Source: Pontixanthobacter gangjinensis
GTDB lineage: Bacteria; Pseudomonadota; Alphaproteobacteria; Sphingomonadales; Sphingomonadaceae
Assembly: GCF_009827545.1 (NCBI RefSeq)
Contig: NZ_WTYS01000001.1
Coordinates: 1,885,772 to 1,949,771, forward strand
Length of the DNA: 64,000 nucleotides
Direction: 5' to 3'
The translations under genes and the position numbers were made by a program. Below, one piece after another: positions 1 to 64,000 of this stretch. Below the pieces are notes generated by a model. The model worked only from the letters and a program-made list of their open reading frames with translations. It was not told the DNA's origin and ran no database searches. Each line of letters begins with the position of its first letter. The stretch's first letter is position 1.

Positions 1-2
1 TC

Positions 3-1046
3 CTCAATGGCCCAACACCTAAACGCTTGGCCGGATGGCGAAATAAAGCCCAACAAGCGGCCGCCATCGGCAGCGGTTTCGCGTTCAGTTCTTACGCCCA
101 GGCGAAATTTACCGGTATCGTCGAGGAGCTCGCCCAGATCACCTTTGACGCGGCCACAGAATTGGGGTTGCCAGATCGGGCACCAATAAGCGCTGCTTTG
201 TTTGCGGAATTGGACCGCCGGGGCCTCAACATTCTGTCTGGCGAGAATGGGCGTGCAAGCGAGGCTGCAATTAATTTCTTCCGCGCGCATGATCTCGGTT
301 TCCGGATCAGGCGGTTACGCTTGCTAGCACGCCGACTTGCCCGCGATTGGGAAGCAGATCCGGATATTCCGGATGAGGCTTTAGAAGCTGCGCGCAAGAC
401 AATATACGACATCCTTGCATTGTATTTTGAACAAGAGAAACCTCACAATTTGGGGGAAGAGTTTCCTGCTCTGGCAGCGAATGTCTTGCAGGAACCCGGG
501 CCGGTCTTGCACCTCTTGGCCCAACGGCGCTTGCTTGAGGAAACCGATCAAAGAGCAGAGGAAATGCTCTCAAAATCGCTTGAATCCATGCCGGAAGACC
601 TGCGCCGCAGAATGCTGCTGACTTACCTCGGTTTCCCATTTTATGACGTCGCGACGTTTCCGCTGGTACGGAACAAGGGTCTCACAGAGTTCGACCCGGT
701 CAAGGTGGACCGAATTTCGCCTGACGATGCGAGGTCAATTCGAGACGGGGGCACTAGCGCCACCTTGCGCGGCACGGAATTCTACAATTTCGGCGCATTT
801 TTCAGCCGCGCCTACCGGGAAAACGATTATCTTTGGGGCCGGCTCCATGGGGCCGAGCGAATGATTGATTTGATCTGTTCCACCCTCGATGCTCACCAAT
901 TTGAAGGTCATGAGGGCGTCCATCAAATCCAGCGGTTCAAGCGGCAGGCATTTCTAGCCGTTCTGGATGAAGAGGAAGACCGGCTGACCGCCGATCCTCG
1001 CTTGCTCAGCCAGATACGCTCGGAAGTTCTTGAACGCCTGGGTTAA
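3..1046 (+). CDS. Patatin-like protein, C-terminal part (DUF3376-type), cut by the window edge
   Basis: The frame is open to the left edge, so this is the C-terminal ~347 residues of a longer protein. A TTG at 27 is in frame, but the reading frame continues upstream of it and the sequence does not look like an N-terminus. The visible part is helical, rich in Arg/Glu, and resembles the C-terminal DUF3376 region found after the patatin lipase domain in patatin-related proteins of sphingomonads. The catalytic Ser-Asp dyad would lie outside the window, so lipase activity cannot be judged. It runs tail-to-tail into dnaJ, sharing 4 bp (TTAA). Family call is from recognition of the C-terminal region only. 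Confidence 0.6.
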   Translation, partial: LNGPTPKRLAGWRNKAQQAAAIGSGFAFSSYAQAKFTGIVEELAQITFDAATELGLPDRAPISAALFAELDRRGLNILSGENGRASEAAINFFRAHDLGFRIRRLRLLARRLARDWEADPDIPDEALEAARKTIYDILALYFEQEKPHNLGEEFPALAANVLQEPGPVLHLLAQRRLLEETDQRAEEMLSKSLESMPEDLRRRMLLTYLGFPFYDVATFPLVRNKGLTEFDPVKVDRISPDDARSIRDGGTSATLRGTEFYNFGAFFSRAYRENDYLWGRLHGAERMIDLICSTLDAHQFEGHEGVHQIQRFKRQAFLAVLDEEEDRLTADPRLLSQIRSEVLERLG

Positions 1047-2164
1047 GCGCCAAAAACGTCTTTTAGCTTGTCGAAGAAGCCCCGGCTTTCCGGGCATTCA
1101 TCACCGGTTTCCGTGTCGCGGAATTGCTGAAGAATTTCCTTCTGCGCTTTGCTTAGTTTGGTCGGAGTTTCGACCGCAATTTCAACTACCAGATCACCTC
1201 GGCCGCGACCTTGCAGCACGGGCATACCTGCACCGCGCACACGCAATTGCTTGCCAGATTGGATGCCTGCGGGAATATCGACCGAGTTGGTCTCTCCATC
1301 AAGGTCGGGAATTTCAACACATCCGCCAAGCGCCGCGGTGGAAAAACTGATCGGAACGCGCGTGAGCAATGTTGTGCCCTCTCGTTCGAATACAGAATGT
1401 TCCTTAATATGAATGAAGATGTACAGATCGCCAGCTGGCGCCCCGCGCGGCCCCGCTTCGCCCTTGCCTGACAGCCTGATCCGTGTCCCTGTATCAACAC
1501 CTGGTGGAATCTCGACTTCGAGCGCCTGCGCCTGATCGGAGCGGCCCTCGCCTCGGCAGTCATCGCACGGTTTTTCGATGACTTCGCCGCGCCCGTTGCA
1601 GTTTGGGCATGGGCGTTCGACCACAAAGAAACCCTGTTTTGCACGAACTTTGCCGTGGCCATTGCACAAATTGCAGCCGCGAGTGCCAGTGCCCGGCTGC
1701 GCGCCTGAACCGCTGCAAGTCTCACAGCTTTGGGAAACTTCAATTTCGATTTCGGTCTTTTTGCCGTGGAATGCATCACCAAGGTCGATCTGCATGTCAT
1801 AGCGCAGATCTGCCCCCCGGCGTGGCTGTTGCCGGCCGCCACCGCCGCCAAATGCGCTGCCGAAGATTGTTTCGAAGATATCGCCGATATCGCCAAAATC
1901 ACCCTGCTGGCCTTGGCCTCCACCACCCATTCCCTGTTGGAATGCCTCATGGCCGAAACGGTCATATGCCGCGCGCTTTTGTGGGTCTTTCAGACAATCA
2001 TAGGCCGCGCTGACCGATTTGAACTTCGATTCCGCTTCAGCGTCACCTGGATTGCGGTCCGGGTGGCATTGCATTGCGATCCGGCGATAGGACGATTTGA
2101 TCGTCTTATCGTCAGCATCACGCGAGACTTCAAGAAGCTCGTAAAAATCTATGGTTGAAGACAT
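1043..2164 (-). CDS. dnaJ: Chaperone protein DnaJ (Hsp40)
   Basis: Cytosolic co-chaperone that delivers unfolded substrates to DnaK and stimulates its ATPase. Start chosen at the ATG at 2164 (MSSTIDFYELL); the frame extends 15 codons further upstream, but that sequence is not DnaJ-like. J domain at about residues 5-70 with the HPD motif at 34-36, a Gly/Phe-rich linker (GGGGQGQQGDF), then four zinc-binding CxxCxGxG repeats (CETCSGSG, CNLCNGHG, CPNCNGRG, CDDCRGEG) and the C-terminal beta-domains. At 373 residues the length is normal. It lies 71 bp downstream of dnaK in the same orientation, so the two are probably co-transcribed. Confidence 0.97.
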   Translation of the reverse strand: MSSTIDFYELLEVSRDADDKTIKSSYRRIAMQCHPDRNPGDAEAESKFKSVSAAYDCLKDPQKRAAYDRFGHEAFQQGMGGGGQGQQGDFGDIGDIFETIFGSAFGGGGGRQQPRRGADLRYDMQIDLGDAFHGKKTEIEIEVSQSCETCSGSGAQPGTGTRGCNLCNGHGKVRAKQGFFVVERPCPNCNGRGEVIEKPCDDCRGEGRSDQAQALEVEIPPGVDTGTRIRLSGKGEAGPRGAPAGDLYIFIHIKEHSVFEREGTTLLTRVPISFSTAALGGCVEIPDLDGETNSVDIPAGIQSGKQLRVRGAGMPVLQGRGRGDLVVEIAVETPTKLSKAQKEILQQFRDTETGDECPESRGFFDKLKDVFGA

Positions 2165-2235
2165 CGTTTCATCCCAAACCAGTCCGCCATCGGTGCCGGT
2201 AAGCACCAATGGCGGTTCCAGTTTTCATTTTGGCG

Positions 2236-4167
2236 TTAGCCTTTGTTTTCGTCTTCGTTCACTTCGGAAAATTCGGCATCAACGACTTCTTCTTCGTCGG
2301 CCTTTTCAGCACCATCGGAAGGCGCATCACCGTCAGAACCGGCATTAGCCTGTTCCTGCTGGTAGATTTCCTGACCCATTTTCATGGCAACTTCGGTCAA
2401 GGCTTGCGACTTGGCATTAATCGCGTCGAGGTCTTCGCCCTCAAGCGCGGTTTTCGCCTCTGCCAGAGCGGCCTCGACTTCAGATTTCAGATCAGCGGAG
2501 ATCTTGTCACCGTGCTCTTCCAGCTGCTTCTCGGTTGCGTGCACCAAGCTGTCCGCCTGGTTGCGGGATTCCGCCTGCTCACGCCGCTTCTTGTCTTCCT
2601 CGGCAAATTTCTCAGCATCCTGAACCATCTGGTCGATGTCATTGTCTGACAGACCGCCCGATGCCTGAATCCGGATTTGCTGTTCCTTGCCAGTACCCTT
2701 GTCTTTGGCCGACACGTTCACGATGCCGTTGGCGTCGATGTCGAATGTGACCTCAACTTGCGGAACACCGCGCGGTGCAGCAGGGATACCAACCAGATCG
2801 AAATTGCCGAGCATTTTGTTATCGGCGGCCATTTCACGCTCGCCCTGGAAAACACGGATCGTCACGGCCTGCTGATTGTCTTCAGCGGTCGAGTAGGTCT
2901 GCGATTTTTTGGTCGGGATTGTCGTGTTGCGGTCAATCATGCGCGTGAACACGCCGCCAAGCGTCTCGATACCGAGCGAAAGCGGAGTAACATCGAGCAG
3001 CAGGACGTCTTTGACATCGCCCTGCAAAACGCCTGCCTGAATGGCAGCACCCATTGCAACCACTTCATCAGGGTTCACGCCAGTATGCGGTTCTTTGCCG
3101 AAGAAGTCTTTCACGATTTCGCGAACACGCGGCATACGGGTCATCCCGCCGACGAGAATAACTTCGTCAATTCCGCCTTTATCCACGCCAGCATCAGCCA
3201 AAGCTTTCTTACAAGGCTCAAGAGTGCGCTTGATCAAATCACCGACCATCTTTTCGAGGTCCGAACGGCTGATGTTTTCCACGAGGTGAAGCGGAGTAGT
3301 CGCCCCGCCCTCCATCCGTGCGGTAATGAACGGCAAGTTCACTTCAGTGGTTTGCGCACTGGACAGCTCGATTTTTGCCTTTTCAGCGGCTTCCTTGAGA
3401 CGTTGAAGCGCCAGCTTATCCGTCTTGAGGTCCATGTTTTCTTTTTTCTTGAACTGCGCTGCCAGCCATTCGACAATTGCGTTATCGAAATCTTCGCCGC
3501 CCAGGAAAGTATCGCCGTTGGTGGACTTAACTTCGAACACGCCGTCACCGATTTCGAGAACCGACACGTCGAATGTACCGCCGCCAAGGTCATAGACTGC
3601 GATGGTTTTGCCATCGTCCTTGTCCATACCGTAAGCCAGCGCCGCAGCAGTTGGCTCGTTGATAATGCGCAGAACTTCGAGGCCAGCAATTTGGCCAGCA
3701 TCTTTGGTTGCCTGACGCTGGGCGTCATTGAAATACGCAGGAACGGTAATGACCGCTTGGGTCACTGTTTCACCAAGATAGCTCTCGGCGGTCTCTTTCA
3801 TCTTTTGCAAGATGAAAGCGGAAACTTGTGAAGGGCTGTAATCTTCATCGCCAGCCTTGACCCACGCATCGCCATTTTTGCCTTTGACGATGTTGTAGGG
3901 GACCAGATCCATGTCCTTCTTGGTCATTGGATCGTCGAACCGGCGGCCGATCAGGCGCTTGATTGCGAATAGGGTGTTGTCAGGATTGGTCACTGCCTGG
4001 CGTTTGGCCGGCTGACCGATCAGACGTTCGCCATCCTTGGTGAAGGCGACGATTGAAGGCGTGGTACGCGCGCCTTCAGAATTTTCAATAACCTTCGGCT
4101 TGCCGCCGTCCATTACGGCGATGCAGGAGTTGGTAGTGCCGAGGTCGATACCGATTACTTTAGCCAT
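2236..4167 (-). CDS. dnaK: Chaperone protein DnaK (Hsp70)
   Basis: ATP-dependent Hsp70 chaperone of 643 residues, full length. Starts [15 protein letters not shown], the actin-like ATPase phosphate-1 motif, with the second nucleotide-binding motif [17 protein letters not shown] near residue 200, the linker [19 protein letters not shown] near 390 and an acidic tail ending EVNEDENKG. First gene of the dnaK-dnaJ operon. A candidate heat-shock promoter lies about 90 bp upstream at 4257-4284. grpE and hrcA are 2.5 kb away, separated by three unrelated genes on the other strand. Confidence 0.98.
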
Positions 4168-4256
4168 GGATTCCCCACTTTATGCTTAATGTTGGACGCT
4201 GCTCACTGGGTTTCCCGGAATTGGCAAAACCGTTCGGCAGCTCGTTTCTGAACGGG

Positions 4257-4284
4257 ATATAGGTGCGGTTTTTATTGGCACAAG
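4257..4284 (-). promoter_or_regulatory. Candidate RpoH (heat-shock) promoter for dnaK
   Basis: Reading the minus strand, CTTG (4284-4281) is followed after 15 bases by CACCTATAT (4265-4257). This approximates the CTTGAA / CCCCATNT pattern recognised by RpoH in proteobacteria, and the spacing is similar to the E. coli dnaK P1. It sits about 90 bp before the dnaK ATG. The -10 half is imperfect. No CIRCE inverted repeat is visible here, so control by HrcA is not supported at this gene. Confidence 0.4.
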
Positions 4285-4333
4285 GGACCATGACCGCTAG
4301 TTCGTGCATGAAATTCACCATGGAGAAACTCGC

Positions 4334-4819
4334 GTGACCACACGTTTTTTTGCAAGTCTTGCTCTTGGGATTGCAACTTTCGGCCTGAGCGCTTGCGATT
4401 CTGCTAGTGATGAAGCCGAAGTTACTGCCGCACCCGAAGGGGTTGCGGGACTGACAATCACCAACGGCCGAATGGTTTTGCCTGCCGTCAATGGCAGACC
4501 CGCCGCAGTCTATTTCGATCTTGCTTACGACGGGGATGACAACCAGACAGTGAGCGCGATTTATGTCGAAGGCGCTGAAAACGCGATGATGCACGAATAT
4601 GCCGAGAAAGACTTCAAGGTTCAGATGATTCCGCTGGAATCGCTCGACCTGACCAAGGGCGTGAAAGTATCTTTCGAGCCCGGCGGCAAACACGGTATGG
4701 CGATGAGCGTTTCTCCTGAACTAAGCGCAGGCGGAAAGACCGAGGTAACTTTGATCATGGCCGATGGTGACAAGACCACGTTCGTAGCGGACATTAAAAG
4801 TGCCGGGGATGAACGCTGA
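4334..4819 (+). CDS. PCu(A)C-type periplasmic copper chaperone lipoprotein
   Basis: 161-residue secreted lipoprotein. GTG start at 4334, preceded by GGAG at 4322; an upstream in-frame start at 4304 lacks a ribosome site. The signal peptide ends with the lipobox LSAC (Cys21). The mature part matches the PCu(A)C/DUF461 fold: methionine and histidine ligands in MMHEY near residue 88 and HGMAMSV near 130 correspond to the H(M)x10Mx21HxM copper site. The family carries Cu(I) to cytochrome oxidase in the periplasm. Its stop overlaps the proposed start of the next gene, suggesting co-transcription. Confidence 0.85.
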   Translation: MTTRFFASLALGIATFGLSACDSASDEAEVTAAPEGVAGLTITNGRMVLPAVNGRPAAVYFDLAYDGDDNQTVSAIYVEGAENAMMHEYAEKDFKVQMIPLESLDLTKGVKVSFEPGGKHGMAMSVSPELSAGGKTEVTLIMADGDKTTFVADIKSAGDER

Positions 4820-5328
4820 GCGATTTAAATCCTGAATACAGCATCCAGCCGTGCCCCGTTGGTGGCGAACGCCAGTTGACGCCTGGAGAAATCGAGCTCT
4901 CCAATAGCGTGTTTGGTGATGCGATTGACTATACTCAGGTGAAAATCCGCCGCAGGAAATGGTTTCCGTTCCAGCCAAAACGCGTGACTATGGCGCCGCG
5001 CGGCCATATTCATTTCCATCCGGACGGCAAAAGCTATTGCGATGATTTTTCAGCTGAAAGCCTATCTCGCCAAGGGCTGTTCATTCACGAAATGGTCCAT
5101 GTCTGGCAAACCCAGACCAAGGGTGAGTGGTATCTGGTGCTGAACCGCCGGCCCTGGTCGCGGTATGATTACAGCTTGAAACCGGGTTGGAAGCTCGAAA
5201 GCTACGGGATCGAACAACAGGCGGAGATCGTCAAACATGCTTTTTGGTTGCGTAACGGAGCGAGAGTCGCCGGTGTTTCCGACAAAAGCGCCTATGATCT
5301 GGTCGTAAATTTCCCTGGCGCAAGCTAG
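4816..5328 (+). CDS. vgr-related HEXXH protein (putative zinc metallopeptidase-like)
   Basis: 170 residues. Resembles the small proteins annotated as vgr-related in sphingomonads. The HEMVH motif, in the context FIHEMVHVWQTQ, is the classic HEXXH zinc-peptidase signature, but proteolysis is not established for this family. Start is uncertain: no ATG fits. A CTG at 4816 overlaps the previous stop (CTGA) with GGGGAT just upstream; a TTG at 4876 is the alternative. The longer form is preferred because its N-terminal CPVGGERQLTPGEIEL looks like the family N-terminus. No signal peptide is visible. Confidence 0.65.
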   Translation: MSDLNPEYSIQPCPVGGERQLTPGEIELSNSVFGDAIDYTQVKIRRRKWFPFQPKRVTMAPRGHIHFHPDGKSYCDDFSAESLSRQGLFIHEMVHVWQTQTKGEWYLVLNRRPWSRYDYSLKPGWKLESYGIEQQAEIVKHAFWLRNGARVAGVSDKSAYDLVVNFPGAS

Positions 5329-5419
5329 TTAGTCATCTGTCTGACGCTACGTCATGGAGGACTTATCCACCAAGCCTCTTGAGTAAATAAGTTTCGCTTG
5401 ATACCAATGCGCCCATTGT

Positions 5420-5443
5420 CCGGTCGGCCAAACCCGCGACCGG
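5420..5443 (+). promoter_or_regulatory. Inverted repeat upstream of the IDO-family gene
   Basis: Perfect 7-bp inverted repeat CCGGTCG / CGACCGG separated by 10 bases, ending 15 bp before the ATG at 5459. It would form a hairpin in the 5' leader or could be a dyad operator. No T-run follows, so it is not a terminator. Function unknown. Confidence 0.4.
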
Positions 5444-5458
5444 CCGATAGGTACACCC

Positions 5459-6622
5459 ATGAAATTATCCGACTATGCAATGTCGCGCGAGCGTGGCTTC
5501 CTTTCGTCCTATGAAATTGACGCAGTGAAGCTTCCGGCGCGGTTTGATGAAGTGCTTAAATCCGCAAGCAATCTCTCTGGCCTGATCACCACTGGCCGTG
5601 TCCGACATTGGCTTGACCAACTGCCGGAACCGGCCATCGACGAATGGCTGTCAGATGCCCCGGACGAACAAATTCGCACGCTGATGGTCCATTACAGCTT
5701 TCTTGTGCAAGCTTACGTCTGGGGCGAACCAACTCCGCCCAAGCACTTACCCGCGAACCTTGCGCGTCCGATGGTCGCGCTGGCAGACAATCTGGGTCAA
5801 GCACCCTTGCTCCCCTATTCCGGATATGTCCTCGACAATTGGTCTCGCCTCGACAAGTCAGGCCCGATCACCCTCGATAATATCTATATGTATCAGAATT
5901 TTGCTGGCGGAGATGATGAAAACTGGTTCGTCACGATCCACGTAGCCATCGAAGCGCAAGCGGGCGTGCTGCTAGATAATGCGGCCAAGCTGGTTGGTGT
6001 TGCCAAAGCCGGAGACGAAGCAGAAGCCGAGCGGCTGCTTCTCGAGATGAACACGGCTTGGGAAGGCGTCTACGACGTGTTCAAGCGAATGACCGAGCGC
6101 TGCGATCCCTATGTCTATTTCCACCGCGTCCGCCCATACATTCATGGCTGGGCCAACAATGCGGCGCTTGATGGCGGTCTGATTTACGAAGGCGTCGCCA
6201 AATATGAGGGCAAGCCGCAAGCCTTGCGCGGCCAGACCGGATCACAAAGTTCTATTGTTCCGTCGATGGATGCGCTGTTTGGTGTGAAGCACAGCGACGA
6301 TCCCTTGCGCAATTTCCTCGATGAATTGCATGAATATCGTCCGGTCAATCACCGCAGGTTTATTGAAGATCTGGCTGCCCAATCAAAGCTGCGTGAATTT
6401 GTCGAAGGTTCGCATTCACAATCGCTCAAGGACGCGTTCAACGCCTGTGTCGAACAGGTCGCCCGCTTCCGCACCCGCCATCTTGAATATGCAGCAAGCT
6501 ACATCAATAAACAGGCTGGCTCCATCTCTGGTAATGACCCCGATGTCGGCACCGGAGGCACGCCATTTATGAAATATCTGAAAAAGCACCGCGACGAAAA
6601 CCGCGAACAGGTGGTTTCTTAA
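5459..6622 (+). CDS. Indoleamine 2,3-dioxygenase family haem protein
   Basis: 387 residues. IDO-family haem dioxygenases open the indole ring of tryptophan to N-formylkynurenine, or act in related indole chemistry (PrnB-like members). Seen here: the distal-side segment YVWGEPTPPKHLPANLARP (residues 86-104), LPYSGYVLDNW, the proximal haem-ligand region FRTRHLEYAASYI with His341, and the terminal GTGGTPFMKYLKKHRD (365-379). These are the family hallmarks. No kynurenine-pathway genes are adjacent, so the substrate is not certain. Followed by a hairpin terminator at 6630-6660. Confidence 0.85.
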   Translation: MKLSDYAMSRERGFLSSYEIDAVKLPARFDEVLKSASNLSGLITTGRVRHWLDQLPEPAIDEWLSDAPDEQIRTLMVHYSFLVQAYVWGEPTPPKHLPANLARPMVALADNLGQAPLLPYSGYVLDNWSRLDKSGPITLDNIYMYQNFAGGDDENWFVTIHVAIEAQAGVLLDNAAKLVGVAKAGDEAEAERLLLEMNTAWEGVYDVFKRMTERCDPYVYFHRVRPYIHGWANNAALDGGLIYEGVAKYEGKPQALRGQTGSQSSIVPSMDALFGVKHSDDPLRNFLDELHEYRPVNHRRFIEDLAAQSKLREFVEGSHSQSLKDAFNACVEQVARFRTRHLEYAASYINKQAGSISGNDPDVGTGGTPFMKYLKKHRDENREQVVS

Positions 6623-6629
6623 TATGAGA

Positions 6630-6660
6630 AGACCCTCCGTCATTTAATGCCGGAGGGTCT
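6630..6660 (+). terminator. Intrinsic-type terminator hairpin between the IDO-family gene and grpE
   Basis: Perfect 10-bp stem AGACCCTCCG / CGGAGGGTCT with an 11-base loop, placed in the 67-bp space between two convergent genes. The T-run on the plus strand is weak (ctatattcctgtt), so it may act in both directions or partly. Confidence 0.7.
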
Positions 6661-6689
6661 CTATATTCCTGTTAAAACGTGGCTGCCGC

Positions 6690-7283
6690 TCAATCAGGTT
6701 TTTTCGCTACGCCGACCATTGCGGGACGCAGCAGCCGGTCTTTAATCATATAGCCGGCCTGCATCTCCTGCAAAATGGTGCCTGGCTCGTGGCTGTCGCT
6801 CGGAACTTCCATCATGGCCTGATGCTGGTTCGGGTCGAGCGGCAGGCCCATAGAGGCAATGCGGCTGATGCCGTGCATCCCGAACACTTTGTCCAACTCG
6901 CGCTGGGTGGCTTCGATGCCGGCGACCAAACCTTTGAACTTCTCGTCCTCTCGCAATTCTTGCGGGACGGAATCGAGCGCGCGTGACAGGTTGTCTGAAA
7001 CAGACAGAATATCGCGGGCAAAGCCGGTCGCGGCATAAGCGCGCGCATCGGCGATGTCTTTTTCCATACGGCGGCGGACATTTTGCGTTTCCGCCTTTGC
7101 GTAAAGCGTTTCCTGCTTCGCGCCTTCCAAATCGTTTCGGAGTTCGGCCAGGGCGTCTTCAAGGCTGGATTCCACATCGCCATCATCATCCGCAAGCAAT
7201 TCTTCAGGCACGCCTTTCAGTTCTGCTTCCACGGCTGCGTCTTGGTGTTCGGTGCCTGTAGGCTCCGGCTTGTCGTCATTCAT
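6690..7283 (-). CDS. grpE: Nucleotide exchange factor GrpE
   Basis: 197-residue nucleotide exchange factor for DnaK. The acidic N-terminus leads into a long coiled coil (about residues 45-100, ETLYAKAETQNVRRRMEKD) and the C-terminal beta-domain with the conserved segment LDPNQHQAMMEVPSDSHEPGTI and ending MVGVAKKPD. Lies 30 bp downstream of hrcA in the same direction, the usual alphaproteobacterial hrcA-grpE pair. Confidence 0.96.
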   Translation of the reverse strand: MNDDKPEPTGTEHQDAAVEAELKGVPEELLADDDGDVESSLEDALAELRNDLEGAKQETLYAKAETQNVRRRMEKDIADARAYAATGFARDILSVSDNLSRALDSVPQELREDEKFKGLVAGIEATQRELDKVFGMHGISRIASMGLPLDPNQHQAMMEVPSDSHEPGTILQEMQAGYMIKDRLLRPAMVGVAKKPD

Positions 7284-7313
7284 TTCAAAAGTTCCAGCTG
7301 TTCAAATTGCCAA

Positions 7314-8357
7314 TTATCCGATGAGTTTCCCCAACGAACGGGCTGTGAAATCAACCATGGGGACGACCCGCGCGTAATTCAACCGCGTTGGACCAATCAC
7401 GCCTAAAACTCCGACTACTTTTCCTTCGCGGTCACGATAGGGGGATGCGATGACCGAAGATCCGGATAGCGCAAACAGGCGGTTCTCTGCGCCAATGAAT
7501 ATGCGGGTAGCCTCGGCCTGTCGCGCATTCTCAAGTAATCCGGCGACAGATTGCTTGTTTTCCAGATCATCAAGCAACGACCGGACCCGCTCGATATCGC
7601 CCAGTGCCGCTTCATCGAGCAAATTAGCTTGCCCGCGCACTATCAGAACTGGGCGTTTGGCTGCGTCTTCGCTCCAAACTGCAAGGCCGCGTTCGACCAA
7701 AGTTTTGCTCGCGTTGTCTAGCTCCGAACGTCCGGATGCTACTTCCAACTGAACCACGCGAACCGCTTCAGCCAGAGTTTTGCCCGCCAGCCGCGCAGTG
7801 ATGTAATTGCTCGCCTGTTCGAGCGCCGATGCTGTCGAAGGCTCGCTGAGTTCAACCACGCGGTTTTCTATCTGGCCGTCTTCACCAACGAGCACCGCAA
7901 GTGCGCGGTCGGGTGATAACGAGACGAGGCTAAGCTGGCGCAAGCGCGGCTCTCGGCTAGGTACCATGACCATGCCCGCTGCGCCCGATATGTCCGACAG
8001 TAGCGAACTTGTTGCCTCGAGTGCTTGTTCAATCGGCCCACCATCAGACAGACGCTGCTCGATTGTTGCGCGCTCTTCCCTGGTCGGCTCAGCCACTTGC
8101 ATCATGCCGTCGACAAACAGCCGCAAACCGATCTCCGTCGGCATCCGCCCCGCGCTTGTATGCGGCGCAGCAAGCAAGCCCTGCCCTTCAAGATCCGCCA
8201 GTACCGTGCGGATGGAAGCTGGCGACAAATTGACCCGTTCGTCACTCGCCAGAATCTTAGAACCTACCGGCAATCCATCAGCCAGATAGCCTTCTACAAC
8301 CAGGCGAAATATCTCGCGTGCGCGCTCTGTCAGATCAGTGAGTGGGATTACCGCCAT
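7314..8357 (-). CDS. hrcA: Heat-inducible transcription repressor HrcA
   Basis: 347 residues. HrcA binds the CIRCE inverted repeat and represses class I heat-shock genes, classically groESL, and needs GroEL for activity. N-terminal winged helix (residues 1-75, with NLSPASIRTVLADLEGQGLL) followed by the GAF-like dimerisation and HrcA-specific domains. Upstream, the start is divergent from rph. No CIRCE element is visible in the 95-bp space, so autoregulation is not supported by sequence; groESL is not in the window. Confidence 0.95.
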   Translation of the reverse strand: MAVIPLTDLTERAREIFRLVVEGYLADGLPVGSKILASDERVNLSPASIRTVLADLEGQGLLAAPHTSAGRMPTEIGLRLFVDGMMQVAEPTREERATIEQRLSDGGPIEQALEATSSLLSDISGAAGMVMVPSREPRLRQLSLVSLSPDRALAVLVGEDGQIENRVVELSEPSTASALEQASNYITARLAGKTLAEAVRVVQLEVASGRSELDNASKTLVERGLAVWSEDAAKRPVLIVRGQANLLDEAALGDIERVRSLLDDLENKQSVAGLLENARQAEATRIFIGAENRLFALSGSSVIASPYRDREGKVVGVLGVIGPTRLNYARVVPMVDFTARSLGKLIG

Positions 8358-8390
8358 GGCTGCACTATAATTGCAACGGTACGAATAACT

Positions 8391-8410
8391 AGCCTTGCGG
8401 CACCAAGGCT
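8391..8410 (+). promoter_or_regulatory. Inverted repeat between hrcA and rph
   Basis: Perfect 7-bp inverted repeat AGCCTTG / CAAGGCT with a 6-base centre in the divergent 95-bp hrcA-rph intergenic region. It does not match CIRCE. It could be an operator or a leader hairpin. Confidence 0.3.
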
Positions 8411-8452
8411 GTTGCGCCTAACGCGCGGGGACAAATTTGAAAAGGATACAAA

Positions 8453-9166
8453 ATGAGACCTTCCGGCCGTGCGCCTGATGAAATGCGCGTTATAACAATC
8501 GAAACCGGCTTTACCAAACATGCGGAGGGTTCGTGCCTGATCAGTTTCGGTGATACAAGGGTGCTTTGCACTGCCAGTGTTGAAGAGCGGATTCCGCCAT
8601 GGCTTCGCGGCAAGGGTGAAGGCTGGGTCACCGGGGAATATTCGATGCTTCCACGCGCCACACACACCCGCGGCAGCCGTGAAGCAGCACGCGGCAAGCA
8701 AAGCGGGCGGACGCAGGAAATTCAGCGTCTTATCGGGCGTAGCTTGCGCGCGGTTGTTGACATGAAGAAGCTCGGCGAGCGTCAGATCACGCTCGATTGC
8801 GACGTAATACAGGCCGATGGCGGAACGCGTACGGCTTCTATTTCGGGCGCTTGGATTGCGCTGCGTCTCGCGGTCAATAGCCTGATGGCATCGGGCGACA
8901 TCAAACACGATCCGATAACTGGCCAGGTTGCGGCAATCAGCTGCGGTATCTACAAGGGCACTCCGGTCCTTGATCTCGATTATCCCGAAGATAGCGACGC
9001 CGATGCCGATGCGAATTTTGTGTTGCTCGAAGGCGGCAATATCGCAGAAGTTCAGGCAACCGCAGAAGGCGCAACATACGACGAGGAAGCACTGCTTCGC
9101 TTGCTGCGTCTGGCGCGCATGGGCTGTGACGGCATTTTTTCAGCACAGCTCGACGCCACCAAATAG
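8453..9166 (+). CDS. rph: Ribonuclease PH
   Basis: 237-residue phosphate-dependent 3'-5' exoribonuclease that trims tRNA 3' ends. Start ATG with AAGGA 8 bases upstream. Begins [27 protein letters not shown] and contains [16 protein letters not shown] and [10 protein letters not shown], the phosphate and RNA-binding segments of the family, and the terminal [21 protein letters not shown]. First gene of a plus-strand cluster with rdgB (11 bp gap) and hemW, a common alphaproteobacterial arrangement. Confidence 0.97.
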
Positions 9167-9177
9167 GGTCTAAGTCC

Positions 9178-9807
9178 ATGACCAGACATCTAGGTTCCGG
9201 ATCGCTTGTTATCGCGACGCATAATGCAGGTAAGTTGAAAGAAATTTCGGCTTTGCTGGAGCCGCATGGTCTTAAATGCCTTTCAGCAGGTTCTCTGGGA
9301 CTTCCAGAGCCTGCTGAAACCGGCACCACATTTGTCGAGAACGCACTGATCAAAGCGCGCGCTGCGGCCGAAGCTTCCGGCATTGTTTCGCTAGCCGATG
9401 ACAGCGGCCTGTCCGTTGCTGCCCTTGATGGTCGTCCTGGGGTTTACACCGCCGACTGGGCCGAGCGGCAATGGTTTGAGGGTAAGCCAGGACGCGATTG
9501 GTATATGGCGATGGGTAAAGTTGAGGGAATGCTGGCAGAGCAAGGCCCCGATGTGTCGCGCGCCGCATGGTTTTCTTGCGTGCTCGCAATCGCATGGCCC
9601 GATGGCGAAAGTGCTGTCTATGAGGGGCGGATCGATGGTTCGCTCACTTGGCCGCCGCGAGGCAAGCTTGGCTTCGGCTATGACCCCGTCTTTATTCCGG
9701 TAGGTAAAGATCAGACTTTCGCCGAACTCGATCCGGCTGAAAAACACGCGATGAGCCACCGCGCCGATGCCTTTGCAAAGCTGGTCGCCGAGCAATTCGG
9801 CCGCTAA
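9178..9807 (+). CDS. rdgB: XTP/dITP pyrophosphatase (RdgB/HAM1 family)
   Basis: 209 residues. Hydrolyses non-canonical purine triphosphates (XTP, ITP, dITP) to monophosphates, keeping them out of nucleic acids. The family N-terminal motif [14 protein letters not shown], the metal-binding [22 protein letters not shown] and the terminal GYDPVF...[19 protein letters not shown] are all present. Immediately follows rph and precedes hemW by 10 bp. Confidence 0.96.
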
Positions 9808-9817
9808 CATTCCGCAC

Positions 9818-10969
9818 ATGGCGCGCGCATTGTATATTCACTGGCCCTTCTGCTTGAAGAAATGCCCCTATTGTGACTTCAACAGCCATGTACGGTCTGG
9901 TGTCGATCACGCCGCTTGGCAAGCAGCTCTGATCGCTGACATGGAGCATGAGGCACAACTGGCTGGTGGCGAGCCGCTCGGGTCCATCTTCTTCGGCGGC
10001 GGCACTCCATCGCTGATGCCACCCGCCCTCGTCGGTGCATTGCTGGAGCGGGCAGAGCAATTGTGGGGCTTTGCGCCAGGAATAGAAATCACCTTGGAAG
10101 CAAACCCTTCTTCGGTTGAAGCATCGAAGTTTGGCGATCTGGCACTGGCAGGAATCAACCGCGTTTCTCTTGGCCTACAATCGCTGGATGACAGCCAGCT
10201 TAAATTCCTGGGCCGCTTGCACAATGCCGCCGAAGGGGTCGCTGCCTTAGATGTGGCCCAAAAGCATTTCGCAAGAGTCAGCTTCGATTTAATTTACGCG
10301 AGACCGAAGCAAACAGAAGCCGAATGGCGCGCAGAATTGGCACGCGCACTATCCTTCGGCACAGACCATCTTTCGCTCTATCAACTGACTATAGAGCCTA
10401 ATACGCGCTTCGCGACAGATGTAAGGCTTGGCGCGTTTTCGCCGATGGACAATGACCCCGCAGCAGATTTGTTCGAAGTAACCCGCGAGATGACCGCAGC
10501 GGCGGGGCTACCTGCCTACGAAATCAGCAACCATGCCCGCCCCGGTCAGGAGAGCCGCCATAATCTGACCTATTGGCGCTATCAGGATTACTGCGGGATT
10601 GGCCCCGGTGCGCATGGTCGGCGGGGTTCGAAAGCCACACTTCGGCATAAGAAGCCGGAGAACTGGATCGCAGCAGTGGTTGAAACAGGCGATGGATTGA
10701 AGGAGGAAGCGACGCTTTCCCCCGCCGAGCGCGCGTCCGAAGCGTTGTTGATGGGACTGAGATTGGCGGAGGGTGTTTCGCTTGCCGCTATTGGCCAGCG
10801 ATTTAAAACTGCTCCAGCGGAATTGCTCAACCAAGAAAAAGTCAAACTGATGACCGACCTTGGTTTTGTCTGGACTGAGGATGACCAGTTCGGCGTAACT
10901 TCAAAAGGAATGCCGCTGCTCGATGCGCTGCTGGGGGAACTCGTCAGCGAAGATTTGGTCATGGCATGA
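9818..10969 (+). CDS. hemW: Radical SAM haem chaperone HemW-like protein
   Basis: 383 residues. Start placed at the ATG of MARALYIHWPFC; upstream codons would overlap rdgB. The radical-SAM cluster motif CLKKCPYC (CxxxCxxC) lies in the first 25 residues, followed by SIFFGGGTPSLM. HemW proteins bind haem and a 4Fe-4S cluster and help insert haem; they are often misannotated as oxygen-independent coproporphyrinogen oxidase. Third gene of the rph-rdgB-hemW group, with the recombinase gene 7 bp downstream. Confidence 0.92.
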   Translation: MARALYIHWPFCLKKCPYCDFNSHVRSGVDHAAWQAALIADMEHEAQLAGGEPLGSIFFGGGTPSLMPPALVGALLERAEQLWGFAPGIEITLEANPSSVEASKFGDLALAGINRVSLGLQSLDDSQLKFLGRLHNAAEGVAALDVAQKHFARVSFDLIYARPKQTEAEWRAELARALSFGTDHLSLYQLTIEPNTRFATDVRLGAFSPMDNDPAADLFEVTREMTAAAGLPAYEISNHARPGQESRHNLTYWRYQDYCGIGPGAHGRRGSKATLRHKKPENWIAAVVETGDGLKEEATLSPAERASEALLMGLRLAEGVSLAAIGQRFKTAPAELLNQEKVKLMTDLGFVWTEDDQFGVTSKGMPLLDALLGELVSEDLVMA

Positions 10970-10976
10970 GGGCCGA

Positions 10977-11873
10977 ATGACCAAAGCCGATTTGCTCGAA
11001 GCTTGGCGAGGCTATCTGACTACAGGGCGAAGGCGTTCCCCGCACACAGTCCGCGCCTATTTGGCTGCCGCCAATTTGTTGATCGAGCGAAACACACTGA
11101 ATTCATGGGGGGATGCCGCACAGCTTGATGCGGGCGAATTGCGCCGTCATTTGGCGGATCGCCGCGCCGATGGTTTGAGCAACTCTTCTGCCGCACGCGA
11201 ACTATCAGCCGTCAAAGCGTTCATCAAATATGCCCGTGAACAATCTGGCATGCCCGAAAGCGCCGCGCCCCGATTGCGCGGCCCGCGCATCAAGAAAGGC
11301 CTGCCCCGCCCCGTCACGCCCGATGAAGCGAGCAATCTTGCCGAAACAGTTGCAAGCGATGCAGCGCAGGATTGGGTCGGTGCGCGGGACCGGGCGGTGT
11401 TGTTGCTGCTCTATGGTGCGGGCTTGCGTATCGCAGAGGCGCTTTCGGTAAAATGCGCGGTATTACCGCTCGGCGACACGCTGCAAGTCACTGGCAAGGG
11501 CGGAAAGCAGCGCGTGGTTCCGATCATCCCGGTTATTAAAGATGCCGTAGAAGCCTACATCGCTCTCAATCCGTGGCCAATGGATAGCGATAATCCCTTA
11601 TTTCGAGGTGCAAGGGGAGGCGCGCTGGGTCAAGGTATGGTGCAAAAAGCAATGGCCCGTGCCCGGATCGCACTCGGCCTGCCAGCCACAGCCACACCGC
11701 ACGCCTTGCGCCACAGCTTCGCAACACATTTGCTTAGTGCCGGGGCAGATTTGCGGAGCCTGCAAGAATTGCTTGGCCATGCGAGCCTTGGCAGTACGCA
11801 AATTTATACCAAAGTGGATGCGGCCACACTGCTAGACACTTATCGCAGCGCCCATCCGCGAGAAAAGGATTAG
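10977..11873 (+). CDS. xerC: Tyrosine recombinase XerC
   Basis: 298 residues, typical of XerC/XerD site-specific recombinases that resolve chromosome dimers at dif with FtsK. N-terminal SAM-like DNA-binding domain (about 3-90, including SPHTVRAYLAAANLL) and catalytic domain with the complete set Arg151 (GAGLRIAEAL), Lys174 (GKGGKQR), His242/Arg245 (HALRHSFATHLL), His268 (LLGHASL) and nucleophile Tyr277 (IYTKVD). Start ATG at 10977, 7 bp after hemW. The stop overlaps gshB tail-to-tail by 4 bp (TTAG). XerC rather than XerD is inferred from context. Confidence 0.88.
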   Translation: MTKADLLEAWRGYLTTGRRRSPHTVRAYLAAANLLIERNTLNSWGDAAQLDAGELRRHLADRRADGLSNSSAARELSAVKAFIKYAREQSGMPESAAPRLRGPRIKKGLPRPVTPDEASNLAETVASDAAQDWVGARDRAVLLLLYGAGLRIAEALSVKCAVLPLGDTLQVTGKGGKQRVVPIIPVIKDAVEAYIALNPWPMDSDNPLFRGARGGALGQGMVQKAMARARIALGLPATATPHALRHSFATHLLSAGADLRSLQELLGHASLGSTQIYTKVDAATLLDTYRSAHPREKD

Positions 11874-12829
11874 AGCCGAGCCTCGATTGCGTCCCAGATT
11901 CTTGCTGGAGTGTCGGTGCCGTTGAAAGTGTCGATTGCCACGATACCTGTTGGCGAGGTGACGTTGATTTCGGTCAGCCATTTACCGCCGATTACATCGA
12001 TTCCGACAAACACCAATCCACGTTTCTTGAGTTCAGGCCCCATAGCTGCGCAAATTTCTTCCTCGCGAGCGGTCAAATCGGCTGCTTCTGCATAACCGCC
12101 TTGTGCCAGATTGGACCTGAATTCACCCTCACCGGGCTTCCGGTTTATAGCGCCAGCAAACTCTCCGTCGATTAGGACGATACGCTTATCGCCTTCAGCA
12201 ACTTCTGGCAGGAACGGTTGCACCATGTGGGGTTCGGGCCACGTCTGATTGAACAATTCGAATAAAGCCGTGGTGTTGGTCTTGTCCTCGTCCAACCTAA
12301 AGATTGCCTTTCCGCCATTGCCATGAAGTGGCTTCACCACAACGCTGCCATGTTGTTCCTGAAAAGCGCGTACATCGGCCAATTCCCGCGCAATCAATGT
12401 TGGCGGCATAAACCGCGCATAATCCAGCACGAACATCTTTTCCGGTGCATTGATAACTTCCCGCGGATCATTGGTGACGAGCGTTTGCCCCTTCAGCCGG
12501 TCCAGCATGAGTGCAGCACTGATATAGCCAAGGTGAAACGGAGGATCTTGCCGCATCAAGATCACATCAATGTCTTTGGCAAGGTCAATTCTGCGGCGAT
12601 CGCCCATCGTGTAATGGTCACCCACAACAGGCCGCACTGTTACGGGAGCAGCATGCGCGGTCAGTTTTCCCGCCGCCTCGCCGCCGGTTTCGTAGGATAG
12701 CGAGCGCACATCAAAGTGCCAAACCTGCATCCCGCGGGCCTGTGCAGACAACATAAGGGCAAAGGAACTGTCGCCCGCAATATTGATCGATTCCATCGGG
12801 TCCATCTGGACCGCTACGCGCAAAGCCAT
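11870..12829 (-). CDS. gshB: Glutathione synthetase
   Basis: 319-residue ATP-grasp ligase joining glycine to gamma-glutamylcysteine. N-terminus MALRVAVQMDPMESINIAGDSSFALM, then FHLGYISAALMLDRL, the ATP-grasp segment VVVKPLHGNGGKAIFRL and the terminal INVTSPTGIVAIDTFNGTD. Start at ATG 12829 with AGGA 7 bases upstream (a GTG lies one codon earlier). Last gene of a minus-strand operon rsmI-yraN-gshB, 24 bp after yraN. Confidence 0.96.
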   Translation of the reverse strand: MALRVAVQMDPMESINIAGDSSFALMLSAQARGMQVWHFDVRSLSYETGGEAAGKLTAHAAPVTVRPVVGDHYTMGDRRRIDLAKDIDVILMRQDPPFHLGYISAALMLDRLKGQTLVTNDPREVINAPEKMFVLDYARFMPPTLIARELADVRAFQEQHGSVVVKPLHGNGGKAIFRLDEDKTNTTALFELFNQTWPEPHMVQPFLPEVAEGDKRIVLIDGEFAGAINRKPGEGEFRSNLAQGGYAEAADLTAREEEICAAMGPELKKRGLVFVGIDVIGGKWLTEINVTSPTGIVAIDTFNGTDTPARIWDAIEARL

Positions 12830-12853
12830 CACAATTTCCTATCTATCGGCAGA

Positions 12854-13204
12854 TCACGGCTGCCATGCATTGACGATGTGGCGAGGGAACCCGCCGGGCG
12901 CAAGCAGGATGACGTCAATCCTGATATCTTCGCCATCTGTAGCATATTTATGTGCCACGCATTCTACCGCCGCCGCCACGCGGCTGAGCCGGTATTCATC
13001 AATTGCATGATCCAGATCTTCTTGGCGTTTGCGCCATTTGACCTCGACAAATGCGACGATGCCGCCTCGTTTCACGATAAGATCAATTTCTCCGCGAGGA
13101 GTTCTGACCCGCTGGGCCAGCACGGACCATCCTTTCATTCGCAGCCACATCGCTGCTCGCAGCTCCCCGTCGCGCCCACTTTGCTCGGCAATCTGGCGCT
13201 TCAT
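12854..13204 (-). CDS. yraN: YraN family protein (UPF0102, nuclease-fold)
   Basis: 116 residues. UPF0102 proteins adopt a restriction-endonuclease-like fold of unproven function. The fold's acidic and lysine residues are visible: GRDGELRAAMWL, RGEIDLIVKRGG and VAFVEVKWRK (E-x-K). Start ATG overlaps the rsmI stop as ATGA, indicating translational coupling. The rsmI-yraN-lppC neighbourhood is conserved in many proteobacteria (yraL-yraM-yraN of E. coli). Confidence 0.93.
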   Translation of the reverse strand: MKRQIAEQSGRDGELRAAMWLRMKGWSVLAQRVRTPRGEIDLIVKRGGIVAFVEVKWRKRQEDLDHAIDEYRLSRVAAAVECVAHKYATDGEDIRIDVILLAPGGFPRHIVNAWQP

Positions 13205-14049
13205 TCGCCGCGGATTTCCATGGCCCTAGCGTAAAGCTGCTTGCGGTCGCGGCCGGTTGCCTTGGCGACTTTGCCTGCTGCTTGCGATGCTTTGTCCGTT
13301 TTCAACGCATCTTTCAGCAAGAGATCGACATCGTCATCGCTTGTTTCCAATTCCGCCGGAGGGGCAACCATCAGGACAATTTCTCCCTTGGCAGGATAGT
13401 CGGTGTAATGGTCCGCCAATCGGGCCGCAGGACCGCTGCGGCATTCCTCGTGCAGTTTGGTGATTTCGCGTGCAACAGACACCATTCGATCAGGTAGCAA
13501 TTCGCTCAACGCTTCGAGCGATTTTACCAGTCTAGGACCTGTTTCGTAGAAGATCAGTGTTGCATCGACTTGCGCAACATCCAGAAATGCCTCTCTGCGC
13601 GCCTTATCCTTGTTTGGGATGAAGCCTGCGAACAGAAACCGGTCGTTGGGCAATCCGGACAGCGTCAGCCCGGCAATCGCGGCACACGCCCCCGGCAGCG
13701 TGGTGACAGCCACGCCCGCGTCGCGCGCGTCGCGAACAAGCCTGTAACCGGGATCGGAAATTAGCGGGGTGCCAGCATCGCTTACCAGCGCAATGGCCTG
13801 ACTATGCATTGATTCAACCAATCGCACCCGCTCTCGCTCACCGCTATGGTCGTTATATCTGATTAGCTTGGTTGAAATGCCAAGATGTTTGGTGAGCTTG
13901 CCCGTCACCCGCGTATCTTCGCACGCAACCGCATCACAGCGGCGCAAGATATCTGCCGCCCGCACCGTTATGTCGCCAAGATTGCCAATCGGGGTGGCAA
14001 CGATATAGAGACCCGGTAATAAGGCTTCGAGGGTTGGTTCGCTAATCAC
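13201..14049 (-). CDS. rsmI: 16S rRNA (cytidine-1402 2'-O)-methyltransferase RsmI
   Basis: 282 residues. Methylates the 2'-OH of C1402 in the 16S decoding centre. LYIVATPIGNLGDITVRA at the N-terminus is the tetrapyrrole-methylase-fold SAM site; then CEDTRVTGKLTKHLGI and SDAGTPLISDPGYRLV. The frame stays open ~340 bp further upstream, but that would overlap the divergent lipoprotein gene, so the GTG at 14049 (VISEPTLEALLPG) is chosen; length then equals the family norm of about 285. No clear ribosome site is seen, so the start is tentative. Confidence 0.93.
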   Translation of the reverse strand: MISEPTLEALLPGLYIVATPIGNLGDITVRAADILRRCDAVACEDTRVTGKLTKHLGISTKLIRYNDHSGERERVRLVESMHSQAIALVSDAGTPLISDPGYRLVRDARDAGVAVTTLPGACAAIAGLTLSGLPNDRFLFAGFIPNKDKARREAFLDVAQVDATLIFYETGPRLVKSLEALSELLPDRMVSVAREITKLHEECRSGPAARLADHYTDYPAKGEIVLMVAPPAELETSDDDVDLLLKDALKTDKASQAAGKVAKATGRDRKQLYARAMEIRGE

Positions 14050-14089
14050 TAAGAAGGCCAATGGACTAGGAAGAGTAGGGACCGCAAGG

Positions 14090-15268
14090 ATGAACCGTAT
14101 TAAGTTGACCAGCATGAAGCTTGACCGGCGCAAATTATTTGTCGCTGGCGCCACGATCCTTCTTGCCGGTTGTAAGGTTATTCCAGGCGGTCCGGTTGCG
14201 ACAACGACCGGTCCTGTTGCCACCCCAACACCGGAACCGAGCGCCACGGCGCTGCCAACCGACGAGACACGCCACCGCATTGCGCTGTTGGTGCCGCTGT
14301 CGGGCGATAATGGTGCGGTTGGCAATTCGATTGCCAATGCGACGACTATGGCGATTCTCGATACCAACGCCAGCAATCTGCGGATTACCACCTATGACAC
14401 AGCTGGCGGCGCGCGCTCGGCTGCGCGCAAGGCCATTGCAGAGGGGAACAAGTTGATCCTTGGCCCCTTGATGGCAAATAATGTGCCCAATGTTCTGGCA
14501 GAGGCGCGGCCTGCCAATGTGCCGTTGATTTCGTTCTCCAACGACACCAGCGTGGCTGGCCCCGATGTCTTTGTGATGGGCCATATCCCCAGCCAATCCA
14601 TATTGCGGACGGTAGAATACGCCCGCCAAAACGGTTCCACGAGTTTCGGCGTGATCGCCCCTGAGGGCGAATATGGCGATCAAGCTTCAGCAGCAGTGAA
14701 AGATGCGGTTCGCGAATTTGGCGGGTCTTTGGTAGCGACGGAAACCTATGCACGCGGCAACACATCGATCATCAGCGCGGCGCAGCGGCTGAAGCAACGC
14801 GGCGGGTTTGATACAGTGCTGATTGCAGACGGGGCACGGCTTGCGGCGCTTGCGGCAGGCGAACTTAATCCGCGCGGCGCAGGCACAGCGAAGATTTTGG
14901 GTACCGAACTGCTCAGCGGAGAGGCTGGGGTCACGCGAACTAGCGCACTTCGCAGCACGTTATTCTCGGCGGTTTCTGATTCCCGCTTCAAGCGCTTTTC
15001 CGACAGCTATAATTCACGATTCGGAGGGCAACCTTACCGTATTTCGACGCTCGGCTATGACGGCGTTTTACTTACATTGCGCGTCGCTCGTGATTGGCGG
15101 GTGGGCAGCACATTCCCGATTGCCGAATTGCGCAGCGATGAGGGATTCCTCGGGCTTGACGGTGCATTCCGCTTCCGCCGCAACGGAGTGATCGAGCGCG
15201 CAATGGAAGTGCGCGAGATTCAGGATGGCAAAGTCGTGATTGTCTCCCCTGCCCCTGCTACATTCTGA
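14090..15268 (+). CDS. LppC/LpoA-like penicillin-binding protein activator, lipoprotein
   Basis: 392 residues. N-terminus has a twin-arginine-like LDRRKLFVAG followed by the lipobox LLAGC, so probably an outer-membrane lipoprotein, possibly Tat-exported. A Pro/Thr-rich linker (VATPTPEPSATALP) leads into a periplasmic-binding-protein type I fold beginning HRIALLVPLSGDNGAVG, as in the C-terminal half of LpoA (YraM), the activator of PBP1A. The TPR half of gamma-proteobacterial LpoA is absent. Divergent from rsmI with only 40 bp between starts, the conserved yraL-yraM arrangement. An alternative ATG at 14114 has no ribosome site. Confidence 0.85.
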   Translation: MNRIKLTSMKLDRRKLFVAGATILLAGCKVIPGGPVATTTGPVATPTPEPSATALPTDETRHRIALLVPLSGDNGAVGNSIANATTMAILDTNASNLRITTYDTAGGARSAARKAIAEGNKLILGPLMANNVPNVLAEARPANVPLISFSNDTSVAGPDVFVMGHIPSQSILRTVEYARQNGSTSFGVIAPEGEYGDQASAAVKDAVREFGGSLVATETYARGNTSIISAAQRLKQRGGFDTVLIADGARLAALAAGELNPRGAGTAKILGTELLSGEAGVTRTSALRSTLFSAVSDSRFKRFSDSYNSRFGGQPYRISTLGYDGVLLTLRVARDWRVGSTFPIAELRSDEGFLGLDGAFRFRRNGVIERAMEVREIQDGKVVIVSPAPATF

Positions 15269-15355
15269 TCTATCTTTGTTCTGATGGTTTGTGGCGGACG
15301 ATAAACTGCAGCTAGCGCTTGTAAGGCTTAGAAACGCAGGCTTATAGCAGGCGGC

Positions 15356-17347
15356 ATGGCAGATGATCTTTTTGAAGGCACCCCCGCATCGAGCGGTGAT
15401 TACGATTCCTCCTCGATCGAGGTGCTGGAAGGGCTTGAGCCTGTCCGTCGCAGACCAGGGATGTATATCGGCGGGATTGATGACCGCGCCCTGCACCATT
15501 TGGCGGCGGAAGTTATCGACAACGCGATGGACGAGGCGGTTGCTGGCCATGCCACCCGGATTGAAGTCTCGCTGGAAGAGGGAAACCGGCTTAGCGTTGC
15601 GGACAATGGCCGCGGTATTCCGGTCGATGAGCATCCTAAATTTCCAGGTAAATCGACACTCGAAGTAATCCTCTCCACGCTCCATTCGGGCGGCAAATTT
15701 TCTGGCAAGGCATATGCGACCAGCGGCGGCTTGCACGGTGTCGGCGTCAGCGTGGTCAACGCGCTTAGCAGCGACACCCGCGTAGAAGTTGCACGCGACC
15801 GGCAGCTCTATGCGCAAAGCTTCTCCAAGGGCCTGACGTTAGGCCCGATTGAGAAACTTGGCCCGACCCCCAACCGGCGCGGAACAACAGTCAGCTTTAC
15901 CCCCGACACCGAAATATTCGGCGATCGACAGTTCAAACCGCACCGTTTGTTCAAATTGGCCCGGTCCAAAGCGTATCTGTTCGCAGGCGTCGAAATCCGC
16001 TGGAAATGCGCCGAGAGTCTGACCAGCGATGATGTGCCTGCCGAAGCCACATTCAAATTTCCCGGCGGTTTGGCAGACCATCTGGCCGAGCAAATCGGTG
16101 AACGTGAATGTGTAACAGCGCAGCCATTTTCCGGAATGCAGGAATTTGCAGTTGATGACAGCGGTATGTCGCAAGGCCGCGTGGAATGGGCCTGCGCCTG
16201 GCCGCTTTATTCCGATGGTTCAACCAGCTGGTATTGCAACACTGTACCTACGCCCGATGGCGGAACGCACGAACAAGGACTGCGCGCCGCGCTGACCAAG
16301 GGGCTACGTGCGTTTGGAGAATTGACCGGGACCAAGAAAGCCAAGGACATCTCCGCCGACGACGTGATGACGGGCGGAGAGGTTATGCTAAGTGTCTTCA
16401 TCCGCGATCCGTCTTTCCAAAGCCAGACCAAGGACCGGCTGACTTCACCTGAGGCAACGCGTCTGGTCGAAAACGCCATGCGTGACCATTTCGACCACTT
16501 CCTGACTGACAATATGGAACGCGGAAAAGCTCTGCTTGGCGAAGTTATGGAGCGGATGGACGAGCGCCTGCGCCGCAAGCAAGAACGCGAGATCAAACGG
16601 AAAACTGCGACCAATGCGAAGAAGCTGCGCCTGCCCGGCAAGCTCACCGATTGTTCGGGGGAAACCGACGCGGAAACCGAATTGTTTATCGTCGAAGGCG
16701 ATTCAGCAGGTGGTAGCGCGAAACAGGCTCGCAACCGCAAAACGCAGGCAATTCTGCCGATCCGCGGTAAAATCCTCAACGTCGCCAGCGCCACGCTCGA
16801 CAAAATCAACGCCAATTCTGAGATCGCCGATCTGTCGCTCGCGATGGGCTGCGGTACGCGCAAAAATTGCGACGCCGAAAACCTGCGTTACGACCGGATT
16901 ATCATCATGACCGATGCCGACGTCGACGGGGCGCATATTGCTACCTTGCTCATGACATTTTTCTTCCAGGAAATGGCCGATATTGTCCGCAAAGGTCATC
17001 TGTTCCTCGCCCAGCCTCCGCTCTACCGTCTGACAGCGGGAAAGGAGAGCCGCTATGCCCGCGATGATGCGCACAGAGCGGAATTGGAAGCTACCGTGTT
17101 CAAAGGCAAGAATGTCGAGGTCGGGCGATTTAAGGGCCTTGGCGAAATGAACCCGTCACAACTGCGCGAAACGACCATGGACCCAAGCACCCGCAGCTTG
17201 ATCCGGATCACTCTGCCTGCAGAATTTGAACAGCGCGCAGCGGTGAAGGAACTGGTTGATCAGTTAATGGGCCGCAACCCAGAGCACCGGTTCAACTTCA
17301 TCCAGAATCGCGCCGGTGAAATGGACCGTGATTTGATCGACGCATGA
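15356..17347 (+). CDS. parE: DNA topoisomerase IV subunit B
   Basis: 663 residues. ATPase subunit of topoisomerase IV, which decatenates daughter chromosomes. GHKL ATPase motifs: EVIDNAMDEAVAGHA (residues 52-66), DNGRGIPVDEHPK, and TSGGLHGVGVSVVNALS. TOPRIM domain: ELFIVEGDSAGGSAKQARNR and IIMTDADVDGAHI. Length and the GLRAFGELTG segment fit ParE rather than the ~800-residue GyrB. parC is not in the window. Confidence 0.95.
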   Translation: MADDLFEGTPASSGDYDSSSIEVLEGLEPVRRRPGMYIGGIDDRALHHLAAEVIDNAMDEAVAGHATRIEVSLEEGNRLSVADNGRGIPVDEHPKFPGKSTLEVILSTLHSGGKFSGKAYATSGGLHGVGVSVVNALSSDTRVEVARDRQLYAQSFSKGLTLGPIEKLGPTPNRRGTTVSFTPDTEIFGDRQFKPHRLFKLARSKAYLFAGVEIRWKCAESLTSDDVPAEATFKFPGGLADHLAEQIGERECVTAQPFSGMQEFAVDDSGMSQGRVEWACAWPLYSDGSTSWYCNTVPTPDGGTHEQGLRAALTKGLRAFGELTGTKKAKDISADDVMTGGEVMLSVFIRDPSFQSQTKDRLTSPEATRLVENAMRDHFDHFLTDNMERGKALLGEVMERMDERLRRKQEREIKRKTATNAKKLRLPGKLTDCSGETDAETELFIVEGDSAGGSAKQARNRKTQAILPIRGKILNVASATLDKINANSEIADLSLAMGCGTRKNCDAENLRYDRIIIMTDADVDGAHIATLLMTFFFQEMADIVRKGHLFLAQPPLYRLTAGKESRYARDDAHRAELEATVFKGKNVEVGRFKGLGEMNPSQLRETTMDPSTRSLIRITLPAEFEQRAAVKELVDQLMGRNPEHRFNFIQNRAGEMDRDLIDA

Positions 17348-17378
17348 TATGATAATCGGTTAGTTTGACAAAAATAGT

Positions 17379-17559
17379 ATGGCTGCAATTTTTGCTGTCT
17401 TCGTCGCTGTAGTGTTCGGGGGCGTTTTGTGATTGAATCGCCGAGCGGCGCGAAAACTAGCAGAAGAGATCACTCAGATCGAGAGCATGGCTTGAGCATC
17501 AAAGTGACCAATTGGCGTCAATCTGCCAACTCAAAGACCATATCGTGAAGGAATCATAA
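17379..17559 (+). pseudogene. Possible decayed small membrane-protein gene upstream of the beta-lactamase-like gene
   Basis: An ATG at 17379 opens a 17-residue hydrophobic peptide MAAIFAVFVAVVFGGVL that stops at TGA 17430. Beyond that stop the same frame reads LNRRAARKLAEEITQIESMA, an amphipathic coiled-coil-like stretch, then stops; shifting frame at about 17490 gives EHQSDQLASICQLKDHIVKES ending in TAA that overlaps the next ATG (TAATG). Together these look like a ~60-residue one-span membrane protein with a coiled-coil tail, broken by one stop and one frameshift. A TTGACA lies at 17365. Alternatively the region is non-coding or holds sequencing errors. Confidence 0.3.
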
Positions 17560-18875
17560 TGCTCCGCCGATTAATGACAGCCACTGCATTGGCCTGTTTG
17601 ACTCTCCCTGCAGCAACTCTTTCAGCGCAAACGGAATCGGTCGCGCAACAATCCGGGCAAGAGGACGCGTCAGTCCTTCAAGCCCGCGCCGAGGGTGTGG
17701 TTGCCGTGCTGAAAGGTGAAGCGAATGCAGCCGAGGTTTTCGCACCATCATTCTTGGCTGAGGTGCCAGCGGAGAGGTTGAGAGCGCTTGCAAGTCAGTT
17801 GGCTGGTCAATTCGGTACCTTGCAGAGGTTGGACTCGGTCACGCAAGCGCCCGATGGTTCATCTATCATCGCTATCCGTTTTGAAAACGCACTCGCCAAA
17901 GGTCCGATCAGCCTCGGTGCTGCTCCCGGGTTTCTGGTCCAGGGCCTGCTGATTAACGTCGTCCAAACCATCGATGACAGTGCGGAAGCCATTTTCACCG
18001 ATCTGGCAGCATTGCCCGGTGAAGTGGGCGTGCTGTTTGCGCCGCTTGAAGGGGGACTGGACCCGATTTTGGCGCTGAATGCCGATCAACAATTCGCTAT
18101 TGGCTCCACATTCAAGCTCTACATTCTGTCGGCGCTCGCCCGGCAAATCGAAGCAGGCGAGCGCAAATGGAGTGACGTGGTCGAGCTCGACCGGAAATCA
18201 TTCCCCAGCGGACGCATGCAAACTTGGCCCAAAGATGCGCCGGTGACGCTCCACACGCTCGCGACGATGATGATCTCGATCAGCGACAACACAGCGACTG
18301 ACCGGCTATTGCGGGTTGTCGGACGCGAAATGGTCGAAGCCGAGCTCATTGATAGTGGCAATTCCAGTCCAGACCGGACCCTGCCCTTCCTCAGCACATT
18401 GGAAATGTTTGCGCTCAAGGGCAGCGAGCCAAATTTGCGGAAATATGAAGCCGCGAGCGAGGAAGATCAAAGGCGTATTCTGGCAGATTTTGAAGACGAT
18501 ACTGGCGGTGACCGCAATCTGATTACCCCGCCAACTTTCACAGAACCGCTTGCGATTGACACCGTCGAGTGGTTTGCAAGCGGCGAAGATTTAAGGAAGT
18601 TGGGGGTTCTCTTAGCCGAATTCGAAGATCCGACCGCGCGAGAAATTATGGCAGTAAGCCCTGCAATGGGAGAGCCGAGCCGTGATAAATGGGCGTATGT
18701 CGGTTATAAGGGCGGTTCCGAACCGGGCGTGCTCAATCTGACCTGGCTGTTGCAGGATAAAGCGGGTGTTTGGCATGTTCTGGCGATGAGCTGGAACAAT
18801 AGCGATGCAACTGTTGACCAAACCAAATTTGAATTGCTCGCCCAGCGTATACTCGCGCTTGCTTCGGAAGAATGA
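17559..18875 (+). CDS. Class A beta-lactamase-like serine hydrolase, secreted
   Basis: 438 residues with a signal peptide (cleavage probably after TLSAQ, about residue 24). The C-terminal domain has all three motifs of the penicillin-recognising fold: Ser183-Thr-Phe-Lys186 (IGSTFKLYIL), Ser242-Asp-Asn244 (ISDNTATDRLL) and Lys384-Gly-Gly386 (GYKGGSEPG). Residues 40-145 form an extra N-terminal domain resembling the small alpha/beta domain found before the lactamase domain in clavulanate ORF12 or LpqF-like proteins. No Glu166-type omega-loop ExxLN is evident, so peptidase/esterase activity is at least as likely as beta-lactam resistance. Ribosome site AGGA precedes the ATG. Confidence 0.8.
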   Translation: MLRRLMTATALACLTLPAATLSAQTESVAQQSGQEDASVLQARAEGVVAVLKGEANAAEVFAPSFLAEVPAERLRALASQLAGQFGTLQRLDSVTQAPDGSSIIAIRFENALAKGPISLGAAPGFLVQGLLINVVQTIDDSAEAIFTDLAALPGEVGVLFAPLEGGLDPILALNADQQFAIGSTFKLYILSALARQIEAGERKWSDVVELDRKSFPSGRMQTWPKDAPVTLHTLATMMISISDNTATDRLLRVVGREMVEAELIDSGNSSPDRTLPFLSTLEMFALKGSEPNLRKYEAASEEDQRRILADFEDDTGGDRNLITPPTFTEPLAIDTVEWFASGEDLRKLGVLLAEFEDPTAREIMAVSPAMGEPSRDKWAYVGYKGGSEPGVLNLTWLLQDKAGVWHVLAMSWNNSDATVDQTKFELLAQRILALASEE

Positions 18876-18984
18876 TCCACCACGCCCAATTAATGCCTAA
18901 TCACGCGCTTCCCGGAAGTGAGGCTTGCGCTTTCGGGGTAGCTTGCTTAACGCGCACGTAAAGGCAAGTTGCATAGGAAAACCC

Positions 18985-19860
18985 ATGACCGACACCAAGA
19001 ACGGCGCCGCTCCCAAGCGTTTCGCAGGCACTGAAGATTACATCGCAACCGACGATCTGAAAGTTGCGGTGGATGCTGCTGTAACGCTGCGCCGCCCATT
19101 GCTGGTCAAGGGTGAACCCGGAACCGGCAAGACCGTTCTCGCGCATGAAATCGCCAAAGCGGTCGGTGCCCCATTGATCGAATGGAACGTCAAATCGACC
19201 ACCAAAGCGCAGCAAGGCCTGTATGAATATGACGCTGTTGCCCGGTTGCGCGATGGTCAATTGGGCGAAGAACGCGTCCACGACATCCGCAATTACATCA
19301 AAAGGGGCAAGTTGTGGGAAGCCTTCACAGCACCTGAATTGCCTGTGCTACTGATTGACGAGATCGACAAAGCCGACATCGAATTTCCCAACGATTTGTT
19401 GCAAGAACTCGACCGGATGAGCTTCGACGTTTACGAAACGCAGGAGCGAATTACCGCTAAAGAGCGCCCGATTGTGGTGATTACTTCAAACAATGAAAAG
19501 GAACTGCCCGACGCATTCCTGCGCCGCTGTTTCTTTCATTATATCAAATTCCCCGACCGCGAGACGATGCGTTCGATCATCGATGTCCACTATCCCGATA
19601 TTCAGAAAACGCTCGTCAGCAAGGCGATGGACGTGTTCTACGAAATCCGCGAAGTGCCAGGCCTCAAGAAGAAGCCGAGCACATCGGAATTGCTTGATTG
19701 GCTGAAGCTGCTGTTAAACGAAGATATGCCGCTTGATGTCTTGCAAAACCAAGACCCGACCAAGGCCATCCCTCCGCTGCACGGCGCTCTGCTCAAGAAC
19801 GAGCAGGACATTATGCTGTTCGAACGGCTCGCCTTTATGTCGCGCCGCAATCCTGGTTGA
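18985..19860 (+). CDS. MoxR-family AAA ATPase
   Basis: 291 residues. Walker A GEPGTGKT at 43-50, Walker B VLLIDEIDKAD at 121-131, sensor-1 region VVITSNNEKELPDAFLRRCFF. MoxR ATPases work with VWA-domain partners in metal-centre insertion or protein complex maturation (CoxD/CoxE, NorQ/NorD types). Start at ATG 18985 with TAGGA upstream. The expected VWA/CoxE-like partner is encoded 1.7 kb downstream at 21522, but an opposing MCP gene lies between them. Confidence 0.9.
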   Translation: MTDTKNGAAPKRFAGTEDYIATDDLKVAVDAAVTLRRPLLVKGEPGTGKTVLAHEIAKAVGAPLIEWNVKSTTKAQQGLYEYDAVARLRDGQLGEERVHDIRNYIKRGKLWEAFTAPELPVLLIDEIDKADIEFPNDLLQELDRMSFDVYETQERITAKERPIVVITSNNEKELPDAFLRRCFFHYIKFPDRETMRSIIDVHYPDIQKTLVSKAMDVFYEIREVPGLKKKPSTSELLDWLKLLLNEDMPLDVLQNQDPTKAIPPLHGALLKNEQDIMLFERLAFMSRRNPG

Positions 19861-19881
19861 GTGAGGTCAGCCAACGGGGGC

Positions 19882-21285
19882 TTACCCGTCGAATGTATAC
19901 GCAAGCTCGAAGTCACCCCATCGGCGTCCATTGACGTATAAGGGGACATAGACGTTGCGTACGACCAGATATTGTTGCCCATCGCCTTCTTGGCGATAAA
20001 CCGCCATCATGTACGGGGCGCTGCTGCGCTTGGCCTTTTGGTCCAGCGGATCAAAGATAATACGGCCATTGCGGCAGAATTTGGTATCGTGGGCGAGATC
20101 CCCGGTGGGTGCGCGCGAATGTTCGGTAACATGTGTTGGCAAGAAACCGCGCATATCAGCTTGCGAACACATCTTGATAGGAGCGCCCTCGCCCGCCACG
20201 CGGTCCAGCACCGGGCGCCAATTGCTATCGGCCCAATCGCTTAATGCAGTGCGGAAGCGCGGTGGATTGCTGCCTGCAACGGGTTTGTAATCTTGATCAA
20301 ACAGCGCATCGATATTCAGCACGCCATCTTCAATCGCCTTTTCCGCGCGGGCGGCAATTTCCTTGGCGACATCCTGGGCGCGCGCGACAATTGCGCTGTC
20401 TTTCGGGGAAAGCCCCGCCTTCACAATACCGTCGAACATTTCGCTCGCGGTCATTTCGAGCGATTCCATCTTGCGATGCGCGTTTTGCAGCTTCGATTCG
20501 TTCTCGATTGCTGCGCCGTCGAATGAGCTGAGCACATCTTGCACCTTGTGCACGTGGCCGCTGATAGTGTTGGTAGCACGGGCGATCTGGTCGTTCTGAC
20601 GGTCGACTTCTTCAACCAGTTCGGCAACGCCGCCCAATGTTTCTTCGATCTGGGCAACCGAGGTTTTCGCGTTCTTGCTGGCCTCAGCGCCTGTTTCAAT
20701 CTGCTCGATCACACTTTGGGCTTCTCCGCCAAGAGTGTCGATTGTGCGGCTGATTTCTTCGGTAGCGCGGCGGGTTTCACCGGCTAGGCTCTTCACCTCA
20801 TTGGCGACCACGGCAAATGTTCGGCCAGCGTCGCCAGCACGCATTGCTTCGATAGTGGCGTTGAGTGCGAGAATGTTGGTGGTTTCTGCAATTTGATCAA
20901 TGTCCTGCGAACAGCGGCGAACTTGTTCCATCGCGGCGGCAAAGCCGGTGACATGCTGGGTCAGAGTGTCGACCAATTCGAGCAAACCTGAAATCTCGCC
21001 GAGCGAAGATTGGATCAGAGTCGTGCCCTGCCCCAACCGCTCAATTGCACGTTCGGAAAGCAGCCGCGCCTCGTCGCTCGCCTCGGCGACCTTTTGCTGG
21101 TCGGCCTCAAGTTCGCTAACGGTGCCTTGCAACGCGCCATGTTCCGCCCGCAGTTTCTCGGAGGAATCAATGACCGCCCGAATGATGCCGGCAACATCGG
21201 CGCAACCGACGGTAACTTCGCCGCAGCTTTCCGGAATAATGTCGAGCGACTTGGAATCAACCATTTCGAAATCGGCGTGTTTCAT
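19882..21285 (-). CDS. Soluble methyl-accepting chemotaxis-type protein with C-terminal sensory domain
   Basis: 467 residues, no transmembrane segment. The signalling hairpin centres on IDQIAETTNILALNATIEAMRAG (about 130-152), the universally conserved MCP tip contacting CheA/CheW, flanked by coiled coils. The C-terminal ~130 residues (from PPRFRTALSDWAD) contain CSQADMRGFLPTH, DTKFCRNGRIIFDP and a terminal YVNGRRWGDFELAY, a pattern seen at the C-terminus of cytosolic alphaproteobacterial MCPs and resembling a degenerate Cache-type sensor. No che genes are nearby. It lies opposite to and between the MoxR and VWA genes. Confidence 0.88.
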   Translation of the reverse strand: MKHADFEMVDSKSLDIIPESCGEVTVGCADVAGIIRAVIDSSEKLRAEHGALQGTVSELEADQQKVAEASDEARLLSERAIERLGQGTTLIQSSLGEISGLLELVDTLTQHVTGFAAAMEQVRRCSQDIDQIAETTNILALNATIEAMRAGDAGRTFAVVANEVKSLAGETRRATEEISRTIDTLGGEAQSVIEQIETGAEASKNAKTSVAQIEETLGGVAELVEEVDRQNDQIARATNTISGHVHKVQDVLSSFDGAAIENESKLQNAHRKMESLEMTASEMFDGIVKAGLSPKDSAIVARAQDVAKEIAARAEKAIEDGVLNIDALFDQDYKPVAGSNPPRFRTALSDWADSNWRPVLDRVAGEGAPIKMCSQADMRGFLPTHVTEHSRAPTGDLAHDTKFCRNGRIIFDPLDQKAKRSSAPYMMAVYRQEGDGQQYLVVRNVYVPLYVNGRRWGDFELAYTFDG

Positions 21286-21521
21286 AATTCAGACTGCCCC
21301 AAAAACGTTCGTTGATGCCGTCTATGCGGCGATATGGTTATTAATGGATTAATGAATGCGGCAATCGAGCGCGTATTTTCACCAGTCTGTCAGAAACCCT
21401 ACGCTGCTCAATCCTGGCAGACACGAAAACCGCTCCGGCCAAACCACAGTTGCCAGCTGTGAGTTGAAAGCGTCGCGAACCTGATGCATGGAGGCCGCAA
21501 CGAACGCGGAGCCTGCGAAGT

Positions 21522-22706
21522 ATGTTTTTTGATTTCATCGACGAATTGCGATCTGCCGGCATTCAGGCGTCTTTCAAGGAACATCTGACGCTGCTCGAAG
21601 CGCTTGATCGAGATGTGATCGAACAAACGCCCGAGGCGTTTTATTACCTCAGCCGCGCAACCTTTGTGAAAGATGAGGGTCTGCTCGACCGGTTTGACCA
21701 GGTGTTTAATAAGACATTCAAGGGCATCATGTCCGATTATGGTCAAAATCCGGTCGATATTCCCGAGGACTGGCTCAAAGCGATCGCCGAAAAATTTCTC
21801 ACCCCCGAAGAGATGGCCGCGATTGAATCGCTCGGCGATTGGGACGAGATCATGGATACGCTGAAGAAGCGGCTCGAAGAGCAGGAAAAACGCCACGAAG
21901 GCGGCAACAAATGGATCGGCACTGGCGGAACCAGCCCGTTTGGCCATGGCGGCTTCAACCCCGAGGGCGTGCGAATTGGCGGCGAAGGCAAACATAATCG
22001 CGCAATTAAAGTGTGGGAGAAACGCGAATTCGCCAATCTCGACAACACCAAGGAATTGGGCACGCGCAATATCAAAATGGCGCTGCGCCGCCTGCGCCGC
22101 TTTGCGCGTGAAGGCAGCGCGGATGAGCTCGATCTGGATGCGACCATCGATGGCACTGCCAAGCAGGGCTGGCTCGACATCCGGATGCGTCCCGAGCGGC
22201 ATAATGCCGTCAAATTGCTGCTGTTCCTCGACGTAGGCGGATCGATGGACCCGTTCATCAAATTATGTGAAGAATTGTTCAGCGCGGCCAATAGCGAGTT
22301 CAAAAATCTCGAATTCTTCTACTTCCACAATTGCCTTTATGAAGGCGTGTGGAAGGATAATAAACGCCGTTGGCAGGAACGGACCAACACATGGGATATC
22401 CTCCACAAATACGGCCATGATTATAAGGTTATCTTTGTCGGCGATGCGGCAATGAGCCCCTATGAAATCACCCATCAGGGCGGCAGCGTGGAGCACATGA
22501 ACGAAGAAGCAGGTGCGGTGTGGATGCAGCGCGTGGCGAATACCTATCCTGCAACGGTTTGGCTAAATCCGGTGCCCGAAAAGCAGTGGAATTATTCGCA
22601 AAGCACCAAGATGCTCAAGCAATTGGTCAATGACAGGATGTATCCCCTGTCACTGGACGGTCTGGAAGCAGCGACGCGAGAATTGAGCAGGAAACACGGG
22701 GCCTGA
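21522..22706 (+). CDS. VWA-domain CoxE-like protein, partner of MoxR ATPase
   Basis: 394 residues. Cytosolic. C-terminal von Willebrand A-like domain begins VKLLLFLDVGGSMDPFIKLCEELF; the MIDAS DxSxS reads DVGGS, with the second Ser position kept. N-terminal half is helical and charged (SLGDWDEIMDTLKKRLEEQEKRHEGG), with a Gly-rich TGGTSPFGHGGFNPEG hinge. The family pairs functionally with MoxR ATPases, and the MoxR gene ends 1.7 kb upstream on the same strand. Start ATG at 21522; no strong ribosome site. Confidence 0.87.
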   Translation: MFFDFIDELRSAGIQASFKEHLTLLEALDRDVIEQTPEAFYYLSRATFVKDEGLLDRFDQVFNKTFKGIMSDYGQNPVDIPEDWLKAIAEKFLTPEEMAAIESLGDWDEIMDTLKKRLEEQEKRHEGGNKWIGTGGTSPFGHGGFNPEGVRIGGEGKHNRAIKVWEKREFANLDNTKELGTRNIKMALRRLRRFAREGSADELDLDATIDGTAKQGWLDIRMRPERHNAVKLLLFLDVGGSMDPFIKLCEELFSAANSEFKNLEFFYFHNCLYEGVWKDNKRRWQERTNTWDILHKYGHDYKVIFVGDAAMSPYEITHQGGSVEHMNEEAGAVWMQRVANTYPATVWLNPVPEKQWNYSQSTKMLKQLVNDRMYPLSLDGLEAATRELSRKHGA

Positions 22707-22720
22707 ACGGGATCGGCTGA

Positions 22721-23572
22721 TTGACTGTGAGCCGACCAATCTCCCATTCGCGCTTTCACGCGGCCAGGCAGCGGCTTGAAAGCTTTGAGCCAAAGCCCGG
22801 ATTTCATGCCTATTTCTATGAGTTCCTGTTGTTTGGTTTCAAGCAAGCGTGGGCATGTCTGTTCGGCGGATTGTTGCTGTTCCTGCTGCTCGCGACGCAT
22901 TTTTTCTATCCCGACAATGCGCCGCTGCACCGATATGATTTCCTGACCCTTGCCGCCATCGCAATCCAGATGGCGCTGCTCGCATTGCGTTTGGAAACTT
23001 TGCGCGAGGCGGCTGTAATCCTGATGTTCCATGTCGTTGGTACGGTGATGGAATTGTTCAAAACCGCCGCGGGATCGTGGGTCTACCCCGAGGACAGCCT
23101 GCTCCACATTGGCGCAGTGCCGCTGTTTTCGGGCTTCATGTATGCCGCCGTCGGCAGCTATATCGCGCGAGTATGGCGGATATTTGACTTCCGTTTCAGC
23201 AACTACCCGCCGCATTATTTGACCTGGCTGCTGGCGGCGGCGGTTTACGTCAATTTCTTCGCGCATCATTGGGTGATTGATATCCGCTACGGATTGTTTG
23301 CCGCAGCGGCCTTGTTATTCTGGAGGACGCGCGTCTATTTCAAGAACTGGCGCGAGCACCGCTGGATGCCGCTGATCCTCGGGCATTTTCTGGTCGCGAT
23401 CTTCATCTGGTTTGCAGAGAACATCGCGACATTCGCCAATGCGTGGAATTATCCGGGTCAGGAAGATGGCTGGGAAATGGTCGGCTTTGCCAAATTGGGC
23501 AGCTGGTATTTGCTGATGCTGATCAGCTTCGTGCTGGTCGCGCTGGTGCAGCCGGTGCAGGAGCCTGATTGA
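22721..23572 (+). CDS. DUF817 family integral membrane protein
   Basis: 283 residues, about eight hydrophobic segments. Matches the DUF817 (YoaT-like) family of unknown function: FYEFLLFGFKQAWACLFGGLLL near the N-terminus, GSWVYPEDSLLHIGAVPLFSGFMYAAVGSYI in the middle and FAENIATFANAWNYPGQEDGWEMV near the C-terminus are the recognisable family blocks. TTG start at 22721, 14 bp after the VWA stop; a GTG two codons later is the alternative. Confidence 0.85.
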   Translation: MTVSRPISHSRFHAARQRLESFEPKPGFHAYFYEFLLFGFKQAWACLFGGLLLFLLLATHFFYPDNAPLHRYDFLTLAAIAIQMALLALRLETLREAAVILMFHVVGTVMELFKTAAGSWVYPEDSLLHIGAVPLFSGFMYAAVGSYIARVWRIFDFRFSNYPPHYLTWLLAAAVYVNFFAHHWVIDIRYGLFAAAALLFWRTRVYFKNWREHRWMPLILGHFLVAIFIWFAENIATFANAWNYPGQEDGWEMVGFAKLGSWYLLMLISFVLVALVQPVQEPD

Positions 23573-23626
23573 AATGTCGGCTAACGACCCATTTACGGAT
23601 GTTCCCGCAATGCATACAACCCCACG

Positions 23627-23869
23627 ATGAAGATGCCTAAAGCCAAAGCGACAATGGGGAGCCGAATCTTGGCCCTGTTCGTCGGCCTCTTGCTACTGTG
23701 GGGACTTGTGAGCGGTGTTTATGCCGGTGATTTCAAATTGGGTGGTGAACCATATCTCAGCGTAGATCATCCGATTGGATTCTGGTCGTACGCTCTATTT
23801 CTCGCTTTTTCCGTGATATCTTTACTCTATATCGCGGCATTCGGCGAAGACGATTCAGCAAAACACTAA
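23627..23869 (+). CDS. Small two-span membrane protein, unknown
   Basis: 80 residues, not recognised. Two hydrophobic segments (about 12-33, ILALFVGLLLLWGLVSGVYA; and 50-70, FWSYALFLAFSVISLLYIAAF) with a basic N-terminus and an acidic tail. ATG at 23627 or, with better spacing to the membrane segment, the internal ATG at residue 10. It follows the DUF817 gene by 54 bp and converges on the NamZ-like gene. Confidence 0.5.
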   Translation: MKMPKAKATMGSRILALFVGLLLLWGLVSGVYAGDFKLGGEPYLSVDHPIGFWSYALFLAFSVISLLYIAAFGEDDSAKH

Positions 23870-23903
23870 TGCCCGCTTCCCACCCCCAATCAGACATACA
23901 CCC

Positions 23904-25109
23904 TTAATACAGCAGATGCTCCGCGACTGACTTTCGCCAAACTGCCTCGTCAGCCGAGGCAATCACCTCAAGGTCAACAGCGCATGATGCAGCGTCATCG
24001 ACCCATTGGCGTAGCGCAGGCCCGCCGTTGATTACGTCGATCGCAAGCCGCTCCAGCTCATATTCATAGGGAAAATCGCGCCACAAATCGTAATCCGGAT
24101 AGAGGTTGCGGATCGCCTTGAAAGCCAGCGCTTGCAGACGCCAAGGTTTGAAGGCGGCGTGATCGTAAAACGGCCCTTCCGCATGGATCATCAGCGCATT
24201 GCACAATTGGCCTTGATGCTTGTGAAACGTGGGTTCGAAATGGCATTCACGGATGGCGCAGCCTGCCATCCATTGCGGTGCGAAGCGGTGCATTTCGGCC
24301 AGCACCGCCGCTGCATCGATGTCCGGCGCGCCGAACAACACTTCGAGCGGGCGGGTTGTCCCCCTGCCCTCGCTCACATTCGCGCCCTCGATCATCACCG
24401 TTCCTGCATAGGCGCGCGCCATATTCACATTGGCGGCGTTTGGGCTCGGGTTGATCCAAACGCGGTCTTCGGGCCAACCATAGCCAGGTGCGGCGTCGGG
24501 TTTCCAGCCAGACATCCCGACTACACGATAGGGTACGTCGATGCCGCAATGTTTAATGAACCAATGACCCATCTCACCCATAGTCAATCCGTGGCGCATA
24601 GGCATAGGTCCGGCGCCGACAAAGCTCTCGTGACCAAGCTCCAGCAAAGTTCCTTCAATCGGGCGACCTGCCGGATTGGGCCGGTCGAGCACCCACACCT
24701 CTTTGCCGTGCTGTTCAGCCGCTTCGAGCAGATAGAGCAGCGTGGTGACGAAAGTGTATATGCGGCAACCAAGGTCCTGCAGATCGAACAGAAACACATC
24801 GGCGCTCGACATCATCTGGCCGGTTGGGCGGCGGACTTCGCCGTAAAGGCTGAAAATCGGGATACCATAGGCCGGATCGGTCTCGTCCTCGGTCTCGACC
24901 ATGTTATCTTGCTTATCGCCTTTTAGGCCATGCTGCGGACCAAAGGCAGATGTCACGTTCACACCCGCTGCGATCAAGGCGTCGAGGGAGTGAGCTAGGT
25001 CGGTAGTGACCGAAGCGGGATGCGCCACCAGCGCGACCCGTCTGCCCTTTAATTCATCGAGCAGCGATTGATCCCCGAGCAGCCGGTCGATTCCGAAGAG
25101 AACAGTCAC
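23904..25109 (-). CDS. DUF1343/NamZ-family (GH171) exo-beta-N-acetylmuramidase-like protein
   Basis: 401 residues. The family founder, B. subtilis NamZ, removes N-acetylmuramic acid from peptidoglycan fragments. Family blocks: FGIDRLL near the start, RVALVAHPASVTTDL, SAFGPQHGLKGDKQDNM, FDLQDLGCRIYTFVTTLLYL, VLDRPNPAGRPIEG and VWINPSPNAANV. Unlike many homologues it has no signal peptide in the chosen form. GTG start at 25109 overlaps the upstream stop (GTGA); the frame is open further upstream but overlaps the preceding gene. Confidence 0.87.
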   Translation of the reverse strand: MTVLFGIDRLLGDQSLLDELKGRRVALVAHPASVTTDLAHSLDALIAAGVNVTSAFGPQHGLKGDKQDNMVETEDETDPAYGIPIFSLYGEVRRPTGQMMSSADVFLFDLQDLGCRIYTFVTTLLYLLEAAEQHGKEVWVLDRPNPAGRPIEGTLLELGHESFVGAGPMPMRHGLTMGEMGHWFIKHCGIDVPYRVVGMSGWKPDAAPGYGWPEDRVWINPSPNAANVNMARAYAGTVMIEGANVSEGRGTTRPLEVLFGAPDIDAAAVLAEMHRFAPQWMAGCAIRECHFEPTFHKHQGQLCNALMIHAEGPFYDHAAFKPWRLQALAFKAIRNLYPDYDLWRDFPYEYELERLAIDVINGGPALRQWVDDAASCAVDLEVIASADEAVWRKSVAEHLLY

Positions 25110-25627
25110 GAGACTGTCTCCAGAACAATCGCTCGGCAAACTCGGCTGTGAAATTCGGGTTTGCCATCTTCGAAGGCTATCGCCCAAAACTGGATATTTC
25201 CGTCTGTATCTTCGATAATCGCGTTGAGCGCGACATGAGCCGGCAAAGGCAATTCGGATCGTATTTCCGCCTCCAGCTCCAACTCGCGGTGATCGTGTGT
25301 GCACCCAATTTCAACGCCGTCTGCAGGTGCATCGCGGCTGTTCAATCTGAAATCATCAAAATCGTAACACGCCCACTTACTTGACGGAGACAGGTTTAAT
25401 TCGCGGTAATAATTGCCGCTGACGGGCTGCCAGAAAATTTCAAAACAGGTGGTCTTCCACAAGTAATCTTCGCGGATACCGTCTGCCTGCTCGGGTATTT
25501 TGATCCGGCTGATATCGCCTTGCAGCGTGAACCGCGCGGTGCAGCCGCCCGGCGTTGGAGAAATTTCCGCGCTAACCGAGGTGATTGGTCCGGCGCTACA
25601 ATCGGGATGTAGGATGAGGGAATGCAT
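25106..25627 (-). CDS. DOMON-like domain protein
   Basis: 173 residues, start ATG at 25627 (MHSLILHPD). Resembles the DOMON-like beta-sandwich proteins of sphingomonads: FTLQGDISRIKIPEQADG, YLWKTTCFEIFWQPVSGNYYRELNLSPSSKWACYDFDDFR. DOMON folds bind haem or sugars; no ligand can be assigned here. No signal peptide. Translationally coupled (GTGA) to the NamZ-like gene, which suggests a joint role, perhaps in cell-wall sugar handling, but this is inference from the overlap. Confidence 0.75.
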   Translation of the reverse strand: MHSLILHPDCSAGPITSVSAEISPTPGGCTARFTLQGDISRIKIPEQADGIREDYLWKTTCFEIFWQPVSGNYYRELNLSPSSKWACYDFDDFRLNSRDAPADGVEIGCTHDHRELELEAEIRSELPLPAHVALNAIIEDTDGNIQFWAIAFEDGKPEFHSRVCRAIVLETVS

Positions 25628-25716
25628 AGCACCCCTATTGCCCAGCAAATTTCACGCCGCAAGCCCAATAGAAGTTACTTACCGACATCGGATTTGCTTG
25701 CTAAAGCCGCGCTGCA

Positions 25717-26946
25717 ATGACCCAATATACATCAGATCTCCTCCGCCTGCTCGACGAACGCGGCTATATCCACCAGATGACCGATGCGGCGGGGCTTGAT
25801 GCGCTCGCAGCAAAGCAAATTGTGCCGGGTTATATCGGGTTCGACGCCACAGCGCCTTCGCTCCACATCGGCAGTCTGGTTCAGATCATGCTGCTGCGCC
25901 GCCTTCAACAATCCGGGCATAAGCCAATTGTCTTGATGGGCGGCGGAACCACTCGCATTGGTGACCCGACTGGCCGCGATGAAAGCCGAAAAATGCTGAC
26001 TGATGAAACCATCGACAGCAATATCGCTTCAATTCGCACTGTGTTTGAGAAGCTTCTCAAATTCGGAGACGGACCAACCGATGCGATCATGGTCAATAAC
26101 CAGGATTGGCTTGGCCAGATCGGCTATATTGAAATGCTTCAGAAGGTCGGCACGCACTTTACGGTGAACAGAATGCTGTCTTTTGACTCGGTAAAACTAC
26201 GGCTCGAGCGCGAGCAACCGATGACCTTCCTCGAGTTCAATTACATGATCCTGCAAGGATATGATTTCCGCCATTTGGCCCAGGAAATGGGTGCCCGGTT
26301 GCAAATGGGCGGGTCTGATCAATGGGGTAATATCATCAACGGGGTCGAGCTTGGACGCCGCATGGACGGGACCGAGTTGTTTGGTGTCACAACCCCGCTG
26401 TTGACGACCGCGGATGGCGGCAAAATGGGTAAGACTGCCGCTGGCGCAGTTTGGCTTAATGAAGCGCAATTGCCAGCGTATGATTTCTGGCAATATTGGC
26501 GCAACACCGACGACCGCGATGTCGGCCGGTTCCTGCGCCTGTTCACCGATTTGCCGCTGAACGAAATTACGAAACTAGAAGCGCTCGAAGGCAGCGCGAT
26601 CAATGACGCGAAAATTGTTCTGGCCAATGAAGTGACCAAACTTGTGCGGGGCGAAGATGCAGCGCGTTCTGCGGAAGCTACCGCAGCTCAAACATTTGCC
26701 GGTGGCGGCGCTGGCGAAGATTTGCCCTCCGTATCCGTGGGTGAAGAGGGCAAGCGAATCGGCGTAGTGCTCACTGAAATTGGTTTCACAGGCTCAAAAG
26801 GCGAGGCTAAGCGCAAGATTACAGAGGGCGCGGTCAAGCTGGGTGGCGAAACGATCAGCGATGCTGGCTTTCTGGTTAATGTAGCGGATGGGGAAGAATT
26901 AAAATTAAGCCTTGGTAAGAAGAAACACGGCATAATTACCCGCTAA
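25717..26946 (+). CDS. tyrS: Tyrosyl-tRNA synthetase
   Basis: 409 residues, class I aminoacyl-tRNA synthetase. HIGH motif as SLHIGSLVQ (about residues 48-52), KMSKS motif as GKMGKTAAGAVWL near 235-240, GGSDQWGNI in the active site, and a C-terminal S4-like RNA-binding domain (GFTGSKGEAKRKITEGAVKLGGETI). Complete and ordinary. Confidence 0.97.
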   Translation: MTQYTSDLLRLLDERGYIHQMTDAAGLDALAAKQIVPGYIGFDATAPSLHIGSLVQIMLLRRLQQSGHKPIVLMGGGTTRIGDPTGRDESRKMLTDETIDSNIASIRTVFEKLLKFGDGPTDAIMVNNQDWLGQIGYIEMLQKVGTHFTVNRMLSFDSVKLRLEREQPMTFLEFNYMILQGYDFRHLAQEMGARLQMGGSDQWGNIINGVELGRRMDGTELFGVTTPLLTTADGGKMGKTAAGAVWLNEAQLPAYDFWQYWRNTDDRDVGRFLRLFTDLPLNEITKLEALEGSAINDAKIVLANEVTKLVRGEDAARSAEATAAQTFAGGGAGEDLPSVSVGEEGKRIGVVLTEIGFTGSKGEAKRKITEGAVKLGGETISDAGFLVNVADGEELKLSLGKKKHGIITR

Positions 26947-27056
26947 TCGACAGAAAACAGCGCTTTTGTCCCGATGTGAAACATAAAATTTTACAAATTA
27001 TTTGCCTTTAGCATTCATAACAACTTCTCGGCTGAACAGGGAAGGGTCGCGGAATT

Positions 27057-27395
27057 ATGAGTGTTGGAGCACAATTGTCAGTAACCGATTTGCGGCGCGC
27101 CGCGCGGCATCCGGTAGATTTTCCCGTCATCGCGGAGCACCACGATCGCGGCGATGTGAAAATGCACATCAGCAACTTGTCTGCGCACGGTTTTATGGTC
27201 GATGACGGCACGGAGCTTGGCCGCGGCGACCGCGTAATCATCCGCCTGCCGGTGGTTGGCAGGATCGAAGCCTACGTCATCTGGACCCGCGACGAACGCG
27301 CCGGTTTTCAATTTGAGCGCATCATTCGTCTCGATGATTTCGTCGCCATGATCGACACACTTCAGCCCAATCCCCGCTTACGCAGGAGTCGCTGA
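27057..27395 (+). CDS. PilZ-domain protein
   Basis: 112-residue stand-alone PilZ domain, a cyclic-di-GMP receptor module. The RxxxR motif is RRAARHP (residues 11-17) and the second motif (D/N)xSxxG is NLSAHGFMV. The C-terminal half (GRIEAYVIWTRDERAGFQFERII) completes the six-stranded barrel. No output domain. Preceded by a GGGAAGGG stretch upstream of the ATG at 27057. Target process unknown. Confidence 0.85.
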   Translation: MSVGAQLSVTDLRRAARHPVDFPVIAEHHDRGDVKMHISNLSAHGFMVDDGTELGRGDRVIIRLPVVGRIEAYVIWTRDERAGFQFERIIRLDDFVAMIDTLQPNPRLRRSR

Positions 27396-27500
27396 CCCCA
27401 ACTGGATTCAGCGTCAGCCAGCAATTTCAATCACTGGCTTAAAGCGAACCCTGCTTCCCTGAAACAAACTGTGGGCTTGGCACCTCCTTGAGTGACTGCC

Positions 27501-28793
27501 ATGGCACGGATAATGACCGAGCCGACTTCACCCCTTCAAATTGCGGATTTCCGCAGGTTTTGGTGTGCTCGGTTTATTGCCGTGGCGGCCACGCTGTCGA
27601 TGGTGGTGCTGCTGGGATATCAGACCTATGATATCGCCCGCGCCGATTATGGATATAGCCGCCAGGAAGGTGCGTTTCTCCTCGGTCTGCTCGGCCTTGC
27701 TCAATTTATACCCCTGTTGCTGCTAACGCCGGTTGCCGGATGGGTAGCGGACAAGTTTGATCGTCGCCATGTCGCGGCAATTGCCAATCTCACTGATTGC
27801 CTGATCGCGGGCGTGCTTGCGGCGATGACTTGGCTCGAAGCGCTCAATTTACCTATCTTGTTTACGCTCGCCGCAATGCATGGCGGCGCGCGCGTCTTCT
27901 TAGGCCCATCGATGAGCGCAATTGCGCCCAATATCGTGCCAGCCAAACTCCTGCCCAAGGCAATCGCTTTCAGTTCCATATCATGGCAGGGAGCGACCGT
28001 TATCGGCCCCGCAATCGGCGGTTTTGCCTTTGCCGAGGCGCAGTGGCTGCCACATGCCACATCGACTGTTTTGCTAGTGATGTCGGCGGCTCTGATCATG
28101 TCGATTCGCCCGGTCAAAGCCAGGCAGTCTGCCGTTCCGGTCCATCCCGTCCGGCAAATGGTCGATGGGGCGAAATTCACCTTTAAGCACCGGTTCCTGC
28201 TAGGCTGCATCACGCTGGATCTGTTCGCTGTCATTCTGGCAGGTGCGACCGCGCTGCTTCCCGTATTTGCGCGAGACATCCTACAGGTTGGTCCAGAAGG
28301 TCTTGGCATAATGCGCGGTGCGCCAGCATTAGGTGCTGCCGCGGTCGCACTGATTCTGTCGTTCCGACCGCTCGAAAATAATGTCGGTGTCAAAATGTTG
28401 TGGGCGGTGGTGGTGTTCGGCATCGCGACGATTGTGTTCGGCATTTCACGCGATCTGTGGCTTAGCCTCACTGCACTGGTGGTGCTTGGCGCAGCGGATA
28501 TGATATCGGTGTTTGTCCGCTCCAGCCTCGTCCAATTGAACACGCCTGACGAGATGCGAGGGCGCGTTTCATCGATCTCTGGCCTTGCCATTTCAGCTTC
28601 TAATGAATTGGGCGAAATGCAGTCCGGAATTGCCGCCGGAATTTTGGGTGCAACGGGGGCGGTTGTTTTTGGCGGAGTCGGTGCAATATTGGTAACAGCA
28701 TTGTGGGCATGGATTTTCCCCGAACTGCGCCTCGCCAAACGATTTACGTCCGAATATTTAGATGATGATCCGCCTAAGGAGAAACCAGTATGA
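27501..28793 (+). CDS. MFS transporter (EntS/DUF894-like)
   Basis: About 430 residues, twelve hydrophobic segments with the MFS loop-2 motif [14 protein letters not shown] after TM2. Overall like the EntS/DUF894 exporter subgroup. Substrate unknown. Start is ambiguous between GTG 27492, ATG 27501 and ATG 27513; none has a strong ribosome site. Its stop overlaps the next ATG (ATGA), so it is in one operon with the cysteine synthase gene. Confidence 0.85.
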
Positions 28794-29710
28794 GAGCCGA
28801 TTCAGTCCTCGCCACTATTGGCAACACACCGCATATCCGGCTTTCGCGCCTGTTCCCGAACCATGAAGTCTGGGTGAAATCGGAACGTGGCAATCCCGGC
28901 GGATCGATCAAGGACCGGATCGGCCTCGCCATGGTCGAAGCCGCCGAAGCATCGGGAGATTTGAAGCCGGGCGGCACAATAATCGAACCGACTAGCGGCA
29001 ACACAGGCATCGGCCTCGCAATGGTCGCGGCGGTAAAAGGCTACAAGCTCGTGCTGGTGATGCCCGAGTCCATGTCGCTGGAACGTCGCCGTTTGATGCT
29101 GGCATACGGCGCGACATTTGATTTGACCGATAAGGCCAAGGGCATGAAAGGCGCTATTGAACGCGCAACCGAATTGGTCGAGCAAACTGACGGTGCATGG
29201 ATGCCCGCCCAATTCGATAACCCGGCCAATTTTGAGGTTCATGTGCGGACCACCTCACAGGAGATCCTCGCGGACTTCAAAGATGAGCCAATCGATGTGA
29301 TGATCACCGGCGTCGGCACTGGCGGCCATCTGACCGGCTGCGCCGAAGAATTGAAGCGGCACTGGCCGAGCCTGAAGGCCTATGCGGTTGAGCCCGCACT
29401 CTCGCCCGTAATCGGCGGCGGCCAACCCGGCCCTCACCCGATCCAAGGCATCGGCGCAGGGTTCATCCCGGGCAATCTCCACACCCAAGCCATCGATGGC
29501 GCAATTGCGGTAGATGCAGAAGCCGCGAAAGACATGGCTCGCCGCTGCGCAGCCGAAGAAGGCCTGCTGGTCGGTATCTCCAGCGGCGCAACCCTGGCAG
29601 CGATCGCAAAGAAATTGCCTGAACTGCCCGAAGGCTCTCGTGTCCTTGGGTTCAATTATGATACGGGTGAACGGTATTTGAGTGTGCCCGATTTCCTGCC
29701 GGAGGCTTGA
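28790..29710 (+). CDS. cysK: Cysteine synthase (O-acetylserine sulfhydrylase), CysK type
   Basis: 306 residues, PLP-dependent beta-replacement enzyme making cysteine from O-acetylserine and sulfide. PLP lysine Lys41 in [22 protein letters not shown] phosphate/substrate loop, [10 protein letters not shown] for PLP phosphate, and [11 protein letters not shown] near the C-terminus. Translationally coupled to the MFS gene (ATGA). CysK versus CysM cannot be settled by sequence alone, but the length and [14 protein letters not shown] favour CysK. Confidence 0.93.
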
Positions 29711-30336
29711 AACAAACCACAGCAAAGGCCCGTCCATTGAAAATCGTCGTTGGCTTCGTGATATCAATTGCAGCTGCAGCCACCGGTGCATGGGCGGGGT
29801 ATGACAATGCCAAGGGGTTAATCCGCGGTGGCGATTCCATCTTTGATACGTTCAAAGAAACGGAATCAGGTTGGCTGTTCTCGGATGATATAGGGTCATC
29901 AAATGCGTCGCTGCTTGAGCGGGCACGCATTGCCGTGGGTGGTCCTTTGGGGCTTTCGTCCAGCGAGGTTCTCTATTTCATCGCGCTAAATGACAGCGAA
30001 GGCCGCAGGCTCACGTCGAGCTGCTCCTATGTGGTGACAGGCGTACCAATCGACACGCGTTGGTGGTCGCTGACGCTGTATGACAGCAGCACCCAGAACT
30101 ACGTCGAAAACACGCAAAACCGTTCGAGCTGGAATAGTGCAGTATTGCCTAAGCGCAAGGATGGGTCATGGCAGATAATCGTTTCGGCTCAGTCTAGCGA
30201 AGGCAATTGGTTGCCGAGCCAAAAAATTGCAGACCAGCCATTCGAGTTGAATCTCCGGACCTATAATCCAAGCGACAAGACCCGGCAGGCTGCCCCCGAT
30301 ATCGCGCTGCCAATTGTGGAGCGGACAGGATGTTGA
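29707..30336 (+). CDS. DUF1214-domain exported protein
   Basis: 209 residues with an N-terminal hydrophobic signal or anchor ([19 protein letters not shown]). Resembles the DUF1214 half of DUF1254/DUF1214 proteins ([30 protein letters not shown]). Function unknown. Start taken as the TTG at 29707 overlapping the cysK stop (TTGA); a second TTG at 29737 has a better spaced AAGG and is a real alternative. Overlaps the next gene by 7 bp. Confidence 0.7.
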
Positions 30337-30905
30337 GCCGAAGCACGCTTGTTTGGGTTGCCACCGCTGTGGTGGCTGCAACAGCCGCTTTCGTCGGCGC
30401 CAAAGCCTTCACCATTTACCAAGCGCCCCGGATGGTCATGTCCACTATCGAAGACACCATCGCGCAGCGGGCTGGCGGTTGGAACGCCTGTTGGCATAAC
30501 CGGCAATTCGGGCCGGTTCCAGGAGGTGCGAAGCGCGCTAATCCTGACAGTGTTGTGACCTTAATGGCTTATGATCTGTTCAACGGGCCGGTGCGAGTTT
30601 CCGGAGAGACATGGCCAGATTATTGGTCCATGTCCCTTTATCAGCAAAATTCAGATAATTATTTCGTGACCAATGATCGCGACATTGAACGCGGTAAATT
30701 CGATTTCATTATTGCCTTGCCCGGTCATAAATTGCCCGATCATAAATTCTCGGCGGCCAATACCCGCAGAATCAACTCGCCGACCAATAAAGGCATCATG
30801 CTGATCCGCCGCTTCGTGAAGGAAGAGGCGGATATGCCTGCTTTGCTCGAAAATCAGGATCTAATGCGATGCAACCCGTTGGCGCTACACGATCCTGTTG
30901 GCTAA
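30330..30905 (+). CDS. DUF1254-like exported protein
   Basis: 191 residues with an N-terminal membrane segment (STLVWVATAVVAATAAFVGAKAF). The remainder (RANPDSVVTLMAYDLFNGPVRVSGETWPDYWSMSLYQQNSDNYFVTND) resembles the DUF1254 domain. Together with the preceding DUF1214 gene it looks like the two halves of a DUF1254-DUF1214 protein encoded separately. Overlaps that gene by 7 bp. Role unknown. Confidence 0.7.
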   Translation: MLSRSTLVWVATAVVAATAAFVGAKAFTIYQAPRMVMSTIEDTIAQRAGGWNACWHNRQFGPVPGGAKRANPDSVVTLMAYDLFNGPVRVSGETWPDYWSMSLYQQNSDNYFVTNDRDIERGKFDFIIALPGHKLPDHKFSAANTRRINSPTNKGIMLIRRFVKEEADMPALLENQDLMRCNPLALHDPVG

Positions 30906-31182
30906 GCACCGATGCGGATTGCTGGCAAAAGCGGCATTTCCTACATCTTGATGTGGCGTTATCCTGCTGTCGGCTATTTGAAATGTGAAACAGGACGGGA
31001 TTATTTACGGACAATTCGTATCTGCCCCCCGAGCAAATGTGTAACCCGATTTCCAACACGAAAACCGCTGTTAGTCATGGGCTTACGAGAGGTGTGTTAG
31101 GTTACAGGTGTAACCCTGAACCCCACATACTCCCATGCACCTGCGCAGACTAGAACTTCGGGCTGGGATTTAGCCTACCAAC

Positions 31183-31213
31183 AAAAAAGAGGCCCCGACT
31201 TTACGCCGGAGCC
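31183..31213 (-). terminator. Intrinsic terminator of the merR-acyl-CoA dehydrogenase operon
   Basis: On the minus strand a 7-bp stem GGCTCCG / CGGGGCC (one G-U pair), 9-base loop, followed by TCTTTTTT. Lies about 90 bp after the acyl-CoA dehydrogenase stop. Confidence 0.75.
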
Positions 31214-31236
31214 CCATTTAGCTCTTTTCCTGATCA

Positions 31237-31272
31237 CGCCCCAGACCTCGCCCCAGACCTCGCCCCAGACCT
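31237..31272 (-). repeat. Three perfect tandem copies of a 12-bp unit
   Basis: CGCCCCAGACCT repeated three times without change, between the acyl-CoA dehydrogenase stop and its terminator, so it would be in the 3' untranslated RNA. A multiple-of-three unit in non-coding sequence; likely a slippage-type variable tract. Confidence 0.9.
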
Positions 31273-31303
31273 AGCCCGGCGCGCTCCACAGGCTAGCGGA
31301 TTA

Positions 31304-33109
31304 TTACGCCGCTGTTTGGAATGCCTCAGCACCCAGCGCCATCATGCTGTCCGAACCCGTTTCCAGCTTCCGGCGTAGCGCTCCGGTGTCGGGCAAGAAG
31401 CGATCGCCATAGTACATAGCAGTGGCGATTTTGGCTTCGTAGAATGCTTTGTCGTCGGTGCCTTCCGCCAACTTTGTGTGAGCAACAGTCGCCATCCGCA
31501 GCCACATCAGGCCGAGCGAAACGATGCCCATGATGTGCATATAATGATGTGCGCCAGCGCCCAGGTGGTCCGGGTTTTTCATAGCATTTTGCATGAACCA
31601 CATAGTGGCAGCTTTCTGCTCGCCGAGCGCTTTTTCAAGCTGACTTGCAAAAGGTGCCAGCGCCTCATTTTCCTTGGCCGCAGCGATTTCTGCATCAACA
31701 GTCGCAAAGAAAGTCTGGATTGCAGCGCCGCCATTTTGAGCGAGCTTGCGTCCACACAGATCCATCGCCTGAACCCCGTTAGTACCCTCGTAAATCATGG
31801 CAATGCGGCTATCGCGCACAAATTGTTCCATGCCCCATTCCTGGATGTAGCCATGGCCGCCAAACACCTGCTGCATATTGACCGCTATATCGAAGCCCTT
31901 ATCGGTGCCGTAGCCTTTGATTACGGGTGTCAGCAGACTGATGATTTGGTCAGCCTTTGCCTTTTCCTCGTCAGTGCCGGCCTTATGCGTCAGATCAACT
32001 TGCAACGCGCCCCATAATGCCAGTGCGCGCATTCCTTCGACATAGGCTTTGGCATCCATCAGCATCCGGCGGACATCGGCGTGTACAAAAATCGGGTCGG
32101 CTTGGGCTTTAGGTTCGGCAGGTCCGCTCAGTGCGCGGCCCTGACGGCGGTCGAGAGCATATGCCACCGCGTTTTGATAAGCGACTTCGGCTTGAGCGTA
32201 GCCCTGAATACCAACTCCGAGGCGTGCTGCATTCATCATGACGAACATTGCCGCAAGGCCCTTATTCTCCTCGCCAACCATGAAACCGGTCGCTCCATCA
32301 TAATTCATGACGCAAGTGGAGTTACCGTGGATCCCCATTTTCTCTTCGATGGACCCGCATTGTAAAGAATTGCGCGCTCCTAGCGAGCCGTCATCATTAA
32401 CCATCACTTTTGGCACGATGAACAATGAAATACCCTTCGAACTGTCCGGTGCACCCGGCGTCTTCGCCAATACGAGGTGGATGATATTTTCAGTGAGATC
32501 ATGTTCACCGGCCGAGATGAAAATCTTGGTGCCGGTGATGGCATAGGAACCATCAGCCTGCGGTTCGGCTTTGGTCCGGATCATGCCGAGATCCGTTCCA
32601 CAATGCGGCTCGGTTAAATTCATGGTGCCTAGCCATTCATTCGCAATCATTTTGTGAAGATATTTCTCCTGCAGCTCAGGCGATGCTTTGGCGAGGATGG
32701 CGGCAACCGCCCCTCCGGTCAGGCCGGAATACATCGCAAATGCCTGGTTCGCGGTTCCAACGAATTCTTCGACTACAAAGCCGAGTACATGCGGCATACC
32801 CTGACCGCCAAATTCTTCCGGCTGGGCAATAGTGCCCCATCCTGATTCGCGATACTGATCGAACGCTGCCTTAAATCCGGTTGGCGTTGTTACGCTGCCG
32901 TCTGCGTGGCGCGTGCAGCCCTCTTTATCACCAACTTGATTGAGCGGAGCGATCACTTCCGAGCAGAACTTGCCTGCCTCATTGATGACAGTGTCGATCA
33001 TATCGGCAGTCGCGCTTTCGAAGCCAGGCAATTTGTTGTAACTGGCCAAATCAAGCACTTCGTTGACGATGAAGCGGGTGTCGCGCGTTGGTGCGGTGTA
33101 GGTAGGCAT
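31304..33109 (-). CDS. Acyl-CoA dehydrogenase (long form with C-terminal extension)
   Basis: 601 residues, the FadE/DmdC-like long subgroup with an extra C-terminal domain. FAD- and substrate-binding segments: MNLTEPHCGTDLGMIRTKA, ITGTKIFISAGEHDLTENI, and QVFGGHGYIQEWGMEQFVRDSRIAMIYEGTNGVQAMDL. Oxidises an acyl-CoA to the 2-enoyl-CoA in fatty-acid or branched-chain degradation; exact chain specificity is unknown. Lies 21 bp downstream of a LiuR-like MerR regulator, which suggests a role in branched-chain or fatty-acid catabolism under that regulator. Confidence 0.93.
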   Translation of the reverse strand: MPTYTAPTRDTRFIVNEVLDLASYNKLPGFESATADMIDTVINEAGKFCSEVIAPLNQVGDKEGCTRHADGSVTTPTGFKAAFDQYRESGWGTIAQPEEFGGQGMPHVLGFVVEEFVGTANQAFAMYSGLTGGAVAAILAKASPELQEKYLHKMIANEWLGTMNLTEPHCGTDLGMIRTKAEPQADGSYAITGTKIFISAGEHDLTENIIHLVLAKTPGAPDSSKGISLFIVPKVMVNDDGSLGARNSLQCGSIEEKMGIHGNSTCVMNYDGATGFMVGEENKGLAAMFVMMNAARLGVGIQGYAQAEVAYQNAVAYALDRRQGRALSGPAEPKAQADPIFVHADVRRMLMDAKAYVEGMRALALWGALQVDLTHKAGTDEEKAKADQIISLLTPVIKGYGTDKGFDIAVNMQQVFGGHGYIQEWGMEQFVRDSRIAMIYEGTNGVQAMDLCGRKLAQNGGAAIQTFFATVDAEIAAAKENEALAPFASQLEKALGEQKAATMWFMQNAMKNPDHLGAGAHHYMHIMGIVSLGLMWLRMATVAHTKLAEGTDDKAFYEAKIATAMYYGDRFLPDTGALRRKLETGSDSMMALGAEAFQTAA

Positions 33110-33130
33110 GGTAGTTCCTTTTGAGTCTGA

Positions 33131-33598
33131 TCAGCTCGCGGAGCTGTCGAGGTCCATATCTTCGATTTGTTCGATGAAGGCGGTGAGCTCCTTGATTGAG
33201 GAGTCTATGTCCGCCCGCTGATTTTTGAGCTTGGCCACATGGTTGCGGCATTTTTCAACCGTTACGCGGCGCTGTTCAACGCGGCCATCGTTTAGATCGT
33301 AAAGATCAATCATCTCTTTGATCTCGGTCAGGCTGAAACCGACGTTCTTAGCCCGCATAATCCAAGCAAGCCGTGCGCGGTCGCGCTTAGAATAAACCCT
33401 AGTAAGACCCATGCGCTTGGGAGCGACGAGCCCTTCATCCTCGTAAAAGCGGAGGGCGCGTGCGGTGCAATCAAATTCGGTGGTTAGATCCGATATGCTG
33501 AATTGCTCTCGGGAGAGCTTGTCAGGCCGGTCAAGATGGGCGCCAGCGTGGGCCTCTTTTAAGAATGGGGTTTTCTGAGCATCGCTTACGTTAGACAT
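33131..33598 (-). CDS. MerR-family regulator, LiuR-like
   Basis: 155 residues. After a 30-residue leader the winged-helix begins FSISDLTTEFDCTARALRFYEDEGLVAPKR, followed by RVYSKRDRARLAWIMRAKNVGFSLTEIKEMIDLYDL and a coiled-coil dimerisation helix. No metal-binding cysteines at the C-terminus. This is the layout of LiuR/FadR-like MerR regulators controlling acyl-CoA degradation. Its own promoter contains a matching operator (33618-33633), so it is probably autoregulated together with the downstream acyl-CoA dehydrogenase. Confidence 0.85.
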   Translation of the reverse strand: MSNVSDAQKTPFLKEAHAGAHLDRPDKLSREQFSISDLTTEFDCTARALRFYEDEGLVAPKRMGLTRVYSKRDRARLAWIMRAKNVGFSLTEIKEMIDLYDLNDGRVEQRRVTVEKCRNHVAKLKNQRADIDSSIKELTAFIEQIEDMDLDSSAS

Positions 33599-33604
33599 AG
33601 GCAG

Positions 33605-33633
33605 ACTATAGCTACCCTTTACGTAAACGTCAA
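33605..33633 (-). promoter_or_regulatory. Promoter of the merR-acyl-CoA dehydrogenase operon with embedded LiuR-like operator
   Basis: On the minus strand: TTGACG (33633-33628), 17-bp spacer, TATAGT (33610-33605), close to the sigma-70 consensus. A near-perfect dyad TTTACGT-AA-ACGTCAA occupies 33618-33633 on the plus strand, overlapping the -35 and spacer; it closely resembles the LiuR operator described in proteobacteria. MerR proteins typically bind within the spacer. The element also overlaps the hisI stop codon (33630-33632). Confidence 0.65.
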
Positions 33634-34013
33634 TTCGATAGTGGGATGAGATCTTGCCCTTCTAGCTGACGGTAAAAGCAACTGTTTGAGCCCGTGTGGC
33701 ATGTGGGTCCCGCTGGCGAACAAGTCAGAACCAACGCGTCTTGATCACAATCAACTGCAATAGCTTCAACCTTCAAGACATTGCCGGAACTCTCGCCCTT
33801 GCACCACAGTCGGTTACGAGACCGAGAATGGAAATGCGCCAAGCCGGTTGCTCTGGTGGCCGCCAAAGCCTCTTTATCCATGAACGCAACCATCAAAACC
33901 GACCGGCTTTTACCGTCAATCACTACTGCGGTAAGCAGTCCCTTTTCGTCAAACTTCGGCATAAAATTAGAGCCGGATTCTCGTTTCAACTTATCATTCT
34001 TGCTATGAACCAT
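33630..34013 (-). CDS. hisI: Phosphoribosyl-AMP cyclohydrolase
   Basis: 127 residues, third step of histidine biosynthesis. Active-site and metal ligands: HFHSRSRNRLWCKGESSGN and VDCDQDALVLTCSPAGPTCHTGSNSCF (Mg-binding CDQD, Zn-binding Cys residues). Stand-alone HisI as in other alphaproteobacteria, without the HisE domain. ATG at 34013; a GTG lies one codon upstream. Other his genes are not in the window. Confidence 0.95.
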   Translation of the reverse strand: MVHSKNDKLKRESGSNFMPKFDEKGLLTAVVIDGKSRSVLMVAFMDKEALAATRATGLAHFHSRSRNRLWCKGESSGNVLKVEAIAVDCDQDALVLTCSPAGPTCHTGSNSCFYRQLEGQDLIPLSN

Positions 34014-34340
34014 CACTCAAACTCACTCACAGGCCCTGCGAACTGCGGGCAAGATCTTTGTTGCACGATAACCACATCTGTTTTTCAAAATCCACGCCTA
34101 CCGCAGTTCAGTCTTTCCACTTTGTTATCGGAGTGGAATTAGATACCCGTTACTTGAAAAGGTGGCAATCCAGAACACGGTACCGAAAGAGTGCCAGGTT
34201 CAGGGAGATAGGGATGCAGCAGGCCGAAACGCCAAGCGCTCCTGAACGATGAGGGATCAGACCTTGGCGCCCATCAAGGGGGGTGGTTGCCATAGCCGTG
34301 AGGCAGGTTTTCTTATATTCGTCACGTGGCGCCCGGGGTC
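34014..34340. other. 327-bp structured intergenic region, possible small RNA
   Basis: No gene is convincing. Several dyads cluster here: TTCCACT/AGTGGAA (34115-34138, perfect 7 bp), GGTAC/GTGCC with a CGAAAGA loop (34179-34195), TTCAGG/CCTGAA (34199-34246) enclosing GGC/GCC, and GATG(A)GG/CCCATC (34248-34275). On the plus strand a short GCC/GGC hairpin followed by ttttctt lies near 34285-34315. This density suggests a folded transcript, but no known RNA family could be recognised by eye. Confidence 0.25.
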
Positions 34341-35126
34341 CTAGACCTCGGGCGTTTCGCGTTCTGGTCGACGGACACTCAACTCTTCGTCGAGTACGCG
34401 GGCAAAGCAGCAAATTAGAACCTTGTTTGCACCCCCCTGTCTCAAAGCTTTGACGCATGCGTCGCTGGTTGCTCCGCTCGTGAATACATCATCAACCAAG
34501 ACGATATTGGCACCAATGATTGAGGATTTCCTACTTCGCGAGATAACCATCGAACCTTGAAGCATTCGCTCCCGAGCTTTCTTACCCAATCCACCAAGTG
34601 CTTTGGTGCGCTTTGTCCGTATCAGTCCGTCAACCAGCAAAGGGCACTTCGCGATCTTAGCGATCTGGCGCGCCAGCAAGGCCGATTGATTGAAGCCGCG
34701 GGACCATAGTCGCGTCCTGTGCAGCGGTACCGGTATAAACAACCACTCGCCCTCCAACTCAGGCAATCGGGCGGCCATTAATTTCGAAAGCATATTTGCC
34801 AGCGCGATCCGTTTCCCATGCTTGAACGAAAGGATTAGTTTGCGCGATGTGTCATTATAGACTGTTGCCGAGGCAATACCATCGTGCCGCGGCGGATGTG
34901 CCAAGCAAGGGGCACATTGTGCAGTCTCTTGAACGATTACTCCTGCTCCGTATGGGCGTTGGCAGCTGCTGCATCCAGGCTTGCTGGGGATAACCAATTC
35001 GGACCAGCAATCAGCACATAGGCCGTTCTGTTCAGCTAATGCTGCACCGCAAATTGGGCACCGCGGAGGATAAATTAAGTCGACCGCTGGTCGCAATGCT
35101 TCCTTCAAATGTCTAAAGATTGCCAT
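34341..35126 (-). CDS. comF: ComF family phosphoribosyltransferase-like protein
   Basis: 261 residues. N-terminal double zinc ribbon (CPICGAAL...CADCW and CSSCQRPYG...CAPC) followed by a PRTase-fold domain with the PRPP-binding loop NIVLVDDVFTSGATSDA. ComF proteins assist DNA uptake in competent bacteria, and in others the role is unclear (DprA/PriA interaction reported for Gram-positives). Divergent from the methyltransferase-like gene by 53 bp between chosen starts. Confidence 0.92.
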   Translation of the reverse strand: MAIFRHLKEALRPAVDLIYPPRCPICGAALAEQNGLCADCWSELVIPSKPGCSSCQRPYGAGVIVQETAQCAPCLAHPPRHDGIASATVYNDTSRKLILSFKHGKRIALANMLSKLMAARLPELEGEWLFIPVPLHRTRLWSRGFNQSALLARQIAKIAKCPLLVDGLIRTKRTKALGGLGKKARERMLQGSMVISRSRKSSIIGANIVLVDDVFTSGATSDACVKALRQGGANKVLICCFARVLDEELSVRRPERETPEV

Positions 35127-35179
35127 GGAGAGACAATGTCTTGCTTGCGCAAACTGTTCAAGCGCGGCAGTTGCGGCAG

Positions 35180-35935
35180 ATGCAAAAAACGCCGCCTACC
35201 ATTTTTAGTCCAAAGAAAAGAGCAGGAAAATGGGCGCGCGCTAAGCAGCGTCTGGCGTCTAGGCCATGCGAAAAACCTTTCTTACTGGCGGAGCTAACTG
35301 ACGACATAATCGAGCGGATTCAATTCATGCAGGTTGAGCCGGGGTCGGCATTGGTTGTCGGTGATTGGGCCGAAGGATTGAGCAGATTTCTCAACGCCCA
35401 TGGCTGGGCGGTAGCAACAGCCGAACTTGGCAAATTTGAAGAAGAAGCTCCTTACCCCTCGTCTAACTATAATCTCGTCGTCCATTTGATGGGACTTGGT
35501 CACGTCAATGATTTGCCCGGAGCCTTGCTCCATGCGAATGCTGCGTTGGCCGAAGGTGGAATATTCTTTGGAGCCTTTCCGGGTGCTGGTAGTCTGCCAT
35601 GCATGAGGCAGGTTGCCATGGCAGCTGATGGTGACCGCCCTTCCCCGCGATGCCATCCTTTGGTGGATAATCAAGCCGCTGCGGCGCTGTTGCAACGTGC
35701 TAGGTTTAAGAGACAAGTGGTTGATAGCCATACAATTTTAGCGCGATATCAAACTTTTGATAAACTTGTCTCAGACCTCCGGGATCACGGGTTGACGAGC
35801 TCGCTTATGACAACGGCCCCACCGTATAATAAGACACGGCTTGCGCTAGCGCTTGACCAGTTTGAGAAACTTAAAGACCAAGACGGACGAGTCGTTGAAA
35901 ACTTTGAATTACTGACGCTAACTGGTTGGAAATAA
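35180..35935 (+). CDS. Methyltransferase-like protein of the BioC/NDUFAF5 group
   Basis: 251 residues. N-terminus PPTIFSPKKRAGKWARAKQ and FLLAELTDDIIERI match the opening of the NDUFAF5-like family (complex I assembly arginine hydroxylase) and of the alphaproteobacterial homologues next to comF. The SAM-binding loop is degenerate (ALVVGDWAEG instead of a GxGxG), and the post-I and motif IV regions are recognisable (YNLVVHLMGLGHVNDLPGALLHANAAL). Start at ATG 35180 avoids overlap with the divergent comF; the frame is open to 35120. Confidence 0.72.
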   Translation: MQKTPPTIFSPKKRAGKWARAKQRLASRPCEKPFLLAELTDDIIERIQFMQVEPGSALVVGDWAEGLSRFLNAHGWAVATAELGKFEEEAPYPSSNYNLVVHLMGLGHVNDLPGALLHANAALAEGGIFFGAFPGAGSLPCMRQVAMAADGDRPSPRCHPLVDNQAAAALLQRARFKRQVVDSHTILARYQTFDKLVSDLRDHGLTSSLMTTAPPYNKTRLALALDQFEKLKDQDGRVVENFELLTLTGWK

Positions 35936-35938
35936 ATT

Positions 35939-38608
35939 CTAATCTGCAGAACGAAGCGATGCTTGCGCGGCTGCCAGACGTGCAATCGGCACGCGGTAAG
36001 GCGACGCGCTAACATAGTCCAAGCCAACTTTCTCACAAAAGGCGATACTCGCCGGATCACCGCCATGTTCTCCGCAAATGCCTAGCTTAATGTCATCGCG
36101 GGTCTTGCGCCCACGTTCTGCCGCCAGCTCCACCAATTGACCCACGCCTTCAATATCGAGACTGACAAACGGGTCACGCTCGAAGATGCCCTGATCGACA
36201 TACGGCCCAAGGAACCGCGCAGAATCGTCGCGTGAAACCCCCAGAGTAGTTTGGGTTAAGTCATTGGTCCCAAACGAGAAGAATAGCGCTTCATGAGCAA
36301 TCTCACCAGCCATCAACGCGGCCCGGGGTAATTCGATCATTGTCCCGACCAAATACTCGATTTCGGTTTCCTGCTCGGCGAACACCTCTTGCGCAATCCG
36401 GTCGATAAGCTCCCGCAAGATCTGCAATTCACGGCGCGTTGCCACTAACGGAACCATCACTTCAGGAACCGGAGCGGCTCCTGAAGTTAGGGCCACTTCA
36501 CACGCGGCCTCGAAAATCGCCCGCGCCTGCATTTCATAGATTTCAGGATAAGTAATGCCCAGGCGGCACCCCCGGTGGCCGAGCATCGGATTGAATTCGT
36601 GCAGCTCGCCCGCTCGGCGCTTGAGATGATCTACATCAAGGCCGGTAGTTACCGCCAGATCATCGAAATCGGCATCGGCATGTGGCAAAAACTCATGGAG
36701 CGGCGGGTCAAGCAAGCGGATTGTGCACGGCAATCCGGCCATAACCTCGAAAATCTGGCGAAAATCTGCACGTTGCTCTGGCAGCAACTTGGCTAGCGCA
36801 TCACGGCGGCCTTGCTCGCTATCGGCAAGGATCATCTCGCGCACTGCGCTAATCCGGCTTGCATCGAAGAACATATGCTCGGTCCGGCATAGACCAATGC
36901 CCTCCGCGCCGAACTGGCGTGCCATTTTACAATCATTCGGAGTCTCGGCATTGGTCCGCACGCGCATTCGGCGGTACTTGTCTGCCCATTCCATCAAGAC
37001 CCCAAAGTCTCCGGCCATTTCAGGTTCGATCGTGGCAACGGTTCCAGCCATCACCTGACCATTCGAACCGTCCAGAGTTAGGGTATCACCTTCTTTAAGT
37101 TCTCGGTTTCCGATCCGCAGCGTGCGTGTTTTAAGGTCAATCGACACCGCCGACGCGCCTGACACACAGGGCCTGCCCATTCCACGTGCGACCACTGCCG
37201 CATGTGACGTCATGCCGCCACGAGCAGTCAGGATGCCTTGTGCAGCGTGCATCCCATGAATGTCTTCCGGGCTTGTTTCCACGCGGACCAGAATGACCTT
37301 TTCGCCTGCATTTGCAGCTTGTTCAGCACTGTCTGCATCCAGCACAATTGTGCCCGATGCAGCGCCCGGCGATGCGGGCAATCCGCTGGTCAGCACATCG
37401 CGGTTCGCCTTGGGGTCGAGCGTTGGATGAAGCAGTTGATCAAGCGCCATCGGGTCGACGCGCAGGATCGCTTCCTTTTCAGTAATCAGACCTTCACCGG
37501 CCATGTCCACCGCCATCTTGAGCGCGGCCTTGGCGGTTCGTTTGCCGCTTCGAGTTTGCAGCATCCACAGCTTACCGTCCTGAACGGTGAACTCGATGTC
37601 CTGCATATCGCGGTAATGTTGCTCGAGGATCTCGAACACGCCCGCAAGCTCTCCATAGGCGGCAGGCATTGCCTCTTCCATGCTTGGCTGTTTAGCTCCG
37701 GCACGGTCGCGCGCGGCGAGCGTCAGATATTGCGGCGTGCGGATGCCAGCGACCACGTCTTCTCCCTGAGCATTGACCAGCCATTCTCCGTAATAGGCTT
37801 TCTCGCCAGTTGCGGGATCTCGGGTAAACGCAACACCCGTCGCGCTGGTGTCGCCCATATTGCCGAACACCATCGCCTGCACATTGACTGCGGTGCCCCA
37901 TCCAGAGGGAATGTCATTTAGGCGGCGATAGACCTTTGCACGGTCCGCATCCCAGCTGTCGAACACCGCGGCGATTGCACCCCATAATTGTTCCTGCACA
38001 TCTTGAGGAAACGGGTGGCCGAGCTCGTCCTGAACGATGGCCTTGTATTCAGCGACCAACGTCTGCCAGTCTTCAGATTCCATCTCTGTATCGTTGTAGA
38101 AGCCCTTGTCTTCCTTGGCGATTTCCAACGCCTCTTCGAAAAGTCCATGATCGACGCCCAGCACTACGTCACCGTACATCTGGATAAAGCGGCGATAACT
38201 GTCCCAAGCAAAGCGTTCATCGCCAGAAGTCTGAGCGAGCCCCTTCACAGTCTTATCATTCAGGCCGAGATTAAGGACTGTATCCATCATTCCCGGCATT
38301 GAAACCCGCGCGCCCGACCGGACCGAAACCAGCAGCGGATCATCGTTATTTCCGAATGACTTACCGACAGTGGCTTCGATATGCTTGACTGCACTCGCCA
38401 CATCGGTGCGGAGCATTTCGGAGAAATCCGAACCGCCTGCAAGATAGCTGACGCATTCTTCTGTGGTGATTGTGAAACCGGGGGGTACAGGCAAACCAAT
38501 CTGTGCCATCTCGGCAAGGTTCGCGCCCTTGCCGCCAGTGACGGTCTTGTCTTTCTGGCGCGGGTCGGTGTGATCCGCTGACCCGCCAAATGTGTAGACT
38601 GTCTTCAC
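35939..38608 (-). CDS. ppdK: Pyruvate, phosphate dikinase
   Basis: 889 residues. Interconverts pyruvate + ATP + Pi with PEP + AMP + PPi. N-terminal ATP-grasp domain beginning YTFGG and GGKGANLAEMAQIGLPVPPGFT, phosphohistidine domain with GGMTSHAAVVARGMGRPCV, and C-terminal PEP/pyruvate TIM barrel with GIGLCRTEHMFF, MVPLVATRRE, SFGTNDLTQTTLG and CGEHGGDPASI. Downstream of glyS (95 bp) in the same direction, the usual alphaproteobacterial glyQ-glyS-ppdK order. Confidence 0.97.
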   Translation of the reverse strand: MKTVYTFGGSADHTDPRQKDKTVTGGKGANLAEMAQIGLPVPPGFTITTEECVSYLAGGSDFSEMLRTDVASAVKHIEATVGKSFGNNDDPLLVSVRSGARVSMPGMMDTVLNLGLNDKTVKGLAQTSGDERFAWDSYRRFIQMYGDVVLGVDHGLFEEALEIAKEDKGFYNDTEMESEDWQTLVAEYKAIVQDELGHPFPQDVQEQLWGAIAAVFDSWDADRAKVYRRLNDIPSGWGTAVNVQAMVFGNMGDTSATGVAFTRDPATGEKAYYGEWLVNAQGEDVVAGIRTPQYLTLAARDRAGAKQPSMEEAMPAAYGELAGVFEILEQHYRDMQDIEFTVQDGKLWMLQTRSGKRTAKAALKMAVDMAGEGLITEKEAILRVDPMALDQLLHPTLDPKANRDVLTSGLPASPGAASGTIVLDADSAEQAANAGEKVILVRVETSPEDIHGMHAAQGILTARGGMTSHAAVVARGMGRPCVSGASAVSIDLKTRTLRIGNRELKEGDTLTLDGSNGQVMAGTVATIEPEMAGDFGVLMEWADKYRRMRVRTNAETPNDCKMARQFGAEGIGLCRTEHMFFDASRISAVREMILADSEQGRRDALAKLLPEQRADFRQIFEVMAGLPCTIRLLDPPLHEFLPHADADFDDLAVTTGLDVDHLKRRAGELHEFNPMLGHRGCRLGITYPEIYEMQARAIFEAACEVALTSGAAPVPEVMVPLVATRRELQILRELIDRIAQEVFAEQETEIEYLVGTMIELPRAALMAGEIAHEALFFSFGTNDLTQTTLGVSRDDSARFLGPYVDQGIFERDPFVSLDIEGVGQLVELAAERGRKTRDDIKLGICGEHGGDPASIAFCEKVGLDYVSASPYRVPIARLAAAQASLRSAD

Positions 38609-38703
38609 GGCTTCAATCCTCTTTACACGTCATCTGTTCAGTTTGATTGCTCAAGGCCTGAACAGATGGAACACATGGAACACAGTCCTGATATTAGAAA
38701 CCG

Positions 38704-40761
38704 TCATCCCTCGATCTTGCTGAAATCCGCCACCTGATGCACCGCATTGCGGAACCGCGCGAGCAGATTAAGCCGTGCTGTCCGTTTGGCGGGGTTATCA
38801 TCATTCACGGTCACATCCTCGAAAAACTGGTCAATCGGCGCGCGCAGACTGGCAAGTGACGTCATGGCGGCGGCGAAATCCTCTGATTTTAAGGCAGAAA
38901 CTGCTTTCGGGCCCGCAGTGTCGAGCGCGTCGATCAGCGCCTTTTCAGCCACTTCGGGGGTGTAGGAAAGCGAGCTTTCCGTTCTGCCCGACCAGTCTTC
39001 CTTCTTGATGATGTTGGACGCCCGTTTGTAGCCGGCGAGAAGATTTGTGCCGTCTTCGGTGGAGAAGAAGGTAGCCAGAGCCCTCGCACGCGCCTCTACT
39101 CGATCAACACGAACATCTATCTCGCCATTCCAATGCCGTGAAGCAGCTACATAATCGTGCCGGACGCCTTCATCACGCAGCTGCACGGCCAATCGATCAA
39201 GCAAGAAGTCAGCGACTTTCTTGCCTAGCTTGGCGTCGAGCAGAGTGCCCCAAGCCTGCGCAGCTTCGTCGAGAGAAATCCGCAGATCGTTTGCCTGAAC
39301 CAAACGGATGTAGCCAAGTGCGGCCCTGCGCAGCGCGAATGGATCCTTTGAACCGGTTGGTAGAATATCGATCTTGAAAAAACTGAACAAATTGTCGAGC
39401 TTGTCAGCCAGACTCACAGCCACTGTAATCGGCGCGGTTGGCACTTCATCGCTTTGCCCAACGGGCTTGTAATGATCACGGATGGCGTTAGCGACATCTA
39501 CATGCAGACCTTCGGCCTTGGCGTAATATCCACCCATAAGTCCTTGAAGCTCCGGGAATTCTCCAACCATCTCGGTAACAAGATCAGCTTTCGAAAGCTT
39601 GGCAGCCTGAAAGGCATGATTATGATTGCCATTCGGCGCTTTAGCATCCGATGTGAGCCATGATGCCAGCTTGGCCACTCTGTCGACCTTTTTGGCAACT
39701 GTTCCCAGCTTTTCATGGAAGGTAATCCTATCAAGCCCTTGCGCATGCAGCGCCAAAGTCTTCTTCCGGTCTACATCCCAGAAGAATTTCGCATCGGACA
39801 AACGCGCCGCAAGAACCTTGCGGTTGCCATCAACAACAACTGCTGGATCAACAGCATCAATGTTGGCGGTGCAGACGAAAGCGTTGGCGAGTTTGCCGAC
39901 CTTCTCGCACACGAAATATTTCTGGTTCACGCGCGCGGTCAGCTGGATCGTCTCGGGCGGCACTTCAAGGAAATCATCCTCGAACCGGCCGAGCAAAGGC
40001 ACCGGCCATTCGGTGAGACCGGCGTTTTCGACCACCAGACCCTCATCCTCGACCAGATCGAGACCGGCATCGGCAGCAACTTTTCTTGCGCCGTCGCGGA
40101 TGATCGCTTCGCGTTCGCTATGATCGACGACCACATGCGCGGCGCGCAATTGTTCGGCATAGGTGGCGGCGTTGGTGACCGCGATATCGCCCGCATGGTG
40201 GAAGCGGTGCCCCTTGGTAACATTACCCGAAGCAATGCCATGGGTTTCGCACGCGACAATTTCATCACCCAACAGCGCGACAATGCCCGACAGCGGCCGC
40301 ACCCAGCGCAAGCTTTCTGTGCTGATCGATGCCGCGCCCCAGCGTTGTGATTTGGGCCATGAGAAGTCCCGGATAATCGTGGGGATAGCCTCGGCCAGAA
40401 CGTCCTTCACCGCCCTGCCCGGCGTGTTGATGACCGCAAAATAGGTATTGCGGCCCTTCACATCGCGCAATTCGAGCTGATCGCGCGCTATGCCAAGCTT
40501 GCGGCAGAAACCGTCAATCGCCTGATCGGGCGCGCCCTCTGGCGGACCTTTGGCTTCTTCGCTGACGGCTTCGGTCTGCGCGGGCAGATCGCGCGCAATC
40601 AAAGCCAGACGACGCGGCGTGGACCAGATGGTCAACTCGCCGGTTTTGACACCAGCTGCGTCCATTTCGCGCCGAAACAGCTTTTCCAGCTCTGCACGAG
40701 CGCCCTTCTGCATCCGCGCAGGGATTTCCTCGGAGCGGAGTTCTAGGAGGAAATCGCTCAT
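38704..40761 (-). CDS. glyS: Glycyl-tRNA synthetase beta subunit
   Basis: 685 residues, tRNA-binding subunit of the alpha2beta2 glycyl-tRNA synthetase. Begins [18 protein letters not shown], the canonical start, with the ATG overlapping the glyQ stop (ATGA). Other family blocks: [47 protein letters not shown] and the C-terminal HD-like and anticodon-binding region ending [34 protein letters not shown]. Confidence 0.97.
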
Positions 40762-41693
40762 GCGCTCCACTCCGGAAATTTCTCTGCCCATTCGTCTTTC
40801 TTCAGCTCCATGTGCTTTTCGCAAGACCCACGCGCTAAATCGCGGACGCGGGCCATATAGCTGGCGCGCTCCTGAACGCTGATTACGCCGCGCGCCTGAA
40901 GAAGATTGAAAATATGGCTCGCCTCGACCGCCTGCTCGTAAGCCGCGATGGGCACATCATTGGCGAGCGCGTTCTTGCATTCAGCCTCTGCCTTGCCGAA
41001 CAGATCGAAAAGCGCATCGGTGTCCGCAACCTCGAAGTTCCACTTCGACATCTGTTTTTCGTTTTCGAGGAACACTTCGCCGTAGCTTACCCCCCGCCCG
41101 TTAAAATCGAGATCGTAAACATTGTCGACGCCCTGGATATACATTGCGAGGCGTTCAAGGCCGTATGTCAGTTCGCCCGCGACGGGTTTGCAATCATACC
41201 CGCCCATCTGCTGGAAATAGGTGAATTGGGTCACTTCCATTCCGTCACACCAGACTTCCCAGCCAAGGCCCCATGCGCCGAGCGTCGGACTTTCCCAATC
41301 ATCCTCCACGAAGCGGATATCGTGCTTGAGTGGATCAATACCAATGACTTCGAGGCTTTTGAGATAAAGGTCCTGAATGTCCGGCGGGCTAGGTTTCAGG
41401 ATCACCTGATATTGGTAATAATGCTGCAGCCGGTTGGGATTTTCGCCATATCGGCCATCAGTCGGACGGCGGCAGGGCTGCACAAATGCAGCATTCCACG
41501 GCTCCGGCCCCAATGCACGCAAGGTCGTTGCCGTATGGAACGTACCTGCACCCATTCGCATGTCATAGGGCTGTAAAATCAGGCACCCTTGCGCGCTCCA
41601 GAAATCATGGAGCGCAAGGATCATATCCTGAAACGAGTTCGCCGGATCACGCTGCGGGGCTTGGGCCGGAAGTGGAGGAGCATTGGTCGCCAT
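40758..41693 (-). CDS. glyQ: Glycyl-tRNA synthetase alpha subunit
   Basis: 311 residues, catalytic subunit. [46 protein letters not shown] and [33 protein letters not shown] are the class II active-site blocks. Start at ATG 41693 ([11 protein letters not shown]); further upstream codons are not family-like. Divergent from the first TraB/GumN gene with 151 bp between starts. Confidence 0.97.
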
Positions 41694-41782
41694 GGGCGCG
41701 GCTTTGGCGGATGCCCCCAAATGCGTCAATGCCGCACTGCACCATTTGCCAAGCAAATACACGAGATCGTGGGCAGAAGTGC

Positions 41783-41813
41783 TTGACACGGAGCCAGCTT
41801 TTCTTCGCTATGT
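41783..41813 (+). promoter_or_regulatory. Candidate promoter of the first TraB/GumN gene
   Basis: TTGACA (41783-41788), 19-bp spacer, CTATGT (41808-41813), 31 bp before the ATG at 41845. The -35 is perfect, the spacing is long and the -10 is moderate. Confidence 0.4.
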
Positions 41814-41844
41814 TTCTCCAAGCCGTTCACTCTCTGGAGCTTTA

Positions 41845-42948
41845 ATGAAACTGTTTATCTCCTGTTTCGCAATTTCTGCCCTGTTCATGCTGCCGGCCAG
41901 CACCGGATTTGCCGATGAGCGGTGCAATGGCAAAATCTGCGGGCCCGACACAAACATCGAGCTAAAGGCTAAACGCAAAGGTGGCTACCGCGACGGACAG
42001 TCGCCAGAAGAACTTGCAGAGGCAGAACAAATTGCGTTCGACGCCGCCGTTGAAGCGAATGTTTTCAAACCGGTAATCCAGGATTACGAGCCAAGTCCGG
42101 CAATCTGGAAATTGGCCGACGAAGACACGACCATTTACATGTTCGGCACGTTCCACATCCTGCCCCAGGGATTTCAATGGCGCAGTGATGCGTTCAACGC
42201 CATTGTTCAGCAAGTGGATGAGTTGGTAGTCGAAACCAGCGATGCCGATAGCGAGGAATCGCTGGGCGAAGTTATGGAAGAGATGTTCAGCGACATTTTC
42301 AGCGATGAACGAACACCAGTTTCTGAACGCATATCCGCTGAAAATAAGGAGAAATGGCTGAGGCTCGGCGAACTCGCAGACATGCCCGGTCCTATCTTCG
42401 ACCGGATGCCGTTATTCCTCTCGCTGATGGGAGCTGGACTGTCGATTTCCGAGCAAGCAGGATCGTCAGGCGAATATGGTGTCGAAACCGTGCTTGAGGC
42501 CGAATTCAAAGAAGCGAGCAAGCCCATCGGTTCGATCGAAGATAGCGGCGCTGTGATGTCAGCCCTGATTGGTGTCGACGAGGACAAGCTAATCATAGAT
42601 CTGGATAAAGACCTGCGCGAATGGGATGGCGTGAGCCTTGCTTCGATGTTCGAGATCGTAGACGACAATGGTGACGAAGAAGCTGGCCCCTTCCGGTCAG
42701 AGCATCTTTGGGCTCAGGGGAAATTGGACGAACTGGCCGAAGATGAATTCGGCGATTCAGAGGTTGGCCGGGAAATTTACCGCATCCTTATAACCGACCG
42801 CAATCGCGCGTGGGCAATGTGGCTGGACGACCGGCTAAATCAGCCGGGAACAATCTTGCTAGCCGTAGGCGCTGCCCATTTTGAAGGGCCGGATTCGGTT
42901 TTGAACATGCTCAAAGAGCGCGATCTTTCTGCTAATCGGTTGAATTAG
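41845..42948 (+). CDS. TraB/GumN family protein, copy 1 (secreted)
   Basis: 367 residues with a signal peptide (MKLFISCFAISALFMLPASTGFA). TraB/GumN proteins share a Tiki/EreA-like metal-hydrolase fold. Hallmarks: IYMFGTFHILPQGFQW (GTFH near residue 106) and the C-terminal GTILLAVGAAHFEG. Compared with its neighbours it carries an extra ~65-residue N-terminal stretch (from DERCNGKICGPDT) after the signal. The ATG at 41845 has GGAG 7 bases upstream. First of three paralogues in 4 kb. Function in bacteria is not established; peptidase or esterase activity is inferred from the fold. Confidence 0.88.
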   Translation: MKLFISCFAISALFMLPASTGFADERCNGKICGPDTNIELKAKRKGGYRDGQSPEELAEAEQIAFDAAVEANVFKPVIQDYEPSPAIWKLADEDTTIYMFGTFHILPQGFQWRSDAFNAIVQQVDELVVETSDADSEESLGEVMEEMFSDIFSDERTPVSERISAENKEKWLRLGELADMPGPIFDRMPLFLSLMGAGLSISEQAGSSGEYGVETVLEAEFKEASKPIGSIEDSGAVMSALIGVDEDKLIIDLDKDLREWDGVSLASMFEIVDDNGDEEAGPFRSEHLWAQGKLDELAEDEFGDSEVGREIYRILITDRNRAWAMWLDDRLNQPGTILLAVGAAHFEGPDSVLNMLKERDLSANRLN

Positions 42949-43041
42949 AACCGGGCTACCCTGCATTTTTAGTTCAACCGTCGAGGCTTCATTTGCGCTT
43001 CGGACTGGCGGCCGCTGGCAACAGTATAAGTCGGGCAATCA

Positions 43042-43128
43042 TGACAATGTGTCAGGTAGTGTTGACATGGTCAGCGAATCACGACATATAGTCATGTATA
43101 CCTGACATCTAGTCAGGAAATACTGACA
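43042..43128. promoter_or_regulatory. Promoter with an array of TGACA/TGTCA half-sites
   Basis: Within 87 bp: TGACA-ATG-TGTCA (43042-43054, perfect dyad), TGACA inside the -35 hexamer TTGACA (43062-43067), CCTGAC-ATCTA-GTCAGG (43101-43117, perfect dyad) and CTGACA (43123-43128). A -10 TATAGT lies at 43087-43092 (19-bp spacer; CATATA at 43085 gives 17). The sites surround the promoter of the small-protein/Xre/membrane-protein module, so the likely ligand is the Xre protein encoded just downstream, or another dyad-binding regulator. Confidence 0.6.
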
Positions 43129-43158
43129 CAACACAGCCTCTCAGAAAGGACGCACACC

Positions 43159-43281
43159 ATGCCTACTAAAGCCCAAATCATCGAACGTGCCCCACAAGTT
43201 CTCGCCAGCACAACCTTCATGCTGGCGGGATACGCTATCGGCAATATTACGGTAACAATCACCAAACTGCTGTTCGGATAA
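43159..43281 (+). CDS. 40-residue small hydrophobic protein, unknown
   Basis: ATG at 43159 with AGAAAGGA 9 bases upstream, TAA at 43279. Sequence begins MPTKAQIIERAPQV and continues as a mostly hydrophobic segment (LASTTFMLAGYAIGNITVTI) ending TKLLFG, so a probable single-span membrane peptide with a charged N-terminus. First gene behind the TGACA-rich promoter and 47 bp upstream of the Xre regulator; probably co-transcribed. Not recognised as any family. Confidence rests on the ribosome site, position and protein-like composition. Confidence 0.55.
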   Translation: MPTKAQIIERAPQVLASTTFMLAGYAIGNITVTITKLLFG

Positions 43282-43328
43282 GCGATGCAAAGCCGTAATC
43301 CCATAACCACAGGACGAAGGAGGTCAGA

Positions 43329-43523
43329 ATGAACAACCGCCTTAAAGTTCTCCGTGCGGAGCGCGATTGGAGCCAAGCCGAGCTTGCAGGCCATCTCGAT
43401 GTTTCCCGCCAGGCAGTCAACGCCATTGAAACGGGTAAGCATGACCCCTCCCTACCCCTAGCCTTTCGCATTTCACGGCTGTTCAAAATGCCGATTGAGG
43501 AGATTTTCCATGACTCAGAATGA
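43329..43523 (+). CDS. Xre-family helix-turn-helix regulator, short
   Basis: 64 residues, essentially a bare HTH: RLKVLRAERDWSQAELAGHLDVSRQAVNAIETGKHDPSLPLAFRISRLFKMPIEEIFHDSE. This is the short Xre type that often sits next to and controls a membrane protein gene. Preceded by a near-perfect AAGGAGGT ribosome site, so strongly translated. Overlaps the next gene by 14 bp. Likely binds the dyads upstream at 43042-43128 (inference). Confidence 0.92.
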   Translation: MNNRLKVLRAERDWSQAELAGHLDVSRQAVNAIETGKHDPSLPLAFRISRLFKMPIEEIFHDSE

Positions 43524-43944
43524 TCAGCAAACATCTGCCGAAAGCGGCGAGCAAAAGCTTGCGCGGCGCAAACGTTCATTCTGGTCCTTCGTGTTGCTCG
43601 GCACGGTGATTGCTGGCGTCGCGGGGTTTGCAAGCGGGTTCGTCACATCGCGGGTTGAACAAGGGCTGATTTCGGAGTGGGCAATCTACCCGATACTTGC
43701 CGTCACTATCATCGGCTTCATCTGGTTTAGCTACCTCTATTATATGAGGATCGACGAGCTCGATTTGATGGATAATCTATGGGGCAACACCATCGGAATG
43801 TACGCCTATGTTATCATCACTACCTCGTGGATGCTATTCGAACAGGCTGGGATTACTGGCGCGCCGCAGCATTGGCCGATCCTGACTGCAACAGTCGCAA
43901 TATCACTCATCGCTTACACCGCGCGCCGATTGGGCCTGCGTTAA
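43510..43944 (+). CDS. Four-span membrane protein partnered with the Xre regulator
   Basis: 144 residues. Charged N-terminus (MTQNDQQTSAESGEQKLARRKRS) then four hydrophobic segments at about 25-45, 62-82, 95-115 and 122-138. ATG at 43510 lies inside the Xre gene, giving a 14-bp overlap and coupling. Short Xre plus small membrane protein pairs are common, but the function is unknown. Not recognised beyond that pairing. Confidence 0.8.
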   Translation: MTQNDQQTSAESGEQKLARRKRSFWSFVLLGTVIAGVAGFASGFVTSRVEQGLISEWAIYPILAVTIIGFIWFSYLYYMRIDELDLMDNLWGNTIGMYAYVIITTSWMLFEQAGITGAPQHWPILTATVAISLIAYTARRLGLR

Positions 43945-43983
43945 TAATCTTCTCAAAAATCCTAATCCAATGAGGAAATCTCT

Positions 43984-44916
43984 ATGACTAAAATTATGAA
44001 GAAACTCAGCTTGTCGGCGGCTGTGGTCGCGATGTCATTCTCTGGTACGGCTTGCGCGCAACAGCAAGAGCCAACCCCAGTGTCCACCACCCGGGTTGCT
44101 GCAGCCGAAGTTGAAATGGGCGGCCCGGCACTGTGGAAAGTCGCGGACGAAGACACGACTATCTACCTGTTTGGCACTGTTCACGTCCTGCCTGAAGGTA
44201 TGGAATGGTACGAAGGCAGAATTGCGCAGGCGCTCCAATCGTCAGACAAGCTGATTACCGAAATCTATCTGCCTAAAGGAAACGAGGCTGCCGCAGGCGC
44301 GGCGTTTATGGAGAAGGGCTCACTGCCAGCAGGTGATAACTTGCGCGATTTGCTGAGCGAAGAACAAAAGGCAGTCTATGAATCGGCTATGACCAAGATG
44401 AAACTGCCGGTCGGCGCATTCGATACTATGGAGCCTTGGCTTGCGGCAGTGAACATCTCGATGATCCCATTATTGCAGGCAGGTTACACACCTGAATCGG
44501 GCGTCGAAAAGGTACTTGAGCAAAAGGCTGGCGACATGATGCGAGGCGAATTGGAAAGCGTCAACTTTCAAGTCGACTTGTTCGATACGCTTCCTCTTGA
44601 ATCCCAGATAGTCTTCATGATGGAAGCCGCTGCCGGCGTTGATGAAATCGTTCCTTCGCTCGACAGCATGGTGGGCGAATGGGCCAGCGGTGATCCAGAA
44701 GAACTGGGCAAGATGATGAACGAGGGTTTCAGCGATCCGGTTCTCGCAAATGCCCTGCTCTATTCACGCAACGCAACCTGGGCAGAATGGATAGATACCC
44801 GCCTTGATACACCGGGAACCATCTTTATCGCGGTCGGCGCCGGACATTTGGCCGGCGAAAAAAGTGTGCAAGATGCATTGGAACTGCGCGGAATTAAGTC
44901 TATTCGCATCCAGTGA
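43984..44916 (+). CDS. TraB/GumN family protein, copy 2 (secreted)
   Basis: 310 residues, signal peptide ending around TACAQQ. Hallmark IYLFGTVHVLPEGMEWYEG near residue 57 and C-terminal GTIFIAVGAGHLAGEKSV. The segment WKVADEDTTIYLFGT is nearly identical to WKLADEDTTIYMFGT of copy 1, also at DNA level, pointing to duplication. Begins 39 bp after the Xre-linked membrane gene and may be in that transcript. Ends with GTGA at the start region of copy 3. Confidence 0.88.
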   Translation: MTKIMKKLSLSAAVVAMSFSGTACAQQQEPTPVSTTRVAAAEVEMGGPALWKVADEDTTIYLFGTVHVLPEGMEWYEGRIAQALQSSDKLITEIYLPKGNEAAAGAAFMEKGSLPAGDNLRDLLSEEQKAVYESAMTKMKLPVGAFDTMEPWLAAVNISMIPLLQAGYTPESGVEKVLEQKAGDMMRGELESVNFQVDLFDTLPLESQIVFMMEAAAGVDEIVPSLDSMVGEWASGDPEELGKMMNEGFSDPVLANALLYSRNATWAEWIDTRLDTPGTIFIAVGAGHLAGEKSVQDALELRGIKSIRIQ

Positions 44917-44942
44917 TATATAAGGTACTCCAAACCCGCCTG

Positions 44943-45845
44943 ATGGTCAGGCATTTCTTAAAGGGGCTGGCAGCACTTTTGTTGCCAGCCCCTTTGCTAC
45001 TTGCGTCCTGCACTGATCCCGAAGTCACTGAAATCAATCAGACCACGCCCTCACCTGCGCTGTGGCAGGTTGAAACGAGTGACGGCGAGATCGAGGGCTG
45101 GTTGTTTGGCACTATTCATGCGCTTCCAGATGGCTTTGAATGGCGGACCGCGAAACTGACCTCGATAATTGATCGGGCCGGCGTGCTGGTGGTCGAAATA
45201 TCCGGCTTGAATGATGATAAGGCAGTCTCCGACGTGTTTAGCGAATTGGCGACGACCCCGGATTTGCCGCCGCTGCAAGAGCGGGTTGAGTATCGTTACC
45301 GCAAAGACCTAAGCGCATTGATGGCCACAGGAAATTACCGAGGGGGAAGCTTTACCGCGACCGAAAGCTGGGCTGCTGCGCTTACTCTTGCTCAGATTAG
45401 TGCTTCGGGCGACCCGAAGAACGGTGTTGATCGTGCTTTGTTAAACGAGTTCGCGAGCAAGCCGGTAATCGAGTTAGAAGGCGCTCGCATACAGCTTGGG
45501 ATATTTGACAGCCTAGCAGAGGCCGATCAACGCGATTTGCTTGAAGCAATCATCTTAGAAGCTGCGACATCCGACCCGGACGAAGCGGACAAATTGTCCG
45601 TAGTTTGGCGGAGCGGCGATATGGATCGGCTAGCACAGGAAAACTCGGAAGGTCTGCTGGCGGACCCCGAATTGCGTGACGCGTTATTGACCGGCCGGAA
45701 TTTGGCGTGGGAACGCAAGTTAGCAGGCCTATGGCCTCAGCATGGACCGATGCTGGTGGCAGTTGGCGCAGCGCATTTGGCAGGCGAAGATGGTTTGCCA
45801 GTGCTACTCGCGAAAAAAGGGTTCAAAGTCACTCGCATCCAATAG
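44943..45845 (+). CDS. TraB/GumN family lipoprotein, copy 3
   Basis: 300 residues from the ATG at 44943 (MVRHFLKGLAALLLPAPLLLASC), which gives a clean lipoprotein signal with lipobox LLASC. A GTG at 44913 overlapping the previous stop is the alternative start. Hallmark GWLFGTIHALPDGFEW and C-terminal GPMLVAVGAAHLAGEDGL. Shorter and more diverged than copies 1 and 2. The codons of its signal peptide contain a perfect 13-bp hairpin (44960-44995) that looks like a terminator for the upstream gene. Confidence 0.82.
   Translation: MVRHFLKGLAALLLPAPLLLASCTDPEVTEINQTTPSPALWQVETSDGEIEGWLFGTIHALPDGFEWRTAKLTSIIDRAGVLVVEISGLNDDKAVSDVFSELATTPDLPPLQERVEYRYRKDLSALMATGNYRGGSFTATESWAAALTLAQISASGDPKNGVDRALLNEFASKPVIELEGARIQLGIFDSLAEADQRDLLEAIILEAATSDPDEADKLSVVWRSGDMDRLAQENSEGLLADPELRDALLTGRNLAWERKLAGLWPQHGPMLVAVGAAHLAGEDGLPVLLAKKGFKVTRIQ
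44960..44995 (+). terminator. Terminator-like hairpin inside the copy 3 signal-peptide codons
   Basis: Perfect 13-bp inverted repeat AAAGGGGCTGGCA / TGCCAGCCCCTTT with a 10-base loop containing TTTT. GC-rich core with A/T ends is terminator-shaped, 44 bp after the stop of TraB/GumN copy 2, yet it lies within the first 18 codons of copy 3. It could attenuate transcription or translation of copy 3. The T-run after the stem is only TTT. Confidence 0.55.
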
Positions 45846-45967
45846 CGGGTTTTGCTTGCCTTACTCCCGCATTCCCCTTAAGGGCGCGCTCTTTCCGGCC
45901 GTGGTCATCCCTGGAGGCGTGGTGACGGAAAATTGGTATTACAAATGCACTCCGAAAGGCACTAATT

Positions 45968-46633
45968 ATGAGCGAAGCTCTTACTCTGCCGGCTGAGACG
46001 CGCGAACGGGCTGGCAAGGGAGCCTCCCGTGCACTGCGTCGTGAAGGCCGTGTCCCCGCTGTAATCTATGGCGGTAAAGAAGAACCAGCACCTATCCACG
46101 TCGAAGAAAAAGAGCTGATGAAACAGCTTATGACCGGCCATTTCATGAACTCGATCGTTATGATCGAAGTTGGTGGAAAGCAGATCCGTGTCCTTCCAAA
46201 GGATGTTGCGTTTCACCCGGTTAACGATCGCCCTATGCATGCGGATTTCTTCCGTCTGTCGAAGGATGCGAAGATCGAAGTCGCCATTCCTGTTGTCTTT
46301 ATCAACGAAGAAGCTTCGCCCGGCCTCAAGAAGGGCGGCGTTCTCAACGTGGTCCGTCACGAGCTCGACCTTATCTGTGTTTCGGATAAGATCCCTGATG
46401 AGATTCAAATCGACGTCACCGGCAAAGAAGTCGGCGATTCAATCCACATCAGCGAAATCGCTCTACCCGATGGTTCGGAAAGCGCGATTACTGACCGCGA
46501 CTACACCATTGCAACTCTCGTTGCTCCTTCGGCTCTTAAGAAAGCTGAAGGCGAAGGCGGTGATGAAGAAGCTGCTGAAGGTGCCGAAGGCGAGACACCA
46601 GCCACTGAAGCGGAACCTGATACGGACGCTTGA
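45968..46633 (+). CDS. rplY: Ribosomal protein bL25 (CTC/general stress form)
   Basis: 221 residues, long bL25 with the extra C-terminal TL5/CTC domain; binds 5S rRNA. N-terminus [24 protein letters not shown] is the L25 signature, followed by [16 protein letters not shown] and the beta-rich domain; acidic tail rich in Glu/Ala. A terminator follows at 46657-46690 and pth begins 89 bp downstream; rplY-pth is a standard pair. Confidence 0.95.
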
Positions 46634-46656
46634 TCTGATCCGTTCTGACATAATCG

Positions 46657-46690
46657 AAACGCCGGCCCACGAAAGTGCGGTCGGCGTTTT
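46657..46690 (+). terminator. Intrinsic terminator after rplY
   Basis: AAACGCCGGCC...CAC-GAAA-GTG...GGTCGGCGTTT: long stem with one bulged C, closed by a GAAA tetraloop and followed by TTTTgctttt. Sits between rplY and pth, so pth probably depends on read-through or its own promoter. Confidence 0.8.
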
Positions 46691-46722
46691 GCTTTTCAGG
46701 CACCTCTCGCTAGGAAACTAGG

Positions 46723-47292
46723 ATGCAAATTTGGACAGGCCTTGGAAATCCCGGACCCGGCTATGCGATGCATCGGCACAATGTCGGCTTTATGGCTGTC
46801 GACGTAATTGCCGATATGTATGGCTTCGCCCCGGTTCAAAAGAAATTCCAGGGATGGACGCAGGAAGGCCGGATCGGTGGCGAGAAGATATTATTGCTCA
46901 AGCCTGCCACCTATATGAATGAAAGCGGGCGCTCTGTTGGCGAAGCATTGCGTTTCTATAAGTTAAACCCTGATGCGTTGACGGTTTTCCATGACGAGCT
47001 TGATCTGGCCCCGTTCAAAGTAAAGGTCAAACAGGGCGGCGGCCATGCCGGACACAATGGCTTGCGCAGTATCGATCAACATATCGGTCCCGATTTCCGC
47101 CGGGTGAGGCTGGGCATTGGCCATCCGGGTCATAAGGACCGCGTGCATAGTTATGTCCTTGGCAATTACACCACGGCGGAACAGGATGATCTGGCCGCTA
47201 TGCTTGGTGCTGTGGGCGCGGAGGCTGAATGGCTCGCCAAGGGAAATGATCCGCGTTTTATGAGCGAAATCGCATTGCGAATGCAGGATTGA
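46723..47292 (+). CDS. pth: Peptidyl-tRNA hydrolase
   Basis: 189 residues. Releases peptides from peptidyl-tRNA. N-terminal GLGNPGPGYAMHRHNVGF with catalytic His19, LLLKPATYMNESGRSVGEAL and GGGHAGHNGLRSI are diagnostic. Complete and ordinary. Confidence 0.97.
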   Translation: MQIWTGLGNPGPGYAMHRHNVGFMAVDVIADMYGFAPVQKKFQGWTQEGRIGGEKILLLKPATYMNESGRSVGEALRFYKLNPDALTVFHDELDLAPFKVKVKQGGGHAGHNGLRSIDQHIGPDFRRVRLGIGHPGHKDRVHSYVLGNYTTAEQDDLAAMLGAVGAEAEWLAKGNDPRFMSEIALRMQD

Positions 47293-47402
47293 CGAACAAT
47301 GGTCTGCCTATTGGTTAGACTTGAAAACTCAATGAGTTGAATCACTGCCTGATCGGGGCGTAGAAAGTGACTGGTTCATCGAAAATAGAAGGAAGTGATT
47401 TT

Positions 47403-47822
47403 GTGAACACACCACATCTCGAGGTTTCGCAAGAAGCAGGACGGGACTTCTTCATGCGCGGCATCTCTGGACCGGTGACGATGTTGAACCTTTTGCGGTT
47501 TAAAGACATCGCAGATTACTCGGAATCGCCTGAACTTGGCCCAAGAACTCCGATCAGCGGCGCAAGAGCTTTCGATCTTTATATCGCCCATACGCTCCCG
47601 TTTCTGCAGAAGAGCGGGGGCAGCCTCGACCTGCTTGCCGATGGTGGCAAATGGCTAATTGGCCCTCAAGACGAGACATGGGACTGCGCCATGCTGGTTC
47701 GCCAAGCAAACGTGGAAAGCTTTATGGCATGGAATTCGGACGCGGAATATCTCGCCGGTATCGGGCACCGCACCGCCGCCATCTCGGATTCTCGGTTACT
47801 GCCTCTGGTCGAACGCAACTAG
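47403..47822 (+). CDS. Small DUF1330-like (dimeric alpha/beta barrel) protein
   Basis: 139 residues. GTG start at 47403 preceded by AAGGAAG with 8-base spacing; an earlier GTG at 47367 lacks one. The pattern GPVTMLNLLRFKDIADY near the N-terminus, then a helix with YIAHTLPFLQKSGG and a later MLVRQANVESFMAWNSD resembles DUF1330-like ferredoxin-fold dimers. No catalytic residues can be named. Lies 38 bp upstream of the SDR gene and may be co-transcribed. Confidence 0.6.
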   Translation: MNTPHLEVSQEAGRDFFMRGISGPVTMLNLLRFKDIADYSESPELGPRTPISGARAFDLYIAHTLPFLQKSGGSLDLLADGGKWLIGPQDETWDCAMLVRQANVESFMAWNSDAEYLAGIGHRTAAISDSRLLPLVERN

Positions 47823-47859
47823 AGAGACTAACCTCTTCGCAACAAATGGAGACAGACGC

Positions 47860-48855
47860 ATGACCGACATTGACCGCCGCACATTACTCGCAGGGACAGC
47901 CGCTGTTGCATCAATCGGTGCAGTAATGACAGGAGCGGCCGCCAAAACGATGCAGCACACTCCTAACCTTGCAGGAAAATCGATCCTCATCACCGGCTGT
48001 TCTTCAGGTTTTGGCCGCCTTGCCGCAGAAGACTTCGCCCGCAAAGGTGCCAAAGTGTTTGCAACCATGCGCAACCTTCCGCGCACGGCAGCAGACGAGT
48101 TGCGCAAGCTGGCAGCGGATGAAAAACTCGACCTGCACGTAATCGAGATAGACGTTACCGACGATGCACAAGTTTCCGCCGGTGTTGCTGAGGCAGAGCG
48201 CATTGCAGGCAGCGCAATCGACGTGCTGATCAACAACGCCGGTGTATCGACCGCGGGTCCCATAGAAATTCAGGATATGCAGGCAACCCAGCTCCTGTTC
48301 GATACCAACGTCTTCGGGCCACAGCGGCTGATGCGCGCTGTCCTTCCCGCAATGCGGGCCGCCAAGTCGGGTCAGATATTCAACATTACCTCACAATTGG
48401 GCCGCGTGATGCTTCCCGGTTTTGGGCAATATTCTCCGACTAAATTCGCGCTTGAAGCGATTAGCGAACAGATCGCCTACGAGCTCGTTCAACACAATAT
48501 CGATGTTACCATTATCGAACCGGGCGGCTATCCAACTGCAATCTGGGCCAATGCTAATGCTTTGACACAACAACTGCTCGACCGCGCCGATGCAAAGCAT
48601 CTCGATGGTTACGCAGCTATGGTTGAACAATTGCGCGCGCGCGGAAATAATGGCGGCGATACCGATCCGATGGATGTTCCTAACGCAATTGCAGAAATCA
48701 TCGCCATGCCGCCGGGCACTCGCCCGCTTCGCAAGCCGGTGCATCCCGGACCGAAGCCACAACTCGCGATCAACAAGGTTTGCGCAGAGGTTCAGGTCGG
48801 CTGGCTTGGCGCATCTCCCTATGGTCCATGGATCAAGGCCGTTCATAACGTCTAA
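47860..48855 (+). CDS. Short-chain dehydrogenase with N-terminal Tat-like signal
   Basis: 331 residues. Residues 45-52 TGCSSGFG is the SDR nucleotide loop, NNAG is present, and the catalytic YxxxK is Tyr191-SPT-Lys195 (QYSPTKFALEA). Residues 1-30 (DRRTLLAGTAAVASIGAVMTGAAA) look like a twin-arginine signal peptide, which is unusual because SDRs are normally cytosolic; a folded cofactor-bearing enzyme would fit Tat export. Start ATG 47860 with ATGGAGA upstream. Substrate unknown. Confidence 0.85.
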   Translation: MTDIDRRTLLAGTAAVASIGAVMTGAAAKTMQHTPNLAGKSILITGCSSGFGRLAAEDFARKGAKVFATMRNLPRTAADELRKLAADEKLDLHVIEIDVTDDAQVSAGVAEAERIAGSAIDVLINNAGVSTAGPIEIQDMQATQLLFDTNVFGPQRLMRAVLPAMRAAKSGQIFNITSQLGRVMLPGFGQYSPTKFALEAISEQIAYELVQHNIDVTIIEPGGYPTAIWANANALTQQLLDRADAKHLDGYAAMVEQLRARGNNGGDTDPMDVPNAIAEIIAMPPGTRPLRKPVHPGPKPQLAINKVCAEVQVGWLGASPYGPWIKAVHNV

Positions 48856-48929
48856 GCTGCCCGCGAAGGCTGGCCATAAGCCGCGCCCGGCGCTAAAGGG
48901 CGCGGCTTAATCATATACCGGAGTTTTCG

Positions 48930-50030
48930 ATGGGTTTCCGTTGCGGAATTGTCGGGCTGCCAAATGTCGGCAAGTCCACCTTGTTTAATGCATTGACAGA
49001 AACGCAGGCCGCGCAGGCTGCGAATTATCCATTCTGCACAATTGAACCGAATGTCGGGCAGGTGTCGGTGCCTGACGAACGGTTGGATACAATCGCCAAG
49101 ATTGCCGGCAGTGCGAAGATCATTCCAACGCAATTGGCATTCGTTGACATTGCAGGTCTGGTCAAAGGTGCAAGTCAGGGCGAAGGACTGGGAAACCAGT
49201 TCCTGGGAAACATCCGCGAAGTTGATGCAATCGTACACGTCCTGCGCTGCTTTGAAGACGATGACATCCAGCATGTCGCGAATAAGGTTGATCCGGTTGC
49301 CGACGCTGATGTGGTCGAAACGGAACTGATGCTGTCCGACCTCGAAAGCCTCGAGAAACGTGTTCCGGCCGCGGAAAAGAAGGCAAAGGCTGGTGACAAA
49401 GAAGCCAAGATACTTGCCAGCGTGCTAGGCCAAGCGCTGGAATTGCTGCGCGAAGGCAAGCCTGCCCGGCTTACAGAGCCAAAGGACGAAGAAGAACAGC
49501 GCGTATTCGATCAGGCGCAATTGCTGACAGCGAAGCCCGTTCTGTATGTCTGCAACGTGGCGGAAGAAGATGCTGCCAACGGTAATGCATTGTCACAAGC
49601 TGTCGCCGCTAAGGCCGCTTCAGAGGGTGCGCAATCGGTAGTTGTTTCGGCGGCGATTGAATCCGAAATTGTTGGGATGGAAGAAGAGGACCGCGGCGAA
49701 TATCTTGCGGAACTCGGCCTGACTGAAAGCGGCCTCGCCCGCGTTGTTCGCGCTGGTTACGAATTGCTGCAATTGCAAACCTATTTCACTGCCGGCCCCA
49801 AGGAAACACGCGCGTGGACTTTCCCGATTGGCGCCAAAGCTCCGCAAGCAGCAGGGGAAATCCACAGCGATTTCGAACGAGGCTTCATCAAAGCTGAAAC
49901 GATGGCGTATGATGACTACGTCGCCTGCGACGGAGAAAGCGGCGCACGTGAAGCGGGCAAGCTCCGCCAAGAGGGTAAGGATTATCTGGTCAAAGACGGC
50001 GATATTCTGAACTTCAAATTCAATGTCTAA
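48930..50030 (+). CDS. ychF: YchF/OLA1-type ATPase
   Basis: 366 residues, Obg-related P-loop protein preferring ATP, ribosome-associated and redox-responsive. N-terminus GFRCGIVGLPNVGKSTLFNALTE (G1), FVDIAGLVKGASQGEGLGNQFL (G3 region) and C-terminal TGS domain with TFPIGAKAPQAAGEIHSDFERGFIKAE and the usual end DILNFKFNV. Confidence 0.97.
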   Translation: MGFRCGIVGLPNVGKSTLFNALTETQAAQAANYPFCTIEPNVGQVSVPDERLDTIAKIAGSAKIIPTQLAFVDIAGLVKGASQGEGLGNQFLGNIREVDAIVHVLRCFEDDDIQHVANKVDPVADADVVETELMLSDLESLEKRVPAAEKKAKAGDKEAKILASVLGQALELLREGKPARLTEPKDEEEQRVFDQAQLLTAKPVLYVCNVAEEDAANGNALSQAVAAKAASEGAQSVVVSAAIESEIVGMEEEDRGEYLAELGLTESGLARVVRAGYELLQLQTYFTAGPKETRAWTFPIGAKAPQAAGEIHSDFERGFIKAETMAYDDYVACDGESGAREAGKLRQEGKDYLVKDGDILNFKFNV

Positions 50031-50098
50031 ATTTTCAATTTCACCGGCACTTTTCGAGCCCCCATGCGTTTTGGCAACGACTTAAGGGGGTAATTCAG

Positions 50099-50896
50099 TT
50101 GGTTGATAAGTCTGAAAAATTTCGTTGGCTTGTCCGTGTTGGATATTTCTCGCGAGCAATCCTTTATTCAGTGCTGGGGCTTATCGCCCTGACGAGTGCG
50201 GGCGAAATTAGCAAAGGCACTAACGGCATCTTCGTGGCCGTTGAAGGCTTTCCGGGCGGAACTTTGATTTTGTGGCTGATGGTCATTGGACTCTTTGCTT
50301 ATTCATTATTTCGCTTCGCATCGCCTGCATTTGATATTGAGAACAACGGATCCGACACGAAAGGTTGGGTGAAGCGCGTCGGACACGCTGGGAGTGGCAT
50401 CGGCCATATCGCCTTGGCTTACTCAGCCTACAAATTTGCAACTACATCCGGCGGAAGCAGCGGTGGGGCAGAGAAAGCGGCGGCTGGAGTTCTATCATTC
50501 GACTTTGGCGGGGCCGTGCTGGGCCTGCTCGGTATCGCGTTTTTTGCGACTGCATTCTTCCAAGCCAAGAAGGGTATCAGCGGAGAATTCATGCATCGCA
50601 TCAGTAATTCAGCACCAGATTCTACTCGCTGGCTTGGCGGCTTCGGATATATCGCTAGAGCCGTCGTTTATGCTGTCATCGGCTGGTCACTTTTCCAAGC
50701 TGGCTTTATGTCGGCCGGATCTGACAATGTGAAAACGCTTGGGGATGCAGTTGCTTCGCTTGCCGGAGAAGGGACAATTTTCATTCTCACTGCAGTAGGC
50801 CTCTTGCTCTTCGGATTGTTCAGCCTTGTGTTGGCCCGCTATCGCATAATCCCCGACTTGGATGGGACTGGCAAAACTCCCAGCTTTCGCGCTTAA
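50099..50896 (+). CDS. DUF1206 membrane protein
   Basis: 265 residues, six membrane segments in three internal repeats. Each repeat opens with a similar motif: RWLVRVGYFSRAILYSVLG, WVKRVGHAGSGIGHIALAYSA, and RWLGGFGYIARAVVYAVIGW. This is the DUF1206 family, function unknown. TTG start at 50099 preceded by AAGGGGG. Confidence 0.88.
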   Translation: MVDKSEKFRWLVRVGYFSRAILYSVLGLIALTSAGEISKGTNGIFVAVEGFPGGTLILWLMVIGLFAYSLFRFASPAFDIENNGSDTKGWVKRVGHAGSGIGHIALAYSAYKFATTSGGSSGGAEKAAAGVLSFDFGGAVLGLLGIAFFATAFFQAKKGISGEFMHRISNSAPDSTRWLGGFGYIARAVVYAVIGWSLFQAGFMSAGSDNVKTLGDAVASLAGEGTIFILTAVGLLLFGLFSLVLARYRIIPDLDGTGKTPSFRA

Positions 50897-50949
50897 TTAT
50901 CGGGTTTATGGTTTTAAGAACGGGCATTCGCAGGCGCTTAGGAAAAACG

Positions 50950-51411
50950 ATGTTGTATTTTGAAGACATAGAAGTTGGAAGTACTCAAAAATACGGCAAC
51001 TATGATGTTACCCTCGAAGAAGTAACCCAGTTTGCGAGAATGTATGATCCGCAGCCATTCCATCTGGACCAAGAAGCTGCTGCACAGACACATTTTGGTC
51101 GCATTTCAGCAAGCGGCTGGCACACTTGTTCAATGACAATGCGGATGATGGTCGACAATATGAAGGTCAATAAACAGGCCGGACTCGGATCGCCGGGTGT
51201 CGATAATCTACGCTGGGTCAAGCCTGTCTATCCCGGCGATACGCTGCGCGTGGAAACCAAAATTCTGGAAAAACGCCGGAGCAAATCGCGGCGCGACATG
51301 GGTATTTTCAAATCGCGCGGGCGGACATTTAACCAGCATGACGAAATAGTCCTCGAAATGGTCTCCAACGGATTGATCCGTGTCCACGATCCAGAGGCTC
51401 CGATTGAATGA
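50950..51411 (+). CDS. MaoC-family (R)-hydratase-like protein
   Basis: 153 residues, single hot-dog domain. YFEDIEVGSTQKYGNYDVTLEEVTQFARMYDPQPFHLDQEAAAQTHFG contains the hydratase-2 motif with catalytic Asp (YDPQPFH), followed by ISASGWHTCSM. Possibly acts on (R)-3-hydroxyacyl-CoA or a related thioester. Start at ATG 50950 with TAGGA upstream. Confidence 0.9.
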   Translation: MLYFEDIEVGSTQKYGNYDVTLEEVTQFARMYDPQPFHLDQEAAAQTHFGRISASGWHTCSMTMRMMVDNMKVNKQAGLGSPGVDNLRWVKPVYPGDTLRVETKILEKRRSKSRRDMGIFKSRGRTFNQHDEIVLEMVSNGLIRVHDPEAPIE

Positions 51412-51559
51412 TGCTGCCTGACAGCCCCGGGTCGTCGAGATATCCCTCCCCGATCGAGCTATCCAGCACTTCGACGAAATATTGCAGCGCCCTGCCCGCA
51501 GATAGTGGCGTAAACTCGTGCCCGTTGGGCAGGTAGATTATTACCGGGCTTGGGGCATA
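51329..51559 (-). pseudogene. Possible gene remnant on the minus strand
   Basis: On the minus strand a frame without a start codon reads YAPSPVIIYLPNGHEFTPLS... and on through GRALQYFVEVLDSSIGEGYLDDPG before running antisense into the maoC 3' end. It opens just after a TGA at 51560-51562. Its composition is protein-like, and about 160 bp of it fill an otherwise empty gap. It may be the decayed end of a lost gene. No family recognised. Confidence 0.25.
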
Positions 51560-51596
51560 TCAAATTCGCTGATTAGCCACTTTGAGTGAGGATTTC

Positions 51597-52229
51597 ATGT
51601 ACCCTAGCCCCACCAATGCAGAGCGCTATGCTGATGGTGCTGTCCATATAATCGGCCTGACCGCGGTGCTGACTGGCTGCCTTACGCTCGTGATTTTTTC
51701 AGCATTTGAATTTGGCGCTGCGCTGTTTGCCGCTTGTGTTATTTACGCAATATCGATGACGGCATCCTTTGCCATTTCGGCATCCTACCATCTGCTACCG
51801 CATCACCATTGGCGCTTGGGCCTGCGCCGGATGGATCATGCTGCGATTTACGCGTTAATCGCTGGAACTTTCACACCGCTGTTGGTTTTTGTCGGATCCC
51901 TGACTGCCTACACTATCCTAGCTGCGGTATGGGTGCTGGCCATCCCTGCAATGCTTTACAAGATTTTCGGGACACACATCGAACCGCGTTGGTCGATGGC
52001 ATCCTATCTTGGCCTTGGCTGGATCGGCGCGATAGCTATTCCCGATTTCTGGGCAAGCTTGTCAACTAGCGCATTGGTTGCATGCGGTGCGGGAGGCTTC
52101 TTCTACACCTTCGGGGCAATCCTGTTCAGCCGCAAAACCCAGCCTTTCAGATATTCGATCTGGCATATCTTTGTGTTACTTGGAACGCTATCTTTCTTCA
52201 TCGCTATTTGGTTAAGCCTGTTTGGCTAA
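51597..52229 (+). CDS. Hemolysin III family (TrhA/PAQR-type) membrane protein
   Basis: 210 residues, seven hydrophobic segments. PAQR/HlyIII motifs: ERYADGAVHIIGL near the N-terminus, SASYHLLP, RMDHAAIYALIAGTFTPL and the C-terminal FRYSIWHIFVLLGTLSFFIAI. Start at ATG 51597 with GAGG upstream. Despite the name, the bacterial role is membrane homeostasis-related rather than proven hemolysis. Confidence 0.92.
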   Translation: MYPSPTNAERYADGAVHIIGLTAVLTGCLTLVIFSAFEFGAALFAACVIYAISMTASFAISASYHLLPHHHWRLGLRRMDHAAIYALIAGTFTPLLVFVGSLTAYTILAAVWVLAIPAMLYKIFGTHIEPRWSMASYLGLGWIGAIAIPDFWASLSTSALVACGAGGFFYTFGAILFSRKTQPFRYSIWHIFVLLGTLSFFIAIWLSLFG

Positions 52230-52244
52230 CCCAATCATTCAGAA

Positions 52245-52652
52245 ATGGACCCAATTATGTCGCCAAACCTCATCAAAAATGGGTTCATACTCGCGGGTTT
52301 GAGTAACATTTTCGGCGTTCTGATATGTTCAAAATTGCTGACGAATGATGTGATGATGAACACCCAGCCCGGCGTGATGGGCTTTTTCGGACTTATCTCA
52401 ATCGTCTTGTGGGGGTTCGCCTACATCGCAGTCAGCAAAAGCTACGTCCACGTAAGATGGCTTGTCGGTGTGTTTGTGATCGAAAAACTGGCCTATGTGA
52501 TCGCGTGGATCAGCTTCATGCAATCGCAGTCGCTAGGCGCAGTATATGAGCAGGACTTCCTCGCAGGTGTATTTTACACGATTTACGGGGCCAATGACCT
52601 CACATTTATGCTGTTCTTCGCATTTGTGTTTTTGAAACGAGAGAATGGATGA
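52245..52652 (+). CDS. Four-span membrane protein, unknown
   Basis: 135 residues with four hydrophobic segments (NGFILAGLSNIFGVLICSKLL; GFFGLISIVLWGFAYIAVS; WLVGVFVIEKLAYVIAWISF; FLAGVFYTIYGANDLTFMLFFAFVFL). Starts 15 bp after the hemolysin III stop, so probably co-transcribed. Two ATGs at 52245 and 52257 are both possible. Family not recognised. Confidence 0.7.
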   Translation: MDPIMSPNLIKNGFILAGLSNIFGVLICSKLLTNDVMMNTQPGVMGFFGLISIVLWGFAYIAVSKSYVHVRWLVGVFVIEKLAYVIAWISFMQSQSLGAVYEQDFLAGVFYTIYGANDLTFMLFFAFVFLKRENG

Positions 52653-52670
52653 GGTAAGGACCGCACCGGA

Positions 52671-52686
52671 ACAGTTTACGAACTGT
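52671..52686. terminator. Hairpin between convergent membrane-protein gene and mutL
   Basis: ACAGTT-TACG-AACTGT, perfect 6-bp stem with tetraloop, extendable by GGA/TCC across one bulged A. Located in the 53-bp space between converging genes. No long T-run. Confidence 0.4.
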
Positions 52687-52705
52687 ATCCTTTCGTTGCC
52701 GCGTT

Positions 52706-54523
52706 TTAGTGCCGCCCGAAAAGCTTCTCAACATCATCCATGCTGAGTTTCACCCATGTCGGACGGCCATGATTGCATTGCCCCGATCTCGGAGTGCGTT
52801 CCATTTCTCTGAGCAGCGCATTCATCTCCGCGACATTGAGCACGCGCCCTGCCCTGACCGATCCGTGACAAGCCATTGTCGCCAGTACTAGGTCGAGCTT
52901 CTCGCCGAGCAGGATAGCGTCCCCGTGTTTGGCGATGTCATCAGCAATGTCCTGCAGAAGTTTGTGCGGGTTGGCCTTGCCCAAGGCGTGCGGAACCGCG
53001 CGGACTAGCATTGCGTCGGGGCCGAAGCGTTCAAGAACCAGACCCAGTTCTGCCATTTTCGGGATGCCCTCCTCCAAACGGTCGCAATCGACTTCTTCCA
53101 ACTCGACCACTTCGGGCATCAGCAAAGCCTGGCTGCGTTTTAAGGCATCTTCGGCACCGGCGGCGCGCAGACGTTCGAGCACCAAACGCTCATGTGCGGC
53201 ATGCTGGTCGACAATCACCAGGCCATCTGCAGCCTCGGCCACGACATAGGTATTTGCGACTTGGCCGCGCGCGATGCCAAGCGGGAATTCCTCTGAGCCT
53301 TTGGGTAGTGGCTCGGCCATCTCCGCCCTGCCCTGCGGCGCGGCGAGCACTTCGCCTGTTTGAGCATTATATTCACGAGCGGATTCTGCAACGTATGATG
53401 GCCTGCTCTGCGCCCAGTCGCGGCCTTCGAAAATAGAGCGGAATGCTGGCGAGACTTCTTCGCGCGCGGGTTCGGATTGCCATCGCCCCATGGCGGCGGC
53501 GTCAGGTGATTGTGCGCTACGGCGGTCTCCGGTCCCAAGTGCTTTTCGTAAACCGGAGACAATGAAGCCGCGAACGGCTTGACTGTCGCGAAAGCGGACT
53601 TCGGTCTTGGCTGGATGGACGTTTACATCGACATCTTCGGCAGGAATTTCCAGGAACAGCGCCAGTACCGCGTGCCGATCGCGGGCAAGCATATCGGCAT
53701 AAGCGCCGCGCACTGCTCCGGTCAGCAGCCGGTCCTTAACCGGGCGGCCATTGACGAACAGATATTGATGGTCCGCCACGCCTCGATTGTAAGTAGGAAG
53801 GCCTGCAACCCCCGTCAGCCGCAAGCGCCCAGATGGCGTTTCGCGTTCCAGATTAATCGAAACCGCATTATTGGCCAATTCTCGCGCGACAATTTCGGCG
53901 ACCCGCATTTCGATGGTCTCACCCGCCTGGAGTGAGAAAACGCGGCGGTCGCCATGTTCGAAAGAAATCGCGATATCGCTCCGGGCCATTGCAAGGCGGC
54001 GGACAACATCCAGACAAGCGCCATATTCGCTGCGAGCGGTGCGTAGAAACTTGCGCCGCGCCGGGACTTTGCCAAATAGGTTTTCGACGCGAACACGGGT
54101 ACCAAGCGGCAAAGCTGCGGGCCCGTCCTCGACCAATTCGCCATGATCTGTGACTTTACGCCAGCCTTGCTTCGCATCCTTTGGGCGGCTTTCCAATGTA
54201 AACCGTGCTACGCTGGCAATCGATGGCAATGCTTCGCCGCGAAAACCAAGCGTGGAGACTTGTTCAATTGCCTCGTCGGGCAGTTTTGATGTGGCGTGAC
54301 GCTCCAATGCCAGCGCCATCTGTTCAGGCGACATGCCGCAGCCGTCATCGGTCACTTCAATCCGCGTAAGGCCGCCATCGATGATTTTCACAGTGATCCG
54401 CGCCGCACCCGAATCTATCGAATTTTCAACCAGCTCCTTCAGCGCCGCAGCTGGGCGTTCGACAACCTCACCCGCAGCAATTCGGTTGACCAAGGCTTCT
54501 GGAAGGCGGCGGATTTGCGGCAT
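52706..54523 (-). CDS. mutL: DNA mismatch repair protein MutL, endonuclease type
   Basis: 605 residues. N-terminal GHKL ATPase: NRIAAGEVVERPAAALKELVENSIDSGA, DDGCGMSPEQM, TLGFRGEALPSIASV. The C-terminal domain carries DQHAAHERLVLE, which matches the DQHA(x)2E(x)4E metal-binding endonuclease motif of MutL from organisms lacking MutH. Complete. Minus strand, divergent from mreB by 189 bp. Confidence 0.96.
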   Translation of the reverse strand: MPQIRRLPEALVNRIAAGEVVERPAAALKELVENSIDSGAARITVKIIDGGLTRIEVTDDGCGMSPEQMALALERHATSKLPDEAIEQVSTLGFRGEALPSIASVARFTLESRPKDAKQGWRKVTDHGELVEDGPAALPLGTRVRVENLFGKVPARRKFLRTARSEYGACLDVVRRLAMARSDIAISFEHGDRRVFSLQAGETIEMRVAEIVARELANNAVSINLERETPSGRLRLTGVAGLPTYNRGVADHQYLFVNGRPVKDRLLTGAVRGAYADMLARDRHAVLALFLEIPAEDVDVNVHPAKTEVRFRDSQAVRGFIVSGLRKALGTGDRRSAQSPDAAAMGRWQSEPAREEVSPAFRSIFEGRDWAQSRPSYVAESAREYNAQTGEVLAAPQGRAEMAEPLPKGSEEFPLGIARGQVANTYVVAEAADGLVIVDQHAAHERLVLERLRAAGAEDALKRSQALLMPEVVELEEVDCDRLEEGIPKMAELGLVLERFGPDAMLVRAVPHALGKANPHKLLQDIADDIAKHGDAILLGEKLDLVLATMACHGSVRAGRVLNVAEMNALLREMERTPRSGQCNHGRPTWVKLSMDDVEKLFGRH

Positions 54524-54595
54524 TTTTGAAGCCTAGCGGTGAAGCGCCGCGAATTCGAGGCCGATGGTGGAAAAAGCGGTGCAAGATACGCATAA

Positions 54596-55756
<1,161 letters not shown>

Positions 55757-55778
55757 CAGGCAAGAGGGGAGAAGCGGC

Positions 55779-56666
55779 ATGGCGTCGTCATCCCGGCGCT
55801 CCAGCTATTCGCGTAAAGCGCAATACGGGGTATTTACAGGATACGTTATAGCGGGAATTGGCGCTTTAATCGGCGCGGTCCTGCTTGGCCTTTCGCTGTG
55901 GCGGCCCGCAACATTCAGCGGCCCCCGCGGTGCAGCACAAGAGGTTTTACGGCCTGCTGGCGAAGCCGCGTCTGCCACCCGAAGCGGAGGGCAAGGGATT
56001 ATTGGATCCATCACCGGATATTACCGCGCTGGCACTCAGAATGCGGAACTCAAGAAAGAGGTTGAGATAGCCCGTATCCGGCTGGCCGAAGCAAAAGCGC
56101 TGGAGCAAGAAAACTCGCGACTAAAAGAGCTGCTCAATCTGACCAAGTCCGAGACACCCTCTGTCGCCACAGCGCGCTTAATCGGCTCGACCGCATCAAG
56201 CATTCGCCGTTTTGGCTACATAAGTGCGGGCAGCAATGATGGCGTAAAAATCGGGATGCCAGTTCGCGGCCCTCGCGGCGTAGTTGGGCGCATCCTCGAA
56301 ACATCACCCAATACATCGCGCATTCTGCTGCTGACCGATAGCCAAAGCGTTCTGCCCGTTCGTCTCGACCGGGAGAATGTCATCGCATTTGCGGAAGGGC
56401 GCGGCGATGGCTTGCTGCAAATCCGGCTAATCAATCTGGGCATCAACCCGCTCAAGAAGGGAGATGTGCTCGTCACAAGCGGCGCCGGCGGATATTACAA
56501 GCCCGGTATGGCTGTCGCGATTGTGGCCGAGGTAACAGATGACGGTGCCATTGGCCGTGTCATCAGCGATCCAGCAGCAACAGACTTCGTTTCGGTTGAG
56601 CCTATCTGGCAGCCGGACTCGGTTAAGGCAGCCGCACAATCGCCGGACATTGCGCTGCAACCCTGA
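55779..56666 (+). CDS. mreC: Rod shape-determining protein MreC
   Basis: 295 residues. Cytoplasmic N-terminus, one membrane span (VIAGIGALIGAVLLGLSLW, about 24-43), periplasmic coiled coil (NAELKKEVEIARIRLAEAKALEQENSRLKELLNL) and beta-barrel domain with SNDGVKIGMPVRGPRGVVGRI. Scaffold linking MreB to PBP2. 22 bp after mreB; stop overlaps the mreD start by one base. Confidence 0.95.
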   Translation: MASSSRRSSYSRKAQYGVFTGYVIAGIGALIGAVLLGLSLWRPATFSGPRGAAQEVLRPAGEAASATRSGGQGIIGSITGYYRAGTQNAELKKEVEIARIRLAEAKALEQENSRLKELLNLTKSETPSVATARLIGSTASSIRRFGYISAGSNDGVKIGMPVRGPRGVVGRILETSPNTSRILLLTDSQSVLPVRLDRENVIAFAEGRGDGLLQIRLINLGINPLKKGDVLVTSGAGGYYKPGMAVAIVAEVTDDGAIGRVISDPAATDFVSVEPIWQPDSVKAAAQSPDIALQP

Positions 56667-57229
56667 TGGACCAAATCAACCCGCATTCCCGAAGCGACGA
56701 ATATGGCAGCCGGATAAACCGTGCCCACTCTCCCTTTCTGGTTATCGCCATACCGATCTTATCGATCCTGCTTAGTTCAATCTTGCCAATGCTACCCATC
56801 GCAAGCGCAGTTCCTATCATGCCTCCACTTGGTCTTTTGTGTCTTTTGGCATGGCGGATCGTTCGGCCCGGATTGCTGCCTGTGTGGGTTGGTTTTCCTT
56901 TGGGCGCATTCGACGATTTGTTCAGTGGGCAACCATTTGGCAGCGCGATCCTGCTTTGGTCGATCTCAATGATAGCAATTGAAATTATTGAAGCGCGATT
57001 TCCTTGGAGGACATTTGTCCAGGATTGGCTGATGATTATCGCAATCATCATTTCATATTTGTTGGCAGCCGCGCTCTTTTCTGGAGCACCGATCACAGTT
57101 CACGGTCTGATCGCGCTTGGCCCACAGCTGTTGCTTTGCATCTTACTTTTCCCAATAATCGCGCGAATGATTGCCCGGCTCGACAGATTGCGGCTTAGAC
57201 GTTTCAAACGTATCGGAGTAATTCCCTGA
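56666..57229 (+). CDS. mreD: Rod shape-determining protein MreD
   Basis: 187 residues, about five to six membrane segments, preceded by a polar N-terminus. LPVWVGFPLGAFDDLFSGQPFGSAILLWSI is the family's recognisable central block. Overlaps mreC by one base (TGATG) and mrdA by one base, so tightly coupled. Confidence 0.92.
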   Translation: MDQINPHSRSDEYGSRINRAHSPFLVIAIPILSILLSSILPMLPIASAVPIMPPLGLLCLLAWRIVRPGLLPVWVGFPLGAFDDLFSGQPFGSAILLWSISMIAIEIIEARFPWRTFVQDWLMIIAIIISYLLAAALFSGAPITVHGLIALGPQLLLCILLFPIIARMIARLDRLRLRRFKRIGVIP

Positions 57230-59277
57230 TGTTTGGAGGTCGACGTTCTGCGCCAACAACGCCATCTTTGCTAGCTAATCGCTACAACCGCCGCAGCTTT
57301 GTGCTTGGTGGAGTTGGCGCGAGTATCGGTACTTTGCTCGCAGTACGAATGGGTTACATCGCGATTGCCGATAACGAGAAATACGCAACCGAATCCGAAA
57401 GTAATCGGGTCAATTTGACGCTGATACCGCCACGTCGAGGCTGGATTCTTGACCGCAACGGTGCCCCCCTCGCCTCCAACAGAGCCGATTTCCGGGTTGA
57501 TGTCATTCCTGAGCGACTTCCCGATGCAGTGCAGACAATTGAAACGTTGGGTAAGCTGCTCGATTATAATTCTGCGAAGATTCAAGATCTGAAAGATTCG
57601 ATTGAAAAGGCGCGCGGGTTCCAACCAGTCGAAATCGGCACGGGCCTATCCTTCGATCAATTTGCTGCAATTAGCGTGCGGCTCCCTGATTTGCCCGGAG
57701 TGGTCCCGCAACGGGGTTTCACGCGTTACTATCCGACCGGCGCATCGGTTGGGCATTTAATCGGTTATGTCGGGCCTGCATCCGCCGAGGAATACGAACT
57801 TGATCGCAATCCTCTGTTGGTCACCCCCGGTTACAAAATTGGCAAGGATGCGCTTGAGAAGCAATTCGAGCAAGAGTTACGGGGAACGCCCGGCGCACGC
57901 CGGGTCGAAGTGACTGCCAGCGGACGGATTGTCCGCGATCTCGATACCAGACAAGATGTGCAAGGTGCCCCGGTTAAACTTACAATAGACGGTCCGCTGC
58001 AAGATTACGCAGCGCGCCGGCTCGGCCTGGAATCGGGCTCGGTTGTGGTCATGGATACGCTTACCGGCGATCTGCTGTGCATGGCATCGATGCCAAGTTT
58101 CGATCCCAATTCCTTCTCCGATGGAATTGGCCGCGTCGAATATTCGATGCTAAGCGAGAACGAGCGTGTTCCGCTAAGAAATAAAGTTCTGAAAGGACTT
58201 TATCCGCCAGGCTCAACGGTAAAGCCAATGGTCGCCATGTCTTTCCTAAAGGCTGGGATTAGGCCCGATGAAACCGTTCAATGCCGTGGCGGCTTGAGAG
58301 TTGGCAATCGGGTTTTCGGCTGCTGGAAACGCAGTGGCCACGGTACCGTCGATATGGCCAAGGGCATCTATCAAAGCTGCGACGTCTATTTCTATCATTT
58401 CGCACAGCGTGTGGGGATGGACCCTATTGCAGCGATGGCGCGGCGTTATGGAATGGGACAAGAATTTCCGCTGCCGGTGACCAGCCAATTTTATGGGACC
58501 GTGCCCGATCCTGCATGGAAACTAGAAAAATACGGAAGCCCTTGGGCGACATTTGACACTGTCAACGCGACCATCGGACAAGGTTACATGCTGGCAAACC
58601 CGTTACAGCTTGCTGTAATGGCAACGCGGCTGGCGACCAGCAAACAAGTGATGCCTCGCTTGGTATTGAACGAGAAAGTCCCAGATTATGAATCGATGGG
58701 CGTAACCGAAGAACACAAGCTGGCAGTGCGCAAAGCCATGAGTGACGTGGTCAATGGGCCAGGCACCGCCGGGCGGGCGCGATTACCAATTCCCGACATA
58801 TTGATGGCTGGAAAAACCGGCACTGCGCAAGTGGTTTCGCTGAGCAAATCAGATGGTAAATCGGGTCCTTGGAAATATCGCGACCACGGTTTGTTCATCT
58901 TCTTCGCTCCGTTTGATAACCCGCGCTATGCCGGGGCGGTTGTTATCGAGCATGGAGGCGGCTCCGGTGCGGCCTACCCGATTGCCCGCGATGTCATGAC
59001 ATTCCTGTTCGATCCTGCGAAAGGTCTCGCCGCTCTGGAATTGCTGGAGAAGCAATGGGGCGGCACAGCGCAAGAACGGCTTGAAAAAAAATACGCGGCC
59101 TACGCCGCGCAAGCTGGCGAAGATATCCCGCCACAACCCAAACGCGACGAAGACATTTTCGCGCGGGTGGATGCAGAGGCAAGAGCCGCAGCGACGGCGC
59201 CAGTGGCACAAGCAACGGACGCAGCGATCAACCGCTCGACCAATGTCGATTCTATTTCCGGCGGAACTGAGGAATGA
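57229..59277 (+). CDS. mrdA: Penicillin-binding protein 2 (elongasome transpeptidase)
   Basis: 682 residues. SxxK Ser329-Thr-Val-Lys332 (PPGSTVKPMVAM), SxN-equivalent QSCDVYFYHF, KTG in MAGKTGTAQVVSL. N-terminal pedestal domain with PPRRGWILDRNGAPLASNRADFRVDVIPE. The membrane anchor is preceded by RRSFVLGG (residues 21-28), which resembles a twin-arginine motif. C-terminal Ala/Arg-rich tail after residue 610. Transpeptidase partner of RodA in side-wall synthesis. Its stop overlaps the mrdB start. Confidence 0.96.
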   Translation: MFGGRRSAPTTPSLLANRYNRRSFVLGGVGASIGTLLAVRMGYIAIADNEKYATESESNRVNLTLIPPRRGWILDRNGAPLASNRADFRVDVIPERLPDAVQTIETLGKLLDYNSAKIQDLKDSIEKARGFQPVEIGTGLSFDQFAAISVRLPDLPGVVPQRGFTRYYPTGASVGHLIGYVGPASAEEYELDRNPLLVTPGYKIGKDALEKQFEQELRGTPGARRVEVTASGRIVRDLDTRQDVQGAPVKLTIDGPLQDYAARRLGLESGSVVVMDTLTGDLLCMASMPSFDPNSFSDGIGRVEYSMLSENERVPLRNKVLKGLYPPGSTVKPMVAMSFLKAGIRPDETVQCRGGLRVGNRVFGCWKRSGHGTVDMAKGIYQSCDVYFYHFAQRVGMDPIAAMARRYGMGQEFPLPVTSQFYGTVPDPAWKLEKYGSPWATFDTVNATIGQGYMLANPLQLAVMATRLATSKQVMPRLVLNEKVPDYESMGVTEEHKLAVRKAMSDVVNGPGTAGRARLPIPDILMAGKTGTAQVVSLSKSDGKSGPWKYRDHGLFIFFAPFDNPRYAGAVVIEHGGGSGAAYPIARDVMTFLFDPAKGLAALELLEKQWGGTAQERLEKKYAAYAAQAGEDIPPQPKRDEDIFARVDAEARAAATAPVAQATDAAINRSTNVDSISGGTEE

Positions 59278-60389
59278 ATTCAATTATTCCGACCCCGGTC
59301 GCGCGCCAACCGTGGCAAATGCTGATACCACTTTTCCTGTTGGTCGCATTTGGAGCGGCTGTTCTTTATTCTGCGGCAGGTGGCGCATTTCAGCCCTTCG
59401 CGTCTTCCCACCTTTTGCGCTTTGCAGTCACTCTCGTGATGGCGTCGATCATGGTGCTTTTTTCGCGCAATTTTGTGAAAATGATGGCCTACCCCGCGTA
59501 TGGTGCAGTTTTGCTTCTGCTACTCGGCGTGGAGGCAATGGGTGCGATTGGAGGCGGGAGCCAGAGATGGCTCGAACTTGGCCCTCTTCGGATACAGCCC
59601 TCGGAATTGATGAAACCAGTTGTAGTGTTAGCATTGGCCAAGTTCTACGAGGGCTTGCCTAGCGGAATGATCGAAGGATGGCGGGCCATAATCCCAGCTG
59701 GCGGCCTTATCGCCCTGCCAGTGGGGCTAGTGTTGCTCCAACCTGATTTGGGAACTTCGCTTGCAATTGTATTCGGCGGTATAGTTGTGATGTTTCTTGC
59801 GGGCCTGCCGTTGCGCTGGTTCCTTGCAGGCGGAGCTGCTGCCGCTGTCGCCGCCCCGCTCGCATTTTTCTTCGGCCTGAAGGAATATCAGCAACGCCGC
59901 GTAACCACCTTTATGGATCCCGAAAGCGATCCACTGGGCGCTGGTTATCACATCACGCAATCAAAAATTGCAATTGGATCTGGCGGATTCTCGGGCAAAG
60001 GCTTTAACGAAGGTTCACAGAGCCATCTGAATTATCTTCCCGAACCGCATACAGACTTTGTATTCTCGACCATGGCGGAAGAATGGGGCTTCATCGGAGG
60101 CTTATTCGTTATCATCATGTTTGGCTTAATACTGCGTTGGGGACTTCGCGTTGCAAAAGCCGCGCCTGACCGGTTTTCCAAGTTACTCGCAGCAGGAATG
60201 GTCGCGACAATCTTCTTCTATGTCTGCATAAATTTGATGATGGTTATGGGACTCGCTCCGGTGGTTGGCATCCCGCTGCCATGGATGAGCCATGGCGGCT
60301 CGTCCATGATGACAAATATGATCTGCATCGGCACGCTAATGATGGTCAACCGGTGGAACCGCGAACACAACCGCGTCGGCTTAGAATAG
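59274..60389 (+). CDS. mrdB: Peptidoglycan glycosyltransferase RodA
   Basis: 371 residues, SEDS family with ten membrane segments. GGGSQRWLELGPLRIQPSELMKPVVVLALA, LLQPDLGTSLAIV and FSTMAEEWGFIGGLFVI are the SEDS signature loops, followed by GIPLPWMSHGGSSMM. Glycosyltransferase of the elongasome. ATGA overlap with mrdA. Confidence 0.97.
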   Translation: MNSIIPTPVARQPWQMLIPLFLLVAFGAAVLYSAAGGAFQPFASSHLLRFAVTLVMASIMVLFSRNFVKMMAYPAYGAVLLLLLGVEAMGAIGGGSQRWLELGPLRIQPSELMKPVVVLALAKFYEGLPSGMIEGWRAIIPAGGLIALPVGLVLLQPDLGTSLAIVFGGIVVMFLAGLPLRWFLAGGAAAAVAAPLAFFFGLKEYQQRRVTTFMDPESDPLGAGYHITQSKIAIGSGGFSGKGFNEGSQSHLNYLPEPHTDFVFSTMAEEWGFIGGLFVIIMFGLILRWGLRVAKAAPDRFSKLLAAGMVATIFFYVCINLMMVMGLAPVVGIPLPWMSHGGSSMMTNMICIGTLMMVNRWNREHNRVGLE

Positions 60390-60743
60390 CAAGCCATAGT
60401 CTTGGCTTTGGAGATCTGTAACCGGAACATAGTTACGGGTCAGAAGGGCCCGTAGTCATCAGCCTTGGCCGCGATCAGTCTGCTCCAATCGCATTAAAGA
60501 CTTCCCATAGAAAATACGACGCGGCAATTAGCTGATCTATACAAAAGCAACAGGTTGCAGACCGGTATGGCGCAACCCATTATCGTTCCGGCAGTCAGCA
60601 AGAAATGCTGTATGAAAACGCCTCATGTTCATGCGGTTATTAGCCATGCGACGATTTGGCTCTTTTAATCGGCAGTCGCCCCGCTATATGCGGCGCTCCG
60701 CAATCACAATGTTGATTCGCGAACCGCCGTTCAGTCGGCCGAT
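60390..60743. other. 354-bp intergenic region between mrdB and tRNA-Lys
   Basis: No gene found. A 6-bp hairpin AAGCCA/TGGCTT followed by TTTgg (60391-60409) directly after the mrdB stop may be a weak terminator. A second dyad TACGGG/CCCGTA lies at 60434-60454 and a near-dyad GCCCCGC/GCGGCGC precedes the tRNA. A 33-codon frame at 60567 has no supporting signals. Confidence 0.55.
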
Positions 60744-60819
<76 letters not shown>

Positions 60820-61088
60820 TAAATTCAATAACTTAGTGGATGATTGAAGGGAAATCTTTCAATCGAACCGGACATTGACCGGACGCATCAGTCAAAAACT
60901 TTATATGAGCGGATGGCTATTGGGTGCCATCCAAATTGCACCGAAGCAAAGTACCCCCATCGAATTGCTGCGAAGCTAGACCCCACCGGGGTGGCACCCC
61001 CCAATTCTGGCAAATGGGACCCAATCCCCCCTATTTACTATTCTGCGCGTCCGATGATCTACCGCCCAAAACACTTAAACCTTCCAAT

Positions 61089-61406
61089 TCAGTGAGGACA
61101 ATCTTGGCGGTTCACGCAAGTCGCCCCGGCGGCCATGCCTCTTGCAGCCCATTGTAGGAATAGAAATGCACCGAATGAAAATGCTCCTAAAAATTCGCCA
61201 TAGTTCTCACGGACCCAACCTGCTGCGATGAATGCAAAAACTACAGAAAACCCAGTAGTTAAGACCCAAGTGCCAACTTGGACTCCACCTGATTTCCAAA
61301 TACTCGGTGTTTGGAAAGAGTCTGTCATTTCATAGTAGATGCACATCCTGCCCCAAGTGCCCAAAACAAAGGCAAGTATGCCTGCGATTACCATCCAAAT
61401 GGTCAT
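61089..61406 (-). CDS. Small membrane protein, unknown
   Basis: 105 residues from the ATG at 61406 (MTIWMVIAGILAFVLG), which has GGGGAA 7 bases upstream. Three hydrophobic segments: residues 1-16, 44-64 (VGTWVLTTGFSVVFAFIAAGW) and 73-88. The C-terminus AARGMAAGATCVNRQDCPH holds two cysteines. Not recognised. It follows, on the same strand, the HGARG-type fragment and looks like part of accessory DNA behind the tRNA gene. Confidence 0.6.
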   Translation of the reverse strand: MTIWMVIAGILAFVLGTWGRMCIYYEMTDSFQTPSIWKSGGVQVGTWVLTTGFSVVFAFIAAGWVRENYGEFLGAFSFGAFLFLQWAARGMAAGATCVNRQDCPH

Positions 61407-61612
61407 AACGGTTCCCCTACCCCTTCGGTTTCCTGCCCGGCCACCTTGGCCCGGTTGCAAGCCCAAGTACGAAGGATGTCTGCTCCAATATCCTCAATTT
61501 TTGCAAGACTGCGGCTGCGCTCGGCCTTCGCCCCCTGCGTTTCTCGTCCGTGCTTATAGTTGGGGTGGGCGGTGCCCCGCTTAATGTTGTGCGCCAGCCT
61601 TGCACCGTGCAT
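61403..61612 (-). pseudogene. Fragment resembling phage-type CRMHGARG small proteins
   Basis: Frame starting MHGARLAHNIKRGTAHPNYKHG. In frame just upstream is GQRVCR, giving VCRMHGAR, the hallmark of short proteins found in alphaproteobacterial prophages and integrated elements (typically CRMHGARGGAPKG...NYRHG). The later part ETQGAKAERSRSLAKIE also fits. The upstream portion is replaced by multicopper-oxidase sequence on the other strand, so this is probably a truncated relic. The junction lies near 61612-61640. Confidence 0.45.
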
Positions 61613-62400
61613 CCGGCATACCCTTTGCCCATAGCAAGCCGGTCCAACGAATATTGATGGCCCCCGGTAATCGCGCCGAATTTATGGTCAAAGGCGGAGA
61701 TGCTGGAATCTACCGTCTGCGCGCTTTGCAATATGAACAAGGACACCCTGGCGGTGCGCGGCCCGAGAGGTTGCTCGCGACAATAAGCTCGTCCGGTCCA
61801 AGGCAAGATGATCCCATTCCGGGCAGGCTGGTCAATCCGCCCAAAATGCCCAACCAGCCCATTGCTCGCCGTCGAACGATCACCTTCAAAGGAGAGATTT
61901 CAGGCAATCATGAAATGCCAATGATGCATCATGAACCCGCTACTCCAAGAAAAATGCTCGGTATTACAGCGAATTGCGATGCGGCACCTGCTGCATGTGC
62001 ACCTAAGCAACCCATGACCGGAATGCCGCCGGTAAAATTTACCCTAGACGGAAAAGTCTTTGATCTCGATCGGATAGATCAACATGTCGTAGCTGGTACT
62101 GTCGAGGAATGGACCCTGGTTAATCTTGATGTGTTCCAGCATCCGTTCCACATCCATGTGAATCCGTTCCAAATTGTTGCGATGAACGGGCAGCCGGTCG
62201 ACGATCCGACCTGGTGGGATGTATTTCCGTTGCCGTCGAAAGGCAGTGTCACAATTCGCACTTACTTCCGGCCGGATATCACGGGCAAGACTGTCTATCA
62301 CTGCCACATTCTGCCGCACGAGGATAATGGGATGATGGCAAACGTCTTCATCCACCCGGAAGGGACAGAACTCGATGCCAAGGGGGAGCCAAGAACATGA
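61600..62400 (+). pseudogene. 5'-truncated multicopper oxidase
   Basis: About 266 residues encode only the second half of a multicopper oxidase: VQRILMAPGNRAEFMVKGG (middle cupredoxin), HPFHIHVNPFQIVAMNG, and the type 1/type 3 copper block YHCHILPHEDNGMM. The N-terminal cupredoxin with the first two HxH motifs is missing. The frame meets a TAA about 18 bases before the TTG at 61600 with no ribosome site, so it is almost certainly a remnant or non-functional. Recognisable oxidase sequence starts at about 61612 (SGIPFAHSKPV). Its stop overlaps the next gene (ATGA). Confidence 0.8.
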
Positions 62401-62888
62401 ATCGTGCACACCGCAACCGAATGCTTGCAGAAGCTATCGCTTTGGCAGGTCTGCTCGCCCTCCCCGGCAATGCAAGCGAAGTTTATAAAGCAAGTGGATC
62501 TGAACTTTCAGAACGGCAGCCATATATTTTCGTGCAGCAACACAATGGGAAACCAGGACAGAAAATCCGCAAGGGGTGGCCGATTCAAGTGCAATTGCCC
62601 GGTAATCCAGCAATTTGGACATTTGACGCTAAGCAAAGCCGGAATGTCGTACCGCTGGGTAAAACGCTGGTCTATTCGCCAGACCGGATTGACGGGATGG
62701 AGTCGTTATTCATTTTTGACCTTGCTTTAGAGCTGGATGCAGAGGCCGGGCAAATGGGTGAGATTGTCTATACGACCGATGATCCCCTGCCTTCGCTAAA
62801 CCGCGTTATCCCTAATCGGGTGTTCCGCGTGCAGTTCGAGATCATTGCGGATAAAAAGCCGGTTTCCCAATCCCGAACAGACCGCTAA
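62397..62888 (+). CDS. Exported protein downstream of the oxidase remnant, unknown
   Basis: 163 residues with a signal peptide ([19 protein letters not shown]). The rest is beta-rich ([36 protein letters not shown]) without a recognised family. ATG overlaps the multicopper oxidase stop (ATGA), so it was an operon partner of that enzyme, perhaps a periplasmic accessory. Whether it is still expressed after loss of the oxidase 5' end is doubtful. Confidence 0.6.
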
Positions 62889-62919
62889 GCGAGCCGCACA
62901 ATATTACCGGAGTTACCAA

Positions 62920-63342
62920 ATGGCGCGTTTTCTAATTGTCGAAGCCCGATTTTACGATGAGCTCAATGATATGCTGATTGCAGGCGCGCGTGCCGCTCTT
63001 GAAGAGGCCGGGCACGAGGTCGAAACATTGACCGTACCGGGCGCATTGGAAATTCCTGGCGCGATTGCTCTTGCCGCCGAAACCGATCACTATTCCGGTT
63101 TTGTTGCCATTGGCGTGGTTATCCGCGGTGAAACCTATCACTTTGAAATCGTCGCCGGTGAAAGCGCACGGGGTATTATGGCGCTGACAATGGATGGTAT
63201 TGCGATCGGCAACGGTATATTGACCGTCGAGAATGAAGAGCAAGCGCTCGTTCGCGCCGATTCCGCGCAAAAAGACAAGGGCGGCGAAGCGGCTAAGGCG
63301 GCACTGGCGATGCTCGACCTGCAGGCCAGATTCGCGAGTTAA
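62920..63342 (+). CDS. ribH: 6,7-dimethyl-8-ribityllumazine synthase
   Basis: 140 residues, penultimate step of riboflavin biosynthesis. [35 protein letters not shown] (catalytic His74) and [16 protein letters not shown] are diagnostic. Start at ATG 62920; ACCGGAG lies just upstream. No FMN riboswitch can be seen in the 31-bp gap before it. Convergent with eno. Confidence 0.96.
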
Positions 63343-63366
63343 GCCTCAGGCATCAATGCGCTCTTT

Positions 63367-64000
<634 letters not shown>

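Follow-up and report, generated by a model that had tools for sequence, protein, structure and literature searches.

Regulatory pairs of a small Xre-family repressor and a membrane protein have a described precedent in Enterococcus faecalis. There CylR2, a repressor of about 65 aa, is paired with CylR1, a small suspected membrane protein that is thought to transmit a signal from outside the cell (PMC3709268). A second precedent is pheromone shutdown by PrgY and TraB of enterococcal plasmids, in which PrgY is proposed to break down the extracellular peptide signal that the cell itself makes (PMC7117660). TraB, PrgY and GumN are united in the name of one protein family, PF01963.

The window analysed here, a stretch of 64,000 nucleotides from Pontixanthobacter gangjinensis, contains a locus that can be compared with both systems (Table 1). 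All genes listed in the initial annotation were found (three TraB/GumN genes, an ORF of 40 aa, Xre and a four-span protein), with the small ORF, Xre and the membrane protein located between TraB1 and TraB2. The 76-bp control region had been overlooked. The Xre protein belongs to the same family as CylR2 (PDB 1utx, E 1e-12) and likewise has a small membrane partner, which has four spans rather than the three of CylR1, a protein likened to it here by description. The cyl regulators are divergent from the operon they control and adjoin a lanthipeptide cluster, whereas the pair here adjoins TraB/GumN genes and is encoded on the same strand by overlapping genes (the first 14 bases of the membrane-protein gene are shared with the end of Xre), co-directional with the presumed targets. 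The likeness to PrgY/TraB is one of family. The enterococcal system is plasmid-borne, whereas the TraB set here is chromosomal and carries an export signal or lipobox; there is no known peptide pheromone here, and the linked 40-aa protein looks membrane-spanning, not secreted.

Table 1. Features of the TraB/GumN locus, in window coordinates
Feature	Coordinates	Strand	Description
TraB1	41845-42948	+	367 aa; PF01963 protein, signal peptide; sporadic orthologous clade
Candidate control region	43042-43117	+	76 bp, conserved, tandem operator-like sites
GAATC (= GANTC, candidate CcrM methylation site)	43076-43080		between operator-like sites 2 and 3
Small ORF	43159-43281	+	40 aa; probably single-span; GYxxG motif
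Xre	43329-43523	+	64 aa; CylR2-like, probable repressor; HTH_3
Membrane protein	43510-43944	+	144 aa; four-span; (I/V)DE motif, loop predicted cytoplasmic
TraB2	43984-44916	+	310 aa; PF01963; conserved partner of Xre/membrane pair
TraB3	44943-45845	+	300 aa; PF01963 with lipobox; often next gene after TraB2

We lean towards the view that 43042-45845 is one autoregulated operon, in which Xre represses, the membrane protein relieves repression and exported TraB proteins are the output. Xre would bind tandem TGACA-N3-TGTCA sites covering the promoter and so repress a single transcript. The overlapping membrane protein would sense the state of the envelope or a ligand, and could relay the signal to Xre by way of its DE-motif loop, predicted to be cytoplasmic, so that repression ends. 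Expression would then yield two exported TraB/GumN proteins and the small single-span protein, and proteolysis might feed back negatively on the ligand that is sensed, which is what has been proposed for PrgY. A conserved control region and operon would offer a handle on the bacterial role of the poorly understood TraB/GumN proteins. Because the conserved repressor has an apparent single target and a defined operator, the question is directly testable; whatever lifts the repressor would show what TraB proteases are for.

The association between Xre and TraB2 is conserved. Close Xre orthologues (E <= 4e-28) occur in 45 of 149 family genomes, and at 44 of these 45 loci, all of which were fetched, TraB2 lies downstream of Xre; two lower-ranking Xre loci (L108 and L109) that were fetched for an adjoining PF01963 match are excluded from the 45. 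TraB2 is also downstream in 69 of the best 80 Xre loci from named genomes, and Xre-TraB coupling recurs in another family too. While most family loci occupy a fixed chromosomal slot between glyQ and rplY, neither gene is present in the stretch examined at nine of the 69 TraB-coupled loci, which include those of Brevundimonas, Hyphomonadaceae and Ca. Phycosocius. These data support the earlier suggestion of an exported TraB/GumN set with a linked regulator, although much of the linkage could reflect vertical inheritance of one locus. A literature search on the link between TraB and Xre returned no papers, with nothing relevant among the matches listed. The initial annotation had also envisaged a five-gene block that included TraB1. 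Synteny instead defines the conserved unit as Xre-membrane protein-TraB2(-TraB3), with TraB1 upstream in only 6 of the 44 loci with a close Xre orthologue that were fetched from the family. The module had further been described as splitting tandem paralogues; rather, the Xre/membrane pair heads a probable operon with TraB2 and TraB3. The data do not support an Xre module inserted between paralogues, since TraB2 accompanies Xre in loci where TraB1 is absent, and TraB1 is probably outside the operon because it lies upstream of the control region.

Additional evidence comes from the control region, which we infer to be a promoter. Tandem TGACA/TGTCA sites, spaced by about 20 bp, overlie a TTGACA box (43062-43067) that is followed by TATAGT (43087-43092). 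GACA starts at 43043, 43064, 43083 and 43104, with a fifth occurrence at 43125, just past the 76-bp block; palindrome counts were compared with single-base shuffles. A promoter scan reported no + strand site in the region because the 19-base spacer is outside its range of 16-18. The region scores at least 44 of 76 in 40 of 47 family loci, with a highest shuffle score of 39; the score is below 44 in the other seven and likewise, among named genomes, in 16 of the 69 TraB loci. A 30-base pattern from the region was found in 34 of the 149 genomes, with one site each and always at this locus, and reversed controls gave none. When up to 3 mismatches were allowed in this genome, the same site alone was recovered, so a wider regulon was rejected at this level of similarity. 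At one locus, L204, the region is present with a score of 56, yet no TraB match lies within 5 kb.

Similarity searches indicate that Xre is probably a repressor of the CylR2-like kind. The matches in the PDB are to 9k3w (E 9e-23), a structure for which no literature was found, and to CylR2 (E 1.2e-12 over residues 3-61). Xre is 76-95% identical across the 44 fetched family loci. Its membrane partner is 23-50% identical in the fetched family loci where tblastn detects it (n = 44 loci), takes longer forms in relatives, and shows no variation at D82 and W107 across 30 aligned relatives. In hydropathy windows the protein has four hydrophobic segments if the threshold is lenient and two if it is strict, and among L057-L100 all 43 loci that carry TraB have a hydrophobic multi-span-like ORF after or before Xre. 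No Pfam family exceeded the cut-off for the membrane protein of the window, which also has no known relative of solved structure; among the 30 relatives, listed with E-values and no cut-offs, no family matched more than five (best E 2e-4), and nine further membrane proteins gave two matches below cut-off, or three counted per family. This family, poorly covered by Pfam models, might serve CylR2-like repressors more widely as a receiver of signals.

The three TraB/GumN proteins, the only PF01963 proteins in this genome, match the whole domain at 145.7 (TraB1), 225.7 (TraB2) and 161.9 (TraB3) bits, against a cut-off of 26.8. All retain the GT(F/V/I)H and GA(A/G)H motifs noted earlier. Loss of metal-ligand residues, which would have counted against the initial reading, was not seen in any of the three: two GxxH motifs and conserved Glu/Arg provide candidate ligands (H67, E93, R262 and H288 in TraB2, with equivalents in copies 1 and 3), and E93, R262, N263 and W266 (TraB2 numbering) are kept throughout. 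TraB3 also has a readable LASC, which we take to be a lipobox. TraB2 and TraB3 are probably exported, metal-dependent proteases. Sequence searches found no PDB relatives of TraB, and two weak profile matches (E 0.1 and 0.19) were taken as chance. The WK..ADEDTTIY..FGT block shared by TraB1 and TraB2, earlier read as a mark of duplication, is real, but it agrees with the consensus derived from 50 aligned family proteins and is no sign of a recent event. A tree ruled out recent duplication of TraB1 and TraB2, placing the copies in three separate supported clades, which are ancient. Among the matches listed, no open-licence paper gave a role for TraB/GumN in Sphingomonadales.

An alternative, which we consider rather unlikely, is that the coupling is an accident of a vertically inherited neighbourhood, with Xre controlling only its membrane partner and TraB2 and TraB3 transcribed from their own promoters. 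TraB/GumN proteins are present in 147 of the 149 family genomes, about two thirds of which have them without a close Xre, so the proteins do not need the regulator; in one such genome (G128), TraB2 and TraB3 lie between glyQ and rplY without Xre. The initial annotation had held that occurrence of the module elsewhere without TraB/GumN would refute its reading. Such occurrence is seen for paralogues only: 13 lower-ranking Xre loci, fetched regardless of TraB, lack a TraB match, but close orthologues keep TraB2. Similar pairs of Xre and a DE-motif multi-span protein, including a paralogous pair in this genome (L110), are found beside alpha/beta hydrolases, where a hydrolase-like gene replaces TraB; the 76-bp region was absent from the 13 paralogous Xre loci scanned. 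This replacement also argues against accident, since a hydrolase-like gene, called by a nucleophile-elbow pattern that we assume marks alpha/beta hydrolases, is near 12 of 24 TraB-less loci versus 5 of 114 TraB loci (the 24 omit L154, L192, L199, L204 and L242 as a contig edge, an odd case or having TraB upstream). Accident is further disfavoured by Xre-TraB pairing in other contexts, by the short gaps between the operon genes and by the lack of a terminator-like site on the + strand between Xre and TraB2. A terminator-like site does lie between TraB2 and TraB3 (44938-44952), such sites being no commoner than in shuffles. We think it quite improbable that the small-protein, Xre and membrane genes form a toxin-antitoxin or immunity module merely adjoining TraB genes, with Xre as the antitoxin controlling its own expression and either the membrane protein or the small protein as toxin. 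The small overlapping genes, the tandem operator-like sites and the probably single-span peptide would fit such a module, as would a PADLOC match of Xre to HTH_VI (E 3e-12) and NCBIfam similarity to RstR-, HipB- and HigA-type proteins, all below cut-off; a search of an anti-phage library matched Xre only. The fixed glyQ-rplY slot speaks against it, as do the retention of TraB2 in close orthologues and the recurrence of the coupling in different genomic surroundings.

The control region might instead be mainly a GcrA/CcrM cell-cycle promoter with Xre as a minor modulator, which we regard as unlikely. GANTC is exactly at this place in 68 of 92 distinct blocks, rising to 76 when nearby positions are counted (window included; three of 95 were dropped as identical to others), compared with a mean of 41.8 and a maximum of 50 in 1000 column shuffles, which ignore relatedness. 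The genome has GcrA and a protein with a RAMA domain, presumably the C-terminal domain of CcrM. However, the surrounding sequence is mostly CGAATC, and the usual middle base A misfits the extended motif YGAKTCK, a C. crescentus consensus, although B. subvibrioides showed no such extension (PMC7987155). No GANTC was seen by eye in the control-like stretches of L153 and L155. Within the operon model, the GANTC site suggests, more weakly, a second, cell-cycle (CcrM/GcrA) input.

A bolder extension of the operon model, to which we assign a low probability, is that the TraB proteases destroy the peptide to which the sensor responds, giving a PrgY-like self-shutoff loop in a cell-cycle-gated, chromosomal membrane-to-DNA circuit. 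A fast-diverging, sometimes amplified sensor family would then act on an almost invariant CylR2-like repressor, whose tandem operator would also carry the CcrM methylation site.

For the 40-aa ORF, comparison with a same-genus relative gave pS of 0.73 and pN of 0.26, against 0.42 and 0.39 in a frame-shifted control; because pS exceeded pN in frame-shifted controls too, for four of seven pairs, the contrast is convincing within the genus only. Relatives of the 40-aa protein follow the control region in other genomes.

The six genes claimed by the initial annotation are present as described, and the products of TraB1, TraB2 and TraB3 each match PF01963 well above the cut-off; no further PF01963 protein was found in this genome. 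The conserved control region begins 93 bases after the end of TraB1 and is followed by the 40-aa ORF, the Xre gene, the membrane-protein gene (which overlaps the Xre gene by 14 bases), TraB2, TraB3, rplY and pth, with glyQ divergent on the left side. The identities of glyQ, rplY and pth are our assumption, from their sequences.

Coordinates of the features in the window and of two Xre paralogues elsewhere in the genome
Feature	Position	Strand
TraB1	41845-42948	+
Control region	43042-43117	
GAATC (GANTC)	43076-43080	
40-aa ORF	43159-43281	+
Xre	43329-43523	+
Membrane protein	43510-43944	+
TraB2	43984-44916	+
TraB3	44943-45845	+
Xre paralogue, locus L110	G000:C1:629857-630039	
Xre paralogue, locus L111	G000:C1:1249174-1249353	

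Evidence that these genes belong together came from 149 genomes of the host's own family. The membrane protein has a match in 22 of them; in 21, the window included, a same-strand PF01963 match is listed 150-326 bp downstream, and in the remaining genome (G082) tblastn likewise shows TraB downstream. A second, weak membrane match in G103 (locus L115) has no TraB. The Xre protein is the better anchor for the locus. Close orthologues (E <= 4e-28) gave 45 matches, one per genome with the window included, and the other 44 loci were extracted. TraB2 lies downstream at 44 of the 45 loci, the window counted, the sole exception being L099 in G110; an alternative tally of 45/46 takes in the specially chosen loci L108 and L109. 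At 13 lower-ranking Xre loci, picked regardless of TraB, there was no TraB match within 9-12 kb. The commonest family arrangement is glyQ/Xre/membrane/TraB2/TraB3/rplY/pth, with TraB3 absent at some loci (e.g. L064, L072 and L077).

A set of contigs from named genomes was scanned with the Xre alignment, and the best 80 of 585 relatives were used. TraB lies within 2.6 kb downstream of Xre in 69 of these best 80. Among the remaining 11, two (L192 and L199) stop close to a contig edge, TraB lies upstream at L192 and L242, and L204, possibly a rewired or decayed locus, retains the membrane and Xre genes and the control region (score 56) with no match to TraB over the next 5 kb. Nine of the 69 TraB loci lack both glyQ and rplY over the examined stretch: L186, L189, L196, L202 and L207 (Sphingomonas), L236 and L245 (Brevundimonas), L238 (Hyphomonadaceae, short contig) and L246 (Ca. 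Phycosocius). In G210 and G423, from another family, the Xre/membrane/TraB unit adjoins a gene that we take to be rmuC-like, and the unit is also present in G500 of that same family. These nine loci and three genomes provide the strongest evidence that the Xre-TraB coupling goes beyond the inheritance of a single locus. At class level, 12 of 385 genomes had a close Xre relative (E <= 1e-22). Seven of the 12 belong to other families; TraB is present in 3 of these and absent in 4 (2-3.2 kb examined).

In a TraB tree of 89 rows, TraB1 forms a clade of 7 rows (support 100/100), TraB2 one of 46 (100/99) and TraB3 one of 34 (100/99) or 35 (98/82), with one long row unplaced among the three. In the window TraB1 precedes the control region, whereas in Parerythrobacter lutipelagi (L169) a TraB1-like gene is located 3' of Xre; the position of TraB1 is therefore not fixed. 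The initial annotation had flagged a TraB set with its own regulator, and the Xre/membrane/TraB unit is indeed real and conserved, its regulation, mechanism and physiological role being putative; the accompanying reading, of a duplication split by the module, did not hold.

Upstream of 47 Xre genes, TGACA-N3-TGTCA near-palindromes (at least 8/10) number 76, versus 8.9 in single-base shuffles. The 76-bp block was recovered by gapless alignment at 40 of the 47 loci (score >= 44; top shuffle 39), where GACA starts fall at offsets 22 (40 loci), 41 (34), 62 (33) and 83 (12), a spacing of about two helical turns, and 6 loci have one at offset 1. A search of the 149 family genomes with 30 bases of the block (<= 3 mismatches) hit 34 genomes at one site each, and the control pattern none; by coordinates, all 34 sites lie within 2.5 kb upstream of this locus's Xre gene. 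The host genome itself has a single site. The control region scores at least 44 at 53 of the 69 named-set TraB loci and is absent from the scanned loci of 13 paralogous Xre proteins; units outside the family are preceded by TGACA-type repeats in a different layout. The promoter is one that we only infer, because the TTGACA-TATAGT spacing of 19 bases is outside the limits of the promoter scan, which reported no sigma-70-like site in the control region. GANTC occurs at the exact place in 68 of 92 distinct blocks and nearby in 76, and the genome encodes GcrA and a RAMA-domain protein. The middle base of the block's GANTC departs from the activation consensus of C. crescentus; for Brevundimonas subvibrioides, one report states that an extended GANTC motif was not found (PMC7987155).

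A small ORF lies directly 3' of the control region at most loci and is lacking at some; at L075, L089 and L093 a UrcA-family gene (TIGR04433) takes its place. Among 10 aligned ORFs of 35-44 aa, G24 never varies, and at least 9 have Y25 and G28. pS exceeds pN in 7/7 pairs, as it also does in the frame-shifted controls of 4. The contrast is clear within the genus (pS 0.73 vs pN 0.26; frame-shifted control 0.42 vs 0.39).

Among the extracted family loci L057-L100, 43 have TraB2. At 36 of these the interval from Xre to TraB2 contains a hydrophobic membrane-partner ORF (116-265 aa) that mostly overlaps the end of Xre, and at the other 7 (L078, L079, L080, L084, L089, L098 and L100) such an ORF is 5' of Xre. 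Each has 1-6 spans by strict count; the window protein has 2, versus 4 segments at a lenient threshold. There is no good Pfam model for the family. The partners inspected carry a DE-, DD- or ED-type motif, and D82 and W107 (window numbering) are invariant in a 30-row alignment; from the segments and the positive residues at both ends, we infer that the motif loop is cytoplasmic. Several of these loci have one or more fast-diverging multi-span proteins between the control region and Xre, and several have up to four or more such membrane proteins, an apparent local amplification while Xre is nearly unchanged. At L109, a 656-aa exported serine-hydrolase-like ORF, with what we take to be beta-lactamase-type motifs, occupies the membrane gene's usual place between Xre and TraB2.

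Judged by its sequence, Xre is a CylR2-like regulator. PMC3709268, PMC7117660 and PMC12329661 served as comparison sources for CylR1/CylR2, PrgY/TraB and TRABD/Tiki, respectively, and a paper on graspetide loci names a Tiki/TraB peptidase together with a possible alpha/beta hydrolase (PMC8939145). No description of this operon was found in the titles and abstract openings listed from open-licence PMC papers, and a search there for a TraB/Xre link matched none. A multi-span ORF lies near Xre in 21 of 24 TraB-less loci. An alpha/beta hydrolase elbow ORF occurs within 1.5 kb on the same strand in 12 of the 24, versus 5 of 114 TraB loci. This pattern favours a sensor-repressor cassette of general use whose hydrolase output can be exchanged.

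Two Xre paralogues lie elsewhere in the genome. That at L110 (75%) is CylR2-like and stands beside a membrane protein of six spans and an alpha/beta hydrolase-like gene; it is this same cassette carrying another output. Behind the other paralogue (L111, 57%) comes a membrane protein that has six spans and a YDE motif, and a presumed glutamine synthetase gene lies alongside.
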